From: an alpha proteobacterium HIMB59
GTDB taxonomy: Bacteria > Pseudomonadota > Alphaproteobacteria > HIMB59
DNA length: 64,000 nucleotides
Assembly (NCBI GenBank): GCA_000299115.1
Contig: CP003801.1
Coordinates: 62,001 to 126,000, forward strand
Reading direction: 5' to 3'
Below, piece by piece: positions 1 through 64,000 of the stretch (the stretch's first letter is position 1; each line of letters begins with the position of its first letter). The position numbers and the translations under genes were made by a program. The notes below the pieces were generated by a model, which did not search any database, was not told the origin of the DNA, and saw only the letters and a list, made by a program, of their open reading frames with translations.

Positions 1-149
1 GTGGAGAGTTTGCTAGTTTGCAATTATTAGACTCTCAAGGGTTGGGAAAATATCCTGATTTGTTAATGGAGTCACTGCAAGTATTTAGTCGAGCAAAAGC
101 AGATTATATTATCACATACGGAGCAAGAGATATTGTCTCCTATTTATAA
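1..149 (+). CDS. hemB: Delta-aminolevulinic acid dehydratase (porphobilinogen synthase), C-terminal end only
   Basis: Partial gene entering from the left edge, read in the frame whose first full codon is at base 3. About 48 C-terminal residues are visible, including a GEFASLQLL stretch, a LMESLQVFSRAKADYIITY stretch and a TAA stop. This matches the usual end of HemB (SGEYAM..., then LESL..IKRAGAD.IITY). HemB condenses two 5-aminolevulinate molecules to porphobilinogen in the cytoplasm. It is directly followed by, and overlaps by 17 bases, the hemE start, so it is the first visible gene of a heme operon. The active site lies outside the window, so only identity, not activity, can be judged. 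Confidence 0.85.
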   Translation, partial: GEFASLQLLDSQGLGKYPDLLMESLQVFSRAKADYIITYGARDIVSYL

Positions 150-1134
150 TCACTCTTTCCATAATGCTTTACAAAGAAATGAACAGGCCGTCCCCCCTAT
201 ATGGATGATGCGCCAAGCTGGTCGTTATCACAATCATTATCAACAACTGAAACAAAAGTATACTTTTGAACAACTCTGTCGTGAGCCAGATCTTGCTTGT
301 GAGGTCACATTAGGTCCTATTCAAGAATTTGATTTTGATGCAGCTATTTTATTTAGCGATATTCTTTTTCCGCTAGATTTTTTAGGGATGGAATTATCAT
401 TTAGTCCTGGCCCAATCTTTGAAAAAAATTTAACCAAATCTATGTTAGATAATATGCAAATTTCTGCCTTTGAAGAATATATTCAATTTCAACATCAAGC
501 ACTTCAAAATATTCGCTCTGCCCTTCCTCCAAACAAATCTTTGATCGGGTTTACCGGAGGTCCGATTACCCTTTATCATTTTGCTATTCGCAATAATCCC
601 ATTGCAGATAATTTACTTGAACAAGCTCTTCCTGTTCTACAGAAACTCATTGAAAAGAATATTGCTATTCAATTTCAAAATAACATCGACTTATTGATGA
701 TTTTTGATACGGAGGCTAATCAATTGACTGATCAAGAATTCCAAGACTTTTGTCTTCCTTTTATCAAACAAATAGCCGATCAATACCCCAACCAGATCGG
801 TTATTTTACAAAAAATATATCTCCTAATAAGTTTGAGCTTCTGAAACAAATATCAAGTTTGCAATTAACCGTTCTAGGAACTCAGCACAATATTTTCCAA
901 GAGCTTTCCCAAACCCACTTGTCCCTTCAAGGAAACTTTTCTAATGATCTATTAACTATTCCAGAAAAATCTGATTTTCTCTCCGCTCTGGGGGAATACA
1001 TCGACTTGTGTAAATCGTATGATGTCAGTCAGAGAGCTGGGTGGATTGCAAGTTTAGATCATGGAGTACAAAAGATCACACCTGAGACTAATATTCACCT
1101 TTTTATCGACCAAATTAGAACTAAATTAGCCTAA
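133..1134 (+). CDS. hemE: Uroporphyrinogen III decarboxylase
   Basis: A 333-residue cytoplasmic enzyme that removes four carboxyl groups from uroporphyrinogen III to give coproporphyrinogen III. The family signature RQAGRY is at residues 27-32, preceded by PPIWMM. The catalytic-site FSDIL stretch is near residues 74-78, and a GFTGGP motif lies further on. Length is close to the usual 340-355. The start is a TTG that overlaps the end of hemB; it is chosen because the protein must begin just before the PPIWMMRQAGRY block and no ATG lies upstream in frame. It sits between hemB and hemH, consistent with a co-transcribed heme pathway. Identification is secure; the exact start is less so. Confidence 0.95.
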   Translation: MSPIYNHSFHNALQRNEQAVPPIWMMRQAGRYHNHYQQLKQKYTFEQLCREPDLACEVTLGPIQEFDFDAAILFSDILFPLDFLGMELSFSPGPIFEKNLTKSMLDNMQISAFEEYIQFQHQALQNIRSALPPNKSLIGFTGGPITLYHFAIRNNPIADNLLEQALPVLQKLIEKNIAIQFQNNIDLLMIFDTEANQLTDQEFQDFCLPFIKQIADQYPNQIGYFTKNISPNKFELLKQISSLQLTVLGTQHNIFQELSQTHLSLQGNFSNDLLTIPEKSDFLSALGEYIDLCKSYDVSQRAGWIASLDHGVQKITPETNIHLFIDQIRTKLA

Positions 1135-1152
1135 AAAACGTACTTTTTTTCA

Positions 1153-2175
1153 ATGGCAAACTTCAAAGGCAATGAGCTTTACATTCATGGATCTGGACTG
1201 AAAACGGGCATCCTCCTAACTAATTTAGGAACGCCAGATGAACCAACTCCTCCATCGCTGAAAACATATCTACGCCAATTTCTAAGTGACGGCAGAGTGA
1301 TTGAAACCCCCAAAGCCATTTGGTGGTTTATTTTAAATGGAATTGTTCTTCGTACCCGGCCTGCCAAATCTGCGAAAGCTTATCAATCCGTTTGGACTGA
1401 TGATGGATCACCTTTGTTGCTTTACACTCAAAAGCAAAAAAATCTAATTAAAAAGCAATTAGAAAAAAAATATCCCAATTTAATTTTTGATATCGGTATG
1501 AGATATGGCAATCCGAGTATTGCAGAGGGTTTGAATAATTTAAGAAATCAAAATTGTGATCGTATTATTGTCTTACCTCTTTATCCTCAATATTGTGCAG
1601 CCACAACTGGTTCTACGTTTGATGCTGTTGCTTTAGAATTGCAACAATGGCGTTGGGTTCCTTCGTTGAGATTTATTGGAAGCTATTATGACCAGCCTCT
1701 CTATATTCAAGCTTTAAAAAACAGTATTGAAGAATTTTGGAGTAAAAATGATAAACCCAAAAAACTACTTTTTAGTTATCATGGTATTCCTAAAAAATAT
1801 TTAGATAAAGGAGATCCTTATCACTGCTTCTGCAGAAAAACAACAAGACTCGTTGCAGAGTCCATGAATTTACCCGAAGGTAGTTATATGACAACTTTCC
1901 AATCTAGATTTGGACCTGCCGAATGGCTCCAACCCTATACTGATAAGACAATTGAAAGTTTAGCCAAAGAAGGCACTGATGACATCCATGTTATTAGCCC
2001 TGCATTTTCCTCAGACTGTTTGGAGACTATTGAAGAACTCAATGAGGAAAATCGAGAAATTTTTATGGAAAATGGTGGGAAAAAATTTGGATATATCCCC
2101 TGTCTTAATGATCGAGAAGATCATATACTCCTCCTGACTTCGTTATTAGAAAACGAATTACATGGATGGGTATGA
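1153..2175 (+). CDS. hemH: Ferrochelatase
   Basis: A 340-residue enzyme that inserts Fe2+ into protoporphyrin IX, the last step of protoheme synthesis. The N-terminus has the family block GILLTNLGTPDEPTPPSL, then YLRQFLSDGRVI. The metal-binding histidine is in FSYHGIPKKY (His210), followed by GDPYHCFCRKTTR. The acidic cluster SPAFSSDCLETIEE is near residues 282-295. The start lies 18 bases after hemE, and the 3' end overlaps hemF in an ATGA junction, so the two are probably translationally coupled. Length and motifs are all standard and nothing appears missing. Confidence 0.96.
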   Translation: MANFKGNELYIHGSGLKTGILLTNLGTPDEPTPPSLKTYLRQFLSDGRVIETPKAIWWFILNGIVLRTRPAKSAKAYQSVWTDDGSPLLLYTQKQKNLIKKQLEKKYPNLIFDIGMRYGNPSIAEGLNNLRNQNCDRIIVLPLYPQYCAATTGSTFDAVALELQQWRWVPSLRFIGSYYDQPLYIQALKNSIEEFWSKNDKPKKLLFSYHGIPKKYLDKGDPYHCFCRKTTRLVAESMNLPEGSYMTTFQSRFGPAEWLQPYTDKTIESLAKEGTDDIHVISPAFSSDCLETIEELNEENREIFMENGGKKFGYIPCLNDREDHILLLTSLLENELHGWV

Positions 2176-2990
2176 GCAAACAAATACAAAATCAACAACA
2201 ACAAGCTGAAAAATGGTTTAGAGAGCTACGCAACCAAATGGTTGGCGCTATCCAAAAAGTGGATGGTTCAACTTTTCAAGAAAAGGAATGGCAAAGACCT
2301 GGTGGAGGGGGTGGTTTAATGTCTATTTTAAAGGGTGAAGTTTTTGAAAAAGTTGGCGTCAATATTTCCACAGTTCATGGAGAATTTAGTGAGGAATTTA
2401 GGGGCAACATGCCTGGAACTGAGGAGGATCCTAGTTTTTGGGCAAGTGGCATTTCCGTCGTGGCGCACATGAAAAATCCTAAAATTGCCGCTGCTCATTT
2501 TAACACTCGCTATATTACCACAAAAGGAAAACAATGGTTTGGAGGAGGATGTGATTTAACCCCTGCTATTCCAGAAGAGAAAGAAACTAAAAATTTTCAT
2601 GAAGGTTTAAAAAGAACATGTAATCCTCATGGCCAAGAATATTACGAACAATTTAAACAACAATGTGATGAATACTTTTATTTAAAACATCGAAAAGAAC
2701 CAAGAGGAATTGGGGGAGTTTTTTTTGATTACATCAGTAATAATTTTGAAAAAGATTTATTTTTTATCAAAGATATTGGTCAGTATTTTATTAATTTCAT
2801 TATTGATAACGTCAATCGAAAGAAAGATCTTGATTATAACGAGGATGATTTAAGAGCTCTGTCCCAAAAAAGATCTCGCTATGTTGAATTTAATTTATTG
2901 TATGATCGAGGAACTTTATTTGGTTTAAAAACAGGTGGTAATATTGATGCCATACTTATGTCAATGCCCCCAGAGGCAAAGTGGAGTTAG
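2172..2990 (+). CDS. hemF: Oxygen-dependent coproporphyrinogen III oxidase
   Basis: HemF oxidatively decarboxylates coproporphyrinogen III to protoporphyrinogen IX using O2. About 272 residues. Family blocks seen are a WQRPGGGGGL loop, VNISTVHGEF, FWASGISVVAHMKNP, HFNTRYI, WFGGGCDLTP, EPRGIGGVFFDY and the C-terminal RYVEFNLLYDRGT...GLKTGGN. The ATG at 2172 shares ATGA with the hemH stop, the typical coupled arrangement; an in-frame ATG at 2166 would add two residues. Presence of the aerobic enzyme, with no HemN visible here, suits an organism of oxic surface water, though only part of the genome is seen. Confidence 0.95.
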   Translation: MSKQIQNQQQQAEKWFRELRNQMVGAIQKVDGSTFQEKEWQRPGGGGGLMSILKGEVFEKVGVNISTVHGEFSEEFRGNMPGTEEDPSFWASGISVVAHMKNPKIAAAHFNTRYITTKGKQWFGGGCDLTPAIPEEKETKNFHEGLKRTCNPHGQEYYEQFKQQCDEYFYLKHRKEPRGIGGVFFDYISNNFEKDLFFIKDIGQYFINFIIDNVNRKKDLDYNEDDLRALSQKRSRYVEFNLLYDRGTLFGLKTGGNIDAILMSMPPEAKWS

Positions 2991-2993
2991 TTA

Positions 2994-3410
2994 ATGTATG
3001 AAACTTTAAAAGTACTTCATATTATTTCTTTTGTTTCCTGGTTTGCTGGTCTCTTTTATCTACCACGATTATTTGTTTACCATGTTGAAAATAATACCAA
3101 TAGAGAAATGAATGAGGTATTTCAAAAAATGGAATATAAACTTCTTCGCATTATCATGAATCCTGCCATGATCTTAACTTGGATTTTTGGCTTAGCTCTT
3201 ATTCACTATGTTGGATTTGCTTGGTGGTTAGCAATCAAGCTTGTTTTGGTAGGAATTTTAACAGCTTTTCATATGTATTTAGCCAAAATAAGAAAAAACT
3301 TAGAACATAATTATCGAGATTACACATCCAAGTATCTGAGAATAATTAATGAGGTTCCTACTATCCTTCTGGTCTTAATTGTAATACTAGTAGTAGTGAA
3401 ACCTTTTTAA
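2994..3410 (+). CDS. hemJ: Protoporphyrinogen IX oxidase, HemJ type
   Basis: A 138-residue integral membrane protein with about four transmembrane helices. HemJ oxidises protoporphyrinogen IX to protoporphyrin IX and replaces HemG/HemY in most alphaproteobacteria. Characteristic blocks are KVLHIISFVSWFAGLFYLPR with His9, MEYKLLRIIMNPAM, IKLVLVGILTAFHMYL with Lys82 and His93, and the C-terminal INEVPTILLVLIVILVVVKPF region. Three bases separate it from hemF and three from the MATE gene, so it probably shares the heme transcript. It closes the pathway gap between HemF and HemH. Confidence 0.93.
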   Translation: MYETLKVLHIISFVSWFAGLFYLPRLFVYHVENNTNREMNEVFQKMEYKLLRIIMNPAMILTWIFGLALIHYVGFAWWLAIKLVLVGILTAFHMYLAKIRKNLEHNYRDYTSKYLRIINEVPTILLVLIVILVVVKPF

Positions 3411-3413
3411 TTT

Positions 3414-4772
3414 ATGGATCTCACTCAAGGCAATATAAGAAAACAATTGATTAGCATGGCCGTGCCAGCTGGTATCGGAATGCTTTTTTATACTCTTTAT
3501 AATGTTGTTGATACATTTTACGCCGGTCTTATTAGCACAGAAGCATTAGCAGGACTTGCGATTTCTTTTCCCGTTTATTTCATTCTTCTTGCTTTTGCTG
3601 TTGGTTTTGGCCAAGGAGCGACAGCTTTAGTTTCAAATTTATTAGGGGCCAAAAAAGAAGAGGATGCCATTTACATATATATCCAATCTCTCACCATCTC
3701 TTTGTTACTATCTTTTGTAATTGGATATATTACTTATAAAGTTTCAGAGCCTGTTTTTATATTTTTTGGAGCGAGTGATCTTTTTTTAGAAAATGGTCTT
3801 CACTACATGCAGACGCTAGCTTATGGTGCTCCTTTTTTTATTTTTGCCAATGTCATCAATTCTTTTTTGTATGCTCAAGGTGATACTAAAAAAAATAGAA
3901 ACGCTCTTATCATTGGTTTTTTTATCAATTTAATATTCAATCCTATTCTCTCTTTGGGTATCGGTCCCTTTCCTGCTTTAGGCACAATGGGTATCGCAAT
4001 CGCTACCATTCTTTGTCAAATATTTAATGTTGTCTATCTAGGATATTTTGTACTGAAGAGCCCGCTATCTCAAAAGTTTAAATTTAGTTATTGTAAGCTA
4101 CAAACGAAAATGGTGTTTGATATATTTAAGCAAGCTTTTCCTGCAAGTATGAATATGTTACTGATTGGAATAGGTTTTTTTATTATTCAAAAGTATGTCA
4201 CCGGTTATGGTGCGAACGCCAGTGCAGGATATGGAATTGCTTTACGAATAGAGCAAATTATCCTCTTGCCCGCCATTGGACTTAATACAGCTATGCTCAG
4301 TATGACTGGTCAAAACTATGGGGCCAAAAATTTTGAAAGAATTTATGAGGCCTTCGTTACTTCCCTAAAATTAGCTTTATTTTTAATGGTCTTTGGTTCG
4401 GCCATTCTTTTTTTAGCAGGCGAGCAAATGGCCTTTTTGTTTACTCGAGATACTGAAGTAATACAAATTGCGGGAAGTTACTTATTCATGGCGGCTTTTT
4501 TAACCTTTGTTTATCAAGTGATTCATCAAAGTGGTTCAGTTCTATCGGGTATGAAAAAACCTACAATTAATGCATTTTATACACTTTTAAGGTTAGCGAT
4601 TATTCCCCCTTTTACTTTTTACTTTTTTTCACAAACTTTAGGACTTGGCTTAAATGGTATTTGGTGGGCTATTCTATGCAGTAATATCATCGCTGCCTTC
4701 TTGATTTTCTTTCATATGCGATACTTAATTAAAAAAGAAGGTTCGGCAGTTAGTGCTAATTCTGCTACTTAA
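3414..4772 (+). CDS. MATE family multidrug efflux transporter
   Basis: A 452-residue polytopic membrane protein with about twelve hydrophobic segments arranged as two similar halves. The N-terminus has the MATE block AVPAGIGMLFYTLYNVVDTFYAGLIS, and a second copy-like block AFPASMNMLLIGIGFFIIQKY begins the C-terminal half near residue 240. MATE proteins export cationic drugs or metabolites in exchange for Na+ or H+. It follows hemJ after three bases, so it may be read through from the heme operon; a link to porphyrin export is possible but not shown. It converges on the next gene with an 8-base overlap of coding ends. Confidence 0.9.
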   Translation: MDLTQGNIRKQLISMAVPAGIGMLFYTLYNVVDTFYAGLISTEALAGLAISFPVYFILLAFAVGFGQGATALVSNLLGAKKEEDAIYIYIQSLTISLLLSFVIGYITYKVSEPVFIFFGASDLFLENGLHYMQTLAYGAPFFIFANVINSFLYAQGDTKKNRNALIIGFFINLIFNPILSLGIGPFPALGTMGIAIATILCQIFNVVYLGYFVLKSPLSQKFKFSYCKLQTKMVFDIFKQAFPASMNMLLIGIGFFIIQKYVTGYGANASAGYGIALRIEQIILLPAIGLNTAMLSMTGQNYGAKNFERIYEAFVTSLKLALFLMVFGSAILFLAGEQMAFLFTRDTEVIQIAGSYLFMAAFLTFVYQVIHQSGSVLSGMKKPTINAFYTLLRLAIIPPFTFYFFSQTLGLGLNGIWWAILCSNIIAAFLIFFHMRYLIKKEGSAVSANSAT

Positions 4773-5508
4773 TTTCAAATTTCTTCTCTAGTTTACGAAC
4801 AAAGAAAGAAGCGATTAAGATCAATAATAAATATTCTAAAACTAAAAAAGAGTAAATTTCCAAAGGACGATAAGTAGTAACAATTAGTTCATTAGCTCTT
4901 CTTGTAAGATCTCCTAAGCCTATCACTGATATAAGTGAACTCATTTTCAAAATATAGATACCCTGATTCATTAAAGCGGGAGTGATGATTCTAATAGCTT
5001 GAGGTAAAGTTACTTTTAAAAAAACTAAACTAGGTTTAAGACCTAAAGATCGTGCAGCCTCGATTTGACCTTTTTTGATCGCCTGGATACCTGAGCGATA
5101 TATTTCAGAAATAAAAGCAGACTCATGGAAAACTAAAGTAATAACACCAGCTACAAATGGATTAAAAGACAGCCCTCCTCCAAATATAGATGGCAAACCA
5201 TAATATATCCAAAGCAATAGAACCAATACAGGTATTGCTCTAAATATTTCTACATACACGATGTTAATTGATCTGATAGATTTTTTTGAACTGAAGTTGG
5301 GAAGAGTTACTAAGAGCCCCACTAATGCTGCTAAAAATAAACTGACTAATGATATCCAAATGGTTGTCCAAAGACCCCCAAGTAGAAATTCAATGTTTGA
5401 TGAACCTTGGGGATGAAAAGGGTTAATAGAAAACCATGCAAAGTTATAATTTCCAGCACAACTAGATAAAAAAAAAGCTGAAAATAAAAGGATATATCTT
5501 TTCATCAA
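4765..5508 (-). CDS. Orphan polar amino-acid ABC transporter permease with a lipoprotein-like N-terminus
   Basis: A 247-residue protein whose body is a HisM/GlnP-type ABC permease: several membrane segments, an IEIFRAIPVL-like block (VEIFRAIPVLVLLLWIYYGLP) and the EAA loop EAARSLGLKPSLVFLKVTLPQA. The unusual part is the start, MMKRYILLFSAFFLSSCAGN, which reads as a type II signal peptide with lipobox LSSC and is followed by about 20 polar residues before the first permease helix. No ATPase or binding protein adjoins it; the nearest candidates are AapP (13.3 kb) and the orphan binding protein at 22.5 kb. An isolated permease of this family needs those partners from elsewhere. Confidence 0.85.
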   Translation of the reverse strand: MMKRYILLFSAFFLSSCAGNYNFAWFSINPFHPQGSSNIEFLLGGLWTTIWISLVSLFLAALVGLLVTLPNFSSKKSIRSINIVYVEIFRAIPVLVLLLWIYYGLPSIFGGGLSFNPFVAGVITLVFHESAFISEIYRSGIQAIKKGQIEAARSLGLKPSLVFLKVTLPQAIRIITPALMNQGIYILKMSSLISVIGLGDLTRRANELIVTTYRPLEIYSFLVLEYLLLILIASFFVRKLEKKFEIK

Positions 5509-5547
5509 TAATTAATAAAATAACGAATGTAGGTTAGAAAACCAGAT

Positions 5548-5961
5548 TTAAGTAAGATCTTTTAAATCTTCTAAGTGTTTACTCAGAGCTCTGGTAGATA
5601 ATTGAATTTCATATATGAACATCAATATTGCAATCGCGAATATCAAAACACCTAATCCAAAACTATTTAATGCTAGTTGGTACTCCTCTAAATAACTTGC
5701 AAAAATACTAAAAAGGTTGCTGAGAAAACTTAAACCTGAAAGAGTTTGAATAGCTCTTACTAGTTTTAAACGCTTAGTTAATATTGTGATTTGATCAAAA
5801 TAATGACCTGCAGTTTTTTTAGAGTGTTTATTTAAGACGATTAAATCGTGAATTTTTCTAATTAAAGAAGCAAGAGAAGTGTATCGGTTTCCAAATGAAA
5901 TCATCATCAAAGGAATAGCTGGGAACAGTAAAGCCGGGTATAGAGTTGTAAAATTGCTCAT
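5548..5961 (-). CDS. DUF2721 family membrane protein
   Basis: A 137-residue protein of unknown function. The N-terminal block PALLFPAIPLMMISFGNRYTSLASLIRKIHDL is the hallmark of DUF2721. One hydrophobic segment at residues 7-23 and two more in the C-terminal half (about 75-92 and 101-118) flank a basic cytoplasmic region. It is monocistronic on the minus strand, 40 bases upstream of the orphan permease start in transcription order. The 210-base divergent spacer ahead of it holds an inverted-repeat structure (about 5974-6060) that would be its 5' leader. The function is not known. Confidence 0.8.
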   Translation of the reverse strand: MSNFTTLYPALLFPAIPLMMISFGNRYTSLASLIRKIHDLIVLNKHSKKTAGHYFDQITILTKRLKLVRAIQTLSGLSFLSNLFSIFASYLEEYQLALNSFGLGVLIFAIAILMFIYEIQLSTRALSKHLEDLKDLT

Positions 5962-5973
5962 CTTATTAGTAAA

Positions 5974-6060
5974 GGAGAAGAGTGGTCAGTTATTTTTAGG
6001 AGGGAATAGCTGAGAATCTTATGTATAGAGTAATAAAATTTGTTATTTCCACTCTTCTCT
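5974..6060. ncRNA. Candidate structured RNA or leader with an 11-base closing stem
   Basis: An 11-base perfect inverted repeat (GAGAAGAGTGG at 5975-5985, CCACTCTTCTC at 6049-6059) encloses two smaller hairpins: TCAGTTAT/ATAGCTGA (one G-U pair) around a loop containing AGGAGGGA, and AATAA/TTATT further along. This is a closed three-way-junction shape of about 87 nt. On the minus strand it would be the 5' leader of the DUF2721 gene. I do not recognise a known riboswitch, and the strand is not determined. Confidence 0.35.
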
Positions 6061-6103
6061 TAAAAGAGTTTATAAAAAATAATTAAAATAAGTATTGCTA
6101 TGT

Positions 6104-6132
6104 TTGCACAAGGAGTATGCACTAGTTAAATA
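6104..6132 (+). promoter_or_regulatory. Candidate sigma-70 promoter for the 74-residue membrane protein
   Basis: TTGCAC at 6104-6109, a 17-base spacer, and TAAATA at 6127-6132, which places a start of transcription near 6139, about 32 bases before the ATG at 6171. Both boxes match 4 or 5 of 6 consensus positions. In AT-rich DNA such matches are common, so this is a modest prediction. Confidence 0.35.
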
Positions 6133-6170
6133 CCATTAGATAAGTTTTTATTATTCATTACAGTCACCTT

Positions 6171-6395
6171 ATGAATTTACAAAAATCATTAGAGTGGTTT
6201 GGTGTTATAACAGCCATTGTCTATTCACTTCTTGTTGCTTTCAATATAGGGGCTGAATTTATCGGTTTCACCTTATTATTAATTTCTGCCATAGCGATAG
6301 GTGCATGGGCCTATTTAGGCAAGCATAAAGGCATATTATTTTTACAATTCTTTTATGCCAGTGCAGGTATCATTGGTATGTTTAGATGGTTTTAA
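6171..6395 (+). CDS. Small membrane protein of unknown function, three predicted helices
   Basis: A 74-residue hydrophobic protein: MNLQKSLEWFGVITAIVYSL starts an amphipathic first helix, followed by helices around residues 30-48 and 55-72, ending GIIGMFRWF. The three-helix layout and Trp/Tyr-rich ends recall half-transporters of the PnuC/SemiSWEET type, but no diagnostic motif is present, so no function is assigned. It is conserved enough in form (full-length, ATG start, candidate promoter at 6104-6132) to be treated as real. Its TAA overlaps the stop of the convergent LysE gene through a shared TTAA. Confidence 0.65.
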   Translation: MNLQKSLEWFGVITAIVYSLLVAFNIGAEFIGFTLLLISAIAIGAWAYLGKHKGILFLQFFYASAGIIGMFRWF

Positions 6396-7003
6396 AAAAT
6401 CTCTGAAAATATTAGGAAGATAACTAGGCCAATGAGGTAAATAATAATTATGGAATTAGTTATATTCCAAATTTTTTTATTAAGAAAATATCGACTTAAG
6501 AAATAGCCCGTATATCCAATAAAATAGAAAAATAGCAAAGATGCCAAAGTGGCACCTAAACCAAACAGAATTTTTTGGTCCAAAGATACAAAAGATTTAG
6601 AGAGATTGCCTAAAATGAACACTGTATCTGAATAAACATGCGGGTTCAAAAAAGTAAAACCCAGTGTTTGAGCTATAACTGCTGATTTTGAAGTGGCCTC
6701 TTTTGAGGTATTTACCTCTAGTGGAGTATGAAATGATTTGATTTTTCCCCATATGAAATGCGCTAAAAAAACGATCAGTGCTAAATTAAAAAATAAAGTT
6801 ACTGTTTTGGTCATCATTGATTGAAGTGAGTAAAAAATAAATATGCCTAGAAAAATTAATAAAAAATCACTTAAAGCACAGATAGTGGTGATGAGAAAAA
6901 TATGATTTTTCTTGATACCTTGCTCAATAACAAACAAGTTTTGAGCGCCTATAGCTAGGATGAAGCTCAAGCCAGTAGTAAATCCAAAGAGAAATTCGCT
7001 CAT
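6392..7003 (-). CDS. LysE/ArgO-type amino-acid exporter
   Basis: A 203-residue membrane protein with six hydrophobic segments. The N-terminal block FTTGLSFILAIGAQNLFVIEQGI is typical of the LysE/ArgO branch, whose members export lysine, arginine or their analogues. A second conserved piece is TLGFTFLNPHVYSDTVFILG in the middle (usual form FLNPHVYLDTVVLLG). Length is normal. It is transcribed alone and converges on the small membrane protein gene with a shared TTAA stop. It is one of three LysE-superfamily exporters in this window; the substrate cannot be told from sequence. Confidence 0.88.
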   Translation of the reverse strand: MSEFLFGFTTGLSFILAIGAQNLFVIEQGIKKNHIFLITTICALSDFLLIFLGIFIFYSLQSMMTKTVTLFFNLALIVFLAHFIWGKIKSFHTPLEVNTSKEATSKSAVIAQTLGFTFLNPHVYSDTVFILGNLSKSFVSLDQKILFGLGATLASLLFFYFIGYTGYFLSRYFLNKKIWNITNSIIIIYLIGLVIFLIFSEIF

Positions 7004-7062
7004 GACAATTTTGCACAGTTTATAGACTTTACTCTTAAAATCTATTAGGTAGATTTTGACCT

Positions 7063-7152
7063 ATGCGTATTTTCATAGGATCTATTTTTTTTGCTTTGTT
7101 TTTTATTTACGTGGTAACAGAAGGTTTTACAAAGATTAGTCTACCTCTATAA
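7063..7152 (+). CDS. Possible 29-residue single-pass membrane peptide
   Basis: A short ATG-initiated frame, MRIFIGSIFFALFFIYVVTE then a polar tail, lying in the divergent gap after a LysE gene. It reads as a basic N-terminus plus one hydrophobic helix, the layout of bacterial membrane micropeptides. Its end overlaps the convergent TAXI-like gene by 17 bases. No Shine-Dalgarno is evident. Short hydrophobic frames arise by chance in AT-rich DNA, so support is weak. Confidence 0.2.
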   Translation: MRIFIGSIFFALFFIYVVTEGFTKISLPL

Positions 7153-7717
7153 ATCTTCTCTTTTTATCAGACTTCCATTCATCACTAAATCTCAAGGTTC
7201 CCATGTGCATTGGAATATCTTGCTTTACAATTAAACTTTCTTCATCAAAACCATAAAAGGCATCGTGTAAATATCGAAACTCTAGTAGGTGGTTAAGGAT
7301 GCCGTAATTGATATCTTTGATAACAGAGGGATCAACATTTTGATTAGTGATAAAGACATAATCCTCATCAGCAGGAAAATATAAAATAGATCTGATAGCG
7401 AGATTTGATGGTCGATTAGCCAATTCTGATTTTTTGATGATGGCATATTGAAATTGGTTTTGTTCAATTTTTTTGATAATTTCATCAGCACTTGAATCTA
7501 AGCGTGTTAAACAATCAAGAGTATTGGCGCCACCAAAACTATGAGAAATTCTTAGTTCTCGATCAAGTAATTTACAAACACTTTTTGCCAAAACATATTC
7601 CATAGTAACGGGAGATCTAACCAAGATCGTCAAAGATAAATCTTGGGTTAAAGCAATGAGGGTATTTAATTTAAAAACGAAAATACAAATCAGAATAAAA
7701 AGTGATTTGAAATACAT
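7136..7717 (-). CDS. Secreted TAXI-family-like solute-binding protein lacking the middle domain
   Basis: A 193-residue protein with a signal peptide (residues 1-22, hydrophobic core FKSLFILICIFVFKL). Residues about 40-70 resemble the start of TRAP-TAXI binding proteins (YVLAKSVCKLLDR for the usual YP.AKAIC.LVN). Residues about 110-180 resemble their C-terminus (FPADEDYVFIT..., LLEFRYLHDA, PMHMGTLRFSDEW for the usual H.GA.RYY.E). TAXI proteins are normally about 320 residues, so about 100 residues between these blocks are absent. No TRAP permease is adjacent. It may be a reduced ligand-binding or sensor protein; the assignment rests on motif resemblance only. Confidence 0.6.
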   Translation of the reverse strand: MYFKSLFILICIFVFKLNTLIALTQDLSLTILVRSPVTMEYVLAKSVCKLLDRELRISHSFGGANTLDCLTRLDSSADEIIKKIEQNQFQYAIIKKSELANRPSNLAIRSILYFPADEDYVFITNQNVDPSVIKDINYGILNHLLEFRYLHDAFYGFDEESLIVKQDIPMHMGTLRFSDEWKSDKKRRFIEVD

Positions 7718-7767
7718 AGATTACTTTTAACATAAAACATTCTAAATTAATCCGAGATTTATTCACT

Positions 7768-8481
7768 ATGCCAAGTTTTCCTATTATCGCTACCATTGCT
7801 TGTATTGCCTACGGAATTGAGAGTATTTTTGGTTTTGGAGGAACGATAATATTTCTTGGACTTAGCGGTCTTTTTTACGAATTTAATTCTTTACTTAAAT
7901 TAGCCATGATTGTTGGGCTTTCATCTGGATTAGCAGTATTAATTCAATCTTATAAATATTTATCATGGCCTCATTTGATAAAAATTTTGGCTTTTACTAT
8001 TCCCGGTGCCTTAATAGGAACACTATTAATCTCTTCAATGACGTCTGAGTGGTTAATCAAATTTTTTGCATTAATTTTGATTGTGTATGCTTGTTTTAAC
8101 TTATTTTTTCCAAATATTTTAATCCCAGAAAACCTAAAGAAGGCGTTGGTAGTCTTAGGAGGTTTTATTCAGGGAGTTTATACAATAGGTGGTCCGTTTG
8201 TGCTGATGGGATATAAAGATCATTTTTCATCAAAGCAAGAATTACGTTCTACAATGGCAGGTTACTTTTTTATCATCAACGGTCTTCGTGTAATTTTTTA
8301 TATCTTATTAGGTGGAAGCTATTTAGAAATAGTTGCAGAATACTATCCTATAGCATTTATGGTGATGATTAGCGTTTGGTTAGGATATTTAGTCCATCGA
8401 AAAATTTCTGAGGTTTTATTCAAAAAGTTAATAATAATTGCTATCTTGTTAATAGGAATAATAATTTTAGTTACAAAATGA
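7768..8481 (+). CDS. Sulfite exporter TauE/SafE family protein
   Basis: A 237-residue membrane protein with about eight hydrophobic segments. The family signature is seen in both halves: GIESIFGFGGTIIFLGLSGLF near the N-terminus and GGFIQGVYTIGGPFVLMGYK in the middle. TauE/SafE proteins export sulfite, sulfoacetate or other small organic anions. The gene overlaps the DUF3445 gene by 4 bases, so the two are translationally coupled and may serve one pathway. Given dmdA and other methyl and sulfur genes in the window, export of a C1/C2 sulfur compound is plausible but is inference only. Confidence 0.87.
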   Translation: MPSFPIIATIACIAYGIESIFGFGGTIIFLGLSGLFYEFNSLLKLAMIVGLSSGLAVLIQSYKYLSWPHLIKILAFTIPGALIGTLLISSMTSEWLIKFFALILIVYACFNLFFPNILIPENLKKALVVLGGFIQGVYTIGGPFVLMGYKDHFSSKQELRSTMAGYFFIINGLRVIFYILLGGSYLEIVAEYYPIAFMVMISVWLGYLVHRKISEVLFKKLIIIAILLIGIIILVTK

Positions 8482-9191
8482 TTGATTGGCAGTCTTATGG
8501 ACCCATTTATACTGTTGCGCCTGGAATAAAAAAAATTGGCGATTTGCCGATTATAGAATTTGATGAAGAAGAAAATCGTTATTTAGATTTAAAAAGAAAG
8601 TCAAAAGAAAATATTTTTTTTGATGATATGTACACAACTGATCATGATCAGATTATTTGTGAAAAAATTCAATCAATCCTTTCTAAGGAGTATCCCTCGA
8701 AAATAATATCTTTTAATAACTTTCAAGAATTGGGGTTTGTTATTCAAGAAGATTTAGCGGTTTTCCATCGAACTAATAAATTAATCGCCCTTCATGTCTC
8801 TTTTCCTTCTGTCTGGGTACCTAAAGAAAAAATTGGTTTAACCTTTGCTACCATTCACCAGCCAGTACCTGGGATGAAGTCTTTTCTTAAAAACGAGCAG
8901 AAGTATGTTTCCATGATGGTGGAAGCAACAACTCCTATTATTCGTTATGTGTGGGGAGAGCATTATGGATATTTTCTATGCGAAGAAGAACCCCTGCCTT
9001 CCTCTACAAAAGTTATGCATACCGAAAGACAAACTTTTGTGGGAATTCCTGAGGCTGACTTAGGGTTGTTTTTTATCCGAAAAAAAGTGATGCTCTATTC
9101 CGATACCTCAAATGATTTTAAAAAATGGTATCAGGGCCAGTTAAAATCAATGAGCTCAGATCAAAAAGCTTACAAGACAAAAGAAGGATGA
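8478..9191 (+). CDS. DUF3445 protein, haem-dependent oxidative N-demethylase-like
   Basis: A 237-residue soluble protein. The central blocks FVIQEDLAVFHRTNKLIALH, SFPSVWVPKEKIG, FATIHQPVPGM and, near the end, HTERQTFVGIPEADLGLFFIRK match the DUF3445 family, which includes a PAS-fold haem enzyme reported to demethylate secondary amines such as dimethylamine. Members are usually about 300 residues; this one is shorter at the N-terminus. It is coupled by a 4-base overlap to the upstream TauE/SafE gene. A role in methylamine breakdown would fit the betaine context further on, but no DMA monooxygenase partner subunits are next to it. Confidence 0.78.
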   Translation: MIDWQSYGPIYTVAPGIKKIGDLPIIEFDEEENRYLDLKRKSKENIFFDDMYTTDHDQIICEKIQSILSKEYPSKIISFNNFQELGFVIQEDLAVFHRTNKLIALHVSFPSVWVPKEKIGLTFATIHQPVPGMKSFLKNEQKYVSMMVEATTPIIRYVWGEHYGYFLCEEEPLPSSTKVMHTERQTFVGIPEADLGLFFIRKKVMLYSDTSNDFKKWYQGQLKSMSSDQKAYKTKEG

Positions 9192-9200
9192 ATCGATACT

Positions 9201-9241
9201 ACTGATCGAAAAAAAATATTTTTTTTAAAATAATCAGTTTT
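9201..9241. terminator. Possible bidirectional terminator between convergent genes
   Basis: ACTGAT (9201-9206) pairs with ATCAGT (9233-9238), followed by TTTT. Inside lies a perfect A8-TA-T8 palindrome. Placed in the 48-base gap between the DUF3445 gene and the convergent 61-residue gene, it could stop both. GC content of the stem is low, so it is a weak call. Confidence 0.3.
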
Positions 9242-9425
9242 AAGTTTCCTGATTATCTTCAGGTGATGCATTAGGATTGGTTAAACGCTCTAATTCAGCC
9301 AATTCTTCAGCTTCTTTTTTAGCTTCTCTTTTAGCTTTTTTAGCCGCTAACTTTTCTTGGCGTTTGCGTTCTTTTTCCATCGCACGCTCACCTGCTTTAG
9401 ATTTATAGTCAAAGTGTAGTCCCAT
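9240..9425 (-). CDS. Small highly charged coiled-coil protein, unknown function
   Basis: A 61-residue protein. After a conserved-looking start MGLHFDYKSKAGERAM it is almost entirely Lys/Glu/Arg/Ala heptads (KERKRQEKLAAKKAKREAKK) predicted to form one long helix or coiled coil, then a polar tail. Similar small basic-acidic proteins with an MG.HFDYK start occur in alphaproteobacteria as far as I recall, but no role is established. It lies downstream of the M19 dipeptidase gene on the same strand, 52 bases away, and ends at a candidate terminator hairpin. Reality is supported by the non-random charged pattern. Confidence 0.6.
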   Translation of the reverse strand: MGLHFDYKSKAGERAMEKERKRQEKLAAKKAKREAKKEAEELAELERLTNPNASPEDNQET

Positions 9426-9477
9426 GGTTAAAAGTATAACATATTAAAAATAAGACTAAAGTTTCTGATATAATTTT

Positions 9478-10551
9478 TTATATCAAAGTTCTTTTGACTA
9501 AAGAGAGCCAGTTTTTATGACAAAGCTTTTCCATTAAATCTTTACCAAAACCCTGTTTAACCATCAATTCAACCAAACTGCTAATCCCTAAGACACTAGA
9601 TAAATCTTTAGGCATCATTGCTCCATCAAAATCTGAACCAAATCCAACACAATCTTCACCTAAATAATCAATAAAATATTTAAAGTGATCGACAATGATT
9701 TGGATATCTGTTTCTGCAATCATTTTTCCGTCAGGTCTTAGAAAAGCTGGTGCGAAGTTGACTCCAACCATTCCTTTGGTTTCTTTGATGGCATCCAATT
9801 GCTTGTTCGTTAAATTTCTCGTGTGAGGACATAATTGATGAACATTGCTATGAGTAGCCACTAATGGATGGTGCGAATGCTTGGCAATATCCCAAAAGCC
9901 TTTTTCATTTAAATGAGAATTATCGACGATGATTTTTAAATCATTACAATTTTTGATGAGCTCTATCCCTTTGCTTGTCAGACCTTTTCCTGTATCAGGC
10001 GAGTGAGGAAAGGCAAAAGGAACCCCTTCTCCAAATATAGTGGGACGTGACCATACGGGCCCTATTGAGCGAAGACCAGATCGATATAGCGCTTCTAAGT
10101 TATAAAAATTATCATCTATACACTCTGCACCCTCAATATGCATAACAACAGAAAGACTTCTTTCTTGAAAGCTATTTTCCAATTCAGATCCAGAATGGCA
10201 GATTTTGACTTTTCCTTGAGAGTGCTTTTCAATTTGAGATAAAAGAGATATCTTTCTTATAACTATAGGCAAGGCTTGATCACTTCCAATTAAGTCAGGC
10301 AAAGGTAGCGAATATTCATCTTTTTCCATATCATCATAACGAATAGGTTTATCACTGCTGTTAACTTCAGCCTCAGGTGATGGGACGTAAATTGCAAAAA
10401 ATCCTCCTCTAAAACCAGCTTCTTCCATTCTCGGTAAATCAAGATGACCCTCATTATCTCCTTGGAGAAAATCTTCATGCGCATCAATTTTATTTTTTAA
10501 AAATAAACGAAAAAGAACATCGTTATGCCCATCAAAAATTTGATAACTCAT
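9478..10551 (-). CDS. Membrane dipeptidase, peptidase family M19, full zinc site
   Basis: A 357-residue zinc dipeptidase of the renal-dipeptidase type. Metal ligands are visible: His9 and Asp11 in FDGHNDVLFRL, Glu140 in MHIEGAECID, then NSHLNEKGFWDIA and ATHSNVH with the two histidines, and DCVGFGSDFDGA with the late Asp. The frame is open 159 bases further upstream, but that part would overlap the divergent LysE gene and lacks family similarity; the ATG at 10551 (MSYQIFDGHND) fits. It probably cleaves dipeptides or D-amino-acid-containing peptides. Unlike the M19 homologue at 59.5 kb, its catalytic residues are intact. Confidence 0.9.
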   Translation of the reverse strand: MSYQIFDGHNDVLFRLFLKNKIDAHEDFLQGDNEGHLDLPRMEEAGFRGGFFAIYVPSPEAEVNSSDKPIRYDDMEKDEYSLPLPDLIGSDQALPIVIRKISLLSQIEKHSQGKVKICHSGSELENSFQERSLSVVMHIEGAECIDDNFYNLEALYRSGLRSIGPVWSRPTIFGEGVPFAFPHSPDTGKGLTSKGIELIKNCNDLKIIVDNSHLNEKGFWDIAKHSHHPLVATHSNVHQLCPHTRNLTNKQLDAIKETKGMVGVNFAPAFLRPDGKMIAETDIQIIVDHFKYFIDYLGEDCVGFGSDFDGAMMPKDLSSVLGISSLVELMVKQGFGKDLMEKLCHKNWLSLVKRTLI

Positions 10552-10612
10552 TTGAATTTCATCATAGCATTTTGTAGTTGTGACCATATAAGAAAAGTTT
10601 AAGGTTCGCTCG

Positions 10613-11224
10613 ATGGATTTGGCGACTTTTTTCTCTCTAGCTGGGGCGGCTTTTATATTTGGGATTTCTCCTGGACCAGGAACATTGGCTGCACTTTCTG
10701 TTTCGACCACTCAAGGACTTCGTTCTGGATTAATTTTAGGAGCTGGGGAAGCTGTAGGTGATGTTGTTTATTTGACTATGGCTATACTTTCGTTGGGATA
10801 TCTGTCCACTTACCTAGAACCTGTCATGATTGTTGTTCGTTGGATTGGTGCTGGATATCTGATTTATCTTGGCATTATGCAATTTCGATTATCTCGACTT
10901 GAATTAGAATCCTCTAATCAAATTTCAACTAACGCTCTTAAACAGTTTTTGATGGGGTTTTTGATAGGAGGAACAAATCCAAAGGTTATTTTATTTTATC
11001 TATCTTTTATTCCTCTGTTTTTAGATTTATCTAATATTAGTCTAATGACAGGTATTCAAATTATTCTGACTGTTTATTTTAGTGTATTTGCCTCATTAGT
11101 AGTTGTTTGTGGGGCTGGCAATCAAATTAAATCGTGGGTTACCAAACCTTCCTCTGCCAAGAGATTAAATCAGATTACAGGTAGCGTGATGGTTTTGGTT
11201 GGGTTATTACTTGTGGTCTCATAA
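10613..11224 (+). CDS. LysE/RhtB family amino-acid exporter
   Basis: A 203-residue membrane protein with six hydrophobic segments. The RhtB-type N-terminus AAFIFGISPGPGTLAALS (usual form ...PGP..L) and the mid-protein FLIGGTNPKVILFYLSFIP block (usual NPKA..FF..F.P) are clear. RhtB relatives export homoserine, threonine or other neutral amino acids by proton antiport. It diverges from the M19 dipeptidase with a 61-base gap that must carry both promoters. Pairing of a peptidase and an amino-acid exporter on opposite sides of one control region could reflect shared regulation by peptide or amino-acid load. Confidence 0.88.
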   Translation: MDLATFFSLAGAAFIFGISPGPGTLAALSVSTTQGLRSGLILGAGEAVGDVVYLTMAILSLGYLSTYLEPVMIVVRWIGAGYLIYLGIMQFRLSRLELESSNQISTNALKQFLMGFLIGGTNPKVILFYLSFIPLFLDLSNISLMTGIQIILTVYFSVFASLVVVCGAGNQIKSWVTKPSSAKRLNQITGSVMVLVGLLLVVS

Positions 11225-11303
11225 AGAGACATTAGCTGTTCTATTTTAGCAAAAGTAAAATTTTCAATTGAGCATATATATATGGTCAAAAGGAAACATA
11301 AAA

Positions 11304-11495
11304 ATGAACAAATCTTATGCATTTACAGGAAGATCAATGAAGTTTTGGCTTGGTATCTTCGACTTTATTACAACAACAAAAGAAGATGGAATTGAAAACT
11401 TCTGCAAAACTGAATATGGCACTGATTGGCAGTGGGCATATTCACACTATCAAAAGAATAAATCATTCCCATCACCGTTTAAACAAGCTGCTTAA
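11304..11495 (+). CDS. Small protein of unknown function (63 aa)
   Basis: A 63-residue soluble protein. The start at 11304 is chosen because an AGGAAA ribosome-binding site at 11291-11296 precedes it at normal spacing; an in-frame ATG at 11268 lacks one. It contains an aromatic-rich middle (SMKFWLGIFDFITTTKEDG) and a TDWQWAYSHYQ segment, ending SFPSPFKQAA. I do not recognise the family. Its stop overlaps the ATG of the next small gene by one base (TAATG), so the two are almost certainly translated from one message. Confidence 0.6.
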   Translation: MNKSYAFTGRSMKFWLGIFDFITTTKEDGIENFCKTEYGTDWQWAYSHYQKNKSFPSPFKQAA

Positions 11496-11659
11496 TGAAT
11501 AGTATTTTCAAAACTCTTCAACAAGTGATCCTGATTAAAAAGGAGAAAAACTCTAAAGTTCTCAACCGAGATGAGTTATACCTTGCAGGATCAGCAGACT
11601 TGTTTGATTTAGAGCGTCGACAAAAAGAGCTCGATACTCGTTTTACAAGAAAATTTTAA
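11495..11659 (+). CDS. Small DUF3563-like protein (54 aa)
   Basis: A 54-residue protein that begins in the TAATG overlap with the preceding gene. The region DELYLAGSADLFDLERRQKEL (residues about 27-47) resembles the core of DUF3563, a small proteobacterial family with the pattern YLA.S.D..DLERR...L. The rest is basic (IKKEKNSKV). The function is unknown. It is followed directly by a GC-rich hairpin at 11663-11685. Conservation of the motif and the coupled start argue that it is a genuine gene although it is very short. Confidence 0.6.
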   Translation: MNSIFKTLQQVILIKKEKNSKVLNRDELYLAGSADLFDLERRQKELDTRFTRKF

Positions 11660-11662
11660 AGC

Positions 11663-11685
11663 GCCCTTTTCTTTAAAGAAAGGGC
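11663..11685. terminator. Hairpin between convergent genes
   Basis: GCCCTTTTCTTT and AAAGAAAGGGC form a nearly perfect palindrome with a one-base bulge. It lies 3 bases after the DUF3563-like stop and 2 bases after the convergent LysE stop. There is no long T-run on either side, though the minus-strand side continues GCTTTAAAATTTT. It probably acts as a bidirectional terminator or 3' stabiliser. Confidence 0.5.
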
Positions 11686-11687
11686 CT

Positions 11688-12314
11688 TTAGCCCAACAAC
11701 CAAATCTCCACAGCTACAAAAATAAATAACCCTGAAAAGATTAAGTTTACGATGTTTTTAGGTCGACTAAAGTAATCGGAGAATTTCTTCATCCCAAAAA
11801 AATGACCGATGATGGAGTAATTCATTGCTGAAATAAAAAAAGAGCCCATTGAAAAAATTAAAGCTATTTGAAAAGTTAAATTTTCACTGAATTTGATTGT
11901 TGCTAGGGCTGACCAAAAAGCAAAAGCCTTAGGATTAGTATAGGCTACGATGATCGCCTTTCGCATACTGTAAAAGAAGTTCTTTTCATTCGTCGACTTA
12001 ATCAATTCATTTTGAGTGTTGAAGTATTGTTTTCCTATTTGATAAGCGAGATATAGCATGTATGCACTTGCTAAAACTTTAAGAACATAAAACCCCCAAC
12101 CCATTAATTGAGAAATTAAAAAGGAAATGCCCGTCGTGGCTAAGAGGCACCATGTAAAAGAACCAATCGCAGTTCCTACAGCAGCTCCCCAAATTTGATA
12201 TTTATTTCCACCCATTCCCACAGAGGCAACAAAAAAAGTATTTGGACCTGGCAAAAAGACAGCAAAATAAAATACCAACCAACCAGATAAAAGAGATAAA
12301 AAAATTTCACTCAT
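11688..12314 (-). CDS. LysE/RhtB family amino-acid exporter at the end of the aap operon
   Basis: A 208-residue membrane protein with six hydrophobic segments, an N-terminal VFYFAVFLPGPNTFFVASVG block (RhtB pattern PGPN) and the mid-protein AIIVAYTNPKAFAFWSALAT block. It starts 7 bases after the asparaginase stop on the same strand, which itself follows aapP after 13 bases, so it is very likely the last gene of an importer-asparaginase-exporter operon. Export of an excess amino acid or aspartate-derived product would make sense in that context, but the substrate is unknown. Confidence 0.87.
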   Translation of the reverse strand: MSEIFLSLLSGWLVFYFAVFLPGPNTFFVASVGMGGNKYQIWGAAVGTAIGSFTWCLLATTGISFLISQLMGWGFYVLKVLASAYMLYLAYQIGKQYFNTQNELIKSTNEKNFFYSMRKAIIVAYTNPKAFAFWSALATIKFSENLTFQIALIFSMGSFFISAMNYSIIGHFFGMKKFSDYFSRPKNIVNLIFSGLFIFVAVEIWLLG

Positions 12315-12321
12315 TATTCAA

Positions 12322-13305
12322 CTATGCAACGCTGATCTTACCTACTTCAAAATTATTACAATTAAGAATAGGTATGTCTGACCACTTTTTTAAAAGGTGT
12401 AATTCATTTTTATTTATTAATTTTAATTGATTTAATAGTGCGAGTGTAGCGATTGGCAATGCCCTCATATTTCCATCCTCGACTTTAATCGCACCTCCTA
12501 TTTTATTTTTTCTATCGACTACAAAACCAATACCTTCCGCTCCTCTTTTAAAATAAATTCTCCCTTTGGTTGCTTTAATAATATTTGAGTCAAATTGATT
12601 TTGACCAGCAGTTAAAAGGGGATATCGGTTAATTGATATTAATGATTTTTCAATTGCAGAGCTATACTGAGGGATCATTTTTTCATGATTAGAAACCTTT
12701 AATGCGGCTAATGCTAAATTTTTTAAAGGAATAGAAAACATCGGAGCATGACAGCCATCTCTTGTTAAGTTTTCTATTTTTGCCTCAAATAAATTTTCTA
12801 ATACTTCAAAAATCTGAATTTGATGTTGATTATTAAAGTTTAAATATTCCTTGATATTTATGCTATCCACTAAGCAGCGAGAGATCATACCTAAATGCTT
12901 ACCTGAACAGTTGTTTAAAATGGGTGATTTTTGATTTGTTAATTTTAGAATTTTTTTTGAATTATCGGATCCCATTGGGCGGTGATGCCCACACAATAAA
13001 ACTTTTTCAGTTTTCTTTAATTTCTTAATCCAATCTATTGCTGTTTCAACATGAACTAGATCAGCGTTATGCGATGCACAAGATAAGGCTACATGCTTCG
13101 CTGATAAGTTAAATTGGTCTATAGCTTTGCTTTGAATAAAAGGAATAGCTTGAAGAATTTTAATTGCAGATCTAGGAAATACCCTGCGAGAAGACTTTTG
13201 ATTAAAAATTACTTTTCTATTTTGATCTAAAAAAATAGCTTGAATATTATGATTACTTTCTATCAAACCACCACGTGTCACTTGCACAGATAGTTGACTG
13301 GTCAT
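12322..13305 (-). CDS. L-asparaginase, Rhizobium etli (class 3) type
   Basis: A 327-residue enzyme hydrolysing L-asparagine to aspartate and ammonia. It belongs to the serine-dependent family typified by R. etli ReAV, not to the bacterial type I/II enzymes. The predicted catalytic set is present with matching spacing: Ser46 and Lys49 in PRSAIKIL, Ser78 in SCASHN, and metal-site Cys133, Lys136 (NNCSGKHLGM) and Cys185 (RDGCHAP). It lies between aapP and a LysE-type exporter on the same strand with gaps of 13 and 7 bases. The operon position suggests it processes asparagine brought in by AapJQMP. Confidence 0.9.
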   Translation of the reverse strand: MTSQLSVQVTRGGLIESNHNIQAIFLDQNRKVIFNQKSSRRVFPRSAIKILQAIPFIQSKAIDQFNLSAKHVALSCASHNADLVHVETAIDWIKKLKKTEKVLLCGHHRPMGSDNSKKILKLTNQKSPILNNCSGKHLGMISRCLVDSINIKEYLNFNNQHQIQIFEVLENLFEAKIENLTRDGCHAPMFSIPLKNLALAALKVSNHEKMIPQYSSAIEKSLISINRYPLLTAGQNQFDSNIIKATKGRIYFKRGAEGIGFVVDRKNKIGGAIKVEDGNMRALPIATLALLNQLKLINKNELHLLKKWSDIPILNCNNFEVGKISVA

Positions 13306-13318
13306 TAAATTTGAGTGA

Positions 13319-14059
13319 TTAGTGATTTAAAATTTGACTAAGGAAAAGTTTAGTACGATCACTTTTAGGATTATTGAAGAACTCATCGGGCTTGGCTTGT
13401 TCTACGATACGTCCTTCATCCATAAAGATCATTTGATCAGCTACGGTTTTTGCAAAACCCATTTCGTGAGTCACCACCAACATAGTCATACCCTCTTCCG
13501 CTAATTGGATCATCACATCTAATACCTCTTTGATCATTTCAGGATCAAGAGCTGAGGTAGGCTCATCAAATAACATAATATCTGGATTCATCGCAAGAGA
13601 TCTTGCGATAGCCACACGCTGCTGCTGACCTCCTGATAATTGTCCAGGAAACTTTTCTGCCTGTTCAGGAATTTTTACCTTTTCCAAGTATGACATAGCA
13701 ATCTCTTCAGCTTCTCTTTTGGGCATTTTCTTGACCCAAATAGGAGCCAAAGTGATGTTTTCTAAAACAGATAAATGGGGAAAAAGATTAAACTGTTGGA
13801 AAACCATTCCGACGTTCTTTCTTATTAAATCAATATTTTTCAAATCATTTGTCAGTTCGGTTCCGTGAACGACAATTTTGCCTTCTTGGTGGGCTTCCAA
13901 GCGATTTATACATCTTATCATTGTTGATTTACCAGAACCACTAGGACCGCAAATCACTATTTTTTGACCTTTATCTACAGATAAATCTATATCTTTGAGA
14001 ACATGAAAATCGTCATACCATTTATTAACTTTTTCTAATTGAATAACTTGCTCTGTCAT
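13319..14059 (-). CDS. aapP: General L-amino-acid ABC transporter, ATP-binding subunit
   Basis: A 246-residue ABC ATPase of the polar amino-acid type. Walker A is GPSGSGKST (about residues 38-46), the Q-loop is in [11 protein letters not shown], the signature is [15 protein letters not shown], Walker B is [15 protein letters not shown], and the switch His is in VVTHEMGFA. It starts 2 bases from the aapM stop. AapP energises uptake of a broad range of L-amino acids through AapQ and AapM. It could also serve the orphan permease at 4.8 kb, which has no ATPase of its own here; that is inference. Confidence 0.94.
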
Positions 14060-14061
14060 TT

Positions 14062-15174
14062 TTAACTATTATCTGTCTTCAATTTCTTTTCTAAATATAA
14101 ACTATACCTCGACATACCAAAGCAGAATATAAAGAAAACTAACGAAATAAAAACATAAACCTCATAATATAGCTTTGTCCAAGTCATATCTGCTAAAGCT
14201 GCCCTACCTATTCCTAATAAATCAAAAAGTCCAATAATCAATACTAGAGATGTATCTTTAAACAAACCAATACAAGTATTAACGATTGGTGGAATGGCAA
14301 TTTTTAACGCCTGAGGTAAAACAATTTTTCTTGTAGTTTGCCAATAGGTCAATCCCAATGACTGGGCCGCTTCTACTTGGCCTCGTGGTATTGCCTGTAA
14401 ACCACCTCTGATAGCCTCTGCCATATATGCTGATTGAAACAAGGTCACAGCAACTAAAGCTCTTAAAAGATTATCAGGATTGACTCCGTCTGGGAGAAAT
14501 AAAGGTAACATCACATTTGCAGTGAATAATAATGTAATCAGAGGGACACCTCGAATGAATTCTATAAATACAACACAAAGGGATTTAATAATTGGCATCT
14601 TCGATCTTCTGCCTAGAGCTAAAAGGATACTTAGAGGAAAAGCTAAACCTATACCCGTAACCCCTAAAAAAAGAGTTACAAGCAAACCACCCCACTTATT
14701 TGTTCCTACAACGCTTAGGCCAGGTCCGCCGTAAAGCATGAAATAAGCAAGAAAGGGATATACAAAAGTAAAATAAATAAAATATTTACGAAATGGGATT
14801 TTATCAAAAAGGATACCGATTATTGCTAGGGGTAAAAGAGCGTAAACTAGATTTACTCTCCAAGCTTCTTCAATAGGGTATAGCCCATACATAAACTGAT
14901 CCCACCTTGCATAAATTATGGCCCAACAAGCTCCATATTCTCCAGGCATGATATTCTTTGAGCAAAGTCCACGATCAGTTATTAGCTCTCCTTGAAAGTT
15001 GTATCTAAAATCAGCAGCAAAAATTGCCCAATTCAAACAAAAACTTCCAACCTGATAAATAAAAATGAGGGCAATAATTGTTAAAATAGTGTTAACCCAA
15101 GATGAGAATAAGTTTCTAATCAACCAATTGTAGTACTTGTTATGCGAAATATTTTGAATAGCTGAAGAACTCAT
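14062..15174 (-). CDS. aapM: General L-amino-acid ABC transporter permease AapM
   Basis: A 370-residue inner-membrane permease. It has the long N-terminal part with extra membrane helices and a periplasmic insert that marks AapM relative to short HisM-type permeases. The C-terminal permease domain includes [15 protein letters not shown] and the EAA loop [23 protein letters not shown]. Near the middle are [19 protein letters not shown] segments typical of this subunit. It overlaps aapQ by 4 bases and precedes aapP by 2, so assembly stoichiometry is supported by coupled translation. Standard in alphaproteobacteria for uptake of general amino acids. Confidence 0.93.
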
Positions 15175-16340
15175 GCGTTACCTTTAAATTGAACAGATTT
15201 ATTATATAAATTCATAAAAAATGAGATAGTTAGACTAATCGTTAAATAAGTCAGCATCACCATCAACATAATCTCTATAGCTCTTCCTGTTTGGTTTAGA
15301 GATATGCCGCCAAATCCATGAACTAAATCAGCATAACCTATTGCAATTCCAAGAGAGGAGTTTTTAGTAAGATTTAAGTATTGTGAAGTTAAAGGTGGAA
15401 TTATAACTCTAAGAGCTTGGGGAATTATGATTAATCTCATAATTAAGTTACTTTTTAATCCTAAAGCTTGGGAAGCTTCTCTTTGTCCTTTTGATACTGA
15501 AATAATTCCAGATCTGACAGTCTCAGATATAAATGCAGCAGTATAAATGGATAAACCAAATAGCATTCCTAGAAATTCTGGACGGATAACCATACCACCT
15601 TTGAAATTAAAACCTTTTAAAACTGGACTATCAAATTCTAAGGGCATGCCCATGATGTAATAGAAAATTATTGGGGTAAAAATAATAATAGCACTATTAA
15701 TTAAAAAAATTGGATACTGCTTTCCTGTTTGCTCTTGTTTTTTCTTTAAAGATCTTTTTAAGAAAAAGGAAACAATAATTGCAATGACCAAACTCCAAAC
15801 AACAATAGAAAACCCATCTTTGAAAATTGGCTGAGGAGAAAACAAACCTCTATTAGTTAGGTAAAAACCATCAAATAAAACAATAGCTTGTTTTATTTTT
15901 GGAAGATGAAGAAGAATGCTGTAATAAAGAATAATTTGAACAAGAACAGGAACGTTTCTTGTAAACTCAACATATACATAGGCTATATTTCTAAATAACC
16001 AGTTAGTTGATAGGCGAATAACCCCTACTATAAAACCAATAATAGTTGCTAAAAAACATCCACAAACAGCAATCATAAGAGTGTTCAATAAACCAACAAA
16101 ATAAGCTCTTAGATGAGTGTCTTCACTCGTAAATGGAATTAAGCGAATACTAATATCGTAACCAGCTGCAATATTTAGAAAATCAAAACCTGAGCTTATT
16201 CCCCTCTTTTCAAGGTTATAGGCGGTTTGTTGAGCGATGAGATAAATAAATAAAGCAAAAAGACCAATAACAAGAGTTTGGATTAAGAGGGATCTTGATT
16301 TTTCATCAAAGATTAGCCTTCTTAAAAAATTGGTCTGCAT
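15171..16340 (-). CDS. aapQ: General L-amino-acid ABC transporter permease AapQ
   Basis: A 389-residue inner-membrane permease. The N-terminus (FDEKSRSLLIQTLVIGLFALF, then ...TAYNLEKRGISSGFDFLN) is diagnostic for AapQ. The permease domain has VYVEFTRNVPVLVQIILYYS and the EAA loop REASQALGLKSNLIMRLIIIPQA. It overlaps aapM by 4 bases. Between it and aapJ lies a 10-base-pair hairpin (16360-16384) that probably limits transcription into the permease genes or protects aapJ mRNA, so that binding protein exceeds permease. Confidence 0.93.
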   Translation of the reverse strand: MQTNFLRRLIFDEKSRSLLIQTLVIGLFALFIYLIAQQTAYNLEKRGISSGFDFLNIAAGYDISIRLIPFTSEDTHLRAYFVGLLNTLMIAVCGCFLATIIGFIVGVIRLSTNWLFRNIAYVYVEFTRNVPVLVQIILYYSILLHLPKIKQAIVLFDGFYLTNRGLFSPQPIFKDGFSIVVWSLVIAIIVSFFLKRSLKKKQEQTGKQYPIFLINSAIIIFTPIIFYYIMGMPLEFDSPVLKGFNFKGGMVIRPEFLGMLFGLSIYTAAFISETVRSGIISVSKGQREASQALGLKSNLIMRLIIIPQALRVIIPPLTSQYLNLTKNSSLGIAIGYADLVHGFGGISLNQTGRAIEIMLMVMLTYLTISLTISFFMNLYNKSVQFKGNA

Positions 16341-16359
16341 GAATGGAATCCTTATTTGA

Positions 16360-16384
16360 GGGTATGGGCGTTAAGCCCATACCC
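16360..16384 (-). terminator. Intercistronic hairpin between aapJ and aapQ
   Basis: GGGTATGGGC (16360-16369) and GCCCATACCC (16375-16384) form a perfect 10-base-pair stem with a 5-base loop, 8 bases after the aapJ stop. It is not followed by a T-run, so it is more likely an mRNA 3' stabiliser or partial terminator that raises AapJ over the membrane subunits than a full stop. Confidence 0.65.
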
Positions 16385-16392
16385 TATTATTT

Positions 16393-17418
16393 TTATCTAA
16401 ATGGAGGCGCGTAAAGGATACCACCATCTTTGTATAGAGCGTTAAGACCTCTTTGAATGTTAATTGGTGTGTTAGGACCAATGTGCTTTTCAAAGCTCTC
16501 TGAGTAGTTACCTACTTGAGATAAGATGTTAGCTGCCCAGTCATCAGATAGACCTAGCATTGCACCATATCCTGACTCAACACCTAAAAGTCTTAGAACT
16601 TCTGGGTTCTTAGAACTTTTCATTTCTTCAACGTTGCTTGAAGTAATACCAAGCTCTTCACCAATGATCATTGCGTTAAGAGACCATCTTACGATGTCAG
16701 CCCACTCACTGTCACCATGTCTAACTGCAGGGCCTAAAGGCTCTTTAGAGACAATCTCAGGTAACACGACGTGTGCAGATGGATCTGGATAGCCAGCTCT
16801 ACTTGCATATAAGCCTGAAGCATCAGTTGTGTAAACGTCACAACGGCCTGCTGTATAAGCAGCATCTGCTTCTGAGTTAGTTTCTACTGGAACTGACTCA
16901 TAAGACATGCCGTTAGCTTTGAAATAGTCAGCTAAGTTCATCTCAGTTGTTGTACCAACTTGGATACAAACAGAAGCTCCATCTAATTCAGTTGCGCTAG
17001 ATACACCTAAAGAAGCAGGAACCATGAAACCTTGACCATCATAGTAATTAACACCAACAAATTCTAAACCAAGATCAACGTCTCTTGATAGAGTCCAAGT
17101 AGTGTTTCTTGAAAGCATATCAATTTCACCTGACTGAAGAACAGTGAAACGTACTTTTGAAGTGGTTGGAACATACTCTACTTTTGAAGCATCACCGAAT
17201 ACAGCAGCTGCAACAGCACGACATACGTCAACGTCAATACCTTCCCAAACACCAGCATCGTTAGGAGCACCAAAGCCCGCAAGACCTGTGTTTGAACCAC
17301 ACATTAATTTTCCTCTTTCTTTTACTAAGTCTAGAGTGCTTCCATGACTACCAGCGATAGCCGTTGAAACACCTAGTGTTAAAAGAAGAGATACAAATAA
17401 AGACTTAATTTTTGTCAT
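16393..17418 (-). CDS. aapJ: General L-amino-acid ABC transporter, periplasmic binding protein
   Basis: A 341-residue secreted binding protein. The start at 17418 (MTKIKSLFVSLLLTLGVSTA) gives a normal signal peptide and has a perfect AGGAGG site 6 bases upstream; a frame extension to 17451 lacks one. Mature-protein blocks are VKERGKLMCGSNTGLAGFG, VDVCRAVAAAVFGD, VLQSGEIDMLSRNTTWTLSRD and GLEFVGVNYYDGQGFMV, all typical of AapJ. It captures general L-amino acids for AapQM. G+C is visibly higher than its neighbours, as expected for a very highly expressed gene. A promoter is predicted at 17450-17478. Confidence 0.95.
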   Translation of the reverse strand: MTKIKSLFVSLLLTLGVSTAIAGSHGSTLDLVKERGKLMCGSNTGLAGFGAPNDAGVWEGIDVDVCRAVAAAVFGDASKVEYVPTTSKVRFTVLQSGEIDMLSRNTTWTLSRDVDLGLEFVGVNYYDGQGFMVPASLGVSSATELDGASVCIQVGTTTEMNLADYFKANGMSYESVPVETNSEADAAYTAGRCDVYTTDASGLYASRAGYPDPSAHVVLPEIVSKEPLGPAVRHGDSEWADIVRWSLNAMIIGEELGITSSNVEEMKSSKNPEVLRLLGVESGYGAMLGLSDDWAANILSQVGNYSESFEKHIGPNTPINIQRGLNALYKDGGILYAPPFR

Positions 17419-17449
17419 TATTTTCCTCCTTATAATTATAAGCTTGAGC

Positions 17450-17478
17450 AATATAGACTATTCTGACGCAGATATGAA
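17450..17478 (-). promoter_or_regulatory. Candidate promoter of aapJQMP
   Basis: On the minus strand, TTCATA (17473-17478) and TATATT (17450-17455) are separated by exactly 17 bases. Transcription would start near 17443, leaving a short leader with the AGGAGG site of aapJ. The -10 box is good and the -35 moderate. Confidence 0.45.
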
Positions 17479-17490
17479 GCTAAACAGGCA

Positions 17491-18096
17491 TTAATTTAGG
17501 ATATTTTTTATTTTTTCAGCAATTTTTTTGCTAATCAAAGCGATACCTTGCTCATTTGGGTGTTTGCCATCAGATTGATTCAAATTTGGATCCAAAGCTA
17601 CGCCCTCTAAAAGAAAAGGATAGAGAAAAATTTTAAATTCTTTTGCTAATTGAGAATAAATCGAATTAAAAGAAGATTGATAATCCTGTCCATAAGAGCT
17701 AGGTGCTTGCATTCCTGTTAAAAGAATAGGAATACTTTTTTTTTGGACGATTTTAATGATTTCCTCCAAATTTGCTTTAGTTATATCAGGTGAGATACCT
17801 CGCAACATGTCGTTGGCTCCTAATCCTAAAATAAAAAGATCATAGTCATCTTGTAGACTCCAGCTCAATCTGTTTAGACCTCCATTGGACGTATCACCTG
17901 AAACTGAAGCATTGGTTATCTTGCTTGTGATACCTTTATCTAAAAGATCTTTTTCCAATAATCGATCTAGGTGGTTTGATGAGTCAAGACCATAACCAGC
18001 CATTAAAGAGTCACCAAAAAGAATAATCTTAACGTCTTGAGCTTGCGTAAGGATTGGATATACAAGTAAAACTACAATAAAGATTATTTTTTTCAT
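17491..18096 (-). CDS. tesA: Arylesterase / acyl-CoA thioesterase I (GDSL family)
   Basis: A 201-residue periplasmic SGNH hydrolase. The signal peptide is residues 1-19 (KKIIFIVVLLVYPILTQAQ). The GDSL block is ILFGDSLMAGYG with catalytic Ser30; block III is LGLGANDMLRG, and the catalytic Asp/His are in DGKHPNEQG. TesA hydrolyses acyl thioesters and esters, and may act on lysophospholipid. It diverges from ybbA, the classical tesA-ybbA-ybbP arrangement. Here the two ATG codons share a CATG tetranucleotide, so there is no intergenic DNA at all. Confidence 0.92.
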   Translation of the reverse strand: MKKIIFIVVLLVYPILTQAQDVKIILFGDSLMAGYGLDSSNHLDRLLEKDLLDKGITSKITNASVSGDTSNGGLNRLSWSLQDDYDLFILGLGANDMLRGISPDITKANLEEIIKIVQKKSIPILLTGMQAPSSYGQDYQSSFNSIYSQLAKEFKIFLYPFLLEGVALDPNLNQSDGKHPNEQGIALISKKIAEKIKNILN

Positions 18097-18760
18097 GAAT
18101 ACACTACTTCAGTTCTCCGATGTTCACTTACAATATCAAAATGGACAAAACCTAACAGAGGTAATTAAAGGTATCAGCTTTGCAATTAATCAAAACGAAC
18201 GTTTAGCTATTGTCGGGAAAAGTGGATCAGGTAAAACTTCTTTATTGATGTTAATGGCAGGTTTAGAAAAACCCACATCAGGTAGCATTAAGTTTCAAGA
18301 AAAGGAAATAACATCATATACCGAAGATCAATTAACTGATTTTCGCAAACAAAATATCGGAATTGTTTTCCAATCATTTTATTTAATTCCTAGTTATACA
18401 GCATTAGAAAATGTTGCTTTGTCCTTAGAGATAAACTTTCAAAAAAATGCTCTTATACAAGCTGAAGAAATATTAGTAGATTTAGGGCTTAAAGATCGAC
18501 TTCATCATTTTCCCAGTCAACTCTCGGGAGGAGAGCAACAACGAGTCGCGATTGCGAGAGCCATCATCAATAAACCTGAGTTAATTTTAGCAGATGAGCC
18601 AACGGGCAATCTTGATGAGGAAAACTCTCAAATTATTGCTGATTTATTATTTAACGTTTCTCAAAAATATCAAAAAAGCCTTTGTCTTGTGACCCACGAT
18701 CTCGAATTAGCCAAAAAATGTGATCGATTGATGAAAATTGATAATGGTACAATTATTTAA
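18095..18760 (+). CDS. ybbA: ABC transporter ATP-binding protein YbbA
   Basis: A 221-residue ATPase of the LolD/MacB-like type VII ABC group. Walker A is GKSGSGKTS (41-49), the Q-loop is [10 protein letters not shown], the signature is [15 protein letters not shown], Walker B is [15 protein letters not shown], and the H-loop is LVTHD. It pairs with the large permease YbbP immediately downstream, which overlaps it by 17 bases. Such systems move lipids or hydrophobic compounds out of the inner membrane, or release periplasmic factors, by mechanotransmission. The start codon shares CATG with tesA, so its promoter must lie inside the tesA coding sequence. Confidence 0.92.
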
Positions 18761-21275
18761 TCAATTTCTTTTCATCCACCATCAAGCGTTCAAAGACTTA
18801 AAGCGTAGTCTTCAAAAAAAAATAACAATTTTCATAACGATTTTTATCAGTGTCTTTATTTTATTCGTCATCAGCACCTTAAATCAATCCTTACTTCAAG
18901 AAATAAGATCGAATACCAAATCCATTTTAGGAGGTGATGCAGAAATTGAAGTGAAAAATCAGGAACTAAATGAAATTGTACTTCAATCAATTGAGACTTT
19001 TGCCGATATCTCCTTGAACACCACCATTGCCTCTATGGTGGCTAATGAAAATCTTACCCCACCCAAAACATCGTTTGTTCAATTACGAGCCGTTGATAGC
19101 TTATATCCTCTGTATGGTGAGTTCGTTACATCAAAAGGTAAAGTAGAGACAGACTTTTTTGAAAAATCAAATCTAGCTATCATCAATGAAAATTTAGCAG
19201 CCAATCTTCAATTAAAAGAAGGTGATACTTTAATAATAAGAGATCAAAGTTTTACTGTTCATTCTATTATTCAACAAATGCCTGACCTTGGAGGGGCTGG
19301 CTTATTTGGAGATTTGGTTGTTATTTCTCAATTAGGACTTAATTCTTTATCGATACCATCTTCAGAAAATTTTTTTGAGTTTGAGTATAGGGTTAGATAT
19401 TTTGATGAGATTAGCGAAGCACAAGGAAAGCAAAATCTAAAGGATATTTTCTCTTCTAAACAAGAAATTCGAGTTCGCTTTCCTGAAAATACTACGAACT
19501 TCATTCAACGAACTTTAGATAATTTTGCAAATTTTCTCAGCCTAATCTCTTTAGCTGCAATTTTGATTGCGGGCATCGGTATCTCCAACACAGTGATTGC
19601 TTATATCAATCAAAATTATAATGCGATTGCCGTACAAAAATCATTAGGGCTAAATACAAGAATTATTCAAGGTATTCTTGGATATCAAATATTTTTTATA
19701 ACACTGATTATTTGTATCATGGCCTTCTTTTTAAGCAGCCTAGTACCTGGGATGGTTAATACACTTCTACCGTCAGGCCTTAACTTTTCACTATCGAGTG
19801 CCAGTAACTTTTTTATTTTTATAAAAATTACCTCAGTGGCTTTAATAGCTATTACTATTTTTCTACTTCCCGCTCTCAATTCTATTCAACAACTCTCCGC
19901 TAATAGCTTATTTCGTAATACCTATGAGTTTGTTAGTTTTCAATTTTCATTGAAGACTGTTATTTTGATCATACTTCTCCTCTTATTATTGATTAGTATC
20001 TTCACTCTTGGTAATAGCTTGTGGTTTTATAATATCATTTTTCTTATTGGTTTTTTATTTGCTATTAGTCTTTTTTATTTTGTTTTTAAATTATTCAATT
20101 ATTTTTTTGCTAAATTAAAACTCTTTCAAGGACTGAACCTTTTATTAGCAAAGAGAAATATCACAAGTCCCAGTTCCATTGGACCATTGATTTTAACGAC
20201 TTTGGGGATTGGTATATCCCTTTTGCTAACTATTCTAACCATTGCGGGGTCTTTTCAAAATTTAATTCAAAAAAGTGTGGATACCAAAGCACCTGATTTC
20301 TTTTTCATTGGTATTGATCAGAACTTAAAACAAGATTTTCAAGATTATGTCAAGAGTGCTGACCCGTTGAGTGATTTGGTAGTCGTGCCTATAGCAACAG
20401 CAAAAATTCAATCCATCAATGATGTTGATCCTAGAACTTATATTGATCGTCAAAACCCCTCTTACTGGGTTATTCAAGAAGAAAGAAGAATTTCTTGGAT
20501 TGACGAGCCAGCCTCCAATAATCCCATCCTAGAAGGTCAATGGTGGGAGGATAATCCCTCCGATCAGATGTATATCTCTTTTGATCATGATGCAGCTCAA
20601 GATTTAGGCATTAAAATCAATGATACCATTACTCTATCGATTTATGGCCGCGAAGTGACAGGCAGTGTTAAAAACTTCCGTGATGTGGATTATGCAGATT
20701 TTACCATCAACTTTGCCATGCTCTTAAATACAAATTACGCTCAAGCAATTCCTCATGAGTATCTAGCGACCGTCAAATTATCTGAGCAAAATAATTTTCA
20801 AGAATATGAACTCTTAAAAAGGTTTCCCAATATCTCCTCTATTAAGATTGCAAGCTATGCTCAAAAAATCAACCAACTCTTAAATCAAGTAAATATTGCA
20901 GTATTAGCTTTAGCGGCAATCATTATCTTTATTGGTTTATTGGTGATCAGTAGTGCGATACTAGTTCAGGGCAAAAATAAAATTTATCAAAATTTAGTTT
21001 TTAAAATTTTAGGACTTAATAAAGCTCAAATCATTAATACCAGTTTATTAGAATTCATTATTTTATTTTCTAATACGATTTTACTCACATTGCTCATTAG
21101 CTTTACTGCTTCGTATCTCGTGGTTCATTATATTTTTAATATTGAATGGCATTTTGATTTGTTTGATATTTTCTTGGTCTATTTGTTAACTGGTATTTTT
21201 ACAATGGCATTGATTATCTTAGATACTTATAAAAACCTCAGTCCTAAAGTGTATCCTATAATTCGAAATAATTAA
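18744..21275 (+). CDS. ybbP: ABC transporter permease YbbP (FtsX/MacB-like)
   Basis: An 843-residue inner-membrane protein with two FtsX-like permease modules. After an N-terminal helix (about residues 27-47) comes a large periplasmic domain, three helices near 265-385, more helices near 400-450 and 480-505, a second periplasmic domain (about 510-710) and three C-terminal helices. This matches YbbP of the tesA-ybbAP locus. The ATG at 18744 is preferred; a TTG at 18738 would add two residues. Its end meets ugd in a shared TTAA. The transported substrate is unknown. Confidence 0.88.
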   Translation: MVQLFNQFLFIHHQAFKDLKRSLQKKITIFITIFISVFILFVISTLNQSLLQEIRSNTKSILGGDAEIEVKNQELNEIVLQSIETFADISLNTTIASMVANENLTPPKTSFVQLRAVDSLYPLYGEFVTSKGKVETDFFEKSNLAIINENLAANLQLKEGDTLIIRDQSFTVHSIIQQMPDLGGAGLFGDLVVISQLGLNSLSIPSSENFFEFEYRVRYFDEISEAQGKQNLKDIFSSKQEIRVRFPENTTNFIQRTLDNFANFLSLISLAAILIAGIGISNTVIAYINQNYNAIAVQKSLGLNTRIIQGILGYQIFFITLIICIMAFFLSSLVPGMVNTLLPSGLNFSLSSASNFFIFIKITSVALIAITIFLLPALNSIQQLSANSLFRNTYEFVSFQFSLKTVILIILLLLLLISIFTLGNSLWFYNIIFLIGFLFAISLFYFVFKLFNYFFAKLKLFQGLNLLLAKRNITSPSSIGPLILTTLGIGISLLLTILTIAGSFQNLIQKSVDTKAPDFFFIGIDQNLKQDFQDYVKSADPLSDLVVVPIATAKIQSINDVDPRTYIDRQNPSYWVIQEERRISWIDEPASNNPILEGQWWEDNPSDQMYISFDHDAAQDLGIKINDTITLSIYGREVTGSVKNFRDVDYADFTINFAMLLNTNYAQAIPHEYLATVKLSEQNNFQEYELLKRFPNISSIKIASYAQKINQLLNQVNIAVLALAAIIIFIGLLVISSAILVQGKNKIYQNLVFKILGLNKAQIINTSLLEFIILFSNTILLTLLISFTASYLVVHYIFNIEWHFDLFDIFLVYLLTGIFTMALIILDTYKNLSPKVYPIIRNN

Positions 21276-22435
21276 TCTTGTTGAAATATATCTCGGGTAA
21301 AGATTTTATCTTGAACGTCACTTAATTCAGAAGAGTTACGATTACAAAGAATTAAATCTGAGTCTTTTTTAAATTGCTGCAAGTCTGTATAGACGGGTGA
21401 GTTAAAAAAGCTTTCTTCCCTAATAAGTGGTTCATATATGATCATAGGTATTCCTTTAGCTTTAACTCTTTTCATAATACCCTGCATGCTCGATTCACGA
21501 ATATTATCGGAGCCCTCTTTCATCGCCAGTCTAAAAACCCCCACTTTTTTTGGCTTTAATTTAGCTATTTCTAGACCTAAAAAATCTTTTCGCATTGTAT
21601 TGGAGTCGATAATGGCCTCCATGATTTTTTGAGGGACTTGATCAAAATTACGTAACAGTTGTTTAGTGTCTTTTGGAAGGCAGTAACCACCGTAACCAAA
21701 AGAAGGGTTATTGTAATAATCACCTATTCGAGGATCGAGACTCACCGCTTTGACTATCTCTTTTGTATCAAGATTTCTTGTCATAGCAAAAGAGTCAAGT
21801 TCATTAAAAAATGTCACCCGCATTGCTAAAAAAGCATTAGCAAAAAGTTTCGAGGACTCGGCTTCCGTGGATTTAGTAAAAAGGACTTCAACCTCTTTAT
21901 TAGTAGCTCCTTCAACTAATAATTCAGCAAATTTTTTAGCTTGATCAGAATGCGAACCTACAACAATTCTAGATGGATAAAGACTATCGTGCACCGCTCT
22001 ACCCTCCCGTAAAAATTCAGGAACAAATATAATTTCTTGGTTACGATATTTTTTTTGAACGTTTTCAACAAATCCTACTGGAAGAGTTGATCGAATGACA
22101 ATTGTTGCTTTCGAATTTTGAGAATTCACACTCGCAATACATGACTCTACAGTTGAAGTATCAAAATGATTGGTATCAGGATCGTAATTAGTGGGAGTAG
22201 CGATAATAACAAAATCAAAATCATCTTGAGAGGGAAACTCAGAGACACCCCGAAGATTTAATTTTTTTTGATAAAGATATTCAGACGCTTCTTTATCTTC
22301 AATAGGAGAAATTTTATCATTAATTAGATTGATACGATCGGTGTTAAGATCATAACAAACAACTTCATTTTGTTGGGACAGCAAGATAGCATTAGCTGTA
22401 CCTACATAACCAAGTCCTATAACAAGTATTTTCAA
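21272..22435 (-). CDS. ugd: UDP-glucose 6-dehydrogenase
   Basis: A 387-residue NAD-dependent enzyme oxidising UDP-glucose to UDP-glucuronate. The Rossmann start is KILVIGLGYVGTANAILLSQ, the Thr-Pro block is IIATPTNYD, then STLPVGF, FVPEFLREGRA, and the catalytic cysteine in FGYGGYCLPKDTKQL. The length equals the short Escherichia coli Ugd type. UDP-glucuronate feeds surface polysaccharide or lipid A modification. No glycosyltransferase cluster adjoins it; the only nucleotide-sugar gene nearby is the RmlA-like gene at 49.4 kb. It ends in a shared TTAA with ybbP. Confidence 0.93.
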   Translation of the reverse strand: MKILVIGLGYVGTANAILLSQQNEVVCYDLNTDRINLINDKISPIEDKEASEYLYQKKLNLRGVSEFPSQDDFDFVIIATPTNYDPDTNHFDTSTVESCIASVNSQNSKATIVIRSTLPVGFVENVQKKYRNQEIIFVPEFLREGRAVHDSLYPSRIVVGSHSDQAKKFAELLVEGATNKEVEVLFTKSTEAESSKLFANAFLAMRVTFFNELDSFAMTRNLDTKEIVKAVSLDPRIGDYYNNPSFGYGGYCLPKDTKQLLRNFDQVPQKIMEAIIDSNTMRKDFLGLEIAKLKPKKVGVFRLAMKEGSDNIRESSMQGIMKRVKAKGIPMIIYEPLIREESFFNSPVYTDLQQFKKDSDLILCNRNSSELSDVQDKIFTRDIFQQD

Positions 22436-22501
22436 GAATTATCAATTTAGTTCAAAAATAGACTTGCTCAATAATTATTTTTGGAGATTGGAGAATTATT
22501 T

Positions 22502-22529
22502 AAATTAGGGGCTTTGTAGCCCCTAATTT
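22502..22529 (-). terminator. Terminator hairpin after the orphan binding-protein gene
   Basis: AAATTAGGGGCT (22502-22513) and AGCCCCTAATTT (22518-22529) make a perfect 12-base-pair stem with a TTGT loop, 24 bases past the stop of the minus-strand gene at 22553. It isolates that gene as a single-cistron unit. The following minus-strand sequence is AT-rich but without a pure T-run. Confidence 0.7.
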
Positions 22530-22552
22530 TGAATTATGAATTCTTTATGAAA

Positions 22553-23326
22553 TTAGAGGCTTTTTAAATTCCACTTATTCATTAGCCCATCAAAAAATCC
22601 TTGAGCTTTTTTGAGCTCAATCCAATGATTAATATAGTTAATCCAAACTTGATCTTCTTGATCTATTAACCATGCCAATGGCGTGGGAGATTTGGGCTCT
22701 GCAACTGGAACAATAGCCAGCTCAGGATACGTTTCCACTAAAGTTGCAGCTTCAACGTTTGAAGTAATATGTGCATCGGCACGACCTGCTAATACCTCTT
22801 GGAAGTCTCTAGCGGGAGACTCGATGGCTTTAATCTGTGCATTAGGAAAATAAGACTTGGCTTGCATTTCTTGAGTAGTTCCTAAAGTAACGGCGACAGT
22901 TACATTGCTTTGATTAATGTCTTCCCAAGATTGAAATTTGTCTAGATTCTTTTTAAGAGTTAAAGGCACTGTAGCTAGTTTAAAGTATGAATTAGAATAA
23001 CCAGAAACTAGAGCTCTTTTTGGACTTAAAGATGCACTCGTTGAAATATCATATTTATCGGCAGTAATGCCCGCCACAATTGATTTCCAATCTGTTGGAA
23101 CTAATTCTAGCTCTACACCCATATCGGCAGCCAATTGAGTAACTACATCAATATCAAATCCCTCATAAGAGTTGTTTGAAGGATCAATCATGGACATCGG
23201 ATTCCAATCTCCTGTAGTTCCGACCCGTAATTTGCCTGATTCTTGGATTTTTTGGAGTCTTGATTCAGCATTGGCAAATCCAGCAAAGGCCAATAAACCG
23301 ATCACAACAAGTATTTTTTTAAACAT
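22553..23326 (-). CDS. Orphan periplasmic amino-acid-binding protein, cyclohexadienyl dehydratase (PheC)-like
   Basis: A 257-residue secreted protein of the SBP family 3 fold. The start at 23326 (MFKKILVVIGLLAFAGFANA) has an AAAGGAG site just upstream and a clean signal peptide. Blocks ESRLQKIQESGKLRVGTTGD, YEGFDIDVVTQLA, ISTSASLSPKRALVSGYS and GRADAHITSNVEAA closely follow both amino-acid binding proteins and the periplasmic PheC enzyme derived from them. Arg104 and Asp183, expected for binding an amino-acid backbone, and Glu192, at the place of the PheC catalytic Glu, are present. It has no adjacent transporter and its own terminator. Binding protein versus arogenate/prephenate dehydratase cannot be settled here. 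Confidence 0.8.
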   Translation of the reverse strand: MFKKILVVIGLLAFAGFANAESRLQKIQESGKLRVGTTGDWNPMSMIDPSNNSYEGFDIDVVTQLAADMGVELELVPTDWKSIVAGITADKYDISTSASLSPKRALVSGYSNSYFKLATVPLTLKKNLDKFQSWEDINQSNVTVAVTLGTTQEMQAKSYFPNAQIKAIESPARDFQEVLAGRADAHITSNVEAATLVETYPELAIVPVAEPKSPTPLAWLIDQEDQVWINYINHWIELKKAQGFFDGLMNKWNLKSL

Positions 23327-23454
23327 TAGCAATCTCCTTTTATAGTTATACAAACATATCTTTTTTAAGATGTCAAAATGCGACACATGGGCTTAAATTA
23401 ATTAAGGAAAAAATCATATTTTCCTTTTAAATGACTTAAATTTTTTAAAAGATA

Positions 23455-23473
23455 CTGGTATATTGTATACCAG
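23455..23473 (+). promoter_or_regulatory. Palindromic operator candidate upstream of fhs
   Basis: CTGGTATA-TTG-TATACCAG is a perfect 8+8 inverted repeat 29 bases before the fhs ATG. It covers a good -10 box (TATATT, 23459-23464). The half-site GGTATA/TATACC is like targets of GntR-family (FadR subgroup) repressors. Overlap with the -10 suggests repression. An AAGGAAAA/TTTTCCTT hairpin lies further upstream at 23404-23426. Confidence 0.4.
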
Positions 23474-23501
23474 ATTTTGTGAGAAAGGAACCTTAGTTCA
23501 G

Positions 23502-25172
23502 ATGTCAGATATAGAAATTGCAAGAGCCGCCAGTAAAATCCACATTCGAGATGTGGCTGCTAAAATAAATATTCCAGAAGAAAGTTTAGTCCCATACGGA
23601 CATGATATAGCGAAAATTAACTTTGATTTTATTGAAAAAAGTCAATCAAACCCAGATGGTAAATTAATCCTTGTAACTGCTATTAACCCTACCCCTGCAG
23701 GTGAAGGAAAAACCACCACTTCTGTGGGCTTAAACGATGGTTTGAATGCAATTGGAAAAAAATCAATTGTTTGCCTTAGAGAGCCTAGCCTTGGTCCTAA
23801 CTTTGGCATGAAAGGTGGCGCTGCAGGTGGTGGATACGCTCAAGTCGTGCCCATGGAAGAAATTAATCTTCATTTCACTGGTGACTTTCACGCTATTACA
23901 TCTGCCCATAACCTTCTCTCATCATTAATTGATAATCATATTTATTGGGGAAATGAACTAGGTATTGATCAAAGAAGAATTACATGGGGTCGTGTTGTTG
24001 ACTTAGGTGATCGTGCTTTAAGAAAAGTAAACGTCAACTTAGGTGGAATTTCAAATGGTTTTCCTCGTGAAGACAAATTCGATATTACAGTGGCTTCTGA
24101 AATTATGGCAATTTTCTGTTTAGCGACTAGCATCGAAGATCTTCAAAAAAGAATTGGTGATATTATTATTGCTTATCGCAGAGACAAATCTCCTATTTAT
24201 GCAAGAGATGTAAAAGGTGATGGTCCAATGACTGTGCTTTTAAAGAATGCTTTAATGCCGAACTTAGTTCAAACTTTAGAGAATAATCCTGCCATTATTC
24301 ACGGTGGGCCTTTTGCTAACATTGCTCACGGTTGTAATACAGTAATTGCGACTCAAACAGGTTTGAAACTCGCTGACTATGTCGTCACAGAAGCAGGGTT
24401 TGGTGCTGATTTGGGTGCAGAGAAATTCTTAGATATTAAATGTCGAAAAGCTGGACTCACTCCAAATGCTGTTGTTATTGTAGCTACTGTAAGAGCGCTT
24501 AAATCGCACGGTGGTGTCGAAAAAGCAGATCTTAATAGTGAAAATGTTGCAGCTGTTGAAAAAGGTTTTGCGAACCTTCAGCGTCATATTGAAAATATTC
24601 AATCGTTTGGATTACAACCTATCGTCGCTATCAATAGCTTTACTCTCGACACAGAAGCTGAAAGTAAAGTCATTTCAGATGGTTGTGATAAATTAGGTGT
24701 TAAAGCAGTTCTTTGTTCACACTGGGCCAATGGTAGTGAAGGAACTAAAGAATTAGCAGAGGAAGTTGTTAAGATTGCTGAGTCTAGTGATACTTCAAAG
24801 TTCAAATTTACATACGAAGACGACATGTCATTAGAAGATAAGATTAGATCTGTAGCACAAAAGATTTATCGCGCTGATGATATTGTTATTGATAAAGCAA
24901 TTAGTGATCAGCTGAAAGGTTTTGAAGAAAGCGGGTATGGAAAACTTCCTATCTGTATTGCAAAGACGCAGTATAGTTTCTCTACTAACCCTGCCTTAAG
25001 AGGTGCTCCTACTGGATTTACTGTCCCAGTAAGAGAAGTCAGACTTTCTGCTGGTGCTGGTTTTATCGTTGTGGTAACAGGTGCTATTATGACAATGCCT
25101 GGTCTTCCAAAAGTTCCGAGCGCTAACTCAATTATGCTTGATGAAAAAGGTTTAATTCAAGGCCTATTTTAA
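23502..25172 (+). CDS. fhs: Formate-tetrahydrofolate ligase
   Basis: A 556-residue ATP-dependent enzyme joining formate to tetrahydrofolate to give 10-formyl-THF. The P-loop [14 protein letters not shown] is at about residues 64-77. Further family blocks are [56 protein letters not shown] and [14 protein letters not shown]. The start at 23502 gives the normal family length; an upstream in-frame start would add 13 unrelated residues. It provides C1 units or works in reverse to oxidise methyl carbons; with BHMT and DmdA in the window, oxidation of onium methyl groups through THF is a reasonable role. Confidence 0.96.
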
Positions 25173-25191
25173 TCATATCAAATTTAATTAA

Positions 25192-25223
25192 CTATACCCC
25201 TCAATTGGGGTATAGTTTCCTTT
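25192..25223 (+). terminator. Terminator of fhs
   Basis: CTATACCCC (25192-25200) pairs with GGGGTATAG (25207-25215) around a 6-base loop, followed by TTTCCTTT. It starts 19 bases after the fhs stop and ends right at the apaG ATG, so apaG would be read only by read-through or has a short leader containing this hairpin. Confidence 0.6.
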
Positions 25224-25616
25224 ATGTATTCTAAAACTACTAACGGCGTTACCGTTACTGTAACTCCATATTTTTTAGATGATCAATCTTCGCCGCAAGA
25301 GAGTCATTATGTTTGGGCGTATCAAGTAAATATCAAAAATACTAGTCCCTTAACAATGAAGTTGAATCATCGTAATTGGATAATTATTGATGCGAATGGA
25401 AAGATTATTAATGTACAAGGTGAAGGTGTAGTTGGGGAATTTCCTATTCTTAAACCAGGTGAGAGTTTTGAATACACTAGTGGAACACCATTAAAAACAA
25501 CCAACGGCATTATGCAAGGATTTTACCTCATGTCTCAAGATAATGGGGAACAGTTAAAAATTGATATTCCTACCTTCTCACTGGATAGCCCCTATAATAA
25601 AAAAAATTTTCATTAA
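25224..25616 (+). CDS. apaG: ApaG domain protein
   Basis: A 130-residue protein with the ApaG/fibronectin-III-like fold. The central blocks are VWAYQVNIKNTSPLTMKLNHRNWIIIDANG, VVGEFPILKPGESFEYTSG and GIMQGFYLM, matching the family throughout. ApaG has been connected with Co2+ resistance and Mg2+ efflux and with diadenosine tetraphosphate metabolism, but its biochemical role is unsettled. It begins immediately after the fhs terminator hairpin and is followed after 7 bases by trkH, so it is probably co-transcribed with the potassium transporter. Confidence 0.93.
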   Translation: MYSKTTNGVTVTVTPYFLDDQSSPQESHYVWAYQVNIKNTSPLTMKLNHRNWIIIDANGKIINVQGEGVVGEFPILKPGESFEYTSGTPLKTTNGIMQGFYLMSQDNGEQLKIDIPTFSLDSPYNKKNFH

Positions 25617-25623
25617 TTTTTAA

Positions 25624-27072
25624 ATGCTCAATTTAAAACCAATCGCGCTAGTTGGAGGAACAGTTGTGTGTGCTGTTGGTTTTTTACTTTTCATTCCTTT
25701 AATAACTGAAATATTTTATCAGTCTGAGTCTTGGCAATCATATGCTGTACCTATACTTATATATCTTATTGTCGGTGGGTCCTTGGTTATAACTAATCGT
25801 AATGTAGAACTTAAAATATCTATAAAAGAGGCCTTCATTATTACGGTTTTATCTTGGATACTTCTTGCGTTTCTTAGTGCGGTCCCTTTTATTTACACGA
25901 AAGTAAATTTAAGTGTTGTAGATGCTATTTTTGAGTCTATGAGTGGAATTACTACTACAGGATCAACAGTAATCAATAATCTAGATTATCTCCCAAAAGG
26001 AATTTTAATTTGGAGAGCAATGCTCCAATGGCTTGGCGGAATTGGAATTGTAGTAATAGCATTATTTATCTTACCATTTTTAAGAGTTGGTGGAATGCAA
26101 CTTTTCCACCTAGAGGGAGATGATCCTTATGACAAGTTTTTACCAAAAATCTCATCTGTGATTAAAAAAATTGTGATTTTATATCTTTTTCTGACACTAA
26201 TTTTAACAATTTTATATTTTTCTTATGGTATGAATTTTTTTGATTCATTAGCTCATAGCTTTACAACTATATCTACGGGTGGTTTTTCAACACACGATCA
26301 ATCATTTGCTTATTTTCAGAATGATTCAATTTTACTGATAGCCATTATCTTTATGATAATTGGAAGTTTGCCTTTTCTAGTTATAGCTCAAACAAGTCTT
26401 AATAATATATTTGCAACTATTCAAGACCATCAGGTCAGAATATTCTTATTAATACTATTTGTATCTATTTTTATCATATATTTCTTTGCTGAAACTTACA
26501 TCGATGGAAATGTATTTCAAAAAATAATAACGATTTCATTTAATTCTATTTCTATAATCTCAGGGACGGGTTATGTCAGTGAGAACTTTGAGAGTTGGGG
26601 AAACTATGCTTCTGTCTTATTTTTAATTCTTATGTTTATCGGTGGTTGTGCAGGTTCAACAACAGGTGGGTTAAAGGTATTCCGATTTCAAATACTCTTT
26701 AAATATATAGGCTTACATTTTAAGAAAATGCTTCAACCTCATGTTGTAATTGCAGGTTACTTCAATAATAAAAGCATACCTGAGTCAACATATGAGTCAG
26801 TTATGAGCTTTTTCTTTTTATATATTTTTACTTTTGCTTCTTCAGCACTTTTATTATCATTTAGTGGTCTAGATTTTTTAACATGTATTTCAGCTGCTGC
26901 TTCAGCTATTTCAAATGTTGGGCCGGGGTTAGGAGATATTATTGGCCCAGAAGGAAACTATTCAACGCTTAGTGATTATTCCAAAACAATTTTAACTGCT
27001 ACAATGTTTTTAGGCAGACTTGAAATGTTAACTATTTTAATTTTATTTCTTCCCTCTTTCTGGAAGAATTAA
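25624..27072 (+). CDS. trkH: Potassium uptake transporter, TrkH family
   Basis: A 482-residue membrane protein with four pore-loop repeats. Selectivity-filter motifs are visible: GITTTGSTV (about residue 109), TTISTGGFSTH (about 217), ISGTGYVSENF (about 314) and SNVGPGLGDI (about 433). The helix before them carries the family pattern LQWLGGIGIVVIALFILPFLRVGGMQLF. TrkH imports K+ together with a TrkA regulator, which is not in this window. K+ uptake is the first step of osmoadaptation and complements the betaine and glucosylglycerate systems here. It ends in a TTAA shared with the convergent lipoprotein gene. Confidence 0.94.
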   Translation: MLNLKPIALVGGTVVCAVGFLLFIPLITEIFYQSESWQSYAVPILIYLIVGGSLVITNRNVELKISIKEAFIITVLSWILLAFLSAVPFIYTKVNLSVVDAIFESMSGITTTGSTVINNLDYLPKGILIWRAMLQWLGGIGIVVIALFILPFLRVGGMQLFHLEGDDPYDKFLPKISSVIKKIVILYLFLTLILTILYFSYGMNFFDSLAHSFTTISTGGFSTHDQSFAYFQNDSILLIAIIFMIIGSLPFLVIAQTSLNNIFATIQDHQVRIFLLILFVSIFIIYFFAETYIDGNVFQKIITISFNSISIISGTGYVSENFESWGNYASVLFLILMFIGGCAGSTTGGLKVFRFQILFKYIGLHFKKMLQPHVVIAGYFNNKSIPESTYESVMSFFFLYIFTFASSALLLSFSGLDFLTCISAAASAISNVGPGLGDIIGPEGNYSTLSDYSKTILTATMFLGRLEMLTILILFLPSFWKN

Positions 27073-27551
27073 TTTATTTCTTTTAGCTTAGAAGAGATAC
27101 TCTCAAGAGCCTTGTGCATTAAATTTATGTCAAGATTATCTTGATCTTTAATGGCAAAACTACCAGATATTTCACCATACTCATTTGATTTAACATTATA
27201 GGTTTTAATGTTTGTTGAGGATTTGGTTTCTATAAATTCTAAAGATAAAGAAACAGAGAATTTGTAATAATCTTGTTTTTTTTCTCTTTCAAATTGAGTT
27301 TGTTTGACATTTACTGATAAATTTCCATCAAACCCATCTGTTTTAATTCTATTATCAAACCAATAATTAATGATTTCACTCATAATTTCATTGTCGGAAC
27401 TATTTGTTTTAAAACTATTTTCTAGTTTTTTTGAAACAGCATCAAATTTAATTGTATCGTATGTAAATTTTTCGGGCTTGATTATTTGTTTGCTATTCAT
27501 TTCACAACCAATAAAAAAAAATATTAAAATTAAGCTTATAATTCTAACCAT
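27069..27551 (-). CDS. Predicted lipoprotein of unknown function
   Basis: A 160-residue protein starting with a short type II signal peptide (residues 1-16, lipobox FIGC, Cys16). The mature part is polar, with alternating beta-strand-like stretches (NLSVNVKQTQFE, YYKFSVSLSLEFIETK) and a C-terminal helix, and shows no recognised domain. It overlaps argF by 16 bases on the same strand and is therefore probably co-transcribed with mscS-argF. Small strand-rich outer-membrane lipoproteins such as LptE share this layout, but there is no specific motif to claim that function. Confidence 0.7.
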   Translation of the reverse strand: MVRIISLILIFFFIGCEMNSKQIIKPEKFTYDTIKFDAVSKKLENSFKTNSSDNEIMSEIINYWFDNRIKTDGFDGNLSVNVKQTQFEREKKQDYYKFSVSLSLEFIETKSSTNIKTYNVKSNEYGEISGSFAIKDQDNLDINLMHKALESISSKLKEIN

Positions 27552-28414
27552 TTTATGATTCCTCTCTGAGCTACCATTCTATTCTTTGCCTGTTTTAAAA
27601 CTATCGACTTTGATCCTTTTATCACGTCATTTGAAACTTCTGAACCTATTTTTGCTGGTAAGCAATGCATAAAAACTGCAGTATCAGATGTTTTATTCAT
27701 GAGTTCTTGATCAACCATAAATCTTTTTAAAAGAGATTCTTTATCATCTTTGTCATTCATTGAATTGAAAACATCGGTCATAATACAATCAGCTGAGCCT
27801 AAAATTTTATCATCAATTTCAAAATGATATGAAATATTATCCAAATTTAAAAAATTTTCATAATTTTTTTCATAAATTTTTTTATCAGTAAAAATATCTA
27901 TTTTTGATGAGGTTAAATATTTCATTGACTCTAGTAAACTAAATAGGACATTATTTAGATCTCCACACCAAACTATTTTAAATCCGTCTTCTTTTTGAAA
28001 ATGTTCTTTTAGAGTATAAATATCTGAAATTGCTTGGCATGGATGTGAAATATCAGATAAAGCATTTATGATTGGTTTTTTAAAATATTTTGATGCTAAT
28101 TTTAATTTTTCATGATTAGTTGTTCTAAAAACTAAAGCATCGAGATAACAAGACATAATCTCAAAAGTATCTTCAAAAGATTCAACTCTTTGCAGATTTA
28201 ACTCTTCAAGCTTGATGTCAATATATTTGCCTTGTAATTGATTAATACCGACTTGAAAAGAAAGTCTAGTTCTAGTTGAATTTTTTTCAAAAATTAAACC
28301 AATGTTTTTATTTTTTAAACAATTCTCAGTATTAGGTTTTATAGAACTAGCAAAACTCAAAATAGAGTTAAAGTCATCTTTACTCAAGTCTGATATATTT
28401 AATAAATTTTTCAA
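27536..28414 (-). CDS. argF: Ornithine carbamoyltransferase
   Basis: A 292-residue enzyme forming citrulline from ornithine and carbamoyl phosphate in arginine synthesis. The carbamoyl-phosphate site STRTRLSF is at residues 46-53. The HPCQAISD motif is near residue 124, and the ornithine-site motif FMHCLPA is near residue 250. It is slightly shorter than the usual 300-310. It overlaps mscS by 4 bases upstream and the lipoprotein gene by 16 downstream. Base composition is markedly AT-rich, with many Lys/Asn/Ile codons compared with conserved genes like groEL. Function is clear from the three motifs. Confidence 0.94.
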   Translation of the reverse strand: MKNLLNISDLSKDDFNSILSFASSIKPNTENCLKNKNIGLIFEKNSTRTRLSFQVGINQLQGKYIDIKLEELNLQRVESFEDTFEIMSCYLDALVFRTTNHEKLKLASKYFKKPIINALSDISHPCQAISDIYTLKEHFQKEDGFKIVWCGDLNNVLFSLLESMKYLTSSKIDIFTDKKIYEKNYENFLNLDNISYHFEIDDKILGSADCIMTDVFNSMNDKDDKESLLKRFMVDQELMNKTSDTAVFMHCLPAKIGSEVSNDVIKGSKSIVLKQAKNRMVAQRGIIKWLEL

Positions 28415-29526
28415 ATTTTTGAAATGTCCTCTTTTTTTATATTTTCGATATAAACTGATTGGCTAGGAAAGGCAAAACCTAATCCAATTTTCTCAACCTC
28501 TTGCTTTATTTTTAGAGCTAATTTTTCTTTTATTGTTAAAAATTCTTCCCAATCATTTGTTGCGGTAAAACAATATACGAGTATGTCTACAGAGCTATCA
28601 TTGAATTTATCCAATCTTACGAATGACTTAAAATTATCATTGACCAAAAAGTCACTACTATTTTTAATATAGTTGCTTATTGTTTCAGTGAAACTTTTAA
28701 TTTGTTCTAATGTTGAATTATATTCTAAACCTATAACCCAATTTATTCTTCTATTAGTTCTATTTGAATAATTAAGAATTGGAGCTTCAGCAAAAATATA
28801 ATTTGGTATAGTTATTGGAGTAGAGTCAAACTTTCTTATTAATGTAGATCTGAAACCTATATGTTCTACAGTACCTTCCGTGTGTCCAGGAACATTAATA
28901 ACATCTCCAATATGAAATCTTTTTTCTAATAAAATCATAATTCCAGAAATTAAGTTTTTAAATAAATCTTGAGCACCAAGAGCTACAGCCACACCAAATA
29001 AACCAAGACCAGCAATAACGGGTCCGATTTTTATACCCCAAACTTCAAGGACAGCTACAGATCCTAAAAAAATAATTAAATATTTAAGAGATCTTATAAT
29101 CCATAACACTAAAGCCTTAGATAGAATGTCCTCTAATTTGTGAAAGAGGTTAGAAAATGGAATAACGGCTTGGTGTATCAACCAAAATACAAAAATAGTA
29201 GATAGTGTGCTATTAATTTTTTGAAAATATAATCCCAATGTTGAGTCAACATCAAAGTAAAGGGTAATAACTAGAAAAACTATTACTATAGGTAAAAGTC
29301 TTATAGGTGGAATTAAAGAGTCAAATAGCTTGTCATCAATAGAGTTTGTCGTTTTTAAAACAATTAATTTTACTTTGTTAACTATAAACTTAGCGATTAG
29401 GCCTCTAACGAGTAAAGCAAAAATAAATGCAACTAAAATGAAACCAAGTTCACCAAGACTTAAACCAAATACACCATTTATAAAAACAGACTGAATTTGA
29501 CTAAAAAAATTTTCGAATATGATCAT
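28411..29526 (-). CDS. MscS family mechanosensitive ion channel
   Basis: A 371-residue membrane protein. Five hydrophobic segments precede the pore helix; the pore and adjoining stretch is IAGLGLFGVAVALGAQDLFKNLISGIMIL, a clear MscS TM3 pattern of Gly and Ala residues. The cytoplasmic beta domain begins FHIGDVINVPGHTEGTVEHIGFRSTLIR. MscS channels release solutes on osmotic downshock, the counterpart of osmolyte uptake and synthesis encoded elsewhere in this window. The gene overlaps argF by 4 bases and lies downstream of the groEL terminator, so it must have its own promoter near 29527-29555. Confidence 0.93.
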   Translation of the reverse strand: MIIFENFFSQIQSVFINGVFGLSLGELGFILVAFIFALLVRGLIAKFIVNKVKLIVLKTTNSIDDKLFDSLIPPIRLLPIVIVFLVITLYFDVDSTLGLYFQKINSTLSTIFVFWLIHQAVIPFSNLFHKLEDILSKALVLWIIRSLKYLIIFLGSVAVLEVWGIKIGPVIAGLGLFGVAVALGAQDLFKNLISGIMILLEKRFHIGDVINVPGHTEGTVEHIGFRSTLIRKFDSTPITIPNYIFAEAPILNYSNRTNRRINWVIGLEYNSTLEQIKSFTETISNYIKNSSDFLVNDNFKSFVRLDKFNDSSVDILVYCFTATNDWEEFLTIKEKLALKIKQEVEKIGLGFAFPSQSVYIENIKKEDISKI

Positions 29527-29555
29527 TTAAATGTAGTTCGGATATTAGATTAAAA

Positions 29556-29580
29556 AAAAAGCCGCATAAAGCGGCTTTTT
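29556..29580 (-). terminator. Rho-independent terminator of groESL
   Basis: AAAAAGCCGC (29556-29565) and GCGGCTTTTT (29571-29580) form a 10-base-pair stem with a 5-base loop. On the minus strand the stem is followed by a run of T, giving a textbook terminator 22 bases after the groEL stop. Confidence 0.85.
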
Positions 29581-29602
29581 AATTTTTTGGTATAATATTG
29601 GA

Positions 29603-31566
<1,964 letters not shown>

Positions 31567-31593
31567 TTTGTACCTCTATGTATTTATTATCAA

Positions 31594-31620
31594 TTAGCAC
31601 TCTAAAAGCTTGAGTGCCAA
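31594..31620 (-). promoter_or_regulatory. CIRCE operator (HrcA-binding site) of groESL
   Basis: TTAGCACTC, nine bases, GAGTGCCAA: the CIRCE inverted repeat with a single deviation from the consensus TTAGCACTC-N9-GAGTGCTAA. It lies 28 bases before the groES ATG, inside the transcribed leader. hrcA itself is not in the window. Confidence 0.92.
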
Positions 31621-31630
31621 AACTTGTATA

Positions 31631-31658
31631 TAAATAGTTATCTATGAGTATGTTTCAA
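31631..31658 (-). promoter_or_regulatory. Candidate groESL promoter
   Basis: On the minus strand TTGAAA (31653-31658) and TATTTA (31631-31636) are 16 bases apart, just upstream of the CIRCE element. The CTTGAAA part also fits the -35 of alphaproteobacterial RpoH promoters, so a sigma-70 and a heat-shock promoter may coincide. Confidence 0.45.
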
Positions 31659-31727
31659 GAGCTAAATAATAAAAATCATATTAAATATTGCACTTTTCCT
31701 CAGAATAATTGATTATTCCTATTATCA

Positions 31728-32309
31728 ATGGCTGAAAAACAGGCAATACAACTAGGCAATAGGCTATCTTTACTAAGAAAAAGGAAAAATATGACCTTAG
31801 ATGAATTATCAGCAAAGTCTGGGGTATCTAAATCTATTCTCTCTCAAATTGAAAGAGATTTATCTAATCCGACTGTGACTACCATTTCCAGAATAGCAGA
31901 GGGTCTTGATGAAAAACTGTCAGATTTTTTTTTGAAGATTGAAGTAGAAGAAACTAATTCAATTGAAAGTTCAAAAGAGACTCCTTCCATAACCTCTAAA
32001 GATGGGTTGTGTGAATTAAATATTTTAGGAGCTGGAGAGACAGTGAACTGGCTTCAATGGTATATTTTAGAAATGAAACCAAAGGGAGTACTAGACTCTG
32101 GTTCCCATGGTCCAAAAACTTTTGAAAATTTAACAGTCATAGAAGGTCAAATTGAAGTTACTTGCGGCGATAAAAAAGAAAAATTATCAAAAGGTGATAC
32201 TTTTCGTTTCCAATCAAATCGAGAACATTCTTTAAAGAATATCTCAAAACAAAAAGCTCAAGTATTGATGGTCAATTATATTGATCCGGTTAATGGATCA
32301 TTTAATTAA
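31728..32309 (+). CDS. Transcriptional regulator, XRE-type HTH plus cupin domain
   Basis: A 193-residue regulator. Residues about 11-66 are a helix-turn-helix of the XRE/Cro type (RLSLLRKRKNMTLDELSAKSGVSKSILSQIERDLSNPTV pattern). Residues about 110-190 are a small cupin barrel (DSGSHGPKTFENLTVIEGQ, GDTFRFQSNREHSLKN). Relatives such as PuuR sense small metabolites through the cupin domain. Its gene is 2 bases upstream of the FAD-SelD fusion gene and diverges from groESL, so it may regulate its neighbour. The ligand is unknown. Confidence 0.88.
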   Translation: MAEKQAIQLGNRLSLLRKRKNMTLDELSAKSGVSKSILSQIERDLSNPTVTTISRIAEGLDEKLSDFFLKIEVEETNSIESSKETPSITSKDGLCELNILGAGETVNWLQWYILEMKPKGVLDSGSHGPKTFENLTVIEGQIEVTCGDKKEKLSKGDTFRFQSNREHSLKNISKQKAQVLMVNYIDPVNGSFN

Positions 32310-32311
32310 GT

Positions 32312-34471
32312 TTGCGACAAACTTATTTTAACAAACAAATAGTGCTTATTGGTGGCGGTCATGCCAATGTTCAGGTTTTAAGAAAACTTTGTATGAATAA
32401 ATATAAAGGTCTTAATGTAATTTTAATTAGTGAAGGATATGAATCTATCTATTCTGGAATGACTCCGGGATACATTAAAAAAATTTATTCTCTTGAAGAT
32501 ATTTCAATTGATTTACAACGACTTTGCTTTAATGCCGGTGCAACATTTATCAAAGACAAAGTTATAAATCTAGATAATAAAAATCAAATTATTCATTTAA
32601 ATCAAAATCCATCAATTTCATATGACACACTATCAATTAATTCGGGTTCAATATCAAATAACCAAAGTATTAAATTTGATGAAAAGTCTAATGTTATATC
32701 TGTAAAACCAATCAGCACGTTTATATCAAAATTAAAGGTAATTGATGAACTAATAGAAAAATCATCCAATCGAAAAATCAGCATAATTGGTGGGGGGGTT
32801 GCTGCTTTTGAATTAAGTTTTGCGTTATATAAAAGATATAGTGAAAATATTTCTCTAGATATTATTTCAGATCAATTTCTTATTGAAAAAAATTTAAATC
32901 AATCATCAATCAATACTCTTAAAAAAATAGCTAAAAATCTAAATATTAATCTCATTTCTAAAAAGGTTATTGATATTCATGACTCTGAAATAAGTTTGGA
33001 AGATGGTAGTAAAAGTCAAAGTGAATTAGTTTTGCTATCCACAGGAGCGGCATTACCTGATTGGCTGGCAGAAAGTAATTTAAAGATGAATGAAAATTTT
33101 ATTGCCGTTAATCATCATCTGCAATCTTTAAATTTTAATAATGTATTTGTTAGTGGAGATGCTGCTTCTATTGAAAATTTTAATAGACCTAAATCAGGAG
33201 TAATGGCAGTCAGACAAGGAGAAATATTAAAAGAAAATCTATTTCTTTATTTGTTAAAAAAACCTTTAAAAAAATTCAAACCACAAAAAAATTGGTTATA
33301 TCTAATTGGAACTCACCAAAATTCAGCAGTCTTAAACTACTTTAATTTTAGCTTTGAAGGAAAATGGTGTTGGTTATTAAAGAAAATAATCGACTTGAAT
33401 TTCATGAAAAAATTTTCTTTTCCAGGGCACAAAGATATGCATAAAAAAATTCATAATTTAAATGAAATTAATGATGATATTCCTAAAATGTATTGTCAGG
33501 GCTGTGGCTCTAAAGTTTCTAAAAATACTCTGGTTAATTTTTTATCAAATCAAAAATCTAATAATGAACTATCAGATGCTACAGAAATAAAATTTAAGCA
33601 AAATGAAATTCTTCAGACCATAGATCATATAAAGCTATTTCAATCTTTTAATCCCTATGATTTTGGGATCATTAGTTATTTACACTCTCAAAATGATATT
33701 TTATCTGCCGGCGGTACGGTGCACTCTTTAAGTGTTTCAATTGGGGTTCCTTTTAGTAAAAATTTAGTTGAGAGCTTTTATTTGGAATATTTTATGCGTG
33801 GAATTCAAAATGAAGCTGAAAAAGATAGAGCTTCATTAGCATCTGGACATAGCTACCAAACTGAGGAGCCAGCAATTACTGTTACGATGAACGGTAATAA
33901 AATTGAGAAATCGAATAAATTCTTAGGAATTGAAGGTAATTTAATTTACTTATCAAAACCCCTAGGAACTGGATACCTGTTGGCGGCTTACTTTCAAAAT
34001 TCTAAATTATTCTCTATTTCTGATTTTGAAAAATTACTTAACTATTTAAAAAAAGGTAACAAACTTGCCGCACAATCAGCTTTTTTATGCGGATCTCAAT
34101 TAATGACTGATATTAGTGGTTTTGGATTAGCTTCTCATTTAGGGGACATCTGTCAAAGTTCAAATTTATCTGCCCAAATTCAACTTAATAAAGATATTCT
34201 TATTAACGATAAATTAGAAATTTTGAAAAATTTTGAGAGCAGTGGTTATAAAAATAATTATTTATCCTCTTTTAATTCAATAGATATTAAAAATGATCAT
34301 CCTTTATCGAAGATCGTATTTGATCCACAAACCAACGGTCCGCTATTAATAGCCATAGACAAAGAAAAGAAAAATGAATTTGAAAATAATTTTGAAAAAA
34401 ATTATTTGTCAAAACCGCTTCTTATTGGTGAATTTATCAAAAGAAAAGAAAAACAAATTTATTTCGAGTAA
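32312..34471 (+). CDS. Fused FAD/NAD(P)-dependent oxidoreductase and selenide, water dikinase-like protein
   Basis: A 719-residue two-domain protein. Residues 1 to about 350 are a pyridine nucleotide-disulfide oxidoreductase: FAD site VLIGGGHANVQVLRKL, NAD site ISIIGGGVAAFELSFAL, and a second FAD block VFVSGDAASI. From about residue 390 it is SelD-like: CQGCGSKVSKNTL carries the catalytic-region Cys and Lys, then DISGFGLASHL and DPQTNGPLL. SelD makes selenophosphate from selenide and ATP. NDH-like/SelD fusions are known in marine bacteria and cyanobacteria. DPQTNGPLL departs from the usual DPQTSGGLL. The start is TTG, 2 bases after the regulator gene. No selenoprotein gene is visible in the window. 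Confidence 0.88.
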   Translation: MRQTYFNKQIVLIGGGHANVQVLRKLCMNKYKGLNVILISEGYESIYSGMTPGYIKKIYSLEDISIDLQRLCFNAGATFIKDKVINLDNKNQIIHLNQNPSISYDTLSINSGSISNNQSIKFDEKSNVISVKPISTFISKLKVIDELIEKSSNRKISIIGGGVAAFELSFALYKRYSENISLDIISDQFLIEKNLNQSSINTLKKIAKNLNINLISKKVIDIHDSEISLEDGSKSQSELVLLSTGAALPDWLAESNLKMNENFIAVNHHLQSLNFNNVFVSGDAASIENFNRPKSGVMAVRQGEILKENLFLYLLKKPLKKFKPQKNWLYLIGTHQNSAVLNYFNFSFEGKWCWLLKKIIDLNFMKKFSFPGHKDMHKKIHNLNEINDDIPKMYCQGCGSKVSKNTLVNFLSNQKSNNELSDATEIKFKQNEILQTIDHIKLFQSFNPYDFGIISYLHSQNDILSAGGTVHSLSVSIGVPFSKNLVESFYLEYFMRGIQNEAEKDRASLASGHSYQTEEPAITVTMNGNKIEKSNKFLGIEGNLIYLSKPLGTGYLLAAYFQNSKLFSISDFEKLLNYLKKGNKLAAQSAFLCGSQLMTDISGFGLASHLGDICQSSNLSAQIQLNKDILINDKLEILKNFESSGYKNNYLSSFNSIDIKNDHPLSKIVFDPQTNGPLLIAIDKEKKNEFENNFEKNYLSKPLLIGEFIKRKEKQIYFE

Positions 34472-35164
34472 TTATTTAAATTTTTTCTTAAAAATCAAAA
34501 TAAATATTACTAATACTATAATTATACTTATTGGAATTAAGTACTCTGGTTTAGCAATAAGTGCAAAGCTTAAAGTCTGACCCTCAATAAATATCTCTTC
34601 TAATCCCTGTCCTATGCTGGCAAATATAATTGCCCATGGGGAAAGACCAAAAAGAGTAGTGAAAAAAAATTTTAATCTTTTGGCCCCAAGTGCTGCTAAA
34701 ATTAAATTTTGAGCAAAAAAAGGAATGCCCGGAACAAGTCTTATTAGTAACATCAATTCTAATTCATTTTTTTGAAAATATTTTGTAATGAATGAGTACT
34801 TCTGAAGTAATTTTTTAGATATGTAGTCATAAAAAAATAATTTGGCCACTAGAAATACAATAAATGATCCTAAAGTGCCCCCAACTATAATACCGATGCT
34901 ACCAATCCAAGTGCCATATAAAAATCCACCTATTAATGATAAAAGTGATGCAATTGGAAAATTACAAACAATTAATAAACAATAAGAGAATGTAAAAATT
35001 AAAAATGAAAATAAAAAATTATTAGAAATATAATTTTGTATATTTTCTAAATTTAAAAATAGAGTTTTCAATTCAAAAAAATCTCTATTAAAAAAATAAA
35101 TTAACCAAAAAGAAGAAATGACTATAAAAAAAAATAATAAAAATATTTTTTTTCTATTAATCAC
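34472..35164 (-). CDS. TVP38/TMEM64 (VTT domain) family membrane protein
   Basis: A 230-residue membrane protein. The VTT core is visible in NFPIASLLSLIGGFLYGTWIGSIGIIVGGTLGSFIVFLVAKLFF and, further on, LMLLIRLVPGIPFFAQNLILAALG. These proteins, relatives of DedA, act in lipid scrambling or small-molecule transport. The gene abuts the FAD-SelD fusion gene tail to tail with no spacer and overlaps ccdA by one base, so it is co-transcribed with ccdA. TVP38 genes occur near selD in several bacteria as I recall, so a part in selenium handling is conceivable, but the convergent orientation weakens that. Confidence 0.88.
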   Translation of the reverse strand: MINRKKIFLLFFFIVISSFWLIYFFNRDFFELKTLFLNLENIQNYISNNFLFSFLIFTFSYCLLIVCNFPIASLLSLIGGFLYGTWIGSIGIIVGGTLGSFIVFLVAKLFFYDYISKKLLQKYSFITKYFQKNELELMLLIRLVPGIPFFAQNLILAALGAKRLKFFFTTLFGLSPWAIIFASIGQGLEEIFIEGQTLSFALIAKPEYLIPISIIIVLVIFILIFKKKFK

Positions 35165-35892
35165 TAAATTAACAACATCTCTAATGAAGGAAGGATTGAG
35201 TTTAGTTTGAAACCGAGTGATTGGATAGTTCCATTTAATATTAAAACTCCAGTTATCAAGAGTACAAACCCAGTCAAAATCTGAAAATGTCTTGAAAATC
35301 TGACTAAATTTTTAGATACAGTTATCAGTTTACCCATCATCAATCCCACAATTAAAAAAGGAAGACCAAGTCCGATGGAGTATATGGTTAATAATAAAGT
35401 TCCGTTGACACTATCGTTAATAGCAATAGCTAAAACAGATCCTAAAATGGGTCCAATACAAGGACTCCATCCAAAGGCAAACGCCATACCAATTAATAAA
35501 GGAAAAAATGAAATATTTTGTAAATTATTAAAATTCAGTTTTCTTTCTAAATCTAAAAAAGGAACTTTCAAAATTCCTAAAAAAAATAAACCCAGAAAAA
35601 TAATCAAAATTCCTGAAAAAATATTCATTTCTTTTTTTAAATCATAAAAAAAATCACTTAAAAAATCTATAGAGGCTCCCATAATTATGAACACAATAGA
35701 AAAACCAAATATAAATAAAAGTATTAGAGGGAGTAGTTTCAAATTATCTTTTTTAGAATTATTCTGTAAATCACTAAAAGATTTGCCGACTATGTAAGAT
35801 ATAAATCCTGGAACGATAGGTAAAACGCAAGGAGACAGGAAACTAAAGACGCCCGCTAAAAAAGCAATTGTAAAAGGTATTTCTTGGGTCAT
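35164..35892 (-). CDS. ccdA: Cytochrome c biogenesis protein CcdA
   Basis: A 242-residue membrane protein with six hydrophobic segments. The two redox-active cysteines sit in the expected motifs: FLSPCVLPIVPGFISYI near residue 21 and AFGWSPCIGPILGSVLAIA near residue 142. CcdA passes electrons from cytoplasmic thioredoxin to periplasmic thiol proteins for cytochrome c maturation and also for MsrB-type repair. It is the first gene of a two-gene unit with the TVP38 protein and diverges from the CDP-alcohol transferase with a 40-base gap. Confidence 0.94.
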   Translation of the reverse strand: MTQEIPFTIAFLAGVFSFLSPCVLPIVPGFISYIVGKSFSDLQNNSKKDNLKLLPLILLFIFGFSIVFIIMGASIDFLSDFFYDLKKEMNIFSGILIIFLGLFFLGILKVPFLDLERKLNFNNLQNISFFPLLIGMAFAFGWSPCIGPILGSVLAIAINDSVNGTLLLTIYSIGLGLPFLIVGLMMGKLITVSKNLVRFSRHFQILTGFVLLITGVLILNGTIQSLGFKLNSILPSLEMLLI

Positions 35893-35932
35893 TTGATTAT
35901 TATAGTATATTACTAAAATATCCCTAGCCCAG

Positions 35933-36535
35933 ATGTTTGATCGTCAAATTCAAAAATATACACAAAAACCTTTACAATATATTGCCAAACTATTTTTAAA
36001 ATTTATTTCTCCTAATCACATGACCTTAATTGGTTTTAGTTTTGGAGTATTGATGTGCCTTTTCATAATTATTGACCAATATTTAATGGCAATAATTTTT
36101 TTATTTTTAAATCGTCTTTCGGATGGCCTAGATGGCACAATGGCTAGATTGCAAACCCCCACTCCTTTGGGAGGTTATTTAGATATTGTCCTAGACTTTT
36201 TGATTTATGGTGGATTTGTTCTTTCGTTTGGCATTACCGAACAAAACAATACGCTTTTATCAATGATCTTATTATTTTGTTATATAGGTACAGGGAGTAC
36301 TTTTTTAGCGAAGGCTGCAATACTGCCATCACTAACTAACCAAAACTTAAATGAAGAAATTCCTAAGAGCTTTCATTACGCCGTTGGGTTAGTCGAGGGA
36401 ACTGAGACAATAGTATTTATGGTTTTGTGTCTATTATTACCTAATTTATTTATCTATTTTTCATTTATTTTTATAATCCTATGCCTGATAGCAATTGTTT
36501 TTCGAATAATTGTTTGTTATAAGGAATTAAGTTAA
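35933..36535 (+). CDS. CDP-alcohol phosphatidyltransferase family protein
   Basis: A 200-residue membrane enzyme. The catalytic signature is intact: SDGLDGTMARLQTPTPLGGY followed by LDIVLDF, i.e. DG(x)2AR...G...D...D. Six hydrophobic segments surround it. Such enzymes transfer a phosphatidyl or similar group from CDP-diacylglycerol (or CDP-alcohols) to an alcohol in phospholipid synthesis; the acceptor cannot be deduced. It precedes the BHMT-like gene by 20 bases on the same strand and may be co-transcribed with it. A choline-using or ethanolamine-type headgroup would suit betaine metabolism, but that is speculation. Confidence 0.88.
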   Translation: MFDRQIQKYTQKPLQYIAKLFLKFISPNHMTLIGFSFGVLMCLFIIIDQYLMAIIFLFLNRLSDGLDGTMARLQTPTPLGGYLDIVLDFLIYGGFVLSFGITEQNNTLLSMILLFCYIGTGSTFLAKAAILPSLTNQNLNEEIPKSFHYAVGLVEGTETIVFMVLCLLLPNLFIYFSFIFIILCLIAIVFRIIVCYKELS

Positions 36536-36555
36536 TTATAAAGAACAGGAAATTC

Positions 36556-37620
36556 ATGACAACCAAACGATCATTAGTTGAGAGACTAAACCAAGAAGGA
36601 GCTATATGCGCTGAAGGATTTTTATTTGAAATGGAGCGAAGGGGCTATTTAACAGCTGGAGAATTTGTACCTGAAGTAGCTCTTGAATACCCTGAGGCAC
36701 TTAAAAACTTACACAAAGATTTTCAACATGCAGGCTCCGATATAGTAGAGGCATTTACTTATAACGGTCACAGAGAAAAAATGAGAGTAATTGGTAAAGA
36801 GGATTTATTAGAGCCTCTGAATCGAGCTGCTTTAAAAATTGCAAAAGAAATAGCAAACGATGTCCCCCAGGGAACTGAACCAAATTTAATGGCTGGAAAT
36901 ATTTCTAATACTAACATTTGGAATCCTTCTGATCAAAACTCTCAAAAAGAAGTGAGAGGAATGTTTGAAGAAATGATTGGTTGGGCTGTAGATGAAGGGG
37001 CAGATATGCTAGTAGGAGAAACTTTTTATTTTGCTGAAGAAGCCTATTGTGCCTTAGAAGTTATGAAAAGCTCTGGGCTTCCATGTGTTCTTACAATTGC
37101 TCCTATGGGAGAAAATATAATGAGAGATGGTGTTACTCCCTTAGATACTTGTAAAGAATTAGAACAATTAGGAGCTGATGTGGTGGGACTAAATTGTTTT
37201 CGAGGACCAGAAACAATGCTTCCTTATATAAAAGAGATACGAGCTAATGTGAAATGTCATGTAGGAGCATTACCCATTCCTTATCGCACCAATGAAAAAC
37301 AACCAACTTTTTTTAATTTAGATGATTACAATAATTGTAAGTGTGCTGCCCCTCATGGGAGAACCTTTCCCACAGCATTAGATCCTCTCTTTACCAATCG
37401 ATATGAAATAAGAAAATTCATGCAAGATTGCTATGATATCGAAGTTAAGTATTTGGGTGTTTGTTGTGGTGCTAACCCAATGCTTATTCGAGAAGTAGCA
37501 GATGTTATGGGTAAAAACCCCCCTGCCATGCGTTTTCGTGAAAACATGTCAAATCATTTTATGTATGGAACAAACAAAAGAATTCCTGAGCATATTAAAG
37601 ATTATGGAGATAAAGCTTAA
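36556..37620 (+). CDS. Betaine-homocysteine S-methyltransferase-like protein
   Basis: A 354-residue enzyme of the homocysteine S-methyltransferase family. The N-terminal ICAEGFLFEMERRGYLTAG and DIVEAFTYNGHREKM blocks are typical of BHMT rather than MetH. Zinc ligands are in VGLNCFRGP (Cys near 218) and YLGVCCGANP (paired Cys near 300). It would transfer a methyl group from glycine betaine (or an onium analogue such as DMSP) to homocysteine, giving methionine and dimethylglycine. An AGGAAA site precedes the ATG. The short spacer to the previous gene leaves no room for a SAM riboswitch. It links functionally to proXWV at 55 kb. Confidence 0.9.
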   Translation: MTTKRSLVERLNQEGAICAEGFLFEMERRGYLTAGEFVPEVALEYPEALKNLHKDFQHAGSDIVEAFTYNGHREKMRVIGKEDLLEPLNRAALKIAKEIANDVPQGTEPNLMAGNISNTNIWNPSDQNSQKEVRGMFEEMIGWAVDEGADMLVGETFYFAEEAYCALEVMKSSGLPCVLTIAPMGENIMRDGVTPLDTCKELEQLGADVVGLNCFRGPETMLPYIKEIRANVKCHVGALPIPYRTNEKQPTFFNLDDYNNCKCAAPHGRTFPTALDPLFTNRYEIRKFMQDCYDIEVKYLGVCCGANPMLIREVADVMGKNPPAMRFRENMSNHFMYGTNKRIPEHIKDYGDKA

Positions 37621-37973
37621 TTGATAAAAGCTAGATAAACTTCCATAAAAAGCTTAGCAATAAACAAGGTAATAAAAAAATATACAAGTTTTAATGTTAC
37701 TCTTATGATCCTACCGATTTCTAATCCCGCATAGTAGGCTTCAAAAATATTAAAACCATTAAATAAACTATCAATAATAATTTTTTTAGTTTTATGAAGG
37801 AGAAAGGCCAATGGCTTACATACTATGTGGTAACCAAGAATAGCAAATATAATGACTATAATAAGACTGATGTTCATCATGAATGACCATATAATTAAAG
37901 ACAATAACCAGTAGCCTAAAAAAGTCATTCTCTCAACTTGATCAGGTCTTGTAAAAATTTGGAAGTAATTCAA
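37617..37973 (-). CDS. Membrane protein of unknown function
   Basis: A 118-residue protein with a hydrophobic N-terminal half (residues 19-45) and further hydrophobic segments around 55-60 and 90-112. No recognised domain. It follows the leucine dehydrogenase gene with no spacer (stop-to-start abutting), so it is the last cistron of the minus-strand cluster that begins with the MFS gene at 41.46 kb. Its TAA shares TTAA with the convergent BHMT gene. The N-terminus FQIFTRPDQVERMTFLGYWL has a soluble, conserved look, but I cannot assign it. Confidence 0.65.
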   Translation of the reverse strand: MNYFQIFTRPDQVERMTFLGYWLLSLIIWSFMMNISLIIVIIFAILGYHIVCKPLAFLLHKTKKIIIDSLFNGFNIFEAYYAGLEIGRIIRVTLKLVYFFITLFIAKLFMEVYLAFIN

Positions 37974-39008
37974 TTATTGAAATCCTTGCTCTGCAAGCTG
38001 ATTTGATGAAATAGTGCTTAATTGGTTTTTGTTTTTAGATAAAAGCAAAATATTTTTCAACTGATCCTTGATACCGGTTAGTTTTTTTTTGGCCTCAGGT
38101 TCATCATATTCCATGTCTTCTTTAATACTGGATCGAAGTGCAAGGATTATCACTCCTCCTGCATTCACGCAGTAATCAGGACAGTATATAATGCCCTCAT
38201 TAAATAATTTTTGTTCAATATCATCATCAGCTAATTGATTATTGGCAGCACCCAGAACACATTTTACTTTTTTAATTTTACTAAAATCTAAAAATTCTTG
38301 ATTTAAGTCTCCTCCTGTTGCGCAAGGAGAAAAAATATCAATTTGATCAAAATTAGTGTCTTGGTAATTATCTAAATAAACAAAACCATCCCTTTCAATT
38401 AAATCTTTCTTAGATTTAAAATCTACAATTTCAACCTTGGCGCCAGAATTTTTACAAAATTGAGCCAATCGAGTTCCTACTTTCCCATATCCTTTAATCA
38501 ATATTTTCTTATTTTCTAAATTACTTTGATGATTTTGAAATTCTTCATATCCGATCATTGCATTAAAAACACCAAAAGCTGTGCTTAAGCCCGAGTCTGA
38601 ACCTTTCGTGCTACACACGTGTGGAGAGAGTTTCTTTAATTCTATGAGATCCTCATCTACCATTCCAATATCTCCAGCTGTGATGTAGGTGCCATCTAAA
38701 GTTTTTAAAACTTGAGCAAATAATTCATAAAATTGATTTTTATTAACTTTGGCGTTCACAGTCGCCTTTCCTCCACCAAAATCTAAATTTGCTAATGAAT
38801 TCTTATATGTCATGGCCCTAGAGAGTTTTAAAACATCAGATAACTGTTCTTCCTGAGATTGATAAGCAAAATATCTACAACCTCCAAGCGCAGGCCCTCT
38901 TTTTGTATTGTGGATAGCGGTGATGGAGTGGAAACCTGTTGACTCTTCTTGAGCCAAAAGAACTCTTTCATAATTATCGTGTTTTAAATCCTTAAATATT
39001 AGAGTCAT
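37974..39008 (-). CDS. Leucine dehydrogenase-type Glu/Leu/Phe/Val dehydrogenase
   Basis: A 344-residue NAD-dependent amino-acid dehydrogenase. Substrate-site lysines are in MTYKNSLANLDFGGGKA (Lys69 and Lys81). The N-terminal RGPALGGCRYF block marks the leucine/phenylalanine branch rather than glutamate dehydrogenase. The NAD fold begins ILIKGYGKVGTRLA. It deaminates branched-chain amino acids to 2-oxo acids reversibly, and would let imported amino acids feed carbon and nitrogen metabolism. It overlaps mutT by 17 bases. Length and motifs are normal. Confidence 0.92.
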   Translation of the reverse strand: MTLIFKDLKHDNYERVLLAQEESTGFHSITAIHNTKRGPALGGCRYFAYQSQEEQLSDVLKLSRAMTYKNSLANLDFGGGKATVNAKVNKNQFYELFAQVLKTLDGTYITAGDIGMVDEDLIELKKLSPHVCSTKGSDSGLSTAFGVFNAMIGYEEFQNHQSNLENKKILIKGYGKVGTRLAQFCKNSGAKVEIVDFKSKKDLIERDGFVYLDNYQDTNFDQIDIFSPCATGGDLNQEFLDFSKIKKVKCVLGAANNQLADDDIEQKLFNEGIIYCPDYCVNAGGVIILALRSSIKEDMEYDEPEAKKKLTGIKDQLKNILLLSKNKNQLSTISSNQLAEQGFQ

Positions 39009-39429
39009 TGTTCATTAATTTATTAATTATCTTTAGGTCACCTTCTAAGAAATCATAATCACCTAATTTTGAAATATCAATCCATTTCAATTGTTGATGA
39101 ACTTTGTTTTGTAATTCGCCATCAAATTGGAAAATTTGAAAAAAAACAAGTTTCAAATTTTTTGATAATTTCTTGTATTCATAGAGATATTCATCAAAAA
39201 AAAATATTTCATTAATTTCTATATTTAATTCTTCTTTTAATTCTCTTTTTAAAGCCTCTTGGTTATTTTCAGCATCTTTTAATTTTCCTCCAGGAAATTC
39301 CCACTTTAAGGGATGATCTCCTTCTTCTTTTCTTTGACAAATAAGAATTTTCTTATTTTGATAAATTAATCCCCCGACAACAACTTTAGGTAAATTATTT
39401 GTTCTTTGCTCGAGCAATGTAAATTCCAA
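38992..39429 (-). CDS. mutT: 8-oxo-dGTP diphosphatase, MutT/Nudix type
   Basis: A 145-residue Nudix hydrolase. The Nudix box GGKLKDAENNQEALKRELKE followed by ELNI fits G-x5-E-x7-REU-x-EE-x-G-U except that the last Gly is Asn. The N-terminal VVVGGLIYQNKKILICQRKEEGDHPLKWEFPGG is typical of MutT, which removes 8-oxo-dGTP from the nucleotide pool. It overlaps the frameshifted EamA gene upstream by 35 bases and leucine dehydrogenase downstream by 17, so the cluster is a single transcript. The start is taken at the ATG at 39429; a shorter form beginning nearer the PKVVVGG block is possible. Confidence 0.88.
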   Translation of the reverse strand: MEFTLLEQRTNNLPKVVVGGLIYQNKKILICQRKEEGDHPLKWEFPGGKLKDAENNQEALKRELKEELNIEINEIFFFDEYLYEYKKLSKNLKLVFFQIFQFDGELQNKVHQQLKWIDISKLGDYDFLEGDLKIINKLMNNDSNI

Positions 39430-40266
39430 TTAGAATAAGTATGCATCCAAAAAATTGTATAGAATTGAGTTTTTCTTGGAAAAATAAATAACCAAGAATT
39501 GTAGCGGCTATGGGCTGGATTAATAAGGTAAGCGATGATGTGGATGCAGGTAAATAGGCTAAAGCATAAGCAATAAAAGCCTGTCCTAGAAATTGACAAA
39601 CAAAAGCCAACAAAAATAAAACAATAATGGAATTTATTGTCTGAGGAATAAGTTGTTGTTCAAAGATAATTGAGACAATGATTAAGATTATTGAAGTTAT
39701 TACTCCAGAAATAAACATAATTGAGGTCGTATTATATTTTTTTCTTAATTGGCTAATTGTGATTATATAACTGCCATACCAGACAGCTGTTAAAACACCT
39801 AATAAATCTCCAAAAAATTGATCTTTATTAAATTGAAAGCTTTCTCCAAGAAGAAGTGTCATCCCTCCTAAAGATAAACCCGCAGCAATGTAGAAAAACT
39901 TCGTGAACTTTTCTTTCAAAAAAAAATAGGAAAATAATATGACAACAACTGGAGCTAAATTAGATAAAAAAGTTGCTTTGGATACAGTTGTTAATTTTAT
40001 AGACCAGTGCCAACAAATTAAATCTAGTGCAAAAAATAATCCTGAAAAAAAAATACTAAATAATAGTTTTTTACCTCAGGAAATTTTATTTTTTCGATTA
40101 TTCCAGATGAAGAAAAAAATAAAAAAAAGGGTAAGCTTAAAAAAATACGATAAAAGGCAGTCATAATCGGATCAACATCAGAAAATCTGACAAAAATAGG
40201 AGAAAAAGCTATTCCCAAAGCTCCTAAAATTAGAACAAAAAAAGGATTAATTTTATATTTAAGCAA
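39395..40266 (-). pseudogene. EamA/DMT family transporter interrupted by a frameshift in an A9/T9 run
   Basis: Two reading frames together encode one EamA-type permease of about 290 residues. The first begins at 40266 (MLKYKINPFFVLILGALGIAF, then VRFSDVDPIMTAFYR) and runs off frame after FPEVKNYYLVFFF. Adding one base to the A9 run at 40045-40053 restores the second frame exactly: SGLFFALDLICWHWSIKLTT, KATFLSNLAPVVVILFSYFF and on to the stop at 39395. Both halves are well preserved, with no other lesions, so the break is recent, a sequencing error, or tolerated by slippage. EamA proteins export metabolites. The gene overlaps the MFS gene by 8 bases and mutT by 35. Confidence 0.85.
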
Positions 40267-41461
40267 AGACTTCTTCTGATTTTTCTTTTTCGATGATTGG
40301 AAAATGAATAATGGCAGAAAACAATGAGATGATAATAGCCATAATCCAAGCTAAGTCCAAAGACCCGTAAATATCGATAACCAAGCCTCCAACATAAGAT
40401 CCCACAAAAGCACCGCACTGATGGGAAACCATCACGATGCCAAAGAGTGTTGATAAATATCTTGTACCAAAGCGATTAGCGACTATCCCAGATGTTGGTG
40501 GAACAGTAGAGAGCCACAACAAACCTATCAAGCAACTAAAGGCAATAATAATGAAATTATTTGTAGGCAAAATCAAAAGTAAAAAAATTACGATGCTTCT
40601 TGTAAAATAAATAAAAGATAAAACGTATTTTTTTTTGACGATACCTGAAACACGGCCAGATATGAGTGTTCCCATCATATTAAAGATACCAACTAGGGTT
40701 AAGCCAGTGGCTGCAATAGTGGTTTCTAATCCTTTGATTTTTGCAAAAACGGGCAAATAGTTAGATATTAGAGCAACATGAAGTCCGCATACAAAAAAAC
40801 CTAAAATTAAAAATTGATAACTTTTATCTTGAAAAGCTGTTTTAATAACATCTGAGATTTTTCTAGGGGTATATTCTTTTTTATTTTTATTTACTGGTTT
40901 GGGTATCAAAAAAATTAAAGACATAGGAATAAATAATAAAAAGAAAACTGAGACTATTTGAAATGAAACACTCCACTGAAAGGTGGAAACTAAAAACTGA
41001 TTAATTGGTGTAAAAATAAACATCCCAGATGCAGCAAGTGACATCAAAATTCCTGTGACTGTACTTCGCGTTTTATCATCTTCAAAATATTTGGAAACTC
41101 CTCCTATAATAACAGGAACAGAAATAATTCCTGCGGACAAACCTCCAACAACCCCTAAACCAAAAAGGAAATGAAGAGGGTTTATGGCAGAAGAAGTAAT
41201 ATAAAAACTAAGTGAAATTCCTATAAAACCAACTATTAGAGTCTTTACATAACCTTTTTGCTCTGCAAAAGCTCCTGCAATTGGAGACATACAACCCCAA
41301 AGTAAATTAAAAATTCCATAAGTTAATCCAATCATCGATGCGCCAAAAACTGTGGAGCTTAATAAATCTGGTACATAGATTCCTAATGACATTCGAAATC
41401 CATTACCGACTGAAAGGATTAAACCGGCGACAAGAATGAGGAAGAAGGACTTCATTGGCAT
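40259..41461 (-). CDS. Major facilitator superfamily transporter
   Basis: A 400-residue membrane protein with twelve hydrophobic segments. The MFS loop 2-3 region (GCMSPIAGAFAEQKGYVKTL) and the central charged loop (residues about 188-212, PKPVNKNKKEYTPRK) are in place. Residues near the start (GLILSVGNGFRMSLGIYVPDLL) resemble monocarboxylate or oxalate-formate type carriers. The gene is the first of a tight minus-strand cluster with EamA, mutT, leucine dehydrogenase and a membrane protein. The substrate is unknown; a carboxylate or 2-oxo acid would agree with leucine dehydrogenase downstream. Confidence 0.88.
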   Translation of the reverse strand: MPMKSFFLILVAGLILSVGNGFRMSLGIYVPDLLSSTVFGASMIGLTYGIFNLLWGCMSPIAGAFAEQKGYVKTLIVGFIGISLSFYITSSAINPLHFLFGLGVVGGLSAGIISVPVIIGGVSKYFEDDKTRSTVTGILMSLAASGMFIFTPINQFLVSTFQWSVSFQIVSVFFLLFIPMSLIFLIPKPVNKNKKEYTPRKISDVIKTAFQDKSYQFLILGFFVCGLHVALISNYLPVFAKIKGLETTIAATGLTLVGIFNMMGTLISGRVSGIVKKKYVLSFIYFTRSIVIFLLLILPTNNFIIIAFSCLIGLLWLSTVPPTSGIVANRFGTRYLSTLFGIVMVSHQCGAFVGSYVGGLVIDIYGSLDLAWIMAIIISLFSAIIHFPIIEKEKSEEVFA

Positions 41462-41528
41462 AAAATATATTAAAGTTATGAAAAAAATATGTTTATTTTT
41501 ATATCCAAAATCACTATAGTGCCTCGCT

Positions 41529-41612
41529 ATGGGATATCCAAAAAAACACCGTGGACGCAGAAAAATTGGTTCACGTAAACGTCGCGCTAAAAGAAGAGCA
41601 AAGAAGAAGTAG
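41529..41612 (+). CDS. Ultra-small, extremely basic protein (27 aa), ribosomal-protein-like
   Basis: A 27-residue frame starting MGYPKKHRGRRKIGSRKRRA and continuing with more Lys/Arg; 16 of 27 residues are Lys or Arg. Composition and length resemble tiny ribosomal proteins such as bTHX or the basic core of mS38/AURKAIP1-type proteins. A -10 box TATAGT at 41515-41520 would place the transcript start about two bases before the ATG, so the message may be leaderless; there is no Shine-Dalgarno. Codon choice (CGT, CGC, CGA-free Arg mix, AAG run) is richer in G+C than the flanks. Identity as a ribosome component is inference. Confidence 0.6.
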   Translation: MGYPKKHRGRRKIGSRKRRAKRRAKKK

Positions 41613-41635
41613 TTTTAATTATTCTTGATTTCTAA

Positions 41636-42076
41636 TTAACTGTTTAGAATTTCGAAAAGCTCAAGATACTCTTCGCTATCTTTACCTGCTGCAGACTCTA
41701 GTCTATCCAAAAGTTCAAAGGCCTCTTCAAGCCTGTCGGTTTCATAATATAATTCACCCAAGTACTCTAAAGCACCGATGTGCTGATCGTTAATCTTTAG
41801 AGCTTTTAAGTAATATTTTTCAGCTTTTTCAAAATTAGGTTTTTGTTGTTTACGAGTTGCGTACCCAAGATAATTATAAAGATCTGCTTTTGTATATCCA
41901 TCAGGTGTTTCAGTAAGTAATTTATTAAGAGCTTTGATAGCTTTTTCAAATTCATATGATTTTATTAGTTTTTCAGCCTTTAAGTATTCTTTATTTGCGT
42001 CAATTGAACTACTGGAGCCAGCGCTAAAAGCGAGGGATTGAACAAACAAGAAAAGTGTAGCAAAAATTAATTTCAT
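41636..42076 (-). CDS. Secreted TPR-repeat protein
   Basis: A 146-residue protein with a signal peptide (residues 1-19, LIFATLFLFVQSLAFSAG). The rest is three tetratricopeptide-like repeats: AEKLIKSYEFEKAIKALNKLL, ADLYNYLGYATRKQQKPNFEKAEKYYLKAL and IGALEYLGELYYETDRLEEAFELLDRL, with the usual small-residue and aromatic positions. Periplasmic TPR proteins act as scaffolds in envelope assembly. It is monocistronic, diverges from msrB, and resembles in layout the other secreted TPR protein at 62.7 kb. No specific partner can be named. Confidence 0.8.
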   Translation of the reverse strand: MKLIFATLFLFVQSLAFSAGSSSSIDANKEYLKAEKLIKSYEFEKAIKALNKLLTETPDGYTKADLYNYLGYATRKQQKPNFEKAEKYYLKALKINDQHIGALEYLGELYYETDRLEEAFELLDRLESAAGKDSEEYLELFEILNS

Positions 42077-42122
42077 CTTATCTTTTTATACTCACATTGT
42101 TATAGTCAGATTAGGAATAATC

Positions 42123-42590
42123 ATGATTAAATTAAATCGTAGATCCTTTGTTTTATTTTTAACAGGAAGTTTATTTACAGGAGTAAAACCTTTGATGTCT
42201 ATAGAGAAGCTAGAATTGACCGATGTGGAATGGCAAGCCAGATTAAGTAGTGAAGAATATTATATTTTAAGAAAAGAAGGCACGGAAAGACCTGGGACGA
42301 GTATTCTTAATGATGAAAAAAGAAAGGGTACTTATCACTGCGTTGGATGTGAGCAACCACTCTTTAGTTCAGATATGAAGTTTGATAGTGGAACTGGTTG
42401 GCCTTCATTTTTTGATTACCTCCCTAATGCTTTAGAATTTAAAACTGACTTTAAACTTGTGATTCCTCGCAAAGAGTACCATTGTTCACGTTGTGGAGGA
42501 CATCATGGGCACGTATTTAAAGACGGGCCAGAACCCACAGGTCTACGATACTGTAATAATGGATTAGTACTAAACTTTATTCCGGATTAA
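42123..42590 (+). CDS. msrB: Exported peptide-methionine (R)-S-oxide reductase
   Basis: A 155-residue MsrB with a twin-arginine-like signal (LNRRSFVLFLTGSLFTG, residues 4-20). The domain is complete: zinc-binding CVGCEQPLF and CSRCGGHHGHVF, substrate-site FDSGTGWPSF, and catalytic Cys in GLRYCNNGLVLNF near the C-terminus. MsrB reduces methionine R-sulfoxide in proteins. Export to the periplasm through Tat is unusual compared with the common cytoplasmic form; reducing power could come from CcdA, encoded at 35.2 kb. It ends in a TTAA shared with bioY. Confidence 0.93.
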   Translation: MIKLNRRSFVLFLTGSLFTGVKPLMSIEKLELTDVEWQARLSSEEYYILRKEGTERPGTSILNDEKRKGTYHCVGCEQPLFSSDMKFDSGTGWPSFFDYLPNALEFKTDFKLVIPRKEYHCSRCGGHHGHVFKDGPEPTGLRYCNNGLVLNFIPD

Positions 42591-43135
42591 TTTTTTTTTA
42601 TTAATAAGTAAACAGCCAAAATTGCGAGAGCAATTTTCAAAAGTTCACTGTAAATAAATGGCATCAAACCGGCCATTACAGCTTTTTCGATACCGATAAA
42701 ACCTGCTAGGTGAGAAATTCCACATGCAAATGTGATTACGGCACCTACAAAAACTGCAAGAGAAATTTTGATCATCTTTTTGTTAAATAAGTCTTTTGAA
42801 AAATATGCTATTGCCAAGGAAGCCAAAACCATTCCGTATAGAAAGCCAAATGTTGGCGACATAACGTATCCTAAACCACCACCAGCAGCAAAAATTGGCA
42901 GTCCCATCAAACCTAAAATTACGTAACTCAGTGTAGAATAAAAACCAATCATTCCCATTGATGCAGCAATAAAGTAAACAACAAAGGTTTGGAAGGTCAT
43001 AGGCACAGGATAGAAAGGTATAGATACCTTACTTGAAACAGATAAAAGAATTATGCCTAATAAAAAGAAAGCTAATTTGGAAATGTTACTAGTGGAATAT
43101 TGGTCAAGGACCGAAACATTGGTTCTGAATTTCAT
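42587..43135 (-). CDS. bioY: Biotin transporter BioY (S component)
   Basis: A 182-residue membrane protein with about six helices. BioY hallmarks are VSSKVSIPFYPVPMTFQTFVVYF, YVILGLMGLPIFAAGGGLGYVMSPTFGFLYG and the C-terminal PFIYSELLKIALAIL. BioY captures biotin, with or without the energising EcfT/EcfA units; none is next to it, as in many solitary alphaproteobacterial bioY genes. Its presence suggests biotin scavenging, often linked to loss of biotin synthesis in streamlined marine bacteria; the latter cannot be judged from this window. Confidence 0.93.
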   Translation of the reverse strand: MKFRTNVSVLDQYSTSNISKLAFFLLGIILLSVSSKVSIPFYPVPMTFQTFVVYFIAASMGMIGFYSTLSYVILGLMGLPIFAAGGGLGYVMSPTFGFLYGMVLASLAIAYFSKDLFNKKMIKISLAVFVGAVITFACGISHLAGFIGIEKAVMAGLMPFIYSELLKIALAILAVYLLIKKN

Positions 43136-43173
43136 AACTATTTTTTATATCTTTGATCTGGTTTTGGCAATAT

Positions 43174-44133
43174 TTATAATTGAGCCAGTATTAAATCTTT
43201 CAGTTTCAACATATCTTTATTAAAAAGTCTTATTCCCTCAGCTAATTTAAATGATGCCATTTGATTTTCATTTAAATGCCATCTAAATGAATTTTCATTA
43301 ACATTTATTCGAGGTGAGTCTACTGAAATAGCTTTTTCTGGAGTTAGTTTTGGCTGAAGTTCTCCTTCAGATTGATTAAGTTCTTCTAAAAGTGCTGGGC
43401 TTATTGTGAGTTTATCACAGCCTGCCAGATTGATTATTTCTTCTTTATTGCGAAAAGAAGCTGCCATCACAACAGTTTTAAAATTATATTTTTTAAAATA
43501 GTTATAAATTTTTTCAACACTTTCGACACCGGGATCATTGGAAGAGTCATAATCTCTAGAAGTATTGGCTTTAAACCAATCAAGAATTCTTCCAACAAAA
43601 GGAGAAATTAAAAAAGCTCCTGCTTCAGCACAGGCTACTGCTTGAGTTAATGAAAATATCAAAGTGCAATTACATGAAATTCCCTCAGCCTCTAGTTGTT
43701 TCACGGCTTGTATTCCCTCCCATGTTCCAGCTATTTTGATGAGAATTCTGTTTCGACCAACTCCCGATTGTTCGTAACTATTAATAATTTGTTTTGCTTT
43801 TTCTACAGTAGCAGTCGTATTGAAAGAAAGGTCTGCGTCGACTTCTGTTGAAACATATCCTGGAACAATCTTTGTTAGCTCTATACCAAAGGCAATAGCT
43901 AATTGGTCAGATATATAGTCTATTTGGTCAGTGTTTTTATTAAACTTCCTACTTTTCGAATTAGAAATAACTTCTGAGACTAATTTATCGTATCTACCCG
44001 ATTGAACAGCTTTATAAATTAAAGATGGGTTTGTGGTGCAATCATCAGGACTAAATTGCTGAATACTGTCAATGTCTCCAGTATCCGCAACAACAGATGA
44101 TAATTTTTTGAGGCTTTCTAATTGAGTTACCAT
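43174..44133 (-). CDS. tal: Transaldolase
   Basis: A 319-residue enzyme of the non-oxidative pentose phosphate pathway, moving a dihydroxyacetone unit from sedoheptulose 7-phosphate to glyceraldehyde 3-phosphate. The TalB-type N-terminus has DTGDIDSI and DCTTNPSLI; the Schiff-base lysine is Lys133 in RILIKIAGTWEG; SPFVGRILDWFK follows. The length equals the E. coli TalB subfamily. It is monocistronic on the minus strand, 38 bases from the bioY start, so the two could be co-transcribed. All catalytic landmarks are present. Confidence 0.95.
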   Translation of the reverse strand: MVTQLESLKKLSSVVADTGDIDSIQQFSPDDCTTNPSLIYKAVQSGRYDKLVSEVISNSKSRKFNKNTDQIDYISDQLAIAFGIELTKIVPGYVSTEVDADLSFNTTATVEKAKQIINSYEQSGVGRNRILIKIAGTWEGIQAVKQLEAEGISCNCTLIFSLTQAVACAEAGAFLISPFVGRILDWFKANTSRDYDSSNDPGVESVEKIYNYFKKYNFKTVVMAASFRNKEEIINLAGCDKLTISPALLEELNQSEGELQPKLTPEKAISVDSPRINVNENSFRWHLNENQMASFKLAEGIRLFNKDMLKLKDLILAQL

Positions 44134-44189
44134 AAAAATAAATAATCTTTCTTATTAACAGGTTAACCTATATATTAAATAATCTTAAT

Positions 44190-44696
44190 ATGCAAAAAAC
44201 TATTATCATTTGTGGTCTTGCTGATATTCAACACTGTGTTGATAAATACAATCCAGATAAAATGCTAACTATCATTAATCAAAATTTTTCTCCAGATACT
44301 CCAAAAGGGATGAATGAGGATAGACATTTGAAAATGCTTATAGATGATATATCTGAGCCAAGAGAGGGATTTATTTTACCTCAAAAACACCACGCTCAAG
44401 CCTTACTAGATTTTACAAATGACTGGGATACTTCCAAGCCGTTATTGGTTCATTGTCATATGGGCATCAGTCGGTCCACATCAACTAGTCTTGGAGTAGC
44501 TGCAAAATTCGATCCTGATAATATAGAACTGATTATTGAAAATTTAAAAGAGATAGCTCCCCACGCAAGCCCAAACAAAATCATGACTAAGTATTATGAT
44601 GAAATTCTAGGCTTGAATAATCGTTTATTTAGTTCTTTAGCTTATTTTGACCCTGAACCCATTGAAGAAAGCCGTGTGGTTGAATTAAAATTTTAA
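44190..44696 (+). CDS. Tyrosine phosphatase-like protein
   Basis: A 168-residue protein with a dual-specificity/tyrosine phosphatase P-loop: LLVHCHMGISRSTST, catalytic Cys89 and Arg95 (C-x5-R). Upstream acidic residues near 51-55 (LIDDISEP) could supply the general acid. It matches the small predicted-phosphatase group common in alphaproteobacteria (COG5350 type as I recall). The physiological substrate is unknown. A 53-residue four-cysteine protein gene follows after 7 bases on the same strand and is probably in the same transcript. Confidence 0.85.
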   Translation: MQKTIIICGLADIQHCVDKYNPDKMLTIINQNFSPDTPKGMNEDRHLKMLIDDISEPREGFILPQKHHAQALLDFTNDWDTSKPLLVHCHMGISRSTSTSLGVAAKFDPDNIELIIENLKEIAPHASPNKIMTKYYDEILGLNNRLFSSLAYFDPEPIEESRVVELKF

Positions 44697-44703
44697 TTTA
44701 TTT

Positions 44704-44865
44704 ATGAGCAATCAAAATTGTGAGGTTTGCAAAAAAAAGATTAATGACCCTTTATATTGGGCAGATCCGAAATTTTATGATATTCCAAAAAAAATCTTTT
44801 TCTGCGGTGCAAAATGCTCTTTAATTTACTATGAAAAAATTAGAGATTTATTCAAAAATCCCTAA
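44704..44865 (+). CDS. Small four-cysteine zinc-ribbon-like protein (53 aa)
   Basis: A 53-residue frame beginning MSNQNCEVCKKKINDPLYWA. Cysteines are arranged Cys6-x2-Cys9 and, after 24 residues, Cys34-x3-Cys38 (FFCGAKCSLIYYEK). A CxxC followed by an aromatic-FC-x3-C knuckle resembles treble-clef domains of the TRASH/YHS kind, which bind zinc or other metals. It lies 7 bases after the phosphatase gene and ends in TAA at 44865. The cysteine pattern and lack of rare codons support a real gene despite its length. Confidence 0.6.
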   Translation: MSNQNCEVCKKKINDPLYWADPKFYDIPKKIFFCGAKCSLIYYEKIRDLFKNP

Positions 44866-44920
44866 AAATAACACTTTTAGTTATGACAAATTTGCACATC
44901 TGACTTTAAATAAGTGCAAT

Positions 44921-44948
44921 TTGCTTTTTTAAAAAAAATAGGTATAAA
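44921..44948 (+). promoter_or_regulatory. Candidate promoter before the leader hairpin and sbcB operon
   Basis: TTGCTT (44921-44926), 16-base spacer, TATAAA (44943-44948). The transcript would start near 44955, a few bases ahead of the long hairpin at 44960-45015 and about 125 bases before the sbcB ATG. Confidence 0.45.
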
Positions 44949-44959
44949 TCTTCAATCTT

Positions 44960-45015
44960 AAAACTAGCTCCAACCTTATTCCTATCCTTACTTATATTCC
45001 TCCGGGGCTAGTTTT
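44960..45015 (+). ncRNA. Candidate structured leader or small RNA with a G-free loop
   Basis: AAAACTAGCTCC (44960-44971) pairs with GGGGCTAGTTTT (45004-45015), 12 base pairs with one G-U. The 32-base loop has no G at all and repeats CCTTA, CCTA, CCTTA and CCTCC, so it is complementary to Shine-Dalgarno sequences. A promoter is predicted just upstream, and the 3' arm ends in TTTT like a terminator. It may be a short independent sRNA or an attenuator for sbcB-gpgS. Confidence 0.45.
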
Positions 45016-45080
45016 ACGATAATTTCCTTTTAGTTTACTTTCCACTTATATAACTTGCTAATAGAGATTTTATTAGAAGC

Positions 45081-46508
45081 ATGAGTGATCAATTCATTTT
45101 TTGGGATCTGGAAACAACAGGTCGAAACGATAAGTATGATCAAATAACTCAAGTTGGTGCGGTTCTCACTGATAAAAACTTTGAGGTAAAAGATAAATTA
45201 GAAATTCATTCAAAGCTTCGTGAGGGAAAGTGGTTTGAACCAGGTGCTCTTATTACAACTGGTGTTGATCCAATTAATCTTTTTAAAAATAATTATCCAA
45301 ACTACTATGAGGCTAGTGCGCAACTCTATGAAACATTTCAACAGTGGTCTTCACCATCTGCAATTTTTATTGGTTTTAACAATATAAACTTTGATGAACC
45401 TTTTTTAAGACAAGCTCTTTATCAAAATTTGATGCCTGAACTTTATATGACGGTGACTAGCAATAATACCAGAATGGATGTTTTTGAAATTTTAAGACTT
45501 GTATCTGTTTATAGTCCTGAACATATAAAGTTTAACCAAGATGATCAGGGTTATCCCATTTTAAAACTAGACCAAATTTTTAAACTAAATAATATTTCCA
45601 TAAGTTATGAAGCTGGTCCTCATGATGCTGTCTTTGATAGTTTAGTTACACTTGAGCTAAATAAAATTTTAAGTATTCGGTGCCCTCAAATATGGAATGC
45701 TGCATATGATTTTCGCTTAAGAGAAACTCCCAAAAAATTCATGATAAGTAATTCTGTTTTTACAAACACGACGTTTTGGGGCAGAAGACCAACCATTAAA
45801 GCTCAAACCTTAATTGGAGGTATACCAGGTAAAAATCATCATTATTTAGTCTATAACTTACTTTTTGATCCTAAAAAACTTCAAGATTTAGATGACAAGG
45901 AACTCCTAAAAAAGATGAACGATGGGGCAAAAAGAATATGTGAAGTATTTGATGGCTCTAAATCAAAGACTTTACTCAGCGAAAGCTATTGTTTTAAGGA
46001 TAATAAATTTGCTGAAATTGGCATTGATGAACTGAGACTGAGAGCCAACTTCATAAAGACCAACGAGAAATTTTGCTCCAGATTAATTCAACTACACTTA
46101 GATAATCAAAAACAGTGGCCAGAACCTTTTAACATAGAAGAGAGAATATTTGAAAGCTTCCCTTCACCTCAAGACAAAAAGCTAATGATAGAATTTCATA
46201 CTGCACCAAATACAAGAAAATATGAAGTATCAAAACTATTTAAAGACGAAAGATACAAAGAATTAGCTGTAAGAATTATATATGAAATTGCTCCTCAAAC
46301 TTTGCCTGAACAAGAAAGAAGAAATTATGAATTAGAAATTCAGGAAAGATTTAATGATGATGATAAATCAAAGTGGAATTCTAAAAATAGAATATTAGCA
46401 AGCTTAGAGACAGATTTAGAAAAAATGATTGAGGATGAAAATGAAAGAGTGCAATTCAAACAAAGAGTAATAACTTTTTTAAATAATGAATCAGCTAAGT
46501 GGGGTTAA
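45081..46508 (+). CDS. sbcB: Exodeoxyribonuclease I
   Basis: A 475-residue 3'-5' single-strand DNA exonuclease. The DEDDh residues are visible: Asp9 and Glu11 in FWDLETTG, the ExoII Asp in FIGFNNINFDEPFLRQAL, and His/Asp of ExoIII in GPHDAVFDSLVT. The C-terminal SH3-like and helical parts are of normal length and include RIFESFPSPQDK. ExoI trims single strands during recombination and mismatch repair. It is the first gene of an operon in which the following three genes make glucosylglycerate; the overlap with the kinase gene is 23 bases. The functional connection is not obvious. Confidence 0.92.
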   Translation: MSDQFIFWDLETTGRNDKYDQITQVGAVLTDKNFEVKDKLEIHSKLREGKWFEPGALITTGVDPINLFKNNYPNYYEASAQLYETFQQWSSPSAIFIGFNNINFDEPFLRQALYQNLMPELYMTVTSNNTRMDVFEILRLVSVYSPEHIKFNQDDQGYPILKLDQIFKLNNISISYEAGPHDAVFDSLVTLELNKILSIRCPQIWNAAYDFRLRETPKKFMISNSVFTNTTFWGRRPTIKAQTLIGGIPGKNHHYLVYNLLFDPKKLQDLDDKELLKKMNDGAKRICEVFDGSKSKTLLSESYCFKDNKFAEIGIDELRLRANFIKTNEKFCSRLIQLHLDNQKQWPEPFNIEERIFESFPSPQDKKLMIEFHTAPNTRKYEVSKLFKDERYKELAVRIIYEIAPQTLPEQERRNYELEIQERFNDDDKSKWNSKNRILASLETDLEKMIEDENERVQFKQRVITFLNNESAKWG

Positions 46509-47352
46509 AAAAAAAGATGAATTAATATTCATCCAAAAAACACTGAAAAAAATAACCAATCAAGATCTTGATATAGAATATATTGAGAAAAATTATTTAA
46601 AAATTCTATTTAAATTAAAATCTAAAAATAAAATTATGATTGCAGGATCTCAAGGTTCTGGCAAATCATCATTATCAAAATTAATAAAACTTTATCTTGA
46701 GAAGTTTTGTTACAAAAGTGTTGTTATAATTAGCATGGATGATTTTTACTTATCTAAGAATCAAAGAACACAACTTTCAAAAAACATACACCCCTTATTT
46801 CTTACTAGAGGAGTTCCTGGTACCCATGATTTGGAATTAATGAATAAAAAAATAGGGCAAATTTTTAATAAAGAATTTCCTATTCATTTACCTATTTTTG
46901 ACAAAGTCTTAGATACAAGAAAAAGAACTTATAAGAAAGTTTTGAAAGCAGATGTTGTTATCTTTGAAGGATGGTGTGCTGGTGCTCGGCCAGTTGATCT
47001 AAACTACCTTCAGAAAAATTTTAATAATCTTGAAAAACATAAAGATAAAAATTTTATTTGGAGAAATTCATATAATAAGTATTTAAAAGAATACCAAAAA
47101 TTATTCTCACAATTCAATTTTTTTATCTATTTTCAATTTAATCAGTGGGATCATGTTCTAAATTGGAAATATAAACAGGAATTAGAATTAAGAGATAAAA
47201 AAAAAGACTTAGGACTTAAAAAATATCTAAGAGAATTTATTCAATACTATGAAAAAGTATCTAAATGGATGCATTTAAAAGTTCCTAAATATTGCAATAT
47301 TCTAATTAAACTCGATGCTCATCAAAAAATTAAATCGATAAATTTGAGATGA
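46486..47352 (+). CDS. D-glycerate 3-kinase
   Basis: A 288-residue P-loop kinase of the plant GLYK / yeast YGR205W type. Walker A is GSQGSGKS (54-61), then SMDDFYLSKNQR (about 84-95), HPLFLTRGVPGTHD and a FEGWCAGARP block carrying the substrate site. It phosphorylates D-glycerate to 3-phosphoglycerate. The gene overlaps sbcB by 23 bases and gpgP by 4. In this operon it supplies or recovers the 3-phosphoglycerate acceptor used by GpgS, for example from glycerate released by glucosylglycerate breakdown; this is inference. The gene is very AT-rich with frequent AAA and AAT codons. Confidence 0.87.
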   Translation: MNQLSGVKKKDELIFIQKTLKKITNQDLDIEYIEKNYLKILFKLKSKNKIMIAGSQGSGKSSLSKLIKLYLEKFCYKSVVIISMDDFYLSKNQRTQLSKNIHPLFLTRGVPGTHDLELMNKKIGQIFNKEFPIHLPIFDKVLDTRKRTYKKVLKADVVIFEGWCAGARPVDLNYLQKNFNNLEKHKDKNFIWRNSYNKYLKEYQKLFSQFNFFIYFQFNQWDHVLNWKYKQELELRDKKKDLGLKKYLREFIQYYEKVSKWMHLKVPKYCNILIKLDAHQKIKSINLR

Positions 47353-48185
47353 AAAGTTATTTAATTTTTTCAGACCTAGACGGTACATTTTTACATCATC
47401 AAAATTACTCATATGGTAAAAATGATTTGGTTATTGAAAAATTAAAAAAACATAACCACCAAATAATATTTAACTCTAGTAAAACCTTTTCTGAAATAAA
47501 ATTAATTTTAAAAAAACTTAAATTAACAATGATGCCCTTTAGTTGTGAAAATGGTGCAACTTTATATTTCCCAAAAACAATATTTAAAAAAATAAAAAAA
47601 TCACAAAGTTTTGAAAATTATTGGAAAATAAATTTAACAAATAAAAATTCATTAAAATGGTATAAAATTCTAAAAAAATTAAAAAAAGATTTTTATTTTG
47701 AATTAATTTGCGATCTATCAAAAAAAGATCTGTTAAAATTAACAAATCTCAAAAATATCAAACAAATGCTTAATAGAGAGGCAAGCCAACTTATCATTTG
47801 GAAAGACAGCAAAAAAAAATTAGATGAATTTTCGAGAATGATCAAAATCAATTATAAAGGCACGCTAAATCAAGGCGGGAGGTTTATCCAAATATCATCA
47901 CCATGCAATAAAAGAATAGCTACAAAAGAAATATGTCATATTTATCATGAATTATTTCGTGATAAATATTACCAACCATTTATAGCCCTTGGTGACAATA
48001 AAAATGATAAAGATATGTTAAATTTTGCAAAATACGCCTGTGTCATAAAAAATAAATATTCCACACCTATCAAGCTTAATTCCTTAAAGAAAAATGTTTT
48101 TTATTCCCAAAAAGAGGCTCCATTGGGTTGGAGCGAGTCTTTGATAAATCTTGATAAAAAGCTTAATGGAAAAATTAAATTATGA
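47349..48185 (+). CDS. gpgP: Glucosyl(mannosyl)-3-phosphoglycerate phosphatase, HAD-IIB type
   Basis: A 278-residue HAD-superfamily phosphatase. Motif I is FSDLDGTFL with nucleophile Asp9 and Asp11, motif II is IIFNSSKTFSE, and motif IV is ALGDNKNDKDML. The domain order and SCENGATLYFP block match the mannosyl-3-phosphoglycerate phosphatase family. It removes phosphate from glucosyl-3-phosphoglycerate to give glucosylglycerate. It overlaps the kinase by 4 bases and gpgS by 4. The sugar specificity is inferred from the partner synthase. It is one of the most AT-rich genes in the window, with several A5-A8 runs. Confidence 0.87.
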   Translation: MKSYLIFSDLDGTFLHHQNYSYGKNDLVIEKLKKHNHQIIFNSSKTFSEIKLILKKLKLTMMPFSCENGATLYFPKTIFKKIKKSQSFENYWKINLTNKNSLKWYKILKKLKKDFYFELICDLSKKDLLKLTNLKNIKQMLNREASQLIIWKDSKKKLDEFSRMIKINYKGTLNQGGRFIQISSPCNKRIATKEICHIYHELFRDKYYQPFIALGDNKNDKDMLNFAKYACVIKNKYSTPIKLNSLKKNVFYSQKEAPLGWSESLINLDKKLNGKIKL

Positions 48186-49396
48186 GTGATTTTCATCAAA
48201 ACGGAGTTATTGCAACGCTTCATAATTTCAAAGAAAAAAGTTTAGAGCAAATAGAGTCAGATTTATTGAAATTTTCATCTAAAAATCCTATGACACTTAT
48301 TTTGCCCTCTCTTTATTCTGAGCTTGAAAGGCCTGCGCTTACTTACACAGTAAATACTCTTAAAAAAATCAAATATATCAAAAATATTGTTATTGGATTA
48401 GATCAAGCGACTAAAAGTGAATTCAAAAAAGCGAAAAAATTTTTTCAAGTCTTGCCTCAAAATACTTATATTCTTTGGAACGATGGGCCTCGATTAAAAA
48501 AAATTCATCAAAGTCTGCATCAATTAAACCTATCTCCTGAAGAAAAAGGCAAAGGAAGAAATATTTGGTACTGTATGGGTTTTGTTATTTCTCTTAATGA
48601 AGGAGGCGCGGTTGCGATGCATGACTGCGATATCGTTACCTATGACCGGACTCTACCAGCAAAACTTTTTTATCCCGTTGCCAATCCAAATTTTCATTTT
48701 GACTTTTGTAAAGGTTATTATCCAAGAGTTGCTCAACAAAAAATGAATGGTCGAGTAACTCGTTTACTGGTTACTCCTTTATTAAAATCACTTCAAAAAA
48801 TTGTTGGTCACAATGAGTACCTTCATTTTTTAGATTGCTTTAAATACCCACTAGCTGGAGAGTTCTCTTTTAAATATGATCTACTTAGTGATATTCGAAT
48901 TCCTCACGACTGGGGATTAGAAATAGGAATTCTCTCAGAAATGTATCGCAATTTTGCGAGCAACAGAATTTGTCAAGTTGATATAGCTGATACTTATGAA
49001 CACAAACATCAAGAAGTTTCAAAAAATAATAGAAACAAAGGTTTATCAAAAATGACTATTGATATTTCAAAAGCAATTTTCAGAAAACTTGCAACCCAAG
49101 GTCATGTTTTCTCAAATGAAACTTTTCGCTCTTTAAAAGCAACCTACTACCGTATGGCATTGGATATGATTCAGATTTATAAAAGTGATGCTGAGATGAA
49201 TGGATTAAAATTTGATGTCCATAAAGAGGAGGAAATGGTTGAGCTATTTGCACAAAATATCATCGAGTCGGGTAAAATATACTTAGAGTCCCCTACTGCC
49301 TCACCCAATATGCCAACTTGGAGAAGAATTGAAAGCGCAGCTCCAAGTATTTTAAAAGATTTAAATTCCAGCGTTCTGGCTGACTTACAAGATTAA
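48182..49396 (+). CDS. gpgS: Glucosyl-3-phosphoglycerate synthase
   Basis: A 404-residue GT-A glycosyltransferase. The nucleotide-metal DxD is in AMHDCDIVTYDR (residues 148-150). Other blocks are ILPSLYSELERPAL, ILWNDGPRLKKI, EEKGKGRNIWYCMGF, PLAGEFSFKYDLL, PHDWGLEIGILSEMYRN and DTYEHKHQ, all as in GpgS. It transfers glucose from an NDP-glucose to 3-phosphoglycerate. With GpgP it makes glucosylglycerate, a negatively charged compatible solute that contains no nitrogen. The gene has higher G+C than gpgP and the kinase. It ends in a TTAA shared with the nucleotidyltransferase gene. Confidence 0.92.
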   Translation: MSDFHQNGVIATLHNFKEKSLEQIESDLLKFSSKNPMTLILPSLYSELERPALTYTVNTLKKIKYIKNIVIGLDQATKSEFKKAKKFFQVLPQNTYILWNDGPRLKKIHQSLHQLNLSPEEKGKGRNIWYCMGFVISLNEGGAVAMHDCDIVTYDRTLPAKLFYPVANPNFHFDFCKGYYPRVAQQKMNGRVTRLLVTPLLKSLQKIVGHNEYLHFLDCFKYPLAGEFSFKYDLLSDIRIPHDWGLEIGILSEMYRNFASNRICQVDIADTYEHKHQEVSKNNRNKGLSKMTIDISKAIFRKLATQGHVFSNETFRSLKATYYRMALDMIQIYKSDAEMNGLKFDVHKEEEMVELFAQNIIESGKIYLESPTASPNMPTWRRIESAAPSILKDLNSSVLADLQD

Positions 49397-50286
49397 TTCT
49401 CTCCACCTAAGTAAACATTTTTAATGTATTGACCGTAGTCTGATTTGCTAAATTTTTGAGCGATGTTTAAAAGCTGATCTTTATCAATGAATCCTTTTTC
49501 GTAAGCAGCAATTTCATAAGATCCTATTTTAATTTGATTATCGATTTCATAATTTTTAACTTTTTGTGCAGCTTCAAGTAAAGCATCCGCGTTTCCTGTA
49601 TCATGCCAAATAATTGTTTCATCGAGTCTTTGAAGGGCTAGTTTGTTTTGAGATAAATAAATTTCCATTAGATCAGTAATTTCTAATTCTCCTCTGGCCG
49701 AGGGTTTGAGGGATTTGACAAATTCAGATGCATTTGAGTCAAAAAAATACATTCCAGGAGTAATCAAATTACTTTTTGGATGCTCGGGTTTTTCAATTAT
49801 TTCAATAATGTTATCATTTTCATCTAATTCTATGACGCCAAATTTTTCTGGGTCTGGAACAGGAAGTCCAAAAATAGCACTACCTTTTTGCTTCATCTTA
49901 TTTAATGCTTGTTCAGCAAAAGTAAAAAAATTTTTTCCCAAAAAAACATTATCGCTTAAAGCCAAAACAGAAGAGGCTCCATCTAGATAGTCTTCTGCGA
50001 TAAAATAGGCATCAGAAATCCCTCTCTGAACTTTTTGTATTTTATAAGAAAAATTTAAGCCAGTATCTTCACCAGATCCAAATGTCTTTTGAAAAATAGG
50101 GAGATCGTCTTCTTGTAAAATAAAAAGGATGTCTTTAATTCCGATACGCACCAAAGTTTCAAGAGGATAATAAATCATTGGCTTATCATAGAGAGGCAAT
50201 AAAGGCTTAGATGCAGGCAAAGTTGCCGGCATTAATCTTGTACCCTTGCCAGCAGCAAGGATAATTCCTTTTGTTTCAACAGACAT
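49393..50286 (-). CDS. Sugar-1-phosphate nucleotidyltransferase, RmlA-like
   Basis: A 297-residue enzyme of the glucose-1-phosphate thymidylyl/uridylyltransferase family. The N-terminal signature GIILAAGKGTRLMPATLPASKPLLPLYDKPMIYYPLETL and the VLALSDNVFLG, GVIELDENDNIIEIIEKP and ITPGMYFFDSNA blocks resemble RmlA, with LSDN at the metal site. It makes an NDP-sugar from sugar-1-phosphate and NTP. Tail-to-tail with gpgS and in the same genome region as ugd, it could supply NDP-glucose for either; base specificity (dTTP or UTP) is uncertain. It ends 2 bases after the CBS gene begins downstream of it. Confidence 0.85.
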   Translation of the reverse strand: MSVETKGIILAAGKGTRLMPATLPASKPLLPLYDKPMIYYPLETLVRIGIKDILFILQEDDLPIFQKTFGSGEDTGLNFSYKIQKVQRGISDAYFIAEDYLDGASSVLALSDNVFLGKNFFTFAEQALNKMKQKGSAIFGLPVPDPEKFGVIELDENDNIIEIIEKPEHPKSNLITPGMYFFDSNASEFVKSLKPSARGELEITDLMEIYLSQNKLALQRLDETIIWHDTGNADALLEAAQKVKNYEIDNQIKIGSYEIAAYEKGFIDKDQLLNIAQKFSKSDYGQYIKNVYLGGEN

Positions 50287-50288
50287 TC

Positions 50289-50750
50289 TTAGTTAAATAT
50301 GAATATAGCGGGCAGTAGGATCACTGCAAAGCCTAATAAAATGAAATTAATTTTTTTACCGCCCTGTGATGAGTCCACAATATCTCGAAGAGAAATAAAA
50401 TTTACTAACTTTTGATTTTCATCAACTATGGGTAAATGTCTTATTCTATTAGATTTCATTAGATTAAAAGCATCAATTTGACTGGTTTTTTTTGTAACTG
50501 TTATCACCTTGCTGGTCATAATGTCTTTGGCGGTGACAAGGTCAGAGTCTCTACCGTTTTTTACTAATTTTCGGACAATATCTCTCTCAGACACAACACC
50601 CATTAATAGATTATTCTCATTAACTACTGGAACGGCACCGATATCCTGAAGATCCATCATGTCAGCAATTTCACTAACAGTAGAGTCAGGACCAAAAAAT
50701 CGGCAAATTTCATTCAGTTTGACCTTTTGAATATCCCCTACAGTAGTCAT
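50289..50750 (-). CDS. CBS-domain protein with a C-terminal membrane anchor
   Basis: A 153-residue protein with two CBS motifs (residues about 8-65 and 73-130; GAVPVVNENNLLMGVVSERDIVRKL and RHLPIVDENQKLVNFISLRDIV) and a hydrophobic tail (INFILLGFAVILLPAIFIF). CBS pairs bind adenosine nucleotides and act as energy or ionic-strength sensors. The membrane tail would place the sensor at the inner membrane. It lies upstream of the nucleotidyltransferase gene on the same strand with a 2-base gap, so the two are co-transcribed. No enzyme domain is attached. Confidence 0.87.
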   Translation of the reverse strand: MTTVGDIQKVKLNEICRFFGPDSTVSEIADMMDLQDIGAVPVVNENNLLMGVVSERDIVRKLVKNGRDSDLVTAKDIMTSKVITVTKKTSQIDAFNLMKSNRIRHLPIVDENQKLVNFISLRDIVDSSQGGKKINFILLGFAVILLPAIFIFN

Positions 50751-50852
50751 ACCTTATTTATAAATTGAAATTGTAAGTTCTTAAATTATCACTTTTGAAG
50801 CAGTAATTTATCTTCAAAAATCCCAATAAATTGAATATTCTCAGCTCAACTA

Positions 50853-51848
50853 ATGTTTAGATTTTTTAAATTAAAGAAATGGTTTTTATGGGCTTGGGGG
50901 GGAAGCGCCACCATATTAATTAGTCTTTGGTTACAAGTTCAAATCGATGTCAAAATTAATGAATGGTTTGGAACTTTTTACGATATGATTCAAAAGGCTC
51001 TTGGAGAGCCAAATTCTATTACGATAGAAGAATATTGGGGTGGACTTTTGTCATTTATTACCCTCGCTGCTATTTATGTAGGGATTGCAGTTTTAGTTAG
51101 TTTCTTTACAGCTCACTTTTTATTTCGTTGGAGAACAGCCATGGTGGAGTGGTACCATAGCGTTTATAACTATGCCCGCACAATAGAAGGAGCATCTCAA
51201 CGTGTGCAAGAGGACACAATCAAATTTAGTCGTATCATGGAAGGTTTAGGTACTAGTTTAATTGAATCGGTTATGGTCATCGTTGAGTTTCTGCCCATTC
51301 TTCTTGGCCTGAGTGTTGGAATACCAATTTTCTTTTTTGGAGATTGGGAATACGGATTAGTGGTTGGTGCTTTAATTTGGTCAGTCGGGGGAACAGCTTT
51401 TTTAATTTTATTAGGACTGATTTTAAGATTAGTTGGAGTTGAATATGATCTTCAAAAACAAGAGGCAGCTTATCGAAAGATGCTGGTGATTGCAGAAGAT
51501 GATGAAAACGTTCGTCCTAAAACTATTGAAGAACTTTTTAATGATGTAAGGAAAATTCATTTCACTTCTTACATTCGTTATCTTTATTTCAACATCGGTC
51601 GAATTGCTTATTTACAAGCAAATGTATTGAGTGCTTATGTATTCTTGGCTCCTGCTATTGTAGCTGGTGTTGTGACCTTAGGTGTGATGCAACAAATAAT
51701 AAGAGCCTTTGGAAGAGTTGAGGGCTCCATGCAATATTTACTAAAATCGTGGCCAACAATTATAGAATTAGCCAGTGTATATAAAAGATTAAGAGAATTT
51801 GAACGTCAGTTAAAAGCTACGACAGATACTGCCAAGGCGCCTGGGTAA
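50853..51848 (+). CDS. SbmA/BacA-like peptide transporter
   Basis: A 331-residue membrane protein. It follows SbmA along most of its length: VKINEWFGTFYDMIQKALGEP, HFLFRWRTAMVEWYHS, IEGASQRVQEDTIKFSRIMEGLG, EYDLQKQEAAYRKMLVIAEDDENV and RVEGSMQYLLKSWPTIIELASVYKRLREFE. SbmA/BacA import peptides and related antibiotics with the proton gradient and matter for very-long-chain lipid modification in rhizobia. About 75 N-terminal residues (the first helices) of E. coli SbmA have no counterpart, and the upstream 100 bases do not encode them. The last 32 bases overlap a small convergent gene. Confidence 0.87.
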   Translation: MFRFFKLKKWFLWAWGGSATILISLWLQVQIDVKINEWFGTFYDMIQKALGEPNSITIEEYWGGLLSFITLAAIYVGIAVLVSFFTAHFLFRWRTAMVEWYHSVYNYARTIEGASQRVQEDTIKFSRIMEGLGTSLIESVMVIVEFLPILLGLSVGIPIFFFGDWEYGLVVGALIWSVGGTAFLILLGLILRLVGVEYDLQKQEAAYRKMLVIAEDDENVRPKTIEELFNDVRKIHFTSYIRYLYFNIGRIAYLQANVLSAYVFLAPAIVAGVVTLGVMQQIIRAFGRVEGSMQYLLKSWPTIIELASVYKRLREFERQLKATTDTAKAPG

Positions 51849-51957
51849 AAATCTTTGACATCGTATAAATTGCACTTATTGCAATTATAAGAATTACCAC
51901 CCATACCCACTTGTTCTTATCTTCATAGTTTTCACCGTTCTTGTTTGAATCAGCCAT
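51817..51957 (-). CDS. Small single-pass membrane protein (46 aa)
   Basis: A 46-residue frame with a polar, charged N-terminus (MADSNKNGENYEDKNK) followed by one strong hydrophobic helix (WVWVVILIIAISAIYTM) and a short tail. This is a typical tail-anchored micro-protein layout. The ATG is at 51955-51957. It converges on the SbmA-like gene with a 32-base overlap. Codons are ordinary for this genome and the charge-then-helix pattern is unlikely by chance, but no homologue is known to me. Confidence 0.5.
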   Translation of the reverse strand: MADSNKNGENYEDKNKWVWVVILIIAISAIYTMSKIFTQAPWQYLS

Positions 51958-51992
51958 AAATTTTAATTAATACAAAAAAATAAAAAAATCAA

Positions 51993-52418
51993 TTAGGCTT
52001 TTTTTAAAAATCGAGTACGAGATATTTCTTCATAGTTTTTGAATAGTTTTTGTGCCAATAAATTACTTTTTTCTACACCTTTAATTATTAGGTCTAATTT
52101 TTTTTCTTTGGCTATTGATTCAATCTTATTTACTAAGGCACGTGCAACACCTATTTTTCTAAAGTCTGGCAAAACAAATAAAACATCAAGCTCAATGATT
52201 TTTTGGTAATAGGTTTCATTAATTCTTCCCACGATGATGCCCATAAATTTATCCTCATTCTTAGCAGCGAAGGCAAAATAATCATCCTGAAAAATACAGT
52301 TCCAAAACATATCAAAATTCACCTGTTCATATTGAAAATTATGAGAAGAGGAACTTTGAGCAATAATTTCCTTCCAACTTTGAATATGAATTTCTTTTGG
52401 TTTTTCAATGGTAAACAT
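51993..52418 (-). CDS. GNAT family N-acetyltransferase
   Basis: A 141-residue GNAT domain. Motif A is VLFVLPDFRKIGVARALVNKIESIAKE with the acetyl-CoA pyrophosphate loop (R-K-I-G-V-A in place of Q/R-x-x-G-x-G/A). The C-terminal GVEKSNLLAQKLFKNYEEIS is the usual final strand-helix. The ATG at 52418 is preferred; a GTG at 52442 would add eight residues. The substrate is unknown. It stands alone on the minus strand between the small membrane protein gene and cysE, which diverges from it. Confidence 0.83.
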   Translation of the reverse strand: MFTIEKPKEIHIQSWKEIIAQSSSSHNFQYEQVNFDMFWNCIFQDDYFAFAAKNEDKFMGIIVGRINETYYQKIIELDVLFVLPDFRKIGVARALVNKIESIAKEKKLDLIIKGVEKSNLLAQKLFKNYEEISRTRFLKKA

Positions 52419-52513
52419 CAGTTTTAACTTTATCAATTCCACTAAGACACTGAAAGTATTTATTCTTGAGTAACTTGATCTAAATTATATAGTCCCCACT
52501 TCTATATAAAGAC

Positions 52514-53098
52514 ATGTTCGAACAGCTAAAACAATATTTTGAGTCTATAAAATCTCGGGATCCCGCAGCTACTTCTTTATTATTAGTGCTACTAACCTAC
52601 CCTGGAGTCAAGGCAGTATTTTTTCATCGAATTGCCAATTTTATTTGGGGACTTAACTTAAAAATCCCTGCAAGAATGATCTCTCAACTATCACGTTTTT
52701 TAACAGGCATAGAAATTCACCCTGCAGCCAAAATTGGTAAAAACTTATTTATTGATCATGGGATGGGTGTTGTAATCGGCGAAACAGCTCAAATTGGAGA
52801 CAATGTAACTTTATATCATGGAGTAACTCTAGGCGGGGTATCACCAGCCATTAAATCATCGGAACAAGTAGGTATCAAAAGACATCCTACTCTTGAGAAT
52901 GATGTCATTGTTGGTTCAGGTGCACAAATATTAGGACCTGTTGTTGTGAAAGATTGTGCTCGCATTGGCTCTAATGCTGTTGTTACTAAAGATGTACCAA
53001 AAGGTGGTATTATGGTTGGTATTCCAGCCAAAAATATCAAAACAGGAACAAAAAAACCTGATACAAGTTTTGCACCCTATGCGGTGACTAAAAAATAA
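52514..53098 (+). CDS. cysE: Serine O-acetyltransferase
   Basis: A 194-residue left-handed beta-helix acetyltransferase that makes O-acetylserine for cysteine synthesis. The hexapeptide region shows [44 protein letters not shown], with the catalytic His in IDHG and YHGVTLGG. It is a short form, lacking part of the N-terminal helical domain of E. coli CysE but normal for the SrpH/EpsC-like group. Eleven bases separate it from a split YeeE/YedE sulfur importer, so sulfur import and the carbon skeleton for cysteine are co-expressed. Confidence 0.93.
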
Positions 53099-53109
53099 AA
53101 GGAGTATTA

Positions 53110-53550
53110 ATGAACATCGTAAACTTTACCCCAATAGAATCTCTTCTGGGTGGTCTAATCATAGGATTAGCTGTGGCTATCTTATATCTCATGAGAGGAA
53201 ACTACACTGGTATTAGCGGAATATATTTCAATGTGATCTCAGCCAACAAAAATGGATTCATCTGGAGACTTTCATTTATTCTTGGCTTAATTATTGGCCC
53301 AGTTATTTTGAGTTTCTTTCCATACAAAGATTTAGGCTTTGAAATGCCAAACACCAATCCAATTATTATCATTTTAGGTGGTTTGCTTGTTGGATACGGG
53401 ACACAGCTGGGTTCAGGATGTACTTCTGGTCATGGTGTGTGTGGAATTGGTAGACTATCAATAAGATCTATTGTAGGCACATGTGTTTTTGTTGGTGCGG
53501 GAGTCTTAACAGTTCTCCTAACTAGATCGCTTGGATGGGTGGTACTGTAA
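53110..53550 (+). CDS. YeeE/YedE family sulfur transporter, first half
   Basis: A 146-residue membrane protein with about four hydrophobic segments. The motif GTQLGSGCTSGHGVCGIGRLS near residues 96-116 contains the conserved cysteine of YeeE/YedE (TsuA) thiosulfate importers. Here the family is split into two genes; the second half follows with a TAATG overlap. It lies after cysE, consistent with importing thiosulfate or another reduced sulfur species for cysteine. An AAGGAG site precedes the ATG. A single intact TsuA-like protein would be about 350 residues. Confidence 0.88.
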   Translation: MNIVNFTPIESLLGGLIIGLAVAILYLMRGNYTGISGIYFNVISANKNGFIWRLSFILGLIIGPVILSFFPYKDLGFEMPNTNPIIIILGGLLVGYGTQLGSGCTSGHGVCGIGRLSIRSIVGTCVFVGAGVLTVLLTRSLGWVVL

Positions 53551-53966
53551 TGATGAAGAATATTTTTATTCCTTTAATCAGCGGTATCATTTTTGGTATT
53601 GGATTAGTGATTGCTGGGATGACAAATCCCGCTAAAGTCATGGGTTTTTTGAATATTTTCGGAAACTGGGATCCATCGCTAATGTTTGTGATGGGTGGGG
53701 CTATACTTGTTAGTATGCCTGCATTCTTATTAATTGGTAAGAAAATGTCGGCACCATTATTTAATAAGGAAGAAGGCTTTAGCCAACAATTAAAAAAGAA
53801 TATTGATAGCCCTTTAATTATAGGTTCATCGATGTTTGGAGTAGGATGGGCTCTGGTAGGGTTTTGTCCTGGTCCTGCTATTTCTGCTTTAACTCAAGTT
53901 GACGGAAACGTTTTTATTTTTTTCATCGCCATGTCTATTGGGATGCTGATAAAAAAAATCTATTAA
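53550..53966 (+). CDS. YeeE/YedE family sulfur transporter, second half (DUF6691 type)
   Basis: A 138-residue membrane protein with four hydrophobic segments. Blocks GIIFGIGLVIAGMTNPAKVMGFL and GVGWALVGFCPGPAISALT (the conserved GFCPGPA cysteine) identify the partner half of the two-gene YeeE/YedE system. The ATG at 53550 overlaps the previous TAA by one base (TAATG), so the halves are coupled and probably form a heterodimer. It ends in a TTAA shared with the convergent Ldh-family gene. Confidence 0.87.
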   Translation: MMKNIFIPLISGIIFGIGLVIAGMTNPAKVMGFLNIFGNWDPSLMFVMGGAILVSMPAFLLIGKKMSAPLFNKEEGFSQQLKKNIDSPLIIGSSMFGVGWALVGFCPGPAISALTQVDGNVFIFFIAMSIGMLIKKIY

Positions 53967-54955
53967 ATTTGATTTATTCGCTCAAGTAGCTGATCATTAA
54001 TTTCAATATCTTGATCTTTGTTTTTTTGAAAAGCTGCTTGACGTTTTGAGCCAGGAAGTCTTGCTCCCTCTTGCTCGATGATACTTTTAATGAGCGTATT
54101 CATTGCAGTTGAATAATTTGAATTAAATTTTTCTGGATTGATAGCAATAAAAAATTGACCAGTGCTAGGAGGACCCCCATCACCTCCTGCAAAAGAAGAA
54201 GCTTGAGTTCCTAAATTACCACCTGCAATACAAGCTGTAAAAATCTCGACAAGTAATCCTGTGCCAAATCCCTTATACCCGCCACTTGGTGCCATCGTTC
54301 CTTTTAGTGCTTCTTGTGCATTGGTTGTAACATTGCCCTCAGCGTCAAAAGCCCAACCTTCAGGAATTGCCTCACCTGTCTTAGCACGAACAGAAATTTC
54401 ACTTTTAGCAACAACACTTGCAGATTGATCTATAATTATTGCAGCTTCACCTTCTAAGGGGACTGCAATTGAAAATGGGTTGGTTCCCACTACAGCCTTT
54501 TTTCCTCCAATTGGGGCAATAGAAGCAGGCGCATTGGTAAAACCCATTCCAACAAAACCATTTTCTGCAATTCTTTTCGTATGAAAACCTAAAACTCCGC
54601 AATTATATGAATTGAATATTGACATGCTCGCAATACCTGAATTTGTGCACATATCAAAAAGCGAACTAAATCCTAAATTAATTGCTGTATGAGCAAACCC
54701 ATTATCAGCATTAACTTTTAAGGCAGATTCTGAGATCTTCTCAGATGATACTTTTGCTGTTCCTTTAATTTTTCCTATTTTTAAGTGATTGCAGTAAATG
54801 GGTAGATAATGAAATCCATGACTTTTAATTCCACTTAGTTCTGCATCCAAGATTCCGTCAATTATGCCATTACAATTTTCTTCAGAACAGCCGGAATTCT
54901 GAAGTTTTTCTTTGGCTAAATTAAAAGCCTCTGAGAAAGAAAATTTAGGCATCAC
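53963..54955 (-). CDS. Ldh family (malate/lactate/sulfolactate dehydrogenase type) oxidoreductase
   Basis: A 330-residue NAD(P)-dependent 2-hydroxyacid dehydrogenase of the LDH2/MDH2 fold. Typical blocks are GIKSHGFHYLP with the catalytic His, FTNAPASIAPIGGKKAVVGTNPFSIAVP, IIDQSASVVAKSE, EGWAFDAEGN and SGGYKGFGTGLLVEI. Members oxidise malate, lactate, sulfolactate, ureidoglycolate or hydroxyproline-derived compounds, so the substrate remains open. Standing tail to tail with a sulfur transporter and upstream of the betaine operon, sulfolactate or another osmolyte product is attractive but unproven. Tandem ATGs start the frame (54955 or 54952). Confidence 0.88.
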   Translation of the reverse strand: MMPKFSFSEAFNLAKEKLQNSGCSEENCNGIIDGILDAELSGIKSHGFHYLPIYCNHLKIGKIKGTAKVSSEKISESALKVNADNGFAHTAINLGFSSLFDMCTNSGIASMSIFNSYNCGVLGFHTKRIAENGFVGMGFTNAPASIAPIGGKKAVVGTNPFSIAVPLEGEAAIIIDQSASVVAKSEISVRAKTGEAIPEGWAFDAEGNVTTNAQEALKGTMAPSGGYKGFGTGLLVEIFTACIAGGNLGTQASSFAGGDGGPPSTGQFFIAINPEKFNSNYSTAMNTLIKSIIEQEGARLPGSKRQAAFQKNKDQDIEINDQLLERINQI

Positions 54956-55086
54956 AGAATTAGAGGGATTTTCTAAACCAAATCAAGAAAAAAAAATTTC
55001 ATAATGTGAATTTTTTTTAAAATCTGTTTGCATGAATGAACCCGAAATGTTTAACTTACTGCAGATATATCTATAAAGGAGGAAAT

Positions 55087-56079
55087 ATGTCAATATTTCG
55101 TTTATTTACAGCTCTTTTCCTTGCACTAGGGATTACTACTATCTCCTCAAGTGCTAAAGCGGATTGTGAGAATGTAACTATCGCTGAAATGAACTGGGCA
55201 TCAGCTCAGGTCATCGCACACATCGATGCTGTCCTCTTAAGAGGTCTTGGATGTGAAGTAGAATTAATTCCTGGTGATACAATGCCAACTTCAACTTCTT
55301 TAGTTGAAAAAGGTGAGCCTTCGATTGCTCCAGAACTATGGTCACAAAACTTAAAGCAAGTTTTAGATCCAGCTGAAGCTGAAGGACTTATCAAAAACGT
55401 AGGTAAAGTATTTGAAAATGGCGGAGAAGAAGGTCTTTGGATCCCAACTTACATTGCAGAAGCTAATGGTATCGTCACCATTGAAGATGCTCTTGCAAGA
55501 CCTGATTTATTCCCACACCCTGAAGACTCAAGCGTAGCTGGTTTCTACGGCTGCCCTGCGGGTTGGAACTGTCAGATCACTACAACTCAAATGTTTAAAG
55601 CGTATGGCATGGAAGGTGCTGGTTTTGAATTTATTGATCCAGGTTCAGGTGGAGCTCTTTCAGGTGCTATGGGTGAAGCATACAACAAAGGTGAAGGTTG
55701 GTTTGGATACTATTGGGGTCCAACAGCTATCCTCGGTAAGTATGACATGACTAAGCTTGATGAAGGCGTTGATCATAATGCAGAAACTTGGATTTCTGAG
55801 ATCAATGACTTAAACGTCGCTTCACCAGGTAAGAATAGATATCCTGCTTCAACAGTGGAAACATATGTTGGTAAAGATATGCTAGGTAATAGAAAAGTGA
55901 TGAGCTATCTTGAAAAAAGAAGTTTCCCTAACTCATTACTTAGCCAAATCTTAGCTTGGAAAGAAGAAAACCAAGCAGAAGCAGAGGAAACTGCATATTA
56001 CTTCTTAGAGAACTATTCAAATGTTTGGGGCAATTGGGTACCTTTTGACCAAAAACTTGATATTCAAAACTCTCTATAA
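55087..56079 (+). CDS. proX: Glycine betaine/proline betaine ABC transporter, periplasmic binding protein
   Basis: A 330-residue secreted binding protein of the OpuAC family. The start at 55087 has an AAAGGAGG site at 55076-55083 and begins a clear signal peptide (MSIFRLFTALFLALGITTIS, cleavage after AKA). Likely onium-binding aromatics are in EMNWASAQ, APELW, GWFGYYWGPT. It binds a quaternary ammonium or sulfonium osmolyte for ProWV. The gene is G+C-enriched relative to its neighbours, which suggests high expression. A terminator-like hairpin after it would lower downstream expression. Confidence 0.92.
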   Translation: MSIFRLFTALFLALGITTISSSAKADCENVTIAEMNWASAQVIAHIDAVLLRGLGCEVELIPGDTMPTSTSLVEKGEPSIAPELWSQNLKQVLDPAEAEGLIKNVGKVFENGGEEGLWIPTYIAEANGIVTIEDALARPDLFPHPEDSSVAGFYGCPAGWNCQITTTQMFKAYGMEGAGFEFIDPGSGGALSGAMGEAYNKGEGWFGYYWGPTAILGKYDMTKLDEGVDHNAETWISEINDLNVASPGKNRYPASTVETYVGKDMLGNRKVMSYLEKRSFPNSLLSQILAWKEENQAEAEETAYYFLENYSNVWGNWVPFDQKLDIQNSL

Positions 56080-56094
56080 GAATATATAATTATG

Positions 56095-56128
56095 ACCTGG
56101 GGTATTTCTTTATCCCAGGTTTTTTTTT
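56095..56128 (+). terminator. Attenuating terminator between proX and proW
   Basis: ACCTGGG (56095-56101) and CCCAGGT (56114-56120) with a 12-base loop, followed by a run of nine T (56120-56128): a complete rho-independent terminator inside the operon. Only read-through would transcribe proW onward, favouring excess binding protein. An AGGAGG site for proW follows immediately. Confidence 0.75.
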
Positions 56129-56148
56129 AGAGGAGGAAATATAATTAG

Positions 56149-57039
56149 ATGAGTAACTTTTTTACTACATTCCCAGAAATGCCTAATAAGCAATTCCGTG
56201 AGATGAAAAAAGGTATTGACGCGAGTTACAAAGACTTTGCTCGTGAATGGGGTGATGTCATTGATGCCATGTTTGACCCTCTTCTAAAAATGTTAGTTTT
56301 TTTTGAAAAGACTCTGGTTGCTACACCTTGGCCAATATTCATGATTGTATTGGTGGCTCTCACCTATTGGGGAAGTCGCAGTATAAAACTTTGTGTAGGA
56401 ACGGTATTAGCTTTTATCTTTATTGGCTACTTTAGAATGTGGGAGGAAACTATGAGCACGATTGCTATCATTCTCACTTCAGTGATCATGTCAGTAGCTA
56501 TTGGTTTACCTACTGGTATAGCTATGTCCAGATCTGATAGAACTCAAAAAATAGTGACTCCTATCTTGGATATCATGCAGACTATGCCGCCATTCGTATA
56601 TCTAATTCCAATTGTGATGTTAATGGGTATAGGAAAGATACCAGGTTTAATTGCCGTGGTAATCTATGCCATACCACCTCTTATTCGTTTAACGAATTTA
56701 GGTATTAGAGAAGTTGATCAGGAAGCTCTGGAAGCTGCAGATGCTTTTGGAGCAACAAAAAGACAAAAACTTTTTCAAGTGCAATTGCCTTTAGCCCTTC
56801 CCACCATTTTTGCTGGGATCAACCAAACTATTATGATGGCCTTGGCAATGGTTATTATCGCTTCCATGATTGGCGTAAAAGGACTAGGTCAACCTGTTCT
56901 TCAATCCATCTATAATCAGTATTTCACAAAAGGTGTTCTCTATGGGCTTGCCATTGTGATTGTTGCTATTGTTTTTGATCGTGTCTCTCAATCTTACGGG
57001 CAAAGAATTCAGAAACACCGTTCCGGAAGGGTTGTTTAA
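56149..57039 (+). CDS. proW: Glycine betaine/proline betaine ABC transporter permease
   Basis: A 296-residue inner-membrane permease. Five to seven hydrophobic segments, the DIMQTMPPFVYLIPIVMLMGIGKIPG block and the EAA loop EALEAADAFGATKRQKLFQVQLPLALP are typical of ProW/OpuAB. The first about 60 residues form a soluble N-terminal part. AGGAGG lies 12 bases before the ATG. It forms the membrane channel for substrate delivered by ProX and is energised by ProV, whose gene begins 3 bases downstream. Confidence 0.93.
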   Translation: MSNFFTTFPEMPNKQFREMKKGIDASYKDFAREWGDVIDAMFDPLLKMLVFFEKTLVATPWPIFMIVLVALTYWGSRSIKLCVGTVLAFIFIGYFRMWEETMSTIAIILTSVIMSVAIGLPTGIAMSRSDRTQKIVTPILDIMQTMPPFVYLIPIVMLMGIGKIPGLIAVVIYAIPPLIRLTNLGIREVDQEALEAADAFGATKRQKLFQVQLPLALPTIFAGINQTIMMALAMVIIASMIGVKGLGQPVLQSIYNQYFTKGVLYGLAIVIVAIVFDRVSQSYGQRIQKHRSGRVV

Positions 57040-57042
57040 ATC

Positions 57043-58065
57043 ATGTCTGAAGCAAAGATAAAAATTAAAAACCTATACAAAATTTTTGGTAAAAATCCTA
57101 AAAATGCCATGGAACATGTCAAAAATGGCATAGGTAAAGATGAGCTTTTAGAAAAGCATAATCATGTTCTCGGATTAAAAGACATTAATCTTGATATTCA
57201 TGCTAGATCCATTCAAGTCGTAATGGGATTATCAGGTTCTGGTAAATCAACTCTTATTCGACATATCAATCGTTTAATTGAGCCTACAGATGGAAGTGTG
57301 AGTGTTGATGGTGAAGAAGTGCTCAAAATGAACGAGGAACAATTAAGAAACTTTCGACGCAGTAAAACGGCGATGGTATTTCAACGTTTTGCTCTACTTC
57401 CCCACAAGACTGTTCTTCAAAACACAATTTTTGGACTACATATTCAAAATGTCAGTGATGAGGAAGCAAAAAAAAGTGCACTCAGATGGATTGAACGTGT
57501 TGGTCTCTCCGGATATGAAGATAAATATCCTCAACACCTATCCGGTGGAATGCAACAACGAGTTGGTCTTGCAAGAGCTTTAACCAATGATGGTGATATT
57601 CTTTTAATGGACGAAGCCTTTAGTGCCCTTGATCCCCTCATCAGGAAAGATATGCAAGATATTCTTTTAGAACTTCAGGACGAGTTGCACAAAACTGTAG
57701 TTTTTATTACTCATGATCTAGATGAGGCACTAAAATTAGGAGATCGAATTGCTATTTTAAAAGACGGTGTAATGGACCAGGAGGGAATTCCTGCTGAGAT
57801 TCTTCTCAACCCACAAACACAATATGTAAAAGACTTTGTTGAAGATGTTAACAGAGCTAGAGTGATTAAAGCAAAGCATATTATGTCAGATCTTAATGGA
57901 CAGGATTTGAGTGGTGCGATGCCAATCAATCAAGATGAATTTATTGATCGCTTTATCGATAAGGTGATCGCTGATAAACCTGAAAACCTCGTCATACAAG
58001 ACAAAGATCAGAATAACGTTGGTTTCTTGTCTACCAAAAGACTTTCAGAGATTTTAAAAAGATAA
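57043..58065 (+). CDS. proV: Glycine betaine/proline betaine ABC transporter ATP-binding subunit
   Basis: A 340-residue ATPase. The ProV-type N-terminus (KIFGKNPKNAMEHVKNGIGKDEL) precedes Walker A GLSGSGKSTLIRHINRLIEPTDG, the Q-loop VFQRFALLPHKTVLQN, the signature LSGGMQQRVGLARAL, Walker B ILLMDEAFSALDPL and the H-loop FITHDLDEAL. The C-terminal extension (about residues 260-340) is a reduced regulatory part where ProV/OpuAA normally has CBS domains; only one CBS-like unit could fit. It is followed after 3 bases by an aldehyde dehydrogenase gene, so import and catabolism are likely one transcript. Confidence 0.93.
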   Translation: MSEAKIKIKNLYKIFGKNPKNAMEHVKNGIGKDELLEKHNHVLGLKDINLDIHARSIQVVMGLSGSGKSTLIRHINRLIEPTDGSVSVDGEEVLKMNEEQLRNFRRSKTAMVFQRFALLPHKTVLQNTIFGLHIQNVSDEEAKKSALRWIERVGLSGYEDKYPQHLSGGMQQRVGLARALTNDGDILLMDEAFSALDPLIRKDMQDILLELQDELHKTVVFITHDLDEALKLGDRIAILKDGVMDQEGIPAEILLNPQTQYVKDFVEDVNRARVIKAKHIMSDLNGQDLSGAMPINQDEFIDRFIDKVIADKPENLVIQDKDQNNVGFLSTKRLSEILKR

Positions 58066-58068
58066 TTT

Positions 58069-59508
58069 ATGAAATCCTCAAATTATATTGCAGGCCAGTG
58101 GGTCGAAGGAACGGGTTCGTTCAATAACATTAATCCCTCTGATACCTCAGACCAAATTGATAGCTATACTTCGGCCACAGCTGAACAGTTCGAACAAGCC
58201 GTTCAAGCCGCAATCAAAGCTCAAAAAGAATGGGAAAAGGTTGGGATTGAAAAAAAATCACAAATTCTGATTAAAATTGGTGATGAATTAATTGCCAAAT
58301 CTAAAGAATTAGGTGAGCTATTATCTCGCGAGGAGGGCAAACCTCTAGCTGAAGGAATTGGAGAAGTAGCTCGAGCTGGACAACAATTTCAATACTATGG
58401 ATCGGAGTGCCTTCGTTTATATGGAGAAAGAATTCCATCAACTCGTCCAGGCTTTCAAGTAGAAATTTCTCGTGAACCTTTGGGTGTAATTGGAATTATT
58501 TCTCCATGGAATTTTCCAATCGCTATACCTGCTTGGAAAGCAGCTCCTGCAATGATGTGTGGTAATGCCGTAATTCTGAAACCAGCATCATTAACTCCTG
58601 CTAGTGCTATTGAACTTACAAAAATTATTGCCAAACAAGATATCCCTGCTGGACTATTTAATTTAGTTCTTGGATCAGGTGGAGATATTGGAAACAAAAT
58701 AGCAACCCACAAAGATATTGTTGCGATTTCTTTTACAGGTTCAGTTGATGTTGGAAGAAAACTTTATCAAGACTCATCTCCTTTTTTAAAAAAAATGCAA
58801 ATGGAGATGGGTTCAAAAAATCCTTTAGTAGTTATGGAGGATGCCGATCTTAAAACAGCAATAGCTTGTGCAGCCAATGGAGCTTATGGAGGAACTGGAC
58901 AAAAATGTACTGCTTCATCAAGACTGATCGTTCATGAAAATCTTTATGATGATTTTATCAAAGGCTTAATTGATAATATTAAAAATCTTAAAGTAGGACA
59001 TGCCCTCGATGAAGGAACTCAAATGGGACCTGCTTCCAATGAAGCTCAATATGAATCAAATTTAAATTACGTTGAGATTGGTAAGGGTGAAGCCAAACTG
59101 GCCTATGGTGGTAATCCGATGAATATGAGAACGGCAGGCTATTACATGGAACCAACTCTTTTCATTGATGGCGATAATAAATCGCGAATAAACCAAGAGG
59201 AAATGTTTGGCCCTATTGCTTGTGTTATTCCTACCAAAAACTTAGATCATGCACTTGAGATAGCCAATGATACTGACTTTGGTTTATCAAGTGGAATTAT
59301 TACTCAATCCCTTGCAAAAGCTGAGTATTTTAAACAAAACATCAAAACAGGGGTGGCTACGGTTAATCTGCCAACAGCCGGATTAGACTATCACGTTCCT
59401 TTTGGAGGCCGAAAAGCTTCGAGTTTTGGTCCCCGAGAACAAGGTACTTATGCCCGTGACTTCTACACTCAAGTAAAGACTTCCTACATCAATTCTGGAT
59501 CCATATAA
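58069..59508 (+). CDS. NAD(P)-dependent aldehyde dehydrogenase in the betaine operon
   Basis: A 479-residue aldehyde dehydrogenase. Catalytic residues are Asn148 (SPWNFP), Glu246 (MQMEMGSKNP) and Cys280 (GTGQKCTASSR); the NAD loop is SFTGSVDVG. By length and the GQKCTASSR/MGSKNP pattern it is nearest to succinate-semialdehyde or 2-oxoglutarate-semialdehyde dehydrogenases rather than BADH. 2-Oxoglutarate semialdehyde arises from hydroxyproline (and hydroxyproline betaine) breakdown, which would fit a betaine importer next door; the substrate is nevertheless uncertain. It starts 3 bases after proV and ends 7 bases before the M19-like gene. Confidence 0.9.
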   Translation: MKSSNYIAGQWVEGTGSFNNINPSDTSDQIDSYTSATAEQFEQAVQAAIKAQKEWEKVGIEKKSQILIKIGDELIAKSKELGELLSREEGKPLAEGIGEVARAGQQFQYYGSECLRLYGERIPSTRPGFQVEISREPLGVIGIISPWNFPIAIPAWKAAPAMMCGNAVILKPASLTPASAIELTKIIAKQDIPAGLFNLVLGSGGDIGNKIATHKDIVAISFTGSVDVGRKLYQDSSPFLKKMQMEMGSKNPLVVMEDADLKTAIACAANGAYGGTGQKCTASSRLIVHENLYDDFIKGLIDNIKNLKVGHALDEGTQMGPASNEAQYESNLNYVEIGKGEAKLAYGGNPMNMRTAGYYMEPTLFIDGDNKSRINQEEMFGPIACVIPTKNLDHALEIANDTDFGLSSGIITQSLAKAEYFKQNIKTGVATVNLPTAGLDYHVPFGGRKASSFGPREQGTYARDFYTQVKTSYINSGSI

Positions 59509-59515
59509 TTCTCGA

Positions 59516-60484
59516 ATGAATTTTCGAGTTGATAATCTCCAGTATTGTAACTGGTCAAGAGAGATTTTTGAAATTAATCACCAAGCCAAGCTTGATGCTG
59601 TTCATGCTACCATCTGTTATCACGAAGATTTTGATGAACTCCAAAAAAATATTGAACAATGGAATATATTTTTTAAAGAAAATGCAGATCTCATCTTTCC
59701 AGGAAAAAACTCAAAAGATATTGAAGAAGCTAAAATCCAAAACAAGACTGCTGTTTTTTATGGTCTACAGAATTGTTCTCCGATTGAAGATAATATTGAA
59801 TATGTTGAAATTTTAAAAAAACAGGGCGTTCTGTTTATGCAACTGACTTATAACAATCAGTCACTTCTAGCCACCGGTTGTTATGAAAAAAGAGATAGTG
59901 GAATTACTCGAATGGGAAAAGAAGTTATCCAAGAAATGAATAGAGTGAAAATGATTGTGGACATGTCTCACTCTGCTGAATTTTCTACACTCGAAGCAAT
60001 AGAAATCTCTGATGCTCCCATTGTAGTAAGTCATGCTAATCCTTCTTTTTGGCACAAAGGCTTAAGAAATAAATCTGATGATGTCCTGAAAGCTTTAAAT
60101 GATAGTGGAGGGATGATTGGTTTTTCACTCTACCCTCACCATTTAAAAGGTGCCTCTGATTGTACTCTTGATTCTTTTTGTGAGATGATAGCTGAAACAA
60201 CAAAAAAAATATCAGTGAAACAGATTGGAATAGGTTCTGACTTATGTATCCGACATCCAGATAGCATAGTGGAGTGGATGCGTAATGGCACTTGGACTAA
60301 GACCAAAGATTTTGGCGAAGGTAGCTCAGATAATCCTGGCTTCCCTCCCCAACCTAAATGGTTTGAAGATGCTCGAGGGTTTGACAATCTTGAAAATGGA
60401 TTAAAGAAAGTAGGTTTCAGCGAGGAAGAGACACACGACATCTTAGGGAATAATTGGTACAATTTTTATCGAAAGTTTGACTGA
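59516..60484 (+). CDS. M19 dipeptidase-like protein lacking canonical metal ligands
   Basis: A 322-residue protein with the TIM-barrel fold of renal dipeptidases. The late histidines are kept (MSHSAEFSTLEAI with His152, VVSHANP with His173) and the GIGSDLC Asp is present. However, the N-terminal metal pair H-x-D is missing (RVDNLQYCNWSREIF instead of DGHND) and the bridging Glu is Gln85 in GLQNCSPIED. The same GFQN-type subfamily is found, as I recall, beside dimethylglycine catabolism genes in Pseudomonas (PA5396). It therefore may not be a dipeptidase but act in methylated-glycine or betaine metabolism. The TGATG junction couples it to the next gene. Confidence 0.82.
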   Translation: MNFRVDNLQYCNWSREIFEINHQAKLDAVHATICYHEDFDELQKNIEQWNIFFKENADLIFPGKNSKDIEEAKIQNKTAVFYGLQNCSPIEDNIEYVEILKKQGVLFMQLTYNNQSLLATGCYEKRDSGITRMGKEVIQEMNRVKMIVDMSHSAEFSTLEAIEISDAPIVVSHANPSFWHKGLRNKSDDVLKALNDSGGMIGFSLYPHHLKGASDCTLDSFCEMIAETTKKISVKQIGIGSDLCIRHPDSIVEWMRNGTWTKTKDFGEGSSDNPGFPPQPKWFEDARGFDNLENGLKKVGFSEEETHDILGNNWYNFYRKFD

Positions 60485-62139
60485 TGCAGATAGATTTACG
60501 CAAACCAGAATTTGTCATGAAATTGAATCGATTAGGTTCATTTCACCAGTCAAAGCTCTCCTTTTTGAGAAGTTTTATTCGTGAATTTAAAGATTGGGAA
60601 TTTGAAACGAAGGAAATATCCCTTGATCAAATGGGGTTTGGGCATTGTGTCTATGTTGTGAAAAATGGCTCAAAACAATACTCTTTGGTTTGCTTTTCAA
60701 ACCACCTAGATGATAGTGAGCGTTCGGATCGAGTCATTGCTACTAAATGGGATGCGTCTTTTGTGTTATTTGATGGCGTTCCGTCAACCGAAGACATACA
60801 ACGCCTAAAAGATAATGTTCCCCTTCAAGAACAGGGTCGCGTAACCGAAAAAGAACTTTGCTTATCTCGTGCTAACAAATCAGTCAGAGTCTTTGAGCAC
60901 GTTGTCGATCAACTCTCTCAAGGAAAACAACCAGATACCAAAATTTTATACGATGTGGGTTATCTCTATCGCACAACTGCAGTTTATGGTTCAGGAAAAT
61001 TTGGATTAGCCGATCGTATTAAAGTTCAAGATCGTGAAGAATTAAAAGGGCCGTTTCGATTAGAAATGATGCTTGTATTTTTAGCAAGACAATTCACTTT
61101 TGATATGGTCAATCACGTAGCCTATCAACGATCCCCTCAATCAGCAGTAATGCTCGATGATAATATTGCTCGAAACTTAGGAATTGGAAATTCAACAGGT
61201 TTAGGGATGGCACCTTTTATTGTTAATCACCCTGCTCTGCTCAATCAATGGATACATTCAAGAGAAAAAGCGCTTCAAGCTATACGAAAACTTTCCGAAG
61301 TAACAAAAGATGAATTAGAAAAGTTTGCATTTTATCTCTCAACTATTCAAGAAAACATAAAATTTTGGAAAACAGATAGCGAATATCAAATTAAAAAAAA
61401 TAATGAGCTTTCTGAGGATTTGACTCAATTTAAAAAATACTTATCAAAAACTTCTTTAGAAAAATTTTTTTGGAATTCTTTATATCTGTGGGTTGAAGAA
61501 AATACTCAGCCAGAATGTTGTGAGCTTATTGTTTCACTTTTAATGGAGGTCTACCCTGATTTAGTAGAGCCTTTAAGTTATGAAATGTCTATTGATGAAG
61601 AAGATTATTTCGATATTGATACCTCCAGAACAATTGGAGATATTTGCAATCTCATCGAAAATCGGTATGGATGGCTGATTGATATCAACTTTGAGAACAA
61701 AGATAATATCTATAATTTTTGGTACTACTCTAAAAATAAACAAGAACCAAGAATGTCTGACCGATTTAGCGAGGAAGGAGCTGAGCTGGAGCTGCCCCTA
61801 GCTATTGCAAGAGATATCAACCTTTTATATAAGCAGCTTAAAAACCATAATCCAATGGAGCACCTATCAAAATATTTACAAAAAAGTCAAGAATATCGGC
61901 ATGTTTTAAGGAGAATTTTTATCTGTGAAAAACTTCCCTACTCTGAGATACAAGATAATACGATTTCAAAATCACTTATACCTGTGGATATGCTTCGATT
62001 AAAATTATCATTTTTTGGTGCTACGAGATTTGATCCTCGCTCTGATCGATGGGTTCGAATTACCATGTATCAAGGGGCGCCGCTTATGAAAGAAATCAGT
62101 CTTTCAGATGATACTTGGTCTTATAAAAAAATTGCCTGA
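60484..62139 (+). CDS. Protein of unknown function (551 aa), coupled to DUF3726
   Basis: A 551-residue protein with no signal peptide, membrane helix or domain that I recognise. It is not low-complexity: notable conserved-looking stretches are YDVGYLYRTTAVYGSGKFGLADR (about 156-178), GIGNSTGLGMAPFIVNHP (233-250) and, near the C-terminus, FFGATRFDPRSDRWVRITMYQG. Cys, His and acidic residues are scattered without a clear metal motif. It begins in a TGATG overlap with the M19-like gene and ends in another TGATG overlap with the DUF3726 gene, so all three are translationally coupled. Genomic position ties it to use of an imported onium compound; no activity is proposed. Confidence 0.85.
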   Translation: MQIDLRKPEFVMKLNRLGSFHQSKLSFLRSFIREFKDWEFETKEISLDQMGFGHCVYVVKNGSKQYSLVCFSNHLDDSERSDRVIATKWDASFVLFDGVPSTEDIQRLKDNVPLQEQGRVTEKELCLSRANKSVRVFEHVVDQLSQGKQPDTKILYDVGYLYRTTAVYGSGKFGLADRIKVQDREELKGPFRLEMMLVFLARQFTFDMVNHVAYQRSPQSAVMLDDNIARNLGIGNSTGLGMAPFIVNHPALLNQWIHSREKALQAIRKLSEVTKDELEKFAFYLSTIQENIKFWKTDSEYQIKKNNELSEDLTQFKKYLSKTSLEKFFWNSLYLWVEENTQPECCELIVSLLMEVYPDLVEPLSYEMSIDEEDYFDIDTSRTIGDICNLIENRYGWLIDINFENKDNIYNFWYYSKNKQEPRMSDRFSEEGAELELPLAIARDINLLYKQLKNHNPMEHLSKYLQKSQEYRHVLRRIFICEKLPYSEIQDNTISKSLIPVDMLRLKLSFFGATRFDPRSDRWVRITMYQGAPLMKEISLSDDTWSYKKIA

Positions 62140-62735
62140 TGCATTCTCTTTATGAAATAGAGACTACTGTAAAACGGGTAACCAAACATCAAGGATTGAG
62201 TTGGGGTATAGCGGAAGAAGCTGGTAAAATTGTACGAATTTTAGAACAATCAGAGCTACCAGGATTAGAGAGCTTTAATCGTTTAATCAACACTCCTTAT
62301 AGCAAATGCACCAAAACAATAGACCTTCAAATCAATAATCAAAAACAACTATGCCCAATTCATTTTGGTTTATTTTTTTTAGATCAATCACATCATTTCA
62401 AAAATCAAAATCAATTTCATATAGATAGTATTCAAGAACCCCTTTTAACTATTCCATTTTTAATTAAATCTGCTCAAAAAAATTTAATTACTTTTAATTT
62501 TTCTTCGAATGAAATTAATTTTTCTATTACACCAGGCCAAGTTATCTCTTTTGATAAAAAAAATATTCCTCCTCAAGCAAACAACATAATTGTAGATGTT
62601 TCAAATCAACGTCAAAAACAATACTCTGATGAAACTTGGAATTATCTTTATGAGCTTTCTTTGGAAACTTTTGTCGATGAAAGTGAAGAAAAAAAATTAT
62701 CTGGCGCGGGCGCTGGTCTAACGGATAACGATTAA
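62139..62735 (+). CDS. DUF3726 family protein
   Basis: A 198-residue soluble protein of unknown function. The N-terminal block LYEIETTVKRVTKHQGLSWG followed by IAEEAGKIVRILEQSELPG and the C-terminal tail LSGAGAGLTDND are the marks of DUF3726. The middle is less conserved, with beta-strand-like stretches. It begins in a TGATG overlap with the 551-residue gene, and its TAA abuts the stop of the convergent TPR gene. It is the last cistron of the proXWV operon. The invariant-looking Gly-rich, acidic tail suggests a functional terminus, possibly a binding or modification site. Confidence 0.85.
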   Translation: MHSLYEIETTVKRVTKHQGLSWGIAEEAGKIVRILEQSELPGLESFNRLINTPYSKCTKTIDLQINNQKQLCPIHFGLFFLDQSHHFKNQNQFHIDSIQEPLLTIPFLIKSAQKNLITFNFSSNEINFSITPGQVISFDKKNIPPQANNIIVDVSNQRQKQYSDETWNYLYELSLETFVDESEEKKLSGAGAGLTDND

Positions 62736-63284
62736 TTAAATCGACTTTTCTAAATTTTGAATTTTCTTAGTCACTGCCTCATCAAAAGGTAAAATCTTAT
62801 GAAGCTCAGTGTAAACATTTTTAGCTTCACTTAATTTATTTTGTTTTTCTAAAACCAATCCTAAAACCTTTAATGCATCGAAATGACGAGGCTCCAGTGC
62901 AAGTGTTCGATACAAATCAGCCTCAGCTTCTACAATTTCACCTTGGTAGTAATGGACAATGGCTCTTTTATAGTAAGCATCTAGAAAATCGTCTTGTTCA
63001 GCAATAATTTCTGTTAAGAAATCTTCTGCTCCTTGATATTGACGAAGATTAATAAAATAGCCAATTTTATTAATTTTATCTTGCAATTCAGCGCTTTTGG
63101 AAACCTCCCATATTCTCATAATTGCTCCCTTTATTTCCTGTTGGGACTCATAATCTAATGGTTCTTGTAGTTGCTCTAAAAGATAGTCAACTCTCTCTGC
63201 ATTAGTTTGAGTAAATGCAATCAGTGGGAACAAAGAAATGAACGATAATAGGGATGAAAAGAAATAGAGTTTGATTTGTTTCAA
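62736..63284 (-). CDS. Secreted TPR-repeat protein
   Basis: A 182-residue protein with a signal peptide (residues 1-26, LYFFSSLLSFISLFPLIAFTQ). It has about three tetratricopeptide repeats in the C-terminal half, including AYYKRAIVHYYQGEIVEAEADLYRTLALEP and HFDALKVLGLVLEKQNKLSEAKNVYTELHKILP. It is transcribed against the betaine operon and diverges from dmdA with a 29-base gap. It is similar in build to the TPR protein at 41.6 kb. The role is probably as a periplasmic scaffold; no partner can be named. Confidence 0.8.
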   Translation of the reverse strand: MKQIKLYFFSSLLSFISLFPLIAFTQTNAERVDYLLEQLQEPLDYESQQEIKGAIMRIWEVSKSAELQDKINKIGYFINLRQYQGAEDFLTEIIAEQDDFLDAYYKRAIVHYYQGEIVEAEADLYRTLALEPRHFDALKVLGLVLEKQNKLSEAKNVYTELHKILPFDEAVTKKIQNLEKSI

Positions 63285-63313
63285 GAATACATATTAACTA
63301 ATTTTCTATTTAT

Positions 63314-64000
63314 ATGAACCCTATTATTGCTAAAAGTGCCAGAGTAAGATCAACGCCTTTTACTCAACGAATTGAAGAATATGGTGTACAGGCTTATACA
63401 GTCTACAATCATATGTTATTGCCAGCTTCTTTTCATGGTGTTGTTGATGATTGCAATCATTTAAAAAATCATGTTCAGATTTGGGATGTCTCAGTTGAGA
63501 GACAAGTTCAAATTGAGGGGCCAGATGCAGATTATCTAACACAGCTAATTACTTGTCGAGATTTATCTCAAGCCAAAGATCATATTTGTTATTACGCCCC
63601 TGTAGTTGATGATCAGGGAAAAATTTTAAATGACCCTTTAGTGATGAAGGTGAAACCTAATACATGGTGGGTTTCCATCGCAGATACAGATGTTCTTCTC
63701 TACGCTAAAGGAATAGCAATAGGAAAAAACTTAGATGTCAATATTACTGAACCCAACGTTAATCCTCTTGCTGTTCAAGGGCCTAAATCTTTTGAACTCA
63801 TGAAACGAGTATTTGGAGAGGAAATTTTAAATTTAAAATTTTTTAATTTTAAAAGATATGCATTTAATAATCATGAATTTTTAATTGCACGATCTGGTTG
63901 GTCTAAACAAGGTGGGTTTGAAATCTATGTCGATCACGATGATATAGGTGTTCAATTATATGATCAACTTTTAAGGGAAGGTAAAGACTTAGGGGCTCGA
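63314..64000 (+). CDS. dmdA: Dimethylsulfoniopropionate demethylase-like protein (partial, C-terminus cut by the window)
   Basis: The first 229 residues of a GcvT-fold protein, running off the right edge. It follows the SAR11 DmdA sequence closely in order and spacing: TPFTQRIEEYGVQAYTVYNH, WDVSVERQVQIEG, LITCRDLSQAK, CYYAPVVDDQGKILNDP, WWVSIADTDVLLYAKG, PLAVQGPKS and RSGWSKQGGFEIYV. DmdA transfers a methyl from DMSP to tetrahydrofolate, giving methylmercaptopropionate and 5-methyl-THF. A close relative acting on another onium methyl donor cannot be excluded. The ATG at 63314 gives the normal start. It is near proXWV, which could import DMSP. Confidence 0.8.
   Translation, partial: MNPIIAKSARVRSTPFTQRIEEYGVQAYTVYNHMLLPASFHGVVDDCNHLKNHVQIWDVSVERQVQIEGPDADYLTQLITCRDLSQAKDHICYYAPVVDDQGKILNDPLVMKVKPNTWWVSIADTDVLLYAKGIAIGKNLDVNITEPNVNPLAVQGPKSFELMKRVFGEEILNLKFFNFKRYAFNNHEFLIARSGWSKQGGFEIYVDHDDIGVQLYDQLLREGKDLGAR

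Follow-up and report, generated by a model that had tools for sequence, protein, structure and literature searches.

A strongly constrained 27-codon gene shared by HIMB59, SAR11 and phages encodes a very basic peptide that may be a small accessory ribosomal protein

The window analyzed here is a stretch of 64,000 nucleotides (positions 62,001 to 126,000 of contig CP003801.1, forward strand) of the alpha proteobacterium HIMB59, whose genome consists of one contig of 1,410,127 bases. A small plus-strand gene sits in the gap between two minus-strand genes, which code for an MFS transporter and a TPR protein. The features of the locus are as follows.

40259 to 41461, minus strand: gene of an MFS transporter, divergent neighbor (context only).
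41481 to 41500, no strand assigned: A/T-rich, inverted-repeat-like stretch AAAAAAATATGTTTATTTTT, upstream of the -10-like box.
41515 to 41520, plus strand: -10-like box TATAGT, ending 8 nt before the ATG and overlapping a minus-strand TATAGT.
41529 to 41612, plus strand: 27-codon gene; core residues 3-12 are YPKKHRGRRK, followed by xGSxxR and a basic tail.
41636 to 42076, minus strand: gene of a TPR protein, convergent neighbor (context only).

Read directly from the sequence, the small frame begins with an ATG at 41529, ends with a TAG at 41610-41612 and encodes MGYPKKHRGRRKIGSRKRRAKRRAKKK, a product of 27 residues of which 16 (59%) are lysine or arginine. The frame, its length and its composition agree exactly with the preliminary description. 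Two peculiarities of the surrounding genes are noted. Three other genomes of the genus (L070, L071 and L072) lack the TPR gene at the corresponding position and have an MsrB gene directly after the small gene. An EamA-type transporter, which is one frame of 289-291 residues in the same three genomes, is represented here by two minus-strand open frames (39395-39919 and 40024-40266), reflecting either a broken gene or a sequencing error.

The position in an intergenic gap is in keeping with a chance open frame or a conserved non-coding DNA element. This reading nevertheless has next to no probability: the codon-position data already refute it, and the three Rfam matches reported over 41400-41700 (E 0.035-0.75) all fall far under their gathering scores. 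Among 19 distinct coding sequences from the genus, variable sites number 8, 0 and 21 of 27 at codon positions 1, 2 and 3, and synonymous variation is seen at 22 of the 27 codons as against amino acid variation at only two; together with the unrelated surroundings of the gene elsewhere, these patterns exclude it. The pN/pS ratio is 0.075 for the same 19 sequences, 0.097 for a SAR11-type group of 83 sequences, and 0.071 and 0.042 for the two remaining groups (8 and 4 sequences), an overall range of 0.04-0.10 for four groups that were set by peptide pattern among 194 loci and contain 27-residue members only. Judged by its substitution pattern, the 27-codon frame is a real protein-coding gene under strong purifying selection, and it survives the check on frame conservation and on synonymous versus non-synonymous change that had been proposed for it.

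The full-length peptide is encoded by 49 of 60 genomes of the order (HIMB59 included), with one match in each, and by all 17 genomes that are at least 90% complete; the 11 without a match are less complete (50-88%), and a wider profile at E<=10 recovers nothing from them. The two families of the order span 78-100% identity over the full length. The genus itself contributes 28 of 37 genomes, with 27 identical peptides and one that is 96% identical, and the second family 21 of 23 genomes, at 78-81% identity; the peptide of the HIMB59 isolate MED-G104 is 96% identical. The proposal of a conserved but overlooked tiny protein is borne out by this distribution and by the purifying selection, and the family libraries searched hold no match to it.

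A class-wide draw of 385 Alphaproteobacteria gave 13 genomes with the peptide, from four families: the two of the order, a family denoted f99, and a further alphaproteobacterial family, f25, in which four genomes carry it. A fourteenth match (G138, E 0.002) lies inside a 77-codon frame of different sequence and was judged to be chance. We take f99 to be the Pelagibacteraceae, and its order the SAR11 order, on the ground that the same peptides occur in records named as Pelagibacteraceae. Within that order a match is present in 132 of 197 genomes, all in f99, although one covers positions 1-14 only. Of the 65 SAR11 genomes without a match, the 20 listed comprise 18 from the sister family f174 and two from f99; with the wider profile at E<=10, in searches that carried no positive control, the peptide was found neither in the 18 f174 genomes nor in two f99 genomes that are 99% complete. 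The protein is therefore not universal even in the SAR11 order. The lack of the gene in f174 (G440 and others), alongside its wide presence in f99, could reflect loss or a gene that was never gained.

Outside these groups the peptide is rare. A sample of 249 genomes of the phylum at large returned HIMB59 itself and one weak partial match, and several other Alphaproteobacteria with small genomes (such as G064, G067 and G076) gave no match. The best 80 of at least 238 confirmed places in a scan of named genomes include one contig named Gemmatimonadales (L151), which encodes MGYPKKHRGRRKIGSKRRRMRRKRRKGLRLRKK. A sample of 200 genomes of the Gemmatimonadales phylum gave five matches, that of the genome of L151 included, with versions of 28-33 residues. 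Since the surroundings of these five are 60-69% GC, the products are of 28-33 residues and all five leaders contain a Shine-Dalgarno-like 4-mer, SAR11 contamination does not account for them. The preliminary expectation of a protein confined to its own lineage is thus too narrow: the gene is also carried by SAR11, by one more family of Alphaproteobacteria, by phages and by a small number of genomes from the Gemmatimonadales phylum. The kinship of SAR11 and HIMB59 is described as disputed (PMC3815206; PMC10308909), and a patchy gene common to both is worth weighing in that debate; however, because phages carry it, the co-occurrence could be explained by transfer.

The distribution also bears on whether the product might be a secreted or stress-type antimicrobial peptide, or a phage or host takeover peptide with no ribosomal site. 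The peptide is cationic, and the bS22 and bL37 peptides of C. acnes are described as inhibiting the growth of some bacteria (PMC10085706). Yet it has no signal-peptide-like leader, it is present as a single chromosomal copy that is nearly unchanged in about 190 genomes overall, and its core is common across phyla, all of which make such a role very unlikely.

The neighboring genes change from group to group. Those of the HIMB59 family (f1) are MFS and MsrB genes, those of the second family (f2; L073) are rpe, LysR and SbmA genes, a sigma-70-type factor gene is adjacent in f25 (L081), and f99 has mnmA (L083) or a gene for a Cys/Met PLP enzyme (L084). No ribosomal operon was recognized among the neighborhoods examined. 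Since the neighbors differ among the groups and the core YPKKHRGRRKxGSxxR is constant, the gene product, on this comparison, is one that acts in trans.

The region upstream is conserved in a manner that suggests a very short leader. All 16 distinct upstream sequences of the genus (21 if distinctness is judged on upstream and coding sequence together) have a TANNNT box ending exactly 8 nt before the ATG (TATTAT in 8, TATAGT in 7 and TATGAT in one), and none has a Shine-Dalgarno-like 4-mer within 45 nt. From the usual spacing of a -10 box, the transcription start is predicted to lie 1-2 nt before the ATG. All 16 sequences also contain ATGTTTATTTT, and the A/T-rich stretch at 41481-41500 is a possible UP element or an operator common with the divergent MFS gene.

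The same box could alternatively serve as the -10 element of the MFS gene. A promoter scan of 41350-42150 listed no plus-strand site at the small gene but did list the partly palindromic box on the minus strand, facing the MFS gene, with 9 of 12 matches; four sites were found in all, versus 3.1 expected. The minus-strand box is present in 11 of the 16 upstream sequences (TATAAT in 8, TATAGT in 2, TATCAT in one) and absent from five. Leaderless messages as a general habit find no support within the window, where TANNNT-type boxes at 6-10 nt precede 6 of 64 longer genes versus 5.46 expected. The earlier suggestion of a leaderless message is plausible, given the spacing in every sequence and the lack of a Shine-Dalgarno sequence, and is weakened by the second use that the box may have and by the lack of enrichment in the window. 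Elsewhere the arrangement differs. The second family of the order has TTGAC[AT], a gap of 16-18 nt and TATNNN ending 9-12 nt before the ATG in seven of seven sequences; a Shine-Dalgarno-like 4-mer is found in none of these seven, in none of four from f25, and in 68 of 78 from the SAR11-type group. These counts make a very short leader likely in the genus of HIMB59, where the message may be near-leaderless, and suggest that the mode of initiation varies among groups in which the protein is constant.

Relatives of the gene are also present in phages. A scan of IMG/VR identified 24 viral contigs that encode one, and the exact-core pattern matches these 24 and two more; the products are 28-40 residues long. 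Three genomic contexts can be distinguished. In the first (a), 12 contigs carry a GroES-type gene and a gene for a 312-residue protein, with a holin gene in 11 of them, and virion-type genes adjoin; in cultured pelagiphages, relatives of the 312-residue gene sit a few genes before the capsid gene. In the second (b), nine contigs share a gene for a 123-residue protein, accompanied by an endonuclease gene in five, by HNH and integrase genes in L209 and by a DNA methyltransferase gene in L210; a 178-residue neighbor in this context has no match. In the third (c), L201 and L212 carry dCMP deaminase and HD-hydrolase genes, and L212 an RNA ligase gene as well. L203 stands alone, and L234 and L239 lack all nine of the neighbors compared. 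The phage genes appear constrained too: over the first 25 codons, synonymous variation affects 14 codons versus two with amino acid variation in context (a) (12 contigs, four distinct sequences), and 9 versus one in context (b) (six of the nine contigs, four distinct sequences).

A search with the 312-residue neighbor led to 10 annotated phages, among them the cultured pelagiphages HTVC027P and HTVC023P; the stretches read from four of the 10 do not contain the motif. Searches by tblastn gave no match when one member was compared with annotated phages and one with plasmids, a result made uninformative by low-complexity masking. We note that other very basic proteins of 36-39 residues precede the GroES gene in HTVC027P (L225, 1997-2107) and in phage 023Pt_psg01 (L227, 1222-1338 and 2517-2636).

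The phage neighborhoods bear on two other possible roles of the peptide. As an RNA-binding subunit or regulator of some other ribonucleoprotein (RNase P, tmRNA or the degradosome), or as a general RNA chaperone, it would have the same composition and the same trans-acting behavior, and the RNA ligase and dCMP deaminase genes of L212 could be read in this light. No gene of such a particle was recognized beside the small gene, nor does any specific evidence point to one, and we regard this role as unlikely.

The other role is that of a protamine-like peptide that binds DNA and condenses the nucleoid of small-genome cells or the phage genome during packaging, for which the composition speaks and with which the virion-type genes of context (a) are consistent. 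The recognized neighbors in contexts (b) and (c), however, are nuclease, integrase, methyltransferase, deaminase, HD-hydrolase and RNA ligase genes, with no head genes among them, and the small-genome Alphaproteobacteria that lack the peptide also speak against it. So does the anatomy of the peptide. G14, S15 and R18 are invariant in all 41 distinct peptides, which come from phages and from bacteria belonging to two phyla, although the search expression required YPKKHRGRRK and none of these three residues. Position 19 is arginine in 38 of the 41, lysine and arginine swap freely at positions 21-23, 25 and 26, and the total length ranges from 27 to 40 residues. No core with one to three substitutions occurs among the loci collected, although this count required the core and many loci were selected for parts of it. 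Such residue-specific conservation is unlike what loose binding to a backbone would produce, and DNA condensation is accordingly an improbable function. The pattern suggests instead that the front of the peptide makes specific contacts and the tail loose ones. An AlphaFold2 model of a 35-residue phage member, built with 15 sequences, is a single helix over residues 8-34 (pLDDT 81.8, pTM 0.38). Lone short basic peptides are often predicted as a helix, so the model gives weak support to a helical form.

A plausible scenario, and on balance a somewhat probable one, is that the 27-residue protein binds RNA and serves either as a small accessory protein of the ribosome or in ribosome assembly. This reading fits best because it accommodates a fixed, residue-specific front with a loose basic tail, together with size, charge and carriage by phages, although family, PDB and alignment searches detected no homologous ribosomal protein. 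In this picture one particular, strongly conserved pocket of the rRNA would receive the invariant N-terminal core M-x-YPKKHRGRRK-x-GS-xx-R, and the Lys/Arg tail, variable in sequence, would run on along the RNA backbone as a helix, in the manner of bS22, mS38 and eL41. Phages carry copies of their own, as some do of bS21 and bL12, and with these they would perhaps alter or displace the host protein at a late stage of infection. RNA as the ligand, the ribosome as the site and this role in phages are what we infer.

The rRNA sequences themselves proved uninformative as a clue to the binding site. In stretches from 23 genomes and E. coli, presence or absence of the gene is not marked by any 16S or 23S columns beyond what other groupings show. 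Among the alphaproteobacterial families, and by number of separating columns, the partition by presence and absence ranks 38 of 56 in 16S and 5 of 25 in 23S, in a ranking that omits G443 (gapped) and three genomes of the phylum sample; the columns are confounded by base composition and by a length-variable hairpin near E. coli 1165-1182. Usable 16S sequences from the Gemmatimonadales phylum sample came from three genomes, one that has the gene and two that lack it. The 23S hairpin in question differs strongly in length among the families compared (L242-L264).

A more specific proposal is that the peptide mimics, or competes with, the N-terminal rRNA-binding segment of the large-subunit protein uL16. 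Of 28 E. coli ribosomal proteins compared with YPKKHRGRR, uL16 scores best, with FRKMHKGRN at residues 9-17 (score 26, the next being 20). The likeness had been spotted by eye before the test, though, and 105 of 20000 shuffles reach the score, which is not significant (about 0.15) once corrected for the 28 proteins compared; with four alternative cores the number is 45-1954 of 20000 shuffles, uL16 drops to fifth with an 18-residue profile (z 0.9), and uL16 and the S10 operon of HIMB59 were not found in 60 sampled stretches. We consider this proposal highly improbable.

SAR11 and AEGEAN-169 are among the most abundant marine bacteria. If the protein is ribosomal, gene lists of these groups that omit it miss a strongly constrained part of protein synthesis, and marine phages would have a way, so far unseen, of acting on host translation. 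For the question of how small proteins are acquired and lost by ribosomes, a core of ten residues that is unchanged in Alphaproteobacteria, in phages and in a few Gemmatimonadales-phylum genomes would be a clean test case. We tentatively suggest, as a possibility rather short of probable, that YPKKHRGRRKxGSxxR defines a new family of ribosomal proteins that is present in SAR11 and AEGEAN-169 ribosomes and has moved between phyla, and of which phages swap their own version into host ribosomes.

The small protein has no sequence match in Pfam, NCBIfam, PHROG or the PDB. This holds in Pfam for the HIMB59 peptide and for 10 members of the alignment, in Pfam and NCBIfam profile scans that included bL34, bL37 and bL38, in the PDB for the HIMB59 peptide, the family profile and a 33-residue member, and in 38880 PHROG profiles for six members at E<=10, where HMMER filters drop most weak matches. 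When alignments are compared with shuffled ones, members score z 11-12 against each other and -1.6 to 2.8 against known proteins. In the literature searched, no mention of GYPKKHRG and no paper on a cryo-EM structure of the Pelagibacter ribosome were found, and titles and abstract openings yielded nothing on the small-protein family; global small-protein catalogues (e.g. PMC11364881) may contain it as an unnamed cluster.

The preliminary description had likened the composition to that of bTHX, bL34-like proteins and mS38, and in size and charge the peptide does resemble known tiny ribosomal proteins. bTHX (Thx, PF17070), which is located in the head of the small subunit, likewise has 27 residues with its Met, starts with MG and is rich in lysine and arginine. 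Kinship with it is not measurable: alignments to T. thermophilus Thx do not outscore shuffled sequences (z -1.6 to 0.1), PF17070 has no match in the HIMB59 genome at E<=1, and none of 115 Alphaproteobacteria exceeds its cut-off (59 weak matches at E<=1), with seven of 14 control genomes matched and one over the cut-off.

There is a likeness also to bS22 and mS38 (COX24_C, PF08213) and to eL41, which also goes by the name eS32. Profile PF08213 exceeds its cut-off in none of seven genomes, six of which have the gene, and matches at no small-gene locus, with one weak match of 13.9 bits elsewhere in G855; the control, Corynebacterium glutamicum, matches over the cut-off. This miss is weak evidence, since a phmmer search started from bS22 recovers mS38 at no better than E 0.19 (range 0.19-9.9). 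None of 54 genomes of the Gemmatimonadales phylum sample (five with the gene, 49 without) matches PF08213 at E<=0.01, so a test of complementarity with bS22 says nothing. Alignments of three members with two bS22 sequences give z -1.0 to 2.8, and a single pair exceeds 2, a Gemmatimonadales-phylum member with bS22 of M. smegmatis (z 2.1 local, 2.8 global); alignments with eL41 (z -0.9 to 1.1) stay within the shuffles. The bS22 sequences seen differ in lacking the fixed YPKKHRGRRKxGS, but because homologues of such size are barely detectable, as with bS22 and mS38, remote kinship is possible. bS22 and eL41 are 24-33 residues long, and these proteins are described as 55-65% basic and helical (PMC10085706), with bS22 and eL41 each forming a basic helix in a pocket of h27, h44 and h45 (PMC10618245; PMC10085706). 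The bS22 of Borrelia, with 61% lysine and arginine, is reported to have been unannotated and to be the sole ribosomal protein missed by mass spectrometry (PMC10618245).

The comparisons with bS22 and with phage bS21 and bL12 serve as analogies, not as tests. Phages are described as carrying exchangeable ribosomal proteins, including a bS21 in a pelagiphage, and phage bS21 and bL12 as entering ribosomes (PMC6375957). These are small accessory ribosomal proteins that occur, like the protein described here, in both cells and phages and under purifying selection; unlike it, they are homologues of known ribosomal proteins, whereas the small cellular protein matches no described family searched. Phage bS21 can sit among structural genes (PMC9723584), which resembles context (a) with its holin, GroES and virion-type genes. 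By description, the protein can also be likened to bL37 and bL38, small lineage-restricted ribosomal proteins that were revealed by structures (PMC10618245; PMC10085706).
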